Origin: a virus
Strand: one strand, 5' to 3'
IMG/VR virus record: IMGVR_UViG_3300042924_005066
Coordinates: 1-25,281 of that record
DNA: 25,281 nt
Each line of letters begins with the position of its first letter. Position 1 is the first letter of the stretch. This document shows, one piece after another, positions 1 through 25,281 of this stretch. The notes under the pieces are model-generated. The model searched no databases, was not told the DNA's origin, and saw nothing but the letters and a program-made list of their open reading frames with translations. Both the position numbers and the translations under genes were made by a program.

Positions 1-6
1 GCATGA

Positions 7-378
7 TTAGATCGTGTTATCTTGCGGGTTCAACATGTAAGAAACGACAACATCCACGGAGCTGCCAGTTCCTGCATAAGCACGGACAACGTCTTCCGAC
101 TGAACAATCACCTTGTTTCCAGTCATAAATTCAAGAGAAGACTGGTTAGGAACAGTGCCAGAAGTAATGAGGGAACCAGTGGTTGTACCACCGGACTTAA
201 TCAATTGAACGGTGACGTTCTGAGAATTGGGCGTCGTATTAGAAGCGAGAATACTGAGAATCACACCATAAGTACCAGCAGGAACACCACTGGCGTTGGA
301 CGTACCGGAAATAATCGCAGTCGGAGAGGTAGATCCGCTGGCGATATTTTGCCTAACTACCGAAACAAAACGTGCCAT
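7..378 (-). CDS. small beta-rich virion protein (hypothetical)
   Basis: A 123-residue protein rich in Thr, Ser, Val and Gly, with alternating hydrophobic residues that predict an all-beta fold. There is no signal peptide or membrane segment. The layout (a PAGTYGVILSILASNTT segment near residues 33-49, an SSLEF..GNKVIVQSEDVV segment near 80-98 and a final VVVSYMLN strand) resembles short cyanophage virion or tail-associated proteins as I remember them; this is not a database result. It lies 43 bases downstream of the tail-fibre-like gene on the same strand, which fits a tail or receptor-binding accessory role. No clear Shine-Dalgarno is seen before the ATG. A further minus-strand ATG sits at 2-4, so another gene may begin just beyond the left edge. 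Confidence 0.7.
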   Translation of the reverse strand: MARFVSVVRQNIASGSTSPTAIISGTSNASGVPAGTYGVILSILASNTTPNSQNVTVQLIKSGGTTTGSLITSGTVPNQSSLEFMTGNKVIVQSEDVVRAYAGTGSSVDVVVSYMLNPQDNTI

Positions 379-421
379 TTATTTGCGGATACCAGTCACA
401 GTTTTCTTAATTATAAGGTGT

Positions 422-2149
422 TTAACCAAGTGCAATAGCAAACACAATTGCCGTGTTATCTGCGTAGCTTTCAGTTGCCACATTGGACCCACTAATTCTT
501 AACGCAGAGGAGAACAAACCACTGACCCCTGTCACCGTGGCACCCGACACAGAGCTGGTGAAGACGCCACTGACGCCTGTAATGGTTGTAGCACGAATAA
601 CATTACCGGTAACTGTTGCGCCAGAAACAGTGGTGGTACCGACGACAGTTACACCAGTGAGATTTGTAAATAGCCCGGTATTGCCAGTGACCGTATTACC
701 AGAAACCGTCACGAAATTGGCGGTTGTGCCGGTGACGGTTGCACCTGTAACTGTTGTAAAGCCAGCGGTATTCCCAGTTAGTGCAGTAAATTGACCAACG
801 TTACCGGTAACAGTGGCACCAAAAACTGAAGTACTACCAACAAGGTTGACACCGGTCAACGTAGTAAATAAACCGAGGTTTCCGGTAATTGTCGTGCCGG
901 TGACTACGGTGAATGAGCCGGCATTGCCAGTAATCGTGTTAAATTGAGCGGCATTACCTGTAACTGTCTGGCCGGTTACCGTTGTGAAGCCGGCGGTGCC
1001 GCCTGTGATTGTGGTGAATTGAGCCAAACCTCCGGTAAAGGTCTGACCACTGATCGTTCCAGTGGCACTAATGCCAGAACTAAAGAGACCAGAGCCACCA
1101 ACAACGAGGTTGCCGTTGATATTGGCACTGCCTGTAACAGTGATTTGTTGGCGAACGATTCCTGTTGTGAACGTCGCCGTAATTGCATTGATATCAGTAA
1201 AGTTTCCGGTATTACCAGTGATCGTCCCACCAGAGATTGTGGTTAGACCAACGATTGTGCCGCCGGTAACGCTATCAAACTTACCGAAACCACCACTGAC
1301 TGTTACACCAGAAACCAGTGTGGTGCCAATGACATTAACGCCGGTGATATTGGTGAATTGAGCCGTAGTACCAGTTACTGTCGTACCACTGAGGGTTCCA
1401 GTGACTTGAACACCGGAGCTAAAGAAGCCAGATCCAAGCGCCCTAAATGTTCCAGAAACAGTTAGATCACCGCCAATTGTCTGGCCAGATGTAACAAGGG
1501 TCTGGAAAACGCCAGTGGTAAAGCTTGCGGTTGTACCTGTGACACTTGCACCGGATAAGGAAGACGTAAAGACGCCTGTTGCACCGGTGATATTTGTGAA
1601 GCGGCTAGTGACACCAGTGACTTCGCCAACCGACAAGAAGTTGGTAACAGTGCCTGTAATTGCAAATAAATTAGTAAATGCGCCGGTATTGCCTGTGACT
1701 GTGGCACCAGACACACGCGACGTGAAGGTACCAGAAACACCCGTCAGCGACGCAATGGTAAAAGTGTCTGCAGTCAAGTTGACCGCGTTGACATTCGTTG
1801 CGTTGACGTTTGTACCAGTCAGCGTTGTACCACTGAGGGTGCCGCTGACAGTTGCATTATTTTGTACGGTGAGCGAACTGATGGTTGCCGTATTGGAAAC
1901 CGCCAGGCCAGACGTTGTCGTTGTACCGGAAACTGTTAAGTCTCCACCAACGGTTACGCTGCCACTCACTGTGCCGCCAGTGCGCGGCAGGTAGAAAATA
2001 TTTAGATATGCCTTGGTACCAGATATTGTTAATTTCTTGTTTTTAATTGCCGGGTCAACTTCAGCAACCTTCACGACTGTGAATAGGTCGGCCTCGGCTA
2101 GGTCAATGCCCGCAATCTCTTGTAATTCGCTTATTCTGCGATTAGCCAC
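422..2149 (-). CDS. repeat-rich tail-fibre-like virion protein
   Basis: This 575-residue protein has a non-repetitive N-terminus (about residues 1-60, beginning MANRRISELQEI and containing LFTVVKVAEVDP and YLPRTGG). After it come some 480 residues of short repeats built on a G-N-T-G-x-F-T-x-x-T-G-x-T-V-T pattern of about 15-16 residues. The last 20 residues contain a VATESYAD segment. The N-terminus resembles those of cyanophage tail-fibre or appendage proteins, where it would attach the fibre to the virion. The repeat body suggests a long beta-helical shaft, and I infer host adsorption. The start is GTG (2147-2149); an ATG nearby is out of frame. Long plus-strand open frames opposite the repeats are by-products of repetition. 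There is no Cys, consistent with an extracellular fibre. Confidence 0.75.
   Translation of the reverse strand: MANRRISELQEIAGIDLAEADLFTVVKVAEVDPAIKNKKLTISGTKAYLNIFYLPRTGGTVSGSVTVGGDLTVSGTTTTSGLAVSNTATISSLTVQNNATVSGTLSGTTLTGTNVNATNVNAVNLTADTFTIASLTGVSGTFTSRVSGATVTGNTGAFTNLFAITGTVTNFLSVGEVTGVTSRFTNITGATGVFTSSLSGASVTGTTASFTTGVFQTLVTSGQTIGGDLTVSGTFRALGSGFFSSGVQVTGTLSGTTVTGTTAQFTNITGVNVIGTTLVSGVTVSGGFGKFDSVTGGTIVGLTTISGGTITGNTGNFTDINAITATFTTGIVRQQITVTGSANINGNLVVGGSGLFSSGISATGTISGQTFTGGLAQFTTITGGTAGFTTVTGQTVTGNAAQFNTITGNAGSFTVVTGTTITGNLGLFTTLTGVNLVGSTSVFGATVTGNVGQFTALTGNTAGFTTVTGATVTGTTANFVTVSGNTVTGNTGLFTNLTGVTVVGTTTVSGATVTGNVIRATTITGVSGVFTSSVSGATVTGVSGLFSSALRISGSNVATESYADNTAIVFAIALG
480..1990 (-). 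repeat. degenerate tandem coding repeats of the fibre gene
   Basis: The DNA encoding the fibre shaft is a run of degenerate repeats about 45-48 bases long. On the plus strand they show recurring short strings such as ccggtaac, ccagtgac and accggtg. Copies are diverged, and some units insert a TTVSG-type half-unit, so period and copy number vary. Such arrays can recombine and change shaft length. The exact unit count needs a dot-plot. Confidence 0.7.
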
Positions 2150-2203
2150 TACCTATTCACATAAATGCCCTTGGATCAATTATAGTTCCGTAAGTCCAAT
2201 ACA

Positions 2204-2509
2204 CTACTTAACCTTGATTTCAAGGCGGGGTAGCACGTTGGTCGCAAAGTTCCAGGCTGCTTGTACACCGGTTACCAAACCGCAGGACAGCAGAAACACC
2301 AGTAAAAGTTCGGCAACCGTCAAGTTGCGACGAACATAGACAACTTGCGGAGGTTGTTGAGCAATTTGTTGTTGTGCCATGGTTTGTTGAATCGCCAGCT
2401 CCTTGGCACGGGCCTTCATTTCTTCTAGCTGTTCGAGAGAAATCTGTGGAAGAGAAGGCAGCTGACTGGGGGGAATCTGATCTTCCATTTGGGCAAACTG
2501 TTTTCCCAC
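2204..2509 (-). CDS. small single-pass membrane protein, Gln/Pro-rich
   Basis: A 101-residue protein. The N-terminal half is polar, with PPSQLPSLPQIS followed by a Glu/Lys/Gln-rich stretch (about 25-53) likely to be helical. A hydrophobic segment at about 66-90 (AELLLVFLLSCGLVTGVQAAW) is a good transmembrane helix, and a short basic tail ends LEIKVK. No enzyme motif is seen. One membrane span beside the tail-fibre gene would suit a holin or spanin-type lysis protein or a virion membrane-interacting protein, but neither can be shown. The start is GTG at 2507-2509; an in-frame ATG seven codons later (2486-2488) is equally possible, as neither has a convincing Shine-Dalgarno. Only 31 bases separate it from the divergent plus-strand gene, so a bidirectional promoter must be very compact. 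Confidence 0.65.
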   Translation of the reverse strand: MGKQFAQMEDQIPPSQLPSLPQISLEQLEEMKARAKELAIQQTMAQQQIAQQPPQVVYVRRNLTVAELLLVFLLSCGLVTGVQAAWNFATNVLPRLEIKVK

Positions 2510-2540
2510 ACGTTAGCATCTGATCAAAACATTTGTCGTT

Positions 2541-2957
2541 ATGGCATACGGTCTAAGGAAAGGTTTAGAAGACATTGCACATGAACTGAAGGGTATTCGC
2601 AATATCCTGGCGAGCATGTGGCATAGCCGTTATGAAAACGGTGAAACAACGTCGCTGAACCCCCAGGCCTTTGCCGACGAGTACATCTCGACAGAAGAAT
2701 GTGCCCGGCGTCTGAATGTTTCTGACCAGACTCTAAGGAATTGGATTGCCATGGGGAGAAAAACCCCTGATAAGGGCTGGGTAGAAGGCATCCATTACAT
2801 CAATGCATGTCCCAACCCTTCCAAGAAGGCAGTCATCCGCATCCCTTGGAACTCGCTGGTGCAATCATTCGCCAAAAACCGAGAGACCTTGGTAGACGAT
2901 CACCGCAAGCAAATCAACCGGCTTTATAAATCAACGACGTTTGATGCGTTGGAATAA
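2541..2957 (+). CDS. excisionase/MerR-like helix-turn-helix protein
   Basis: This is the first gene of the plus-strand cassette and encodes 138 residues. Residues 49-70 (ISTEECARRLNVSDQTLRNW) form a recognisable helix-turn-helix of the excisionase/MerR type. The following GWVEGIHYI and VIRIPWNSLVQSF match the wing and the final helix that such proteins use. The N-terminus (1-30) is probably a helix for dimerisation. It probably binds DNA as a transcription regulator of the divergent operons or as a recombination directionality factor; I cannot distinguish these. Its stop overlaps the next start (TAATG), indicating translational coupling. A second, smaller protein of the same kind is encoded at 10607-10825. 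Confidence 0.7.
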   Translation: MAYGLRKGLEDIAHELKGIRNILASMWHSRYENGETTSLNPQAFADEYISTEECARRLNVSDQTLRNWIAMGRKTPDKGWVEGIHYINACPNPSKKAVIRIPWNSLVQSFAKNRETLVDDHRKQINRLYKSTTFDALE

Positions 2958-3415
2958 TGGCACACCGTTTTCGAGACGTTGATCTTTCCGCAGTTACCGT
3001 AGAGAACTGCGAGGAGTCCCTACCGGAATCATTGTTCCGGCAACTGGAGATGTTCTTGCCTCCCGAGGGCTCTTTCGACGACGGATGCCTGCGTCGATAC
3101 CTCGAAAACTTAAAAAACTATGAAGAAGAGGACGCCAATTCCAATATGACGCTAGCAAATCGCTTGCGGCTGGCGTTCCGTGACATGAGGCCCGACACAA
3201 TCTGTGGCAAATTCCCCCAGGCTGAATTGCCCCTCAAGCGTCGTCTCCGTTGTGTGGCCGAATATCTTATCAGGTCTGGTGAGTTGGATAAAGTACGCGA
3301 TGCGGAAGGAAAACTGATAAAAAAACGTGGCGTACTTGGCAAAATGGTCGTTTTATACCAGCCGACCGATAAACTGATTGAATCATTGGCCCGGCAGGGT
3401 TTGTTAGACGCATGA
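2957..3415 (+). CDS. hypothetical protein, possibly winged-helix
   Basis: A 152-residue protein I do not recognise. It is charged and mostly helical. Residues 1-55 are acidic. Residues about 65-120 (LANRLRLAFRDM, LPLKRRLRCVAEYLIRSGELDK) are basic and helical, and residues 120-152 contain a beta hairpin (KKRGVLGKMVVLYQPTDK) and a terminal helix. Helices followed by a basic hairpin resemble a winged helix, so DNA binding is conceivable but unproven. The start overlaps the previous stop by one base, and the end overlaps the next gene by four bases (ATGA), so the three genes are likely translated together from one early-type transcript. Confidence 0.6.
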   Translation: MAHRFRDVDLSAVTVENCEESLPESLFRQLEMFLPPEGSFDDGCLRRYLENLKNYEEEDANSNMTLANRLRLAFRDMRPDTICGKFPQAELPLKRRLRCVAEYLIRSGELDKVRDAEGKLIKKRGVLGKMVVLYQPTDKLIESLARQGLLDA

Positions 3416-3798
3416 ATCGCAGGGAAAAACTGATCGCATCCGTCATTGGCCCTGAGATGGATGAGACGAAAGCCAAAATGCTTGATGCAACAATCAAGTT
3501 AATTCTTGGTGATATGGGTGAGCACTACTCCAAGATGTGGGATGCCGAGGGCCCAGGCGTCATGGTGTTCCAGCCCGAGAATTTATCGCGGTCCATGTTC
3601 TTCCTGACCCTCAAGGAACTCCACGCCGCACAAGAGGAGTGCGAACGGGACAACGATGGAGATATGGCGGAGACATTCCGGCGAATCTTGCAGGCAGCGC
3701 AGAAGATTGACCCACAAGAAAAGGCAGGATACCTCATCAATGACAAGACTGGCCTTCGTTACTGCGAAGTGGACTACAACGCAGCTGCTGAGAGCTGA
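3412..3798 (+). CDS. hypothetical protein
   Basis: A 128-residue, Met- and Glu-rich, predominantly helical protein. It starts in an ATGA overlap with the upstream stop and ends in a TGATG overlap with the methyltransferase-like gene. No signal peptide, membrane segment, Cys cluster or catalytic motif is seen. The segment LKELHAAQEECERDNDGDMAE is a probable amphipathic helix. The tight coupling suggests that it works with its neighbours in takeover of the host or in nucleic-acid metabolism, but nothing in the sequence names a function. Confidence 0.55.
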   Translation: MNRREKLIASVIGPEMDETKAKMLDATIKLILGDMGEHYSKMWDAEGPGVMVFQPENLSRSMFFLTLKELHAAQEECERDNDGDMAETFRRILQAAQKIDPQEKAGYLINDKTGLRYCEVDYNAAAES

Positions 3799-4385
3799 TG
3801 CCGATTCAAAATATTAAGTCTCACGCGGAAGACCGTGAGCTGATCACCAACCAGGACTTGGTCGCATCGGCGCATGCACTCCTGGAGGGCATCGATCTGG
3901 ACGTTGCCAGCTCCAAGGTGGCTAATCAGTACGTCGAAGCAAAGGAATATTTCACTCCATCGGATGATGGGTTGAATTGCCAGCAGTGGTTCGGTAGTGT
4001 CTACTTGTTTCCGCCCAGTGGTACCTACTTTTGGGAACGGAAGAACCAACGGTGGAAGATGACGCGCTCAACGTCACCTACATTGACCTCTTCCCATGCC
4101 GTCTGGTTTCGAAAATTGTATAGATCGTGGATGGCCCGCGAGATCAAACAAGGCCTTTACTTTACGAATTGCCCGGACATGATCCGGTACGAACAAAAGC
4201 TGTTCGATTTTCCTGTCTGCATTCTCCGTACGGCCCCAACATTGCTCAAAAATACGAGCAATGGCGTTAGCAGACATAAGACCTGCACATCGTTTTTGGT
4301 CTATTTGCCACCGATGGAATCAGCCACGGAAGCAACCGAGCGTTTTCTTGATATTTATTCAGAAAAGGGCCGCATTCTCTACTAA
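3798..4385 (+). CDS. Dam-like N6-adenine methyltransferase-fold protein with degenerate motif
   Basis: This 195-residue protein resembles phage N-6-adenine methyltransferases (Dam family). The block at about 33-75 (DLDVASSKVANQYV, AKEYFTPSDDGLNCQQW, VYLFPPSGTYFW) follows the family layout, in which Asp/Ala-rich SAM-binding residues precede a motif IV of DPPY or NPPY type. Here that catalytic motif reads L-F-P-P-S-G, without the leading Asp/Asn and the Tyr. The C-terminal part (GLYFTNCPDMIRY, FDFPVCILRTAP) also fits the fold. Either this is a divergent active enzyme or a catalytically dead relative acting by binding. Its place next to dCTP deaminase fits DNA metabolism or protection from host restriction. 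The start overlaps the upstream stop by one base. Confidence 0.6.
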   Translation: MPIQNIKSHAEDRELITNQDLVASAHALLEGIDLDVASSKVANQYVEAKEYFTPSDDGLNCQQWFGSVYLFPPSGTYFWERKNQRWKMTRSTSPTLTSSHAVWFRKLYRSWMAREIKQGLYFTNCPDMIRYEQKLFDFPVCILRTAPTLLKNTSNGVSRHKTCTSFLVYLPPMESATEATERFLDIYSEKGRILY

Positions 4386-4417
4386 TTTTGTATACTGAAA
4401 AACGATTGAAGGCGACC

Positions 4418-5005
4418 ATGACGGTTCTTGCGGATTGGCAGATCAAGACCCTGGCAGAAGAAGAGGGCATGATTTCACCGTTCGTGGATCATGTCGTCAG
4501 CGAAGAAGACGGACGGCGCCTTTTGAGCTATGGGCTTAGCTCCTATGGCTACGACATCCGCCTTTCGCCCAGTCAATGCTTGATCTTTGGAAAAGTCCAG
4601 GCTGGTGACTGCGATCCCAAAGACTTTGATCCAGACATTCTTAAGCCTGCTGAATTACTGGAAGACGAAAGAGGCCAATATTTTCTTTTGCCTCCCTATG
4701 GCTATTGCTTAGGCGTAGCACGGGAGCGCCTGAAACTTCCCCGTGACGTGACTGTTGTTGCGGTTGGTAAGTCGACGTACGCTCGCTCGGGAATCCTTGT
4801 GAATATCACTCCAGCTGAAAGTGGCTGGGAAGGCTACCTCACGCTGGAGATCAGTAACTGCACCGGGCTTTTTAACCGGATCTACGCAAATGAAGGCATC
4901 ACCCAGCTCTTGTTTTATCGCGGGGCTCCCTGTGAAGTGAGCTACCAAGATCGCAAGGGTAAGTACCAAGATCAACCCCCCGAGGTTGTGTTGTCTCAGG
5001 TGTGA
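4418..5005 (+). CDS. dcd: dCTP deaminase
   Basis: A 195-residue enzyme of the trimeric dCTP deaminase/dUTPase superfamily. It converts dCTP to dUTP, feeding thymidylate synthesis for phage DNA. Visible family blocks are SSYGYDIRLS (about 41-50, nucleotide site), VGKSTYARSGI (about 116-126, the counterpart of the GRSSLAR phosphate-binding motif) and TPAESGWEGYLTLEISN (131-147), in which Glu144 corresponds to the catalytic glutamate. Length is normal for the family. I chose ATG 4418 because GAAGG lies six to seven bases upstream; an in-frame TTG at 4388 would add ten residues. It ends exactly where the convergent minus-strand gene ends, with no intergenic base. A TATACT box at 4391-4396 is a weak candidate -10 but has no good -35. 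Confidence 0.9.
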   Translation: MTVLADWQIKTLAEEEGMISPFVDHVVSEEDGRRLLSYGLSSYGYDIRLSPSQCLIFGKVQAGDCDPKDFDPDILKPAELLEDERGQYFLLPPYGYCLGVARERLKLPRDVTVVAVGKSTYARSGILVNITPAESGWEGYLTLEISNCTGLFNRIYANEGITQLLFYRGAPCEVSYQDRKGKYQDQPPEVVLSQV

Positions 5006-5380
5006 TCAGGCAAAAGATTTGCCGAAGCGTGGCTGAGGTTTATTGGCATAGTTGGTACTACCGGCGGTACCAATAGTGTCCCCAAGGCTGGGAAGTTCAG
5101 TACCATCGATAAACGCTGGATTACGTGGAGTTTTTCCACGGATTGTCGGCTCAGCAATCCCAGCTCGTTGACGGTATGTCCCAGCGGTCTTTGCGGCCCG
5201 CATGAATTTGGCAACACGCTCTTGTTTGTCATTCGTGGGTTCAATTACAGACTGCTCATCGTCTTCTAAACGACGCAAATCTGTGTCATAAATCTTTTCA
5301 GGATGTAGATCAGATACTTCAACACCTGAGGATCCAGAGTCGTGCCTGGGATCGTAGGTGGAATCAAAGAAATTTGCCAT
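5006..5380 (-). CDS. hypothetical polar protein
   Basis: A 124-residue polar protein starting MANFFDSTYDPRHDSG. It has an acidic N-terminus (VSDLHPEKIYDTDLRRLEDDEQ), a basic helical middle (KQERVAKFMRAAKTAGTYRQ) and a low-complexity Gly/Thr/Asn-rich C-terminus. There is no membrane segment or known motif. I use the ATG at 5378-5380; the frame extends nine codons further to a TTG, but that would be an unusual start. The gene is convergent with dcd (stops abut) and divergent from 5420-5770, leaving 39 A/T-rich bases that must hold promoter elements for both. The composition suggests a disordered accessory or virion protein, but the function is unknown. Confidence 0.6.
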   Translation of the reverse strand: MANFFDSTYDPRHDSGSSGVEVSDLHPEKIYDTDLRRLEDDEQSVIEPTNDKQERVAKFMRAAKTAGTYRQRAGIAEPTIRGKTPRNPAFIDGTELPSLGDTIGTAGSTNYANKPQPRFGKSFA

Positions 5381-5419
5381 AGTATTATTGTAAAAGGAAT
5401 AAATCAAGCCTTAGATATC

Positions 5420-5770
5420 ATGCATAACCAAGCCGCCGCGTTCTTGGATGCGTTTGTCGAAGATGAGGTGAAGTGTCGGTGCCTGGATCAAGACCAAGAC
5501 TTCGGTGCACCCATCGATAACCAAGAGAATGATGTTCCGTTGTACGATATGTACAATCGTGGACTGACGGCATGCGAGCAGGGACTGGAACGGAATCCGC
5601 TCAACATCGAGGGAATGGATCGTCCCGGAGTGACCGGTTACATTCCTTCGATGGAACAGGGTCTGGGGATGGGAGCAGCACCGAAGCCCCGGTCTCTGGT
5701 ACTGGAACTGGAAGGTCCAACGGAGGAAATGAAGGAGGAGTCCTTGAAAAGGCGTGGTTTGCGCCGGTAG
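5420..5770 (+). CDS. hypothetical N-terminal part of a DUF3310 protein (zero frame)
   Basis: 116 residues from ATG 5420, ending at TAG 5768-5770. The N-terminal 50 residues are acidic (FLDAFVEDEVKC, FGAPIDNQENDVPLYDMYNRG). The rest is linker-like (Gly/Pro, then EGPTEEMKEESLKRRGLRR). It does not resemble a complete known domain. The -1 frame continues past the stop into an obvious DUF3310 domain that has no good start codon of its own, and the splice would give about 214 residues, close to T7 gp1.7 (a DUF3310-containing nucleotide kinase). I infer that this is the first half of a frameshifted or broken gene. An AAGGA sits 21 bases before the ATG, too far for a normal ribosome site, so the start is uncertain. 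Confidence 0.55.
   Translation: MHNQAAAFLDAFVEDEVKCRCLDQDQDFGAPIDNQENDVPLYDMYNRGLTACEQGLERNPLNIEGMDRPGVTGYIPSMEQGLGMGAAPKPRSLVLELEGPTEEMKEESLKRRGLRR
5731..5752 (+). other. candidate -1 frameshift site
   Basis: A strong Shine-Dalgarno-like string (GAAGGAGGAG, 5731-5740) has no start codon at a suitable distance in the downstream frame. It lies six bases before an A-run, read in the zero frame as TTG-AAA-AGG and in the -1 frame as GAA-AAG. An internal Shine-Dalgarno upstream of an A-run is the stimulator arrangement known from bacterial dnaX. The heptamer is not a canonical X-XXY-YYZ, so a real indel mutation or sequence error is equally possible. Confidence 0.35.
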
Positions 5771-6063
5771 AAGACGAAGAGATTTCTGATTGCCCAGGGG
5801 GTGTTTGCCCCGTTCCCTGGCTTGTAAAAGAAGAAAGGCCTGAGGTTAGGGAGGATGTGGTTAATCATCCTTCCCATTACACCGATGGGGGCATTGAATG
5901 CATCGAAGCCATTGAGGCGGCTTTAACCACCGAAGAATTCCGTGGTTACTGCAAGGGAAATTGCATGAAGTATATTTGGCGTGAGCGCCATAAAGGCGGG
6001 ACAGAATCACTGAAGAAGGCACGGTGGTACCTGGATCGTCTTATTGAAATGGGCGAAGTTTAA
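5740..6063 (+). CDS. DUF3310 domain protein, T7 gp1.7-like (downstream frame)
   Basis: This frame encodes a linker with DCPGGVCPVPW and then a clear DUF3310 domain: VNHPSHYTDGGIECIEAIEA, FRGYCKGNCMKYIWRERHKGG and LKKARWYLDRLIE. The conserved features are the N-H-P-S-H-Y start, the G-N-x-x-K-Y centre and the final K-A-x-W-Y-L helix. DUF3310 is the family of T7 gp1.7, a thymidylate kinase-type protein, which fits the dCTP deaminase nearby. There is no ATG or GTG in frame at the point where coding-like sequence begins. The only candidate is GTG 5857, almost touching AGGGAGGA, and it would yield just the 68-residue domain. Translation by -1 frameshift from the upstream ORF is therefore plausible. 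The TAA overlaps the convergent nblA stop by four bases. Confidence 0.75.
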   Translation, partial: VLEKAWFAPVEDEEISDCPGGVCPVPWLVKEERPEVREDVVNHPSHYTDGGIECIEAIEAALTTEEFRGYCKGNCMKYIWRERHKGGTESLKKARWYLDRLIEMGEV

Positions 6064-6353
6064 AAGGGCTGGTACTCGTCTTCTTCGCTGTCCTCGTCGT
6101 CGTCCATCAAGCAAGCGGCGGCGAGTTCACACAGTTCTAAATCAGTGGGAAGATCCCAATCCAACTCAATATTTTCATCGGCCAAGATGGCTTTTACTGC
6201 GTGCCACTCCATGAGCCGTTGGTGGTACAGGTTCAGTAAAGCAGCGTATAACTCATCCCAGGTCATCTCCTGGGCTGTGAGTTCTGCTTTCCGCATGGAA
6301 AACTGCAATTCCAGTGGAAGTTGAAATTCACGGGGTTCGACTGAACGCTCCAT
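6060..6353 (-). CDS. nblA: NblA-like phycobilisome degradation adaptor
   Basis: A 97-residue protein. Residues about 10-58 (FQLPLELQFSMRKAEL, then MTWDELYAALLNLYHQRLM and HAVKAIL) follow the NblA pattern: a first helix with L-E-x-x-F-x-x-R, then a longer helix around an L-L-x-L-x-x-Q-like core ending with a charged surface. In cyanobacteria NblA brings Clp protease to phycobilisomes so that the antenna is degraded. Phage copies are known from Microcystis phage Ma-LMM01 and from an uncultured marine cyanophage. This protein is longer than host NblA (about 60 residues), owing to an extra C-terminal region (LPTDLELCELAAACL) and an acidic tail (DDDEDSEEDE). It is transcribed opposite the DUF3310 gene and 35 bases downstream of the endolysin gene, suggesting late or middle expression. 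The family call is from pattern recognition. Confidence 0.7.
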   Translation of the reverse strand: MERSVEPREFQLPLELQFSMRKAELTAQEMTWDELYAALLNLYHQRLMEWHAVKAILADENIELDWDLPTDLELCELAAACLMDDDEDSEEDEYQPF

Positions 6354-6388
6354 TCCACTTTGCAGGTCTTGTTCTAATTATTCTAAGC

Positions 6389-7048
6389 CTAGGTAGTAAA
6401 TATGGCGTCCAGCTCTTCTTGGCTGAATTCATCCCAGGGACGATCCGTGATCTGGAAATCGTTGGCAAACTTAGACAGAACATACGGGCTGATGTTTTCT
6501 TCCAGTTCGCGGATTGCCCGTACTTCATGCGGAGCAGCGCTGTAATTCCTAAATGCGGCTAGTAAAATTTGTGTGGATGCCCAGGGATTTGCATCTACTT
6601 CCTGGAGGAACAAGTCGACTTCTTCCCTACGCCGATCCAGGAGACCGCCGATAACTTTGTGTTCGGCATCAAAGATCCAACTGGACATTTCCTGTGTCGC
6701 CATGCAGAAGTCCTCTGCTTCAATGGCGTCGATTACGGAGCTGTACAGGAAGGGCTGCCATCCAATTGAGTGGATGAATGAAATCAATGCCTGCCGCATG
6801 CAGGGATCAAGACCAAGATTGAGCTTAGTCAGCTGACTGTCAATGATTTGCACTTCGTAGAACAAGTGTTGCAAGGCTTTTTCTTTGCTGCAACACTGCC
6901 CTTGCTTAACAGGAGAGCCGTCTGGGTAATACTGAGTGCCGTAACCAATGGTGTAAGGTTCACCACCAGTGGTTAAGTCTGGGTACGCCTTTTCGCTGAA
7001 ACCTTCGTACTTGCGAATTAAGTTAATCGCATGCGAAAAGTCGGACAT
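6389..7048 (-). CDS. GH24-type endolysin (phage lysozyme)
   Basis: This 219-residue protein has an N-terminal phage lysozyme domain, about residues 1-150. It hydrolyses peptidoglycan for host lysis. The catalytic triad region is visible: Glu15 in IRKYEGF, Asp24 in AYPDLTTGG and Thr33 in PYTIGYGTQ, the E-(8)-D-(n)-T arrangement of T4 lysozyme with a slightly longer loop. Later conserved parts include QALISFIHSIGW and IGGLLDRRREEVDLFL. Residues about 150-219 are a C-terminal extension of unknown role ending in an acidic stretch. There is no signal peptide, so export would need a holin. The ATG at 7046-7048 has no Shine-Dalgarno but directly follows a perfect stem-loop, which suggests translational control. 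Confidence 0.88.
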   Translation of the reverse strand: MSDFSHAINLIRKYEGFSEKAYPDLTTGGEPYTIGYGTQYYPDGSPVKQGQCCSKEKALQHLFYEVQIIDSQLTKLNLGLDPCMRQALISFIHSIGWQPFLYSSVIDAIEAEDFCMATQEMSSWIFDAEHKVIGGLLDRRREEVDLFLQEVDANPWASTQILLAAFRNYSAAPHEVRAIRELEENISPYVLSKFANDFQITDRPWDEFSQEELDAIFTT

Positions 7049-7071
7049 GGGGGTAACACTTTATTACCCCC
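7049..7071 (-). promoter_or_regulatory. stem-loop abutting the endolysin start codon
   Basis: A perfect 8-bp inverted repeat (GGGGGTAA / TTACCCCC) with a 7-nt loop ends at the base immediately before the endolysin ATG. In the message the five C residues touch AUG. No U-tract follows, so it is not a normal terminator. It could block ribosome entry, as the early-transcript hairpin does at T4 gene e, or mark an mRNA processing site. Confidence 0.55.
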
Positions 7072-7087
7072 AATCATACACAAAATT

Positions 7088-7213
7088 TTATTTACCTTGC
7101 CCGCGCATTTTTTTGCGTCCGTGATTAGGAAGGCTGTGTTGACCCTGGCCTTGACGCGTTTTCTTGGGCTTGGACTCAAGTTTGACGGATGAAGATGATT
7201 TGGGTTTTGCCAT
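7088..7213 (-). CDS. small very basic protein
   Basis: A 41-residue ORF from ATG 7211-7213 to TAA 7088-7090, beginning MAKPKSSSSVKLESK and ending HGRKKMRGQGK. It has about 13 Lys/Arg against one Glu, with many Gly and Gln, so it is probably disordered and nucleic-acid binding. It resembles tiny basic proteins I recall from marine cyanophages (PKKTRQG.....PNHGRK....GQG pattern). It sits 18 bases after another basic protein on the same strand and just before the endolysin. A role in DNA condensation or packaging is an inference. Confidence 0.55.
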   Translation of the reverse strand: MAKPKSSSSVKLESKPKKTRQGQGQHSLPNHGRKKMRGQGK

Positions 7214-7231
7214 GACAGGAGTGAGTTGGCG

Positions 7232-7531
7232 CTACCACTTTACTTTGTGGGACCAGTACCTGGCAGACATGATGTCGGGGTTCGAATCTTGGGCGTTATG
7301 TCTTGCGTAATATGACTTTTTCCTTGCTTTTTCTTTGGCACTGGTCGGATTTTTCCCAGCGCCCTCAACGCCCTGTTGGCCGAACCGAATAATCTTTTCC
7401 TCTCCTCCCTTGCAGGCTTTGACAACATGGGACTTGGTGGGATGCCCAGGTGTACGGCGAGGCTTGTTACACGCCATTTTGTCCTTAGCAATCTTGGCTG
7501 CAGCCGCTGCTTTTTTATGTTTTTCAGCCAT
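7232..7531 (-). CDS. DUF6321-like small basic protein
   Basis: A 99-residue basic protein. After an Ala/Lys-rich helix (1-20) comes a conserved-looking core: KPRRTPGHPTKSHVVKACKGG, KIIRFGQQGVEGAGKNP, KARKKSYYARHN and a C-terminal MSARYWSHKVKW. This order (RTPGHPTKSHVVK, IRFGQQG, ARH, YW..KVKW) matches what I remember as DUF6321, found in phages and large eukaryotic viruses; the match is from memory. The function is unknown; the positive charge and short length suggest nucleic-acid contact. Its ATG overlaps the stop of the 855-residue gene (TAATG), so it is co-translated with a virion-type protein. Confidence 0.6.
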   Translation of the reverse strand: MAEKHKKAAAAAKIAKDKMACNKPRRTPGHPTKSHVVKACKGGEEKIIRFGQQGVEGAGKNPTSAKEKARKKSYYARHNAQDSNPDIMSARYWSHKVKW

Positions 7532-10098
7532 TAGAGTCCTTTAAACATTGAAGTGAACTCACCCAAAATTTGTGTGCCTGTCTTTGATTTGTAATCAGTT
7601 TCTTCATCTTCATCATCCAATCCTAATCTGAAGAAACTTGCCGAAGTATCACCACCTTCCTCTTTGCTTCCTGTTGTTCCCTCATCAAAGAAACTTTCGA
7701 TTGTGCCAAGAGAAGCAAAGGGGTCACTCAAGTCAAGGCCGTATGACTGCAGTGCCTTGTCGCTGCCAGCCTTGGTGAGGATTGTTTGTTCAGACCTGTC
7801 TAAATCTGGAAAGAAGTTATTGTAAAACTCATCTTCTGTACCCTGGTAACCAGCGGACTGGAACGTTTTATACAGTTCAGTTTGTGGTGTTGCCATTTCA
7901 TCTTTATAATCCTCTGGCCGCTCAATGTAAGTAAGGCCAAGAACTTGCTGTGTTGGGCGTTGACGTTTTTCATTTAAATATTTAATTTGCTCACGAATAT
8001 CCTGGGCCGAACCTGTGCGTAATGTTTCGACCACATACTGTTTTAATTCATCCACTGTTCCCTTGAAGTCAGTCAAACCATACCTTTGCAGAACCTCTTG
8101 CCAGCTTGATTTGTCATTGGGGTCTAAGCCACGGAGCATCTCATCGGCAAATTCTTCCGGAGTAATGAATTGACCGAAGACAGATCCCTGGCGCAAAGCT
8201 TCTTCTTTCAGAGAAGGCAAAATGTTGTTATAGATTTGATCTTGGACCTTGCCTGCATTCAAAATATCTTCAGCCGCGTCATAACCCAAGCCTTGTCCTT
8301 TGATTTGAAAATGCATACGAGCAAAGGCATCTTTGTCGTTTAAATTGACACCAAAACGATAAGCTTGTTGTGCCCAATACGGATCACCCTTCTTGGCGGC
8401 TTCCCAATCCTGGGCAACACTTTGTGCTTGGTTTGTATATATTGTTTGCCTTGCCTTATCCCCAGTGGGATTAAAGTAAAAATCTGCGTTGAAATAACGA
8501 TCATTATTGGCTTTAATTTGATCCAGGTATTGATTAGCACGTAGGTTTGCGACAAGACTTACTGCATTAACCATGTCCTGGGTTTGGAATGGGTTTTGTT
8601 CTTCTTGTCTAATATCAAGATACTCAACAAATTCATCCATCGAACGCGCCGTATTAAAGCGCGGAATTAAATATTCATCAATAAAGTTTCTTGCAAAGTC
8701 GCCTTCAATTTTTATCTTCTCTTCCGCTTCAGAATTTGTATAGCCAAGCTCCAGGTCTTGTTCATATCGTTTCTTTAGTTCGCCATCAAACCATTGCTGC
8801 CAGTTATAGGTCGCATTATTGCGAATACCTGTAATATTTTGAAGGCTTTTTTCTAGGGATTCTTCGGCTTTGCCTGCGGACGTAAAGGAAAGCAATCCGC
8901 CAACTCCCGTATCGCCAAGGATCGCGTTGCTTAATTCATTGTTGATATTCATAATTTCACTGAAGCCGCCAAAGCCGCCCATTAAACCGAGCATTTCTTC
9001 CTTGGCTTTGGCTTGTTTCATTTCTTCGATTGTCTGTTTGAGAACATCCTGGGTTAAGGCACCAAATTTTTTAACGTCCACAGTGGCTTTTTCGCCAACA
9101 GCTTCATTGAGCGCATCTTCTAATTGTGTGATGCCATAGCCTGCATTAATGTTGTAATTTAAACTGACTTGCCTATCCTCTGGCCGTTCTGAAATGCGGA
9201 ATAGTGTAACAAATTCATCGGGTTTGGTTACGTCCAGATAATTGTCTTTGGCTAATTTGATCCAGTAGGGATCATCTCGCTTGGCTTTATTCCACTCGGC
9301 AGCAATTTCTGGAATGTTCAAAAGACGATTTGTTTGGGTTGTCGTATCAATGCCGAGCTGTAAATCACGGACTGCTTGAAGATCCTGGTCCGTTGGTTTT
9401 TTCTCGACGTAACCAGTAGCAGCAGAGGTCGCTTCTGGTGCGTTACCACGGAAACCAGCTGGTTTACCCTGGGATGTGTAATGTTGCAAGTAGTAACCAT
9501 TTTCGCCATATCTTTCGGTGACATCAATATCATCGTTGGAAACAGCGGCCTTCCATTCTTGTTCAACTTGAGGGTATGTCTGCTTGTAATACTTGGGATC
9601 AAAATCACCATACAAAGGTTTAGCGCCTAAGTTTGTATTCCATGTTTGAAGTTTTTCCGTACGATAAAAAGTTTTGTATTGCTCTTCTAAATCTTTTTTA
9701 ACGGCTGCATCAATACCGTCGAGATTTCGTATTAATGTGCGTTGAGAAGTGTAATCTCCGCCTTTTGTTGTTCCAGCGGCTGAAACGGTTTTATCATATG
9801 CAGCGTTCAAAGATTGGTTTTTTGTATTTAATGCTGTGTTAGTTGCGTTTTCTTTTGCATTATTTTTATTCATCAGGTCTCGGTTTCGGTTGCCCTCGGT
9901 ATCATCTACATATTTATGATGAGTTTCCGTTCCCGTTGCGACACAATGTCCGAGAAACCATCTCGTACATACAGTGACAGGATAGTTAACCCTAACTTGT
10001 TGAGTGGTTGAATAATCAGTTTTTAAGTTTGTAGGATAATCCGTCTTTTCGTATGAAACATTCCACTTTCGTTTTATCGCGTCGTAATAAAGGCCCAC
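7531..10098 (-). CDS. large virion-type protein with repeated module
   Basis: An 855-residue protein, the largest in the window. It is mostly helical and polar (Asn, Gln, Asp, Tyr rich), with a Gly-rich hydrophobic patch at about 370-380 (GLMGGFGGF) and an acidic disordered C-terminus. A module recurs at about 164-218 (FDPKYYKQTYPQVEQEWKAA ... GYYLQHYTSQGK), 262-312 (PEIAAEWNKAKRDDPYW ... RISERP) and 537-603 (FNADFYFNP ... VAQDWEAAKKGDPYW ... HFQIKGQG). The first copy resembles the F-D-x-x-Y-Y-x-x-x-x-P-D-V repeats of bacterial surface proteins. Size and position suggest an internal, ejected or tail virion protein, but no enzymatic motif is seen. The start is GTG 10096-10098, overlapping the HNH stop by one base. 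Confidence 0.65.
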   Translation of the reverse strand: MGLYYDAIKRKWNVSYEKTDYPTNLKTDYSTTQQVRVNYPVTVCTRWFLGHCVATGTETHHKYVDDTEGNRNRDLMNKNNAKENATNTALNTKNQSLNAAYDKTVSAAGTTKGGDYTSQRTLIRNLDGIDAAVKKDLEEQYKTFYRTEKLQTWNTNLGAKPLYGDFDPKYYKQTYPQVEQEWKAAVSNDDIDVTERYGENGYYLQHYTSQGKPAGFRGNAPEATSAATGYVEKKPTDQDLQAVRDLQLGIDTTTQTNRLLNIPEIAAEWNKAKRDDPYWIKLAKDNYLDVTKPDEFVTLFRISERPEDRQVSLNYNINAGYGITQLEDALNEAVGEKATVDVKKFGALTQDVLKQTIEEMKQAKAKEEMLGLMGGFGGFSEIMNINNELSNAILGDTGVGGLLSFTSAGKAEESLEKSLQNITGIRNNATYNWQQWFDGELKKRYEQDLELGYTNSEAEEKIKIEGDFARNFIDEYLIPRFNTARSMDEFVEYLDIRQEEQNPFQTQDMVNAVSLVANLRANQYLDQIKANNDRYFNADFYFNPTGDKARQTIYTNQAQSVAQDWEAAKKGDPYWAQQAYRFGVNLNDKDAFARMHFQIKGQGLGYDAAEDILNAGKVQDQIYNNILPSLKEEALRQGSVFGQFITPEEFADEMLRGLDPNDKSSWQEVLQRYGLTDFKGTVDELKQYVVETLRTGSAQDIREQIKYLNEKRQRPTQQVLGLTYIERPEDYKDEMATPQTELYKTFQSAGYQGTEDEFYNNFFPDLDRSEQTILTKAGSDKALQSYGLDLSDPFASLGTIESFFDEGTTGSKEEGGDTSASFFRLGLDDEDEETDYKSKTGTQILGEFTSMFKGL

Positions 10099-10469
10099 TA
10101 TCCAGCCGCAAATCTAGGAGCAGTCGTATCAATATTATAAACAAAAATATCAATTACCTCCTGTGACATCCAGGCTTTAATGCGAGTGTACTTTTCTTCT
10201 GTGAAATAAGATTGTTGACGATACCACTCTTCCATCTTTGCGCTTGCCTTATTTGTGTTACAACGACGGCATGCGGGAATCAAGTTATTTCTATTGCTTG
10301 AACCAGAACGGAAGCGGGGGATAATGTGATCAAGGGATGTGGCTTCATCTCCGCAATAGCCACACTTACAATCCCAGGCTTCGTAAATAGACTGTCGATA
10401 ACGTTTCTTTGCTAACTTTGGAGTTAATTCAATGAGCAGGGCGAGGGGATCCTGTTCACTATTGAACAT
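10098..10469 (-). CDS. HNH endonuclease
   Basis: A 123-residue HNH nuclease. Zinc-type cysteine pairs are C36-x2-C39 and C67-x2-C70. The core contains LDHIIPRFRSG with the general-base His48, NRNNL with Asn62, and CNTNK where the final residue is Asn rather than His. Such proteins cut DNA and may be homing endonucleases or packaging or takeover nucleases. The gene overlaps the GTG of the large virion gene by one base (TAGTG), so it is embedded in that transcription unit rather than inserted as an obvious parasite. The C-terminal region (about 75-123) is probably helical and DNA-contacting. Confidence 0.85.
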   Translation of the reverse strand: MFNSEQDPLALLIELTPKLAKKRYRQSIYEAWDCKCGYCGDEATSLDHIIPRFRSGSSNRNNLIPACRRCNTNKASAKMEEWYRQQSYFTEEKYTRIKAWMSQEVIDIFVYNIDTTAPRFAAG

Positions 10470-10536
10470 GCTCTTTAGTTGCCGTTATCTAATTTTAATT
10501 TCCCCACATTTGTATCCAACCACAACAAAAAGATAA

Positions 10537-10581
10537 AAGGTATCTTAAGAGTCTTGACAGATCGAACAAGGCGGATACCTT
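10537..10581 (+). promoter_or_regulatory. sigma70-type promoter flanked by inverted repeat
   Basis: A perfect consensus -35 (TTGACA, 10554-10559) is followed after 16 bases by TACCTT (10576-10581) as -10. An exact 8-bp inverted repeat, AAGGTATC (10537-10544) and GATACCTT (10574-10581), brackets the -35, and its right arm covers the -10. The half-sites are centred 37 bases apart. This looks like an operator or a looped repressor site for the HTH gene starting at 10607. Transcription would begin near 10588. Confidence 0.55.
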
Positions 10582-10606
10582 ATGAAAGCACGCGTCTTCT
10601 CGCGCC

Positions 10607-10825
10607 ATGACCAAAGTCAGGGGCTGGGTCCCCGTTCAACGTGCCGAAGAACTCCTCGGCATTGACCGTCAAACCCTCTTCAAATACCGCGACAACGGAA
10701 CCCTCAAGTTGGGTCCGCATTTCGCCGCGTTCCCAGAAACCCGTTCACGTGACGGTTACCGCTGGAACGTGGAAGCGGTTAGGAAACAGCTGCGAAAGAG
10801 CGGGGAGCTGCCAGTGTCTGCTTAA
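10607..10825 (+). CDS. small excisionase-like helix-turn-helix protein
   Basis: A 72-residue protein with a helix-turn-helix at about 8-28 (VPVQRAEELLGIDRQTLFKY), a wing (GTLKLGPHF, SRDGYRWN) and a final helix (VEAVRKQLRK). Size and shape match excisionase or MerR-like recombination directionality factors and small phage repressors. Its promoter carries an inverted repeat, which suggests autoregulation. The neighbouring convergent ORF looks like a degenerate tyrosine recombinase, so an original integrase-excisionase pair is a reasonable idea. The last 47 bases overlap that convergent ORF. A strong intrinsic terminator lies 112 bases downstream, making this a self-contained unit. Confidence 0.7.
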   Translation: MTKVRGWVPVQRAEELLGIDRQTLFKYRDNGTLKLGPHFAAFPETRSRDGYRWNVEAVRKQLRKSGELPVSA

Positions 10826-11201
10826 AGCGCTGGTAATGGCCCTTGCGTAGGCGATGTGCCAACATCAAATCAGTGACGTTCAAGGCAATGTCTTGATATG
10901 CCATTGAACGATACAGAGACGAACAAAGGGACTGCCAAGAGTCTTGCTGAACGCAAGGCTCTTTTTCTTTTAGTCCAAATAAAACAACCCACTGTGGATG
11001 CAATGGGGAAACAGAACGCTTTCGACTGGTCGTATAGATTGTTCCCCCTGGTCCCCAGGAGAATCCACTTAAATCCTCTGGCTTTAGACCGAAGGTTGCA
11101 ACCATTCCGTAAAGCCAGGCTACGTCTTTTGTTTTTCGATTTGAGATCAGCTGAAAGTACTCATCCACAATCCGCTGATCAACAGGCGGGTGCTGTGACA
11201 T
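10779..11201 (-). CDS. degenerate tyrosine-recombinase-like protein
   Basis: 140 residues. YGMVATFGLKPED (about 31-43), a strand followed by RKRSVSPLHPQW and then a short C-terminal helical part resemble the catalytic domain of cyanobacterial and cyanophage integrases, where the matching blocks read roughly YGMxAxxGLRPHE and GSRxVxPLYPEW. The catalytic Arg of the first block is Lys40 here. The R-H-x-x-R block is replaced by something like DLMLAHRLR, and no catalytic Tyr follows, so strand exchange should be impossible. It may be an integrase relic or a DNA-binding derivative. The 47-base overlap with the HTH gene and the opposing terminator inside it lower my confidence that it is expressed. 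Confidence 0.45.
   Translation of the reverse strand: MSQHPPVDQRIVDEYFQLISNRKTKDVAWLYGMVATFGLKPEDLSGFSWGPGGTIYTTSRKRSVSPLHPQWVVLFGLKEKEPCVQQDSWQSLCSSLYRSMAYQDIALNVTDLMLAHRLRKGHYQRFKQTLAAPRSFAAVS
10937..10971 (+). terminator. intrinsic terminator of the HTH unit
   Basis: Left arm AAGAGTCTTGC (10937-10947), loop TGAAC and right arm GCAAGGCTCTT (10953-10963) pair over 11 positions with one G-U. They are followed by a T-rich tail, giving TTTTTCTTTT overall at 10962-10971. It is correctly oriented to end plus-strand transcripts from the promoter at 10554. It lies within the opposing recombinase-like ORF. Confidence 0.75.
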
Positions 11202-11256
11202 GGTTGAGGTGTACTGGATGGCCCGACCATAACAGTCGACTTATCCAGGGCGCTAG

Positions 11257-11297
11257 GGAAAAAGAAAAGCCTTAATAAGTCTCGTGAGACTTAATAT
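11257..11297 (-). terminator. candidate terminator after the late structural operon
   Basis: An 8-bp perfect inverted repeat TAAGTCTC / GAGACTTA (11276-11283 and 11286-11293) with outer partial pairing is followed, in the minus direction, by TTAAGGCTTTTCTTTTTCC. It lies about 35 bases past the stop of the last gene of the long structural run. The U-tract starts several bases after the stem, so efficiency is uncertain. The palindrome could alternatively be an operator. Confidence 0.5.
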
Positions 11298-11326
11298 AAG
11301 TATACATTATTAAGAATTTGTAACAC

Positions 11327-11548
11327 TTAAGAAGGTGTTATTCCACTTGCAAAGGCATACCACGCCAAGCCAATTGCTTCCATTGTGGAAATTTCTCCAG
11401 AAGCATAAGGCAAATTAATCACATCTCCTACGTGATAAACAGTAGGAATGCCACTGGCTTGAATTTCACTCAAGCCGTATTTCCGAATATCAACTTGTTC
11501 TTCTGAAAGAATAAAAGTTCCGTCGACGATATCTCCAAAGTTAGACAT
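11327..11548 (-). CDS. small hypothetical protein ending the structural operon
   Basis: 73 residues, acidic to neutral, with a beta-rich middle (GTFILSEEQVDIRKYGLSEI, VYHVGDVINLPYASGE) and a C-terminal helix (MEAIGLAWYAFASGI). It is not recognised. The start overlaps the stop of the 522-residue virion gene (TAATG), so it is co-translated and probably structural or assembly-related. A small inverted repeat TAACAC/GTGTTA (11321-11340) spans its stop codon. Confidence 0.6.
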   Translation of the reverse strand: MSNFGDIVDGTFILSEEQVDIRKYGLSEIQASGIPTVYHVGDVINLPYASGEISTMEAIGLAWYAFASGITPS

Positions 11549-13116
11549 TAGACCCCCGGGCGACCTCCTGTTGACGGATTGTATTGCTCACCGTTCTTGT
11601 CATACATCCTAAAACCAGACATCAATACAAATGTAGACGGCACATTAAATAACTTCTGCATCATCGGCATCATCATTGGTGCCTGGCAGTTATACGGAGG
11701 AACATCCATGATTGATAAGCCGCGCTCGGTCAATCGATACGCTGATGTTTCATTTTCTTTTATGGTGTCCTCCACTAGTTTTTGCTCCCATTCCACGATG
11801 CTTCCCATCTCGACCGGCAAGTCAGAAGGCTCAGGGGGGAAGACGTTCTCCATAAACTTCATTGCATAAATATGTTTGCAATAACGGAGTTCATCAAGAA
11901 GCGGCGTCCAAAAGTCTGTCAAAGATGTGATGGTGTGTGAACCATCTGGATTTAACGATGTGGTGTAGTCTTCGTATAGCGGCATGCCTTCTGCCCTTGC
12001 ACCTTCCAGTGAAGGAAGCGGTGTGTTGCGAAGGAATGTTTTACCAAAATCTCGAAACACGCCAGGATTATCCCTGAGTGCTCGTGGATCAGTTGATGTA
12101 TTTGGAGTGACTGTCGGAGGAACGTTATATTCAGGTGATGGTGAAACCACGCGCATATTTCGGTTGACCGTTGCACTGGTCATTGCACTGTTATCGACCA
12201 CACCACGGAGCGTCATGACTTCATATCGACCAGGCTTGATAACAGAAACGTTGGTTCGTGGGAATACCTTTTTATTGTTGCTTCCCAACTCCATCATGTA
12301 TGCGTAATCACGACGCGTGAAGTCCTGGCAGGAACAGCAATAACGCGTACCTGTCATCAAGTAACGGCCCACGGAAGGTGGGCGGGTAGCCGGAGTACGG
12401 AATACACCGTCAGGTGTAGCTTCCACGGAGCCTTGCTTCTGTAGTTTTAAGACGCCTGTGGCCTCGTTCGTTGATACCAAAACGGCTTGTACATAGCCGT
12501 ATCGCTTTTGTGTTGTTGGATCAATCGTGTCTTTTGTAATGGGCGTCCCGCCGACTGAAACAATGCGATCCTCAAGAATCTCACCGTTGATTGGATACTG
12601 CTTGGGGATTGGTCCAACGGGTGGAATAAACAAAGGAGCAGGCAATGGAGTGGCAGGGCTCCAATCTCCGCTTATGGTCACGTACCAATAGTCTTCATCT
12701 TCGGTGACAGACAAGATTGGAGACGGATCACCATCTTTGTCGCGGACATTATCAAACCGCAAACTTCCCGCAACACGCACTCCGGCCCAGTGCATGCACA
12801 TATCCTTGTTGTTTGTCGGAAAGCCCTGAAAGATTCCTGGGATCTTGGGGGGATTAGCGCCAGGGGCAACAGTGGTCCCTGGAGGGAGGGGAATGAAATA
12901 ATCAAATGGATAGCTGTAGTTCTTGTTGACGCTTGTATTGCAGTAAATTTCAAAGCCGCGCCGCCAGCGCGACCAAGCAGACTCCCGGTTAGACGAATAG
13001 ATCGAATCAGGAACAGATCCTTTAGAAAATTCTGTCCTGATTGGTTGTACGTTTTTAGGTTCGAAAATCGTGGTCCTGGCGAACTCGCCAAAGGAATTAC
13101 CACTCTTTTTCGCCAT
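11548..13116 (-). CDS. virion structural protein, 522 residues
   Basis: A large beta-rich, Pro- and Asn-rich protein with no signal peptide. Landmarks are RWRRGFEIYCNTS (about 50-63), long Pro/Gly loops, and a cysteine cluster RYCCSCQDFTRRDYAY around residue 265 that could bind a metal. The C-terminus is Met/Pro-rich (APMMMPMMQKLF) and ends in a Gly-rich tail. I infer a tail or tail-tube/baseplate-like structural protein from its size and its place in the late operon, but it belongs to no family I can name. It starts two bases after the previous stop and ends in an overlap with the next gene. Confidence 0.65.
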   Translation of the reverse strand: MAKKSGNSFGEFARTTIFEPKNVQPIRTEFSKGSVPDSIYSSNRESAWSRWRRGFEIYCNTSVNKNYSYPFDYFIPLPPGTTVAPGANPPKIPGIFQGFPTNNKDMCMHWAGVRVAGSLRFDNVRDKDGDPSPILSVTEDEDYWYVTISGDWSPATPLPAPLFIPPVGPIPKQYPINGEILEDRIVSVGGTPITKDTIDPTTQKRYGYVQAVLVSTNEATGVLKLQKQGSVEATPDGVFRTPATRPPSVGRYLMTGTRYCCSCQDFTRRDYAYMMELGSNNKKVFPRTNVSVIKPGRYEVMTLRGVVDNSAMTSATVNRNMRVVSPSPEYNVPPTVTPNTSTDPRALRDNPGVFRDFGKTFLRNTPLPSLEGARAEGMPLYEDYTTSLNPDGSHTITSLTDFWTPLLDELRYCKHIYAMKFMENVFPPEPSDLPVEMGSIVEWEQKLVEDTIKENETSAYRLTERGLSIMDVPPYNCQAPMMMPMMQKLFNVPSTFVLMSGFRMYDKNGEQYNPSTGGRPGV

Positions 13117-13118
13117 GA

Positions 13119-13898
13119 TCAGAAGAAGCCGCCTTCTGCAATCACGTGAGCACCAGGAATATACCCGGAAACATTGGGGCCGTCGGGGAACACGCCAACG
13201 TAAATGCGGTCGCCACGCTCCAGGTAAAAACCCTTATTACGCAGAGGAGCTGTGGCGCCAAGACCGTTGGTGTTGCCTGCTTGAACAACGGGGGTGGCCA
13301 GCTGGGGCATTACGTCCGAACAGTCGACCACGCCGCTATCGGCAGGGACAGTTTTTGCGAACAGTAGCCTGTAATCACCAGAAGCCGGAATCGGAGTCGT
13401 GGTACCACGCGTGTGGTAGAACGCAAAAGTTACGGAGGGCTTGTAGCCGTAGTTAACACCGTTATAGGTGAAGCCTGTTGCGGTGCCGCCAGAGTAAAGC
13501 AGTGCAGTGTTGACGCCCGTCAGTGTGGCTGCACCGGTGTAGGTGTAGTAACCGACGCCACTTGCGGGGGCTGTGCCAACAACAGTGGCGGAGGATACGT
13601 AGACAATCTGTCCGCTAATCAACGAGATGACGGTGCCAGACGTTGCAGCGTTAACAGTGTAATCAGCGGGACGATGAAAATCATTGCGGACAATCGTAAT
13701 AGAATCCACAACACCGCCATTGTTATTATCTTCGCTTAGAGATGCATCCATGTCGACGAGCACGGAAGGCGCTTGACCACCCTGCACAAACAATGTGTTG
13801 GAGGCCGCGCTGCCAACTGTCTGCGTTGTGACACGCACAGAGTCAAACAAAGGCCTGTCTACAAGCAGAGGCTGCTTATTAGTTGCAGTACTCGACAC
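13119..13898 (-). CDS. beta-rich virion structural protein, 259 residues
   Basis: Thr/Val/Gly/Ser-rich protein with many short beta strands and few charges. It contains DSITIVRNDFHRPADYTV (about 66-83), a run of VNTALLYSGGTATGFTYNG type and a C-terminal FYLERGDRIYVGV. The composition is typical of phage tail or decoration proteins. The start is GTG (13896-13898); the frame contains no better upstream ATG, and a GCGGTG lies upstream. It is directly followed by the 522-residue gene with a two-base gap, so the two probably form part of the same substructure. Confidence 0.65.
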   Translation of the reverse strand: MSSTATNKQPLLVDRPLFDSVRVTTQTVGSAASNTLFVQGGQAPSVLVDMDASLSEDNNNGGVVDSITIVRNDFHRPADYTVNAATSGTVISLISGQIVYVSSATVVGTAPASGVGYYTYTGAATLTGVNTALLYSGGTATGFTYNGVNYGYKPSVTFAFYHTRGTTTPIPASGDYRLLFAKTVPADSGVVDCSDVMPQLATPVVQAGNTNGLGATAPLRNKGFYLERGDRIYVGVFPDGPNVSGYIPGAHVIAEGGFF

Positions 13899-13930
13899 GT
13901 TTTTACACCGCTTTTTTGTTAATTATAGCG

Positions 13931-14197
13931 TTAGGTTCCGCGACCCGATAACGCCATAAACGTTTCAAAGTTTTTTGGAAGACGCATTTTGCTTTCAAAC
14001 AAGGCTTCTGGATTATTTTGCAGAGCCAAGAAGGTTTGAAAGTAAGTGCCGTCTTCTGCGTCAGGGCTAAATTTAAATCTCTTCTGTGCCAAATAATCAG
14101 CAACCTCTTGGGGACGGTCGCGATATTCGCTAAGCCCCGCTGAATAAACTTCCCCGGGAAGATAATTTGCGTCTAAGTATTCAGAAAAACGCGCCAT
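13931..14197 (-). CDS. small hypothetical protein
   Basis: 88 residues, helical and charged: MARFSEYLDANYLPG, then YRDRPQEVADYLAQKRFKFSPD, FQTFLALQNNPEALFE and NFETFMALSGRGT. No known motif is seen. The start codon overlaps the stop of the transglycosylase-like gene (TAATG), implying coupled translation, so a virion or connector role near the murein hydrolase is a reasonable guess only. Confidence 0.6.
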   Translation of the reverse strand: MARFSEYLDANYLPGEVYSAGLSEYRDRPQEVADYLAQKRFKFSPDAEDGTYFQTFLALQNNPEALFESKMRLPKNFETFMALSGRGT

Positions 14198-14898
14198 TAG
14201 AGCATGCCCAGGGGATTAATAAGAGGCGCAACCAAGGATTGGATAAGAGATCCCTTGATTGTGTCTACAAGAGACGTTGCCTTCTTATTTGTTTCTTCAA
14301 GACCAGGTTTCTGAGCGCCTGTCAAAACGGAAGACAAGATATCTTCTACAGAACGCTGAGGAGCCGCCGGTGAAGTAGCAGTAACTTGAGAACCGCGCTG
14401 ACGACCTTGTTCAAAAAAGCGTTGAATTTCTTCTGCTTTCTTGACTGGTTGTCCGTAATAGCTGCTGCCACTTTGAGTTGGGAATGAAGCCCATTCGGGC
14501 GCCAAAGCAGCTTGGATCTCAGGTGTTAATGCATTTGACTTGGTGATTGCAGCCAGGCCACCAATAGGCTTGAGGCGATCTCTTGCCAGCTTAAGCATTG
14601 CCAAGTCCTGGGACTGCGGACCGAAGTCCGAAAGGCCAAGGCTTTGTTGAGCTCCCTGCCAAGTTCCCGGCATGAATTGATACGCGCCAGCTGCGGCACT
14701 TGCGTATCCACCTGAGCGAACAACTCTGTCCGGGTGACGAGAAAAATCCTTAAATCTGCCGCCGCCAAACATGACGTTATATCCCGGTTTTCCGCCAAGG
14801 ATTGTTCCTTCGGCGCCAGCAACGGCCTGCTTTAGTCCCTCATAAAGACCGGGATTACGCTTTGCCCATTGTTCAAGAATTTGGCGTTCACCAGACAT
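14197..14898 (-). CDS. GH104-like lytic transglycosylase (lambda R type), virion-associated
   Basis: 233 residues. About residues 25-130 match the lambda R endolysin fold: AVAGAEGT with catalytic Glu30, GYNVMFGGGRF, DFSRHPD, AAGAYQFMPGTWQGAQQSLGL and DFGPQSQDLAML. The enzyme cleaves the glycan strand with anhydro-muramic product. There is no signal peptide. It lies within the structural operon and carries a long C-terminal tail (about 181-233: SVEDILSSVLTGAQ ... DTIKGSLIQSLVAPLINPLGML), so it is more likely to ride in the virion and open the wall at entry than to be the main endolysin. The tail resembles that of the M23-like gene at 16443-17189. An AAGGAG upstream supports this ATG. Confidence 0.85.
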   Translation of the reverse strand: MSGERQILEQWAKRNPGLYEGLKQAVAGAEGTILGGKPGYNVMFGGGRFKDFSRHPDRVVRSGGYASAAAGAYQFMPGTWQGAQQSLGLSDFGPQSQDLAMLKLARDRLKPIGGLAAITKSNALTPEIQAALAPEWASFPTQSGSSYYGQPVKKAEEIQRFFEQGRQRGSQVTATSPAAPQRSVEDILSSVLTGAQKPGLEETNKKATSLVDTIKGSLIQSLVAPLINPLGML

Positions 14899-14911
14899 CG
14901 TGATTTTCTCC

Positions 14912-15028
14912 TTATTCTCCTACCCAATTTGATTCCGCTTTGAGGCCAGGGGTAAACACGGTTTGTACAGAGGCAACCAGGCTTACAGTAGCCGCAAGTC
15001 GTTTAACAAAATTAGGACAAAGAATCAT
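14912..15028 (-). CDS. 38-residue signal-peptide-like small ORF
   Basis: A short ORF beginning MILCPNFVKRLAATVSLVAS and ending LKAESNWVGE. It has a basic N-region, a hydrophobic core and an A-E-S site, as in a secretory signal peptide, with almost nothing after it. It ends 13 bases before the transglycosylase ATG. No Shine-Dalgarno precedes it. It may be a tiny membrane or lysis peptide, a leader relic or chance. There is no comparable ORF elsewhere in the window. Confidence 0.3.
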   Translation of the reverse strand: MILCPNFVKRLAATVSLVASVQTVFTPGLKAESNWVGE

Positions 15029-15114
15029 TGGATTAATGCAACAACACTGGCCCCCGTAGATCAAAGATCTGTGTCCAGTCGGCTGGGCTTACACGTAAAA
15101 ACGAAGCCAGTTAC

Positions 15115-15942
15115 TTATTTTAACCCACGCTCAAAAGCTTGTTTTAATAGCGCCAGCTGTGTCTGGCTTAGATCAGGCTTAAATGCTCCGGCTTTAAACG
15201 CATCGGTAACAGGAACAGCACCCTTCGTAAATGCTTCTGAGATGCCAACTTGATCAACCGGCGGCACAGGAACACCGCTGAGCGGAGTCTTTAAATTAAA
15301 TGCTGGTGCTCCGGTGGGAGAAGCCAAGCCAAAATTCATTTTCTCGGCATACTGCATATCGCCTGTCGCTTGTGTAAAAGCGCCTAGTGGACTTTGAGCC
15401 TGGATTGCAGTTTGTGCTTCTGTATAGCCAAGTTGACCCGGCTTCAGTCTTTCTGCCAAACGAGGATTTGTTGTGGCCCAAATCTGCAGGCCGATCTTTT
15501 CTTTTTCTTCGGGAGTGGCGGCAGTGTTATAAGCCTTTGTTAAATCAGCAACCTTATATTTTTTAGAGAGTTGATCTTGTTCTGCTAACTGGGTAGCACG
15601 ACGCTTTTCTTCCAGATAAGCGCGTTCGTTCGGCGCAGATGCACTGCTTAAAGCCGTATTGCTAAGCCCTGATTCTCCCATAGAAGGAACCTTGAAGGGT
15701 TCTTTTTCTGCACCATATTTACCCCACATTCCAGTCTTTGCGGCATCCTCTGCCATTGCTCGTTTACTTTGAGGTGCTTTACCACCGATTAAACTGCGTA
15801 ACGCCTGCTCAACAAATTCATAACTGCCAGGTATACCATGCACATTCCGCACTGGGGCAGTAACGGCATCCAACGCCGCACCAGGGCTTGGGAAAAAGGG
15901 ATTTGTTAGAGGCGGAGGAAGAATTTTATTTAGTAAAAACAT
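15115..15942 (-). CDS. hypothetical virion protein, possibly internal
   Basis: 275 residues from ATG 15940-15942; a longer frame to a TTG at 15949-15951 is less likely, because the ATG overlaps the upstream stop (TGATG). The N-terminus is hydrophobic (MFLLNKILPPPLTNPFF). The rest is Ala/Gln/Lys-rich and helical, including AYLEEKRRATQLAEQDQLSKKY and EEKEKIGLQIWATTNPRLAERL, with a Pro-rich segment (VPVPPVDQ). No enzymatic motif is seen. Lying between a probable connector and a virion lysozyme, it may be an internal or ejected protein. I recognise no family. Confidence 0.6.
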   Translation of the reverse strand: MFLLNKILPPPLTNPFFPSPGAALDAVTAPVRNVHGIPGSYEFVEQALRSLIGGKAPQSKRAMAEDAAKTGMWGKYGAEKEPFKVPSMGESGLSNTALSSASAPNERAYLEEKRRATQLAEQDQLSKKYKVADLTKAYNTAATPEEKEKIGLQIWATTNPRLAERLKPGQLGYTEAQTAIQAQSPLGAFTQATGDMQYAEKMNFGLASPTGAPAFNLKTPLSGVPVPPVDQVGISEAFTKGAVPVTDAFKAGAFKPDLSQTQLALLKQAFERGLK

Positions 15943-16403
15943 CAGCGCCAAACCTCATGTAGATAAATACGGGAGCCCACAGCAGTATCAGCGGGGCCTG
16001 GAAGTGCTTGAATAAATTCAGCACCAGAACGTTCGTAACGATAACGAGCCTGGAAAGGATCCTTGTAGTTGGGAACGTAAAGAATACCAGCAAGACGATT
16101 TGTTTCGTAGAGATAAATCTCGTCCCAAACCTTCAGTGCTTCCTTGGCGTTGCTGGAGCGAATCGTACGATCCACGTCACCGGCAATGCTTTCTAACCGC
16201 GTCGAAGGAGAAGTTGCAACTTCTGTTTTCTTTTCAGCGGTATCGCAACGACCGATCTGGATTGTGATTTTGTCATAGAAGTATGAATCCGGGACGGTAT
16301 TCATTGCTTCTTCTAGACGAGCGTAATCACCCGCAGGAACAGAAACCGTGAAATACCCCAGGTGATACCTGACTCTACTTTTGTCGAAGTCAGAGAGCCG
16401 CAC
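15942..16403 (-). CDS. putative head-tail connector/neck protein
   Basis: 153 residues. VRYHLGYFTVSVPAGDYARLEEAM, a linker, SIAGDVDRTIR and VWDEIYLYETNRLAGILYVPN follow the look of a small helical protein that I recall as conserved in cyanophages, located between capsid and tail genes. The likely role is portal-to-tail adaptor. The sequence itself shows only mixed alpha/beta, no membrane segment and a C-terminal strand (IYLHEVW). The GTG start at 16401-16403 is supported by AAGGAG nine bases upstream. Its end overlaps the start of the next gene by one base. Confidence 0.55.
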   Translation of the reverse strand: MRLSDFDKSRVRYHLGYFTVSVPAGDYARLEEAMNTVPDSYFYDKITIQIGRCDTAEKKTEVATSPSTRLESIAGDVDRTIRSSNAKEALKVWDEIYLYETNRLAGILYVPNYKDPFQARYRYERSGAEFIQALPGPADTAVGSRIYLHEVWR

Positions 16404-16442
16404 TTCTATTTCTCCTTATCTTTTAATTATAAAAGCAAGTAA

Positions 16443-17189
16443 TCAACCAAAAAGTCCGCCCAGGTAATCAGAGGTAGCTGCAGTTTTACCCGAGAGGAAG
16501 GGATTACCTCCACGATAGGAATCTAAAAACCCCATGGGATTTAAGGCCTGGGAAAGTAATCCACCAACAATTTGCCCTTTTAACGTATCTTGCAAAGAAG
16601 GACCCGCCACCTCTTCTTTTTTATTTTGAAGTTGTGTGCCATACATAAACGCTTTCAAGATATCGTCGGTCCGTGAATCTGTGGGAGCACCTGCAGTTTC
16701 CACGGTATCAGAAGGGCGCGTTGTTGCTGCTTGGGGAAGTTCGCTGAGGTGATAGGTTTCTAATTCATAACCGCTGGGCAAACGTAAAACCGAAACATTG
16801 CCTGCTCCACCGCGACCAGCGTGCGTGCTTACAGACCCTTGACCAAGAAAACGCAACTGCGCTCCTTTGGGAAGAGGGTAATCTTCTCCATAGTGCATGC
16901 GTCGATCACCGTGGATAGGATGAGACTCCCGCATACCATATGCACTTCCCCCGGTTGGAGCTTGCATATATGGCGCAGAGGTAAAACCTCCCGCAGGATT
17001 TTTCTTATAAAGATTTACCCATTCTTCGGATCCTGGTAAACGGTATTGCAGATATTGACCAACGTCTGTTCTGGCTGTTGAAAAAGGAATTGTCTGCCCT
17101 TTTTTATTTTTTAAAGTGAAATGAAAATGTTCACCGGTTGAATCTCCGGTAGAGCCTTGACGACCTAAATATACTGCTGGGCCAGCCAT
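16443..17189 (-). CDS. M23-like metallopeptidase with reordered motifs, virion-associated
   Basis: 248 residues with the zinc-peptidase signatures of M23 in reversed order. The H-x-H element comes first (GDSTGEHFHFTLKNK, His21 and His23), resembling the canonical C-terminal STGpHLHFEv. Then GMRESHPIHGDRRMHYGEDY supplies the H-x3-D zinc ligands (His99, Asp103), with VSVLRLPSG and YHLSEL (His147) after it, as in LytM. The domain appears circularly permuted. It would cut peptidoglycan cross-bridges during DNA entry. A C-terminal segment (DDILKAFMYGTQ, DTLKGQIVGG, LNPMGFLDSY) resembles the tail of the transglycosylase. No signal peptide is seen. AAGGA directly precedes the ATG. Confidence 0.8.
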   Translation of the reverse strand: MAGPAVYLGRQGSTGDSTGEHFHFTLKNKKGQTIPFSTARTDVGQYLQYRLPGSEEWVNLYKKNPAGGFTSAPYMQAPTGGSAYGMRESHPIHGDRRMHYGEDYPLPKGAQLRFLGQGSVSTHAGRGGAGNVSVLRLPSGYELETYHLSELPQAATTRPSDTVETAGAPTDSRTDDILKAFMYGTQLQNKKEEVAGPSLQDTLKGQIVGGLLSQALNPMGFLDSYRGGNPFLSGKTAATSDYLGGLFG

Positions 17190-17207
17190 ATCCTTTTTCT
17201 TTTTATT

Positions 17208-17238
17208 GTAAAACGAAAAACCCCTGGTTTCCCAGGGG
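17208..17238 (-). terminator. rho-independent terminator upstream of M23 gene
   Basis: A perfect 7-bp stem (CCCCTGG / CCAGGGG, 17221-17227 and 17232-17238) with a GAAA tetraloop in the minus-strand transcript is followed by TTTTTCGTTTTAC. This is a classical strong terminator, placed after the HhH gene. It should stop or attenuate head-gene transcripts before the downstream tail/lysis genes. Confidence 0.9.
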
Positions 17239-17255
17239 CTTGGAGGAGATGAGTG

Positions 17256-17666
17256 TTAGACGCGGATTAGGTCAGCCGCCAAAACAGAATCCCAATCAAC
17301 CCGTTTGATTTGCTTCAGCTGTTCGAGATTGTTGAATCTTTCACCCGACAAGGACATCTGGAGATCTTTGATCTCACGCGCTGTCTTTAAGCCGATACCC
17401 TTGATGTGATCTGCGATCATCTGAGCGGTCGCCGCATTAATGTTGAGGCGATTGTCGGGCGGGAAAGACCGAGGTTCTTCTTTAGCCGCTTTATCTTTTA
17501 CCTGAAGAGTTTTAACAGTTTTTGTTGCTGCTTCGTCAGGTTCAAGTTCTTGTTTGTAAGCGGTATAAAGGCGACCGTCCTGATCTTCGACCATGAACCA
17601 ATCGCCGTTATCCCATTCACTTACAATTTTGACGCGAGCGCCAGTCTTTCTGTGCTGGTAGAGCAT
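17256..17666 (-). CDS. helix-hairpin-helix (ComEA-like) DNA-binding protein
   Basis: 136 residues. The N-terminal part (1-42) looks like a small SH3-like beta barrel (RVKIVSEWDNGDWFMVEDQDGRLY). After a charged linker, residues 73-101 (RLNINAATAQMIADHIKGIGLKTAREI) form a helix-hairpin-helix motif with the N-I-N-x-A and G-I-G-x-x-x-A signatures of the ComEA type. The role is probably non-specific DNA binding, perhaps at the portal or in head completion, given its place after capsid genes. It ends 18 bases before a strong terminator. A stem-loop sits one base upstream of its ATG, with no Shine-Dalgarno. Confidence 0.8.
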   Translation of the reverse strand: MLYQHRKTGARVKIVSEWDNGDWFMVEDQDGRLYTAYKQELEPDEAATKTVKTLQVKDKAAKEEPRSFPPDNRLNINAATAQMIADHIKGIGLKTAREIKDLQMSLSGERFNNLEQLKQIKRVDWDSVLAADLIRV

Positions 17667-17667
17667 A

Positions 17668-17692
17668 AGGACCAGAAGAATATTCTGGTCCT
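17668..17692 (-). promoter_or_regulatory. stem-loop abutting the HhH gene start
   Basis: A perfect 10-bp inverted repeat AGGACCAGAA / TTCTGGTCCT (arms 17668-17677 and 17683-17692) with a 5-nt loop ends one base before the ATG (17664-17666). It lies between the decoration gene (stop at 17705) and the HhH gene. No U-tract follows, so termination is unlikely; translational or processing control is plausible. Confidence 0.55.
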
Positions 17693-17704
17693 AGTTTACC
17701 CTAA

Positions 17705-18505
17705 TCAGCTAACTGTGCGACCGGTCAGATAGCCGTCGATATCTTCGTAGCCAGGAGCTTCGTCCGGCTGGACGTAGCACACTTCAACCACGAGGTAACC
17801 AGTGCGACTGGCAGATGCATCACCACTGGAGATGTAGAAACCACCGGAAGTGGTCAGGCCAGTGGTGGTGCCACGGGCGAACACCTTGAAGGTGGTAGCG
17901 GCAGTCACCTGATAGTTCACCACGGAACCGGAAACGCCAGCAGCACCGGTAGCGGTGAGGAAAGCGTTGGTGCTATAAGCAGCCGAGCCACCAGCGAAGA
18001 AGACTTCGCCGGGCTGGGAGCCGGAGGTGGTAGAAGCCAGGTTGGCCTGAGCCACAGATTCACCAACGCCTGTGGAAGCCACAGGACCGCTGGAATCGCG
18101 GCAGAAGCTGATCACGTTACCGGTAGCGGCATACACACCGGAAGCCACACGACCGTCGCCCCAGCCAGAAGCCACGGATACGGTAGCGCGATACACATAA
18201 GCAGGCAGGGTGGCACTACCAGAGATCACCATGCCGGTGATGTCGGGGCGGGTGTCGTCCTGGCGGTAAGGCGAAGGAACGATCACGTTGCCGGTGCCGA
18301 TTGCGCCGCCACCAGAGGTAGCGTTCACGGGCACATAGCCACGCTGCTGGAAGTAGCGGTAGCCAGGGATGGCCAGCACCGAAGTGGGGCCACCCTTGGA
18401 ACCATCATTAACACCTGCGTAGTCGGCATCAATGTTCTTGTACCAACCGTTCAGGGGCTCTGCCCAGTTACCGGGGTAGATTTTCTTAGCAGACAAATAG
18501 GTCAT
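17705..18505 (-). CDS. probable capsid decoration/second major virion protein
   Basis: 266 residues, Gly/Ser/Thr/Ala-rich with many short beta strands, beginning MTYLSAKKIYPGNWAEPL. It shares with the capsid gene a visibly GC-rich, regular codon choice that suggests very high expression. The C-terminus (YLVVEVCYVQPDEAPGYEDIDGYL) looks globular. It lies 36 bases downstream of the capsid gene. Such a small beta-rich protein right after the capsid gene is typical of decoration proteins, or could be a major tail protein. AGGA about nine bases before the ATG supports the start. Confidence 0.6.
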   Translation of the reverse strand: MTYLSAKKIYPGNWAEPLNGWYKNIDADYAGVNDGSKGGPTSVLAIPGYRYFQQRGYVPVNATSGGGAIGTGNVIVPSPYRQDDTRPDITGMVISGSATLPAYVYRATVSVASGWGDGRVASGVYAATGNVISFCRDSSGPVASTGVGESVAQANLASTTSGSQPGEVFFAGGSAAYSTNAFLTATGAAGVSGSVVNYQVTAATTFKVFARGTTTGLTTSGGFYISSGDASASRTGYLVVEVCYVQPDEAPGYEDIDGYLTGRTVS

Positions 18506-18541
18506 TTATCTTTTCCTAGGTATAAGGTATGTATTTAACTA

Positions 18542-19705
18542 TCAGATGTCGCCATCATCTTGAACGAAGCTGTAGGCGGTAGTCACGAAGTCCTTGTTCA
18601 GGATTTCGAAGCCAGCGTACAGTTGCCAGATCAGGATGATGAAGCGGCTGAAGTCGTCGTTGTTGTTGATGAGCACCTGAGCGTTCGGGCCGCCGATGCC
18701 AACACCGATGGACTGAGGACCGAAGAAGTAGCCTTGGGCAACTTCCTTGGAAGCGTAGGCGGAACCACCATCGAAAGAGGCGGTCACGTTCTTGATCGGG
18801 AAGTTGGTCGACTCGTAGAACTTAACGCCTTCAAACTGAACGCCGGTGGGCATCACGGGTTCACCAGCCAGGAAGTAAGCCTGACCAGCTTGGGGACCCA
18901 TGTAGAAGCTGGCGTTGTTAGGCATCATGGGGTTGCCCATGTACATGCCTTGGCCAGGGTTGCCGCTGTAGCGGGCGATCTCACGGAAGTCAGGATCACG
19001 ACGCAGGTGCATCATGAAGGTAGGATCGCAGATGCAGCGATACAGACCATCAGCGAAAGTGGGGACGTTGCGCTTACGCAGGTCCTTGACCACGGTCAAC
19101 AGGTCGGTACGCACCTGGAACTGCTGCACTTCATTGCCGTACTCGGCGGTGCTGTAAGACACGCGACCAGAAGAGTCTTTGGTCTTACCACCAGCGAAAT
19201 AGTAACCGCCCTGGGTGGAGGAAGCGGCACCATTGGCTTCAGCTTTAGAGAGTTCGTCAATAAAGACGCGGTCGCGCCAACGGCGATAGTCGTCGAGCAG
19301 GGTCAGCGAACCGATGCTCTGGTGGAACATGTTCAGGTTGCCGGTGTCCAGCAGCAGGCGCTGGGCGGTAACCAGGGTTTCACGAGCAATTTTGAAGGTG
19401 CTGGGCTGGGTCGGATCGCCCGGGTCCGCAGGACCGGTGTATTCCTTCAGCACAACAAGCACCTTCTCCTTGGTGATGTTGCGGCTGTTGGCAGTACCGA
19501 TGGTCTGGTCAGCGATGCGCTCACGGCTGTCCTTAGTACCAGGGGTACCCCAGAACTTGTAGCGATCCAGCTGAACGGTTTGACCAGGCTGACGGGTGAA
19601 GTCGTGGACTACCACGGGCTCAACCGCCATTTCAGCGATGTAAGCAGGATGGGGACGGTAGAGCTCCGCACCTAAAATCTTTGGAAAATCGTTATCAATG
19701 AACAC
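18542..19705 (-). CDS. major capsid protein (HK97-like fold)
   Basis: 387 residues beginning MFIDNDFPKILGAELYRP. It has a flexible N-arm, then an alpha/beta body with FKIARETLVTAQRLLLD (spine-helix-like), VPTFADGLYRCICDPTFMMHLRRDPDFREIARYSG, which resembles the DG-Y...P....L..D..F motif of N4/gp56-like capsids, and VGIGGPNAQVLINNNDDFSR near the C-terminus. It lies downstream of portal and scaffold in the usual order. The start is GTG with GGAGGA nine to ten bases upstream. The GC-rich, strongly biased codons suggest high expression and create a long antisense open frame that I reject as a gene. Fold assignment is by context and motif. Confidence 0.85.
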   Translation of the reverse strand: MFIDNDFPKILGAELYRPHPAYIAEMAVEPVVVHDFTRQPGQTVQLDRYKFWGTPGTKDSRERIADQTIGTANSRNITKEKVLVVLKEYTGPADPGDPTQPSTFKIARETLVTAQRLLLDTGNLNMFHQSIGSLTLLDDYRRWRDRVFIDELSKAEANGAASSTQGGYYFAGGKTKDSSGRVSYSTAEYGNEVQQFQVRTDLLTVVKDLRKRNVPTFADGLYRCICDPTFMMHLRRDPDFREIARYSGNPGQGMYMGNPMMPNNASFYMGPQAGQAYFLAGEPVMPTGVQFEGVKFYESTNFPIKNVTASFDGGSAYASKEVAQGYFFGPQSIGVGIGGPNAQVLINNNDDFSRFIILIWQLYAGFEILNKDFVTTAYSFVQDDGDI

Positions 19706-19790
19706 TTTGTTTTATCCTCCAGAATCTTGGGGAGATTTTGCCGGGTGAAAGATTCAGACAATATATGTCTTATCTAACACAAATTTTAGC

Positions 19791-19831
19791 AGTCGGTAAT
19801 TTATTTTTAAAAGTTAAACAAATTACCGACT
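19791..19831 (-). promoter_or_regulatory. 12-bp stem-loop between scaffold and capsid genes
   Basis: Perfect 12-bp inverted repeat AGTCGGTAATTT / AAATTACCGACT (19791-19802, 19820-19831) with a 17-nt A/T-rich loop. Neither side has a good U-tract. A 15-bp near-palindrome (AGACA ATATA TGTCT, 19756-19770) lies between it and the capsid start. Together they could be an mRNA processing or stability element, or an attenuator setting the scaffold-to-capsid ratio. Confidence 0.5.
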
Positions 19832-19837
19832 TATTTA

Positions 19838-20797
19838 TCACTCCATCACAAACAGTTTGTTAGCAACTGTTTGAGGTTGCGCTTGGTTCAGAACGCGCCA
19901 GGCATTCTGGGGATCACGAGCCATCATCTCACTGAAGTTGCCCCAGAAGTTTTCGGGGGCCTGAGGAGCAGCGGCAGCCGGGGGAGCGGGCAGCTGACCC
20001 AGTTGAGGCTGAGCCACGGCTTGGGTAGGATAGCCGCGAGTCTCCAGTTGAGCTTCGTTTTCGTACACGGGATAGGGACCTTCAGGACCGAAGAATTTCA
20101 GCGTGTAATCGCTGAGCACGTCGGGGTTGGTCAGAATTTCGTTGTAAGCCAGGTTCTCCTGGTGCTCGTTGACAGAGAACTCGGCGTAGCCTTTGATCGT
20201 GTCAGCGGCGCGGTTTCCCCACGCGACGGCGCTGTCCAGCATTTGCTCCAGGTTTAGAGCGTAGTTGTTCAGCAGAGCCGGAGCTTCGATCCCGAACGCG
20301 TCCATCACCTGACGGCTTTCCTGGCTCATTCCCACCAGGTCCGCGATTTGCTCCAAGGAGGGAGTCGAGGAAGTTTGGGAAGAGCTGGGCGAGTATGCCG
20401 GGCTGGGAGACCAGGTCTGCGGAGCCGATTGTTGCGTAGCTTGGCTGCTGGGCTGTCCGTAATTGGCCGGGGTAAACTGAGTCGTCGCTGGATACTGTTG
20501 ACCCTGGAACGGGGATTGGACTGGTGCGCTCAGCAGGTTCACCACCTTGTTGAACGCCGATTCCCAAGGATTCCCCTGAGGTGCCTCCGGTTGGGATTGG
20601 GGGGCGTACTGAGTAGGGGCTGATTGGTAGCTGGGGGCCGCCTGAGGCACCGCTTGGGGGTAGCTGGTACCCACCTGATAAGCCACTGGAGCCTGCGCCG
20701 GAGCTGCCTGCGGTGCTGCCACCACGTAGCTGCTCGGAGCGACGGCCACTGGTGCTTGGCTCGTCTGTGGGATCGATTGGACGGTAGCGTCCTGCAT
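19838..20797 (-). CDS. capsid assembly scaffold protein
   Basis: 319 residues. The N-terminal two thirds are Pro/Gln/Ala/Ser low-complexity (for example VAAPQAAPAQAPVAYQ). The C-terminal third is helical with conserved-looking segments (SLEQIADLVGMSQESRQVMDAFG, GNRAADTIKGYAEFSVNEHQEN, ILTNPDVLSDYTLKFFG) typical of internal scaffolds. Position between portal and capsid supports this; it would direct procapsid assembly and be expelled. The ATG is supported by AAAAGGAGATGAGTT upstream. Its first 596 bases overlap the 3' end of the portal frame in another register, an unusually long overlap. Confidence 0.8.
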   Translation of the reverse strand: MQDATVQSIPQTSQAPVAVAPSSYVVAAPQAAPAQAPVAYQVGTSYPQAVPQAAPSYQSAPTQYAPQSQPEAPQGNPWESAFNKVVNLLSAPVQSPFQGQQYPATTQFTPANYGQPSSQATQQSAPQTWSPSPAYSPSSSQTSSTPSLEQIADLVGMSQESRQVMDAFGIEAPALLNNYALNLEQMLDSAVAWGNRAADTIKGYAEFSVNEHQENLAYNEILTNPDVLSDYTLKFFGPEGPYPVYENEAQLETRGYPTQAVAQPQLGQLPAPPAAAAPQAPENFWGNFSEMMARDPQNAWRVLNQAQPQTVANKLFVME

Positions 20798-22547
20798 AAC
20801 TCATCTCCTTTTGTAAGGCTTCTAAAGTGCGATACAGATATGGGGTCAAATCCAATCGCGGGTCCGCAGCCATCGGTAAATCCGGTGATTGCGGGTGGGG
20901 GGTCTGCATCATTCCTCCCACTAAGCGAGCGAAAGCAGAGTATGCACCCTGTAATTCGTTCACCATTCTGAACGGGAACCCAGATAGCATCTCGGCCCGT
21001 TCCTCATCCGTTTTAGACGGAAAGAGGTATTTCAGTGCCTCAATGCTATCAACACCTAATTCTTGCAGATTTCGAACAACAATGGAGTTGTTGAGAATAT
21101 CTTGGGTGGAATCTTCGTAAACAGGACCCAACCAACGCCACTGAACGGTGACATCACCATCGGGAATAAGGCCTAAAACACCAGGAGGAATCTGCTGGGT
21201 ACGCAGACAAGCCATCATCAACTGCTTGACTTGATCTTCAAACATGCCCATGGCATCTTCGTAGGCAACAAAGTCTTCAGGCGTTGCTGTCTCTGGTAAT
21301 TCCAGGGGCTTTTCAAGACCTGCAGCAGCGGCCAGGGTGTCACGGAAAAGACGTTCTTCTTGGAAAATAATCAGTTCCAAACAACGGCAAATGCCATAGG
21401 TATAAATAGAAATTGCTTTTTTCTTGGATGTTGCAGAAACACGTCCAAACAAAGATTTGTATTCAGTTGCAGTAACACCTGCAGAAATTGAGAGTTCATC
21501 AACGCCACCAAGGGCGGTACGGATTTCCTCTCGATACTGGCGTGCAAAAGAATTTTGGTCACCAGTGATGGCGTCAGGGACGATATAACCAACTCGGTCG
21601 TTTGGCTCCAGGTTGGCAATGATGCGTGGAACGCGGAGCTGACCATCAACACCGCGATAGACGGGATCTGCTTTGAAGCGTGACTGACTCAGAGCACCAC
21701 CGCCCATGAAACCAGAGTTAGCTGCAATAGACGGACGCTGGACAACGGTTTCGCCACCGGACTCCATTAGGTCTGTCTTGGGACGAGACGAAAGCAGTGT
21801 TGGGTTACCAAAGAACTGAACGTTCTTACGCATGGTGCGAACCATTTCGTCATGCGTACAGATGTGATTGGCTAACGCATCGAATTCACCAACGCCCTCT
21901 GTCGAGAAGCCCTTAGCGTTGTTAAAGATTTCAACGCAGGGAATAAAACCAAGAGTATTTTTAAATGTTTTTGTGCGGCCAGGGACAGATTGGTAGTTGG
22001 TGTCGAAAGAAATCTCGCCTTCAGAATGCGTTTCTTCGATTGTTTTACGTTTAATCGACAGACGGATGTAACGCTTGACGCCGCCCCGCCCCATGCCAGC
22101 CGGACCACTAAGGTTACTGACTTCAATGTCCTGCTGGAAGCCAAGACCTTGACGAACCTTATAGCTATAAATGATGACGACTTCATCTAGCTCACCGTCA
22201 ATATTGTAGAAACTTCTGTATTCGTGTTTACGGAAAAAGTAAAGACGGTAATTATTTTGCGTAGGACGGATGTAAAACAACCCCTGTCCATCACAAAGGA
22301 AATAATCCCAAACCGAATCAAGGCGCGTATCAAGTTGGTTGTATTTAATTACGCGATCAATAAAGTCTTTGCGTTGATTGCCAAAGTTGTCTTGGGCAGG
22401 AAAAAATTCGACACCCTGGCGGATGCCGAATAATTTCATCTGCGCAAGGTGTGCCGCAACGACGCCAGTATCGATTGAAGCTCCACCGTCTTTTTCGAGG
22501 TAGGAGTCAATGATTTCTTTAAGTCTGGCCTTTGCGTCCCCAGCCAT
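20202..22547 (-). CDS. portal protein
   Basis: 781 residues from ATG 22545-22547 (overlapping the upstream TGA; an in-frame TTG precedes it). Residues about 1-583 are portal-like: IIDSYLEKDGG at the N-terminus, FIDRVIKYNQLDTRLDSVWDYFLCDG, a long alpha/beta body with FRKHEYRSFYN and PNDRVGYIVPDAITGDQNSFARQYREE, and an ISIYTYGICRCLELIIFQ helix. It would form the DNA-entry ring and bind terminase. Residues 584-781 are Gly/Ser/Pro/Arg-rich low complexity (SGAGSSGLSGG, ending QRRRVGKPRR) and are encoded by the same DNA as the scaffold N-terminus in another frame. Whether that tail is translated is uncertain; a portal could end earlier only by a missed frameshift. Confidence 0.85.
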   Translation of the reverse strand: MAGDAKARLKEIIDSYLEKDGGASIDTGVVAAHLAQMKLFGIRQGVEFFPAQDNFGNQRKDFIDRVIKYNQLDTRLDSVWDYFLCDGQGLFYIRPTQNNYRLYFFRKHEYRSFYNIDGELDEVVIIYSYKVRQGLGFQQDIEVSNLSGPAGMGRGGVKRYIRLSIKRKTIEETHSEGEISFDTNYQSVPGRTKTFKNTLGFIPCVEIFNNAKGFSTEGVGEFDALANHICTHDEMVRTMRKNVQFFGNPTLLSSRPKTDLMESGGETVVQRPSIAANSGFMGGGALSQSRFKADPVYRGVDGQLRVPRIIANLEPNDRVGYIVPDAITGDQNSFARQYREEIRTALGGVDELSISAGVTATEYKSLFGRVSATSKKKAISIYTYGICRCLELIIFQEERLFRDTLAAAAGLEKPLELPETATPEDFVAYEDAMGMFEDQVKQLMMACLRTQQIPPGVLGLIPDGDVTVQWRWLGPVYEDSTQDILNNSIVVRNLQELGVDSIEALKYLFPSKTDEERAEMLSGFPFRMVNELQGAYSAFARLVGGMMQTPHPQSPDLPMAADPRLDLTPYLYRTLEALQKEMSYAGRYRPIDPTDEPSTSGRRSEQLRGGSTAGSSGAGSSGLSGGYQLPPSGASGGPQLPISPYSVRPPIPTGGTSGESLGIGVQQGGEPAERTSPIPVPGSTVSSDDSVYPGQLRTAQQPSYATIGSADLVSQPGILAQLFPNFLDSLLGANRGPGGNEPGKPSGDGRVRDRSSGSAEQLRSKPGANAGQRRRVGKPRR

Positions 22548-22693
22548 CAACTATTTGCCTTTTTATCTTTATTGATCTTAGCAGCCTTCGCTTGCTTCTT
22601 CAGGCGCAACCACTTATCAAAGAATACGAGTTCGGCAGAAGAATAAAGTTCGGGATGGTTGAGCGCTTGCTTAACAAGTTTTTTAGTTTTCAT
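22547..22693 (-). CDS. small basic protein (48 residues) upstream of portal
   Basis: A 48-residue basic protein (beginning MKTKKLVKQALNHPELYSS, ending NKDKKANS) with a central helix, ELVFFDKWLRLKKQAKAAK. Its ATG overlaps the stop of the preceding DUF5872-like fragment (ATGA), and its TGA overlaps the portal ATG (TGATG), a strong sign of a real coupled gene. No family is recognised. It may bind nucleic acid or portal. Confidence 0.55.
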   Translation of the reverse strand: MKTKKLVKQALNHPELYSSAELVFFDKWLRLKKQAKAAKINKDKKANS

Positions 22694-22899
22694 TTTGACT
22701 CCTTGTAACGTTTAGCTGCGCGAGCAGCCTTGCCCGCTTTCTTGGCGGATTCCGTATTTGAAACAAATTGTTTTCCCTTGCGACTGCCTTCTCGTTTCTT
22801 TTGATCTGTCTCCTGCCTTTCTTCTTTAGACAAAGAAGCCCACGCTTTCTCGGGAAGGTAGCGTTTTGTATATCCTTTTTGTATTGCTTTATCAGCCAC
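22690..22899 (-). CDS. DUF5872-like C-terminal half (fragment or split gene)
   Basis: 69 residues: MADKAIQKGYTKRYLPEKAWASLSKEERQ, KGKQFVSNTESAKKAG. The order R-Y-L-P-x-x-A-W, then S-K-E-E-R-x-x-T-D-x-x-K, G-K-Q-F-V-x-N-T is what I remember of the C-terminal half of DUF5872 proteins. The matching N-terminal half is encoded 190 bases upstream at 23089-23379, with another ORF between. It ends in the basic AAKRYKESK, echoing the end of the N-terminal piece (AAKKYKETKDK). Its start lies within the last bases of the intervening ORF. The function of DUF5872 is unknown; it is very basic. Confidence 0.55.
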   Translation of the reverse strand: MADKAIQKGYTKRYLPEKAWASLSKEERQETDQKKREGSRKGKQFVSNTESAKKAGKAARAAKRYKESK

Positions 22900-23092
22900 G
22901 GAATCTTCTGGAATTACTTTGAATCTCTTCCATTATTTTATCCGCACCAATCAGCATGCCTCCGGGACGCGTATTACCGGCTCGTCCAATGAAATTGGCG
23001 AGATACTCTTGAGGGTTGCCTCGAAACGAAATTGAACTTTTTGGATCAACAGCAAGATTAACTGAAAGATCTGAAATTGGTTGTTGTTTCAT
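22892..23092 (-). CDS. small hypothetical protein between DUF5872-like halves
   Basis: 66 residues: MKQQPISDLSVNLAVDPKSSISFRGNPQEYL, then ANFIGRAGNTRPGGMLIGADKIMEEIQSNSRRFRG. It is mixed alpha/beta and not recognised. The start overlaps the preceding stop (ATGA), and the end overlaps the next start by eight bases. It is compositionally less basic than both neighbours, which fits an inserted gene. Confidence 0.5.
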   Translation of the reverse strand: MKQQPISDLSVNLAVDPKSSISFRGNPQEYLANFIGRAGNTRPGGMLIGADKIMEEIQSNSRRFRG

Positions 23093-23379
23093 TTATCCTT
23101 TGTTTCTTTGTACTTTTTAGCAGCAGCTTTTGCTTTGCCCCGTTTCTCGTATTCGTCCTTAGTCATCCACTTTTCTTTACCCCATTTCTCTAAGGATTTT
23201 TGCTTTTCCCCTTTGCCACCACGATACCCGCCACCGGCCTCTTTGTACTCCTGGGCGAGGAGCTGAGCCTTGCGTGCCGACCATTGACCAGCTTTGCCGC
23301 CTTTTTCGCCGGCCATAATCCGATCTTTGATCCGCTCACGCAGCTCAGGTTTGGAATATTTGCTATTGTCTTGTGCCAT
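23089..23379 (-). CDS. DUF5872-like N-terminal half
   Basis: 96 residues, very basic: KYSKPELRERIKDRIMAGEKGGKAGQWSARKAQLLAQEYKEAGGGYRGG, KSLEKWGKEKWMTKDEYEKRG, then a Lys/Ala tail. The G-Q-W-S-A-R-K-x-Q-L, E-Y-K-x-A-G-G-G-Y and L-x-K-W-x-K-E-x-W blocks match the N-terminal half of DUF5872 proteins of phages and large eukaryotic viruses, as I remember them. In those proteins an R-Y-L-P-x-x-A-W block follows on the same chain; here it is in a separate ORF. The start overlaps the upstream gene's stop by one base. DNA binding or packaging is a guess. Confidence 0.6.
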   Translation of the reverse strand: MAQDNSKYSKPELRERIKDRIMAGEKGGKAGQWSARKAQLLAQEYKEAGGGYRGGKGEKQKSLEKWGKEKWMTKDEYEKRGKAKAAAKKYKETKDK

Positions 23380-24065
23380 CAGTAAACCATTTTATTTTGA
23401 AATCCTTGGGGAGCGGAACGCAAACGACGAATCATTTCCATTTCTGCTGCGTTTGCATCTAGGGGTTGACCGGGCTGCATAGGGTTTGGCACCGGCTTGC
23501 CATAGTTAGGGCTTCCAGCTGGATAAGTAAGGTCTACTGCGCCTTCCATGCCACTCGGATAACGGCCGGGAACATTGGCAACTAAAGAATCTGCTTGAAA
23601 ACTGCCAGGTGCCTGCGCTTTGCGTAAATAATCTTGAATGTTAAACTCAGCGGGCGGCGGACTGCCCTGCTGCATGAGCTTAGCCTTTTGCTCTGGAGTC
23701 AGAGGAATATTTGGTGCGCCACCATAAGGTTTTTGTGGCTCACCTTGCGGAGAGGCTTGACCAAGCTGAGGACCTTCAAAGAACTGAGCATTGGCGATAC
23801 CGCCCATGTTGCCTACAGCCCCAGGGAGATTACTGGAGCCAAAGGCCATGGGAAGCTGCGGCCCACTGCCGGGCATAATGCCACGACGCATCAACTCGTC
23901 ATTGAGCTGTTCGTTCTGTTGGGTGCCGCCTTCATACAAACGGCGAAGCTGTTCACCTGAGCGGCCACCTAACGCACCGGGTACACGCCGAATGTCAAAG
24001 CTTGGGGCGCCTGCCAGTAAATTACCGGGAGCGCCTGGAACGTTTGATTCACCGCCGTAAAACAT
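23379..24065 (-). CDS. Gly/Pro-rich virion protein (hypothetical)
   Basis: 228 residues, rich in Gly, Pro, Ala, Gln and Asn, with short tandem motifs (GAPGNLLAGAP, GALGGRSGEQLRRLYEGG, GAVGNMGG, PQKPYGGAP). It is largely disordered, with helical pieces IQDYLRKAQ and EMEMIRRLRSAP. It lies in the packaging/portal region. It may be a virion or scaffold-type linker; no domain is recognised. Its stop overlaps the next start by one base. Confidence 0.55.
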   Translation of the reverse strand: MFYGGESNVPGAPGNLLAGAPSFDIRRVPGALGGRSGEQLRRLYEGGTQQNEQLNDELMRRGIMPGSGPQLPMAFGSSNLPGAVGNMGGIANAQFFEGPQLGQASPQGEPQKPYGGAPNIPLTPEQKAKLMQQGSPPPAEFNIQDYLRKAQAPGSFQADSLVANVPGRYPSGMEGAVDLTYPAGSPNYGKPVPNPMQPGQPLDANAAEMEMIRRLRSAPQGFQNKMVY

Positions 24066-24088
24066 GTCGTTATCTCTTTTTTCGTATT

Positions 24089-24271
24089 CTACTCTTCTAT
24101 AACTTCGTAACCAGGGGAGTCGTTAACCTTGGTTAAAATAATTCCGTTACCGCGAACATCCCAATCAAGAACATCGCCCTCTTGCCAGCCAAGTTCTTCG
24201 ATTAGTTCGTCAGGCAAAGTAATAAAATTTTCTCCGTTTTCGTCTTCTTCTACTTCCAGAATGTAGCTCAT
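24089..24271 (-). CDS. AbrB/MazE-like swapped-hairpin protein
   Basis: 60 residues with the AbrB/MazE/SpoVT layout: EVEEDENGENFITLPDELIEELGWQEGDVLDW followed by a strand IILTKV. The family normally binds DNA as a dimer and includes antitoxins and transition-state regulators. No toxin gene is adjacent. Small proteins of this kind are frequent in cyanobacteria and their phages. It is translationally coupled to the membrane protein upstream (ATGA overlap). Regulation of late genes is possible. Confidence 0.7.
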   Translation of the reverse strand: MSYILEVEEDENGENFITLPDELIEELGWQEGDVLDWDVRGNGIILTKVNDSPGYEVIEE

Positions 24272-24561
24272 TTTGACAAAAGCTTTTCCATTAGCTTATC
24301 AAGCTTGTCATTGATTTGTCTAAAATTATCATGCATCTCCTGGATCTCCCGGAGAAAATCAACCTTCAGCACATAGTCCAAAGGCATGCGGTTGATTTGA
24401 TCTTCCAAGATGTCAATCCTTCGTTTTTGAGATCCAATGTAATCAAAAGCTTGTTGGATCCGCTCTTGATGCCTATCTAATATTTTATTGGCAACCCACG
24501 TAGCGCCTGTAACCGCCGATACAAGGGCAGTGATGCCAATGGCTACATATTCGGGTCCCAC
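24268..24561 (-). CDS. membrane-anchored coiled-coil protein (possible holin or spanin-like)
   Basis: 97 residues. An N-terminal transmembrane segment at about 5-27 (YVAIGITALVSAVTGATWVAN) precedes a long amphipathic coiled coil (about 29-97, with LDRHQERIQQAFDYIG, RIDILEDQINR and EIQEMHDNFRQINDKLDKLMEKLL). This arrangement fits a phage holin-related or spanin-type protein, or a terminase partner. Position between terminase and the AbrB-like gene does not settle it. The start is GTG 24559-24561 with no strong Shine-Dalgarno. Confidence 0.6.
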   Translation of the reverse strand: MGPEYVAIGITALVSAVTGATWVANKILDRHQERIQQAFDYIGSQKRRIDILEDQINRMPLDYVLKVDFLREIQEMHDNFRQINDKLDKLMEKLLSK

Positions 24562-24591
24562 GAATGCACTGCTTTTTTTCTAATTCTAGGA

Positions 24592-25281
24592 TTAGTAATC
24601 AATGTGCAACTGACCTTTTCTTGCAAGTCCAGTAACCAACCAAACCAACGCGTCAACGCAGTCATCATGACCACTAACGCCGAAATTTGTGAGTTCCTCG
24701 AAGAGATTTGTGAAGTTCCGGAAACGATTGAAGATTATCTTTCGATCTTCAAACATGCCCATGATTCCACGGAAACGTGCCAGCTTGTCTGCACGGAAAC
24801 CTTTGACTGGATGCCAAATCAAATTGTAGAGACCTTCGTTATTCAGGCAAACCCGTTTGAAGTCGGCTTCGAGAGAAGCTTGGTATTGGACGGCTTCTGA
24901 CCAAATATCACATGTGGAATAAGTCGGAAAATAATTTCCGCTATCATCACGTCCAATCACCGACCAATCGTTCAACAATTCTTTAAGAGCGTCCAGTTTT
25001 TCCAGGTTGCCCATGACGCGTATGCGCCTGTAATCGATGATATGAATGCGGTCGCCAATGCGTCCGCCAAGGATCATCACGGTGTAATCGTTCTTCTCTT
25101 TGGTGCCAGCAGAAAGGTCCACACCAATACCGAGCGTATCAAACTCCGTTGAAATTTCCGCTTTAACAATTAGTTCTGGCGCCAGAGAAAGCTCGTTCTG
25201 TCTGACAATTTGATTCATATATTGAAACGAGAAAGCAATTGGCGCTTGCCGTTTCTTTTCTTTGAGATAATCTAGTGACCA
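24592..25281 (-). CDS. terminase large subunit, C-terminal part (cut by window edge)
   Basis: The frame is open to the right edge, giving about 229 residues of the C-terminus (upstream residues include WSLDYLKEKKRQAPIAFSFQ). It is the RNase-H-like nuclease domain of the packaging motor. GIGVDLSAGTKEKNDYTV holds the first catalytic Asp (residue 34 counted from the Met at 25218), CDIWSEAVQYQ a Glu, and SGHDDCVDALVWLV the final acidic pair. It cuts concatemeric phage DNA and, with the missing N-terminal ATPase, drives packaging into the portal. It is followed by the small membrane protein gene after 30 bases. The Met at 25216-25218 is internal, not the gene start. Confidence 0.88.
   Translation of the reverse strand, partial: WSLDYLKEKKRQAPIAFSFQYMNQIVRQNELSLAPELIVKAEISTEFDTLGIGVDLSAGTKEKNDYTVMILGGRIGDRIHIIDYRRIRVMGNLEKLDALKELLNDWSVIGRDDSGNYFPTYSTCDIWSEAVQYQASLEADFKRVCLNNEGLYNLIWHPVKGFRADKLARFRGIMGMFEDRKIIFNRFRNFTNLFEELTNFGVSGHDDCVDALVWLVTGLARKGQLHIDY

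Follow-up and report, generated by a model that had tools for sequence, protein, structure and literature searches.

Does a stretch of 596 bases shared by two neighbouring phage head genes encode protein in both of its reading frames, or is one frame open only through the codons used in the other? The question is raised by an IMG/VR virus record of 25,281 bases (IMGVR_UViG_3300042924_005066; hereafter the window, i.e. the whole stretch of DNA analysed). It is kin of the cyanobacterium phage Synechococcus phage S-EIV1, whose isolate genome has 79,178 bases according to its record. DNA identity between the window and S-EIV1 is 77.7% across the portal gene and the second gene, with 2,713 of 2,751 bases covered. 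The head genes are transcribed from the minus strand in the order large terminase end, portal, second ORF and major head protein, with the following features:

24592-25218, minus strand: terminase large subunit, C-terminal part (PHROG 38, E 2e-24; Pfam Terminase_6C, E 9.4e-11), which sets the order of the head genes
20202-22547, minus strand: predicted portal gene, 781 codons from its ATG (PHROG 20475; Foldseek on a low-confidence model)
19838-20797, minus strand: second ORF with 319 codons, located between portal and head gene; its product is probably a scaffolding protein
20202-20797, minus strand: 596-base overlap in which the two genes use different frames (+1), from the ORF coordinates and the relatives
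20795-20815, minus strand: ribosome site inside the portal gene and ATG of the second ORF, TACAAAAGGAGATGAGTTATG, conserved in relatives
18542-19705, minus strand: major head protein, the next gene downstream (PHROG 1357 'major head protein', E 3.1e-15)

The portal gene follows the large terminase and precedes the head protein, and the second ORF lies between portal and head protein, the place of a scaffold gene in this order. Homologous portal and head proteins in matching gene order make the window a member of the S-EIV1-like phages. Among annotated phages, tblastn matched the portal core to S-EIV1 alone (E up to 5) and the head protein to S-EIV1 and two weak partial sequences. A 266-codon gene behind the head gene (17705-18505, minus strand) weakly resembles the family of the lambda head decoration protein D (Pfam PF02924, E 0.0065), scoring below that family's cut-off. 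Furthermore, a 20-base stretch of the portal gene (21233-21252) is repeated exactly in the terminase gene (24744-24763) on the same strand, possibly by chance.

The portal product matches PHROG 20475 'virion structural protein' (E 8.8e-294) over residues 3-742, thus into the part encoded by the overlap. Its AlphaFold2 model is poor (mean pLDDT 38.5), and with this model every one of the best 33 Foldseek matches in the PDB belongs to a phage portal, portal-tail or virion entry, including a portal in complex with the defence protein Avs4. Seven of the PDB matches reach an E-value of 0.001 or lower, the two best being phage E1004 (1.6e-5) and cyanophage P-SCSP1u (2.4e-5). Among the best 18 BFVD matches, 13 are named portal, connector, head-tail connecting or collar proteins and five are nameless. 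VIA-align recovers portals at Z up to 7.1, a value that according to the tool may mean a common arrangement alone; the aligned parts cover mostly residues 51-474 and scarcely extend past residue 474. A sequence search of the PDB returned one chance-level match (E 0.73). The model-based matches support the product of 20202-22547 as a portal protein. The second ORF has no Pfam or PHROG match at E 0.1, and its model (mean pLDDT 42.7) consists of a disordered N-terminal part, a long helix (171-223) and C-terminal helices (284-316). Judging from gene order and this low-confidence model, its product is probably a scaffolding protein.

The overlap was located at 20202-20797 by the original prediction, and these coordinates are exact, as is the shift of one base between the frames. 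An in-frame TTG at 22550 precedes the portal ATG, and the portal ORF from this TTG spans 20202-22550 on the minus strand (782 codons). Counted from the TTG, the second ATG starts on the second base of portal codon 585, i.e. in the +1 relation, and the portal continues for 197 codons beyond the shared codon before a TGA; the figure of 198 codons given in the prediction holds if the shared codon is counted. Both overlap products had also been described as low in complexity, which the relatives confirm. Averaged over 91 sequences, the portal tail is rich in Gly, Ser, Pro and Arg (G 17.2%, S 14.3%, P 12.6%, R 8.9%) and the N-terminal part of the second ORF in Ala, Ser, Gln and Pro (A 15.9%, S 13.5%, Q 13.5%, P 12.1%).

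A low-complexity product would agree with a by-product: the portal frame past residue 585 might be open through the GC-rich, biased codons of the second gene, its tail being translated and functionless. The interval 20001-21000 is indeed the most GC-rich kilobase of the window (0.586, the others ranging from 0.416 to 0.568). This richness alone is without power to explain the pattern described below. When the codons of the second ORF are permuted synonymously, the portal frame of the window stays open in 1.27% of 20,000 trials with 3.5 stops expected, figures that omit the native stop position. With codons redrawn from ten other gene stretches of the window it stays open in 0.01% of 10,000 trials (7.4 stops expected). 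Conversely, the second frame stays open in 0.36% of 5,000 permutations of the window's portal codons, and in 7.6% of trials with portal codons redrawn from window usage. Because of these chance rates, openness in a single sequence is only suggestive, and the relatives decide.

Loci of relatives were drawn from three viral-contig scans (the best 80 of about 600 candidates each), one genome scan, which contributed one relative, and the S-EIV1 record. The 180 fetched loci include some that are one contig taken with different flanks. Sampled relatives range from about 80% portal identity upward; among the viral-scan matches listed (best 80 each), none falls below 82% portal identity to its own query. 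The portal stop is reached by 98 distinct overlap sequences, another 15 leave their contig with both frames open, and two loci stop short of the overlap. All 98 have the second ATG at its position and an open second frame, and in 97 the portal extends beyond the shared codon by another 180-212 codons. Only L109 departs from this, its portal frame stopping after 60 codons and four codons short of its contig end. This locus, either a real variant or an assembly error, is the sole sampled relative with an early portal stop. The comparison of stop positions proposed with the original prediction thus yields no portal ending near residue 585 among the 98 sequences. For 31 representatives whose overlaps differ by more than 10%, permutation predicts 2.1-4.8 portal-frame stops per sequence and about 110 in total, and none is present. 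For a single representative the permutation chance of an open portal frame has a median of 1.3% and a maximum of 10.4%, so that one such sequence might be open by codon use, as the by-product reading supposes; the total of about 110 missing stops speaks against it. The tail also contains long conserved runs, such as YAGRYRP.DPTDEP in nearly all sequences, which speaks against a functionless tail.

The start of the second gene is likewise conserved. TACAAAAGGAGATGAGTTATG comprises 21 bases ending in ATG, with AAAGGAG seven bases ahead of the ATG. Of 130 sequences whose second gene is complete, 129 carry it unchanged and one differs at one base; the strong ribosome site that had been noted for the scaffold is confirmed. 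Ahead of the portal ATG there is only a short AAGG (judged by eye).

Selection on the two frames was estimated from a codon alignment of 91 distinct complete second genes, the window's included. Forty disjoint pairs, 3-20% apart in the portal core, use 80 of the 91 sequences and are not phylogenetically independent. For each frame, isolated differences were sorted into silent and changing ones and related to opportunity under a mutation model fitted at four-fold portal-core sites; differences with another difference within two bases were excluded from the class counts. In the overlap, portal-frame omega in the 40 pairs is 0.31 (bootstrap 0.25-0.41) for differences that leave the second frame silent and 0.21 (0.15-0.26) for those that change it, and second-frame omega in the two classes is 0.15 (0.11-0.20) and 0.10 (0.07-0.13). 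Downstream of the portal stop, in the same gene and frame, the portal-frame values are 1.11 (0.84-1.59) and 2.47 (1.39-5.7). For 28 closer pairs portal omega is 0.37 (0.22-0.73) in the overlap versus 0.88 (0.48-1.91) downstream; these intervals overlap and the estimates agree with those of the 40 pairs. In the portal core upstream of the second ATG, portal omega is 0.03, and the frame of the second gene has values of 0.79-1.06 by segment and 1.12 pooled. The third frame in the overlap has no constraint (omega 5.58, 2.02-12.95, with two doubly silent changes). The limits of constraint coincide with the second ATG and nearly with the portal stop. Because omega is low inside the overlap and about 1 in the matching frames outside, both products are selected for.

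Portal-frame stop gains number 0 versus 31.6 expected in the overlap and 78 versus 65.1 expected downstream. As the control frames are likewise depleted (67 versus 169.6 expected in the upstream control), these counts serve as support only. An antiphase pattern of conservation was also considered and is not claimed: the ratio of changes in only the second frame to changes in only the portal frame varies from 3:70 to 77:58 by bin, yet amino-acid conservation in the two frames is positively correlated (r 0.42, window 9). Codon usage, taken as a clue to which frame is the older, is as means of the 91 sequences -0.064 for the second frame, -0.012 for the portal frame and +0.09 for the second gene downstream.

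Binned along the portal, the overlap falls into two parts:

20318-20797, minus strand: part of the overlap constrained in both frames (second-ORF codons 1-160), with binned portal omega of 0.05-0.38 and second-frame omega of 0.02-0.25
20202-20317, minus strand: last ~40 portal codons, open, basic and with a variable end point, from bins, charge and stop positions

Portal omega over residues 585-745 is 0.05, 0.38, 0.16, 0.28, 0.11 and 0.22 by bin; it is 3.15 and 0.46 in the two bins of the last ~40 residues and 1.05-1.64 past the stop, all bins including, unmasked, sequences whose portal ends earlier. For the last ~40 codons no amino-acid constraint is seen in the binned omega. The last 50 portal residues carry a net charge of +4 to +10 and are basic in all 91 sequences. 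Since low portal omega within the overlap extends over residues 585-745, the proof of dual coding covers about 20318-20797, where both frames are under purifying selection while the matching frames on its flanks are not.

A by-product of GC-rich, biased codons, which the original prediction had weighed against true dual coding, is contradicted by the contrast of 0.31 in the overlap with 1.11 downstream and by low portal omega across ~160 codons; we consider it very improbable. The proposed check for constraint in the portal frame returned a clear excess, and true dual coding, with both frames open in relatives and both under purifying selection, is borne out for 20318-20797. On these sequence comparisons the overlap almost certainly codes for protein in both frames and links two head genes of an S-EIV1-like phage.

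The head gene of the same window offers a frame that behaves as a by-product should:

18560-19675, plus strand: long ORF antisense to the head gene; its S-EIV1 counterpart, in the same phase (6251-7396 of the S-EIV1 locus L003, minus strand), is annotated in part as AHV82227

The omega of this ORF is 1.12 (26 pairs, no interval), and stops break it, within its span, in 39 of 53 distinct head-gene sequences. It gains five stops versus 66 expected. It is nearly open because the head gene avoids codons that read as stops on the other strand, and so, as far as its sequence tells, it is likely a by-product of codon use. Omega separates it from the portal tail (1.12 versus 0.31).

In S-EIV1 the portal counterpart is AHV82224, which is recorded as a hypothetical protein and starts at the corresponding ATG. 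Both genes are present with an overlap of 554 bases (ORFs at 3004-5307 and 4754-5731 of the S-EIV1 locus, L003). The record differs in that AHV82224 and AHV82225 are listed as hypothetical proteins without overlap and only the 3' part of the second is kept: the full ORF of the second gene has 325 codons (L003 4754-5731, S-EIV1 59287-60264), and the record gives 59863-60264. This annotation suggests that the second gene might truly start after the portal stop, its frame inside the portal being a by-product of the portal gene, and the 7.6% of trials in which portal codons from window usage leave that frame open would agree. Second-frame omega, however, is 0.02-0.25 in all overlap bins from the first codon on, versus 0.8-1.1 upstream, and the conserved ribosome site and ATG, together with a frame open in 98 of 98 sequences, point the same way; a late start is accordingly most improbable. 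The head gene of S-EIV1 is also recorded by its 3' part alone (AHV82228), with an antisense gene annotated over the remainder. Its full ORF (L003 6326-7477, S-EIV1 60859-62010; 383 codons) has 86.3% identity to the head protein of the window over the whole length. Between second and head genes S-EIV1 has an additional annotated gene (AHV82226, L003 5736-6212), where the window has 132 bases.

Expression of the pair likely follows a scheme with one mRNA, a weak portal start and a strong internal start, and dual coding combined with this scheme is very likely. A single mRNA would bear both genes. Ribosomes starting at the weakly signalled portal ATG would traverse the overlap and append the 197-residue tail to each portal subunit; as the portal frame is uninterrupted, the tail follows whenever translation of the portal is completed, except where the ribosome shifts frame or falls off. 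Other ribosomes would begin at the strong internal site and yield the second protein, probably the scaffold, in far more than 12 copies. Tailed phages have 12 copies of the portal and need the scaffold in larger numbers. With the second frame at +1 and both frames open for about 600 bases, the geometry would also permit part of the output to be a portal-scaffold fusion made by +1 ribosomal frameshifting, which would tether scaffold to the ring. The second gene owns a conserved start, though, and the portal-frame sequence is conserved deep into the overlap, which shows that the unshifted portal is a main product; such a fusion is very improbable.

Under the scheme of two separate starts, the portal tail would be a largely disordered, Gly/Ser/Pro/Arg-rich extension with conserved short motifs. 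It would most likely start on the inner (crown) side of the portal ring and reach into the capsid; there, conserved motifs of the tail (e.g. around SYATIGSADL..QPGILAQLFPN) would touch the scaffold, and its basic end may touch DNA. The scaffold of phage P22 is seated on the portal within the procapsid (PMC12005531), which makes an inward tail touching scaffold reasonable. We offer the role of an inward arm touching scaffold or DNA tentatively, as one possibility. The contact proposed for the S-EIV1-like tail would resemble that of P22; the abstract of the P22 study mentions no overlap (PMC12005531). A further and rather doubtful reading is that the 600 shared bases specify both partners of a single assembly contact, which would place the single portal ring in the procapsid. 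The portal arm would then be slightly acidic with a basic end, and the scaffold N-terminal arm acidic and of low complexity; if so, a change on one side would be felt at once on the other. In P22, portal and scaffold form their contact as products of separate genes.

Genomes of the phiX174 type have about 5 kb. Overlapping genes are found in phages of Escherichia coli such as phiX174, whose A/K pair overlaps terminally, and it has been suggested that the constraint of overlap is relieved when one or both products are disordered (PMC8227390). The low-complexity products of both frames fit this proposal. The pairs D/E, A/K and A/B of phiX174 resemble the overlap described here in that one stretch is read in two frames and both products are used (PMC8227390); here, in contrast, the phage is a tailed dsDNA phage with an isolate genome of 79,178 bases, and the genes are a portal and a probable scaffold gene. 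In a survey of annotated virus reference genomes overlaps were common; among near-identical ones present in more than one virus family the largest, from dsDNA phages, had 185 nt (PMC7017920). The frames of the S-EIV1-like pair differ, unlike those of the lambda pair C/Nu3. There the scaffold is made from an in-frame internal start within a head gene, and one sequence serves both. Rz/Rz1 of lambda-like phages, which may be the 185-nt overlap of the survey, is an out-of-frame overlap of lysis genes in a tailed phage and is shorter. No portal-scaffold overlap of this kind was found in the titles and abstract openings of the papers listed, a body of text in which few subscription journals are covered. 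Overlapping genes are thus known as a kind, and the portal/scaffold pair and its scale are new as far as can be told.

The best-known cases of long out-of-frame dual coding come from very small viruses, and such coding is unusual in a roomy genome of ~80,000 bases. The overlap is kept across all sampled diversity, and the controls are clean on both flanks. The annotation of S-EIV1 is corrected by a gene of 325 codons that had been recorded as its 3' part alone, and annotation that avoids overlaps loses real protein sequence. The S-EIV1-like pair is a tractable case for the question why overlaps persist where space is not short.
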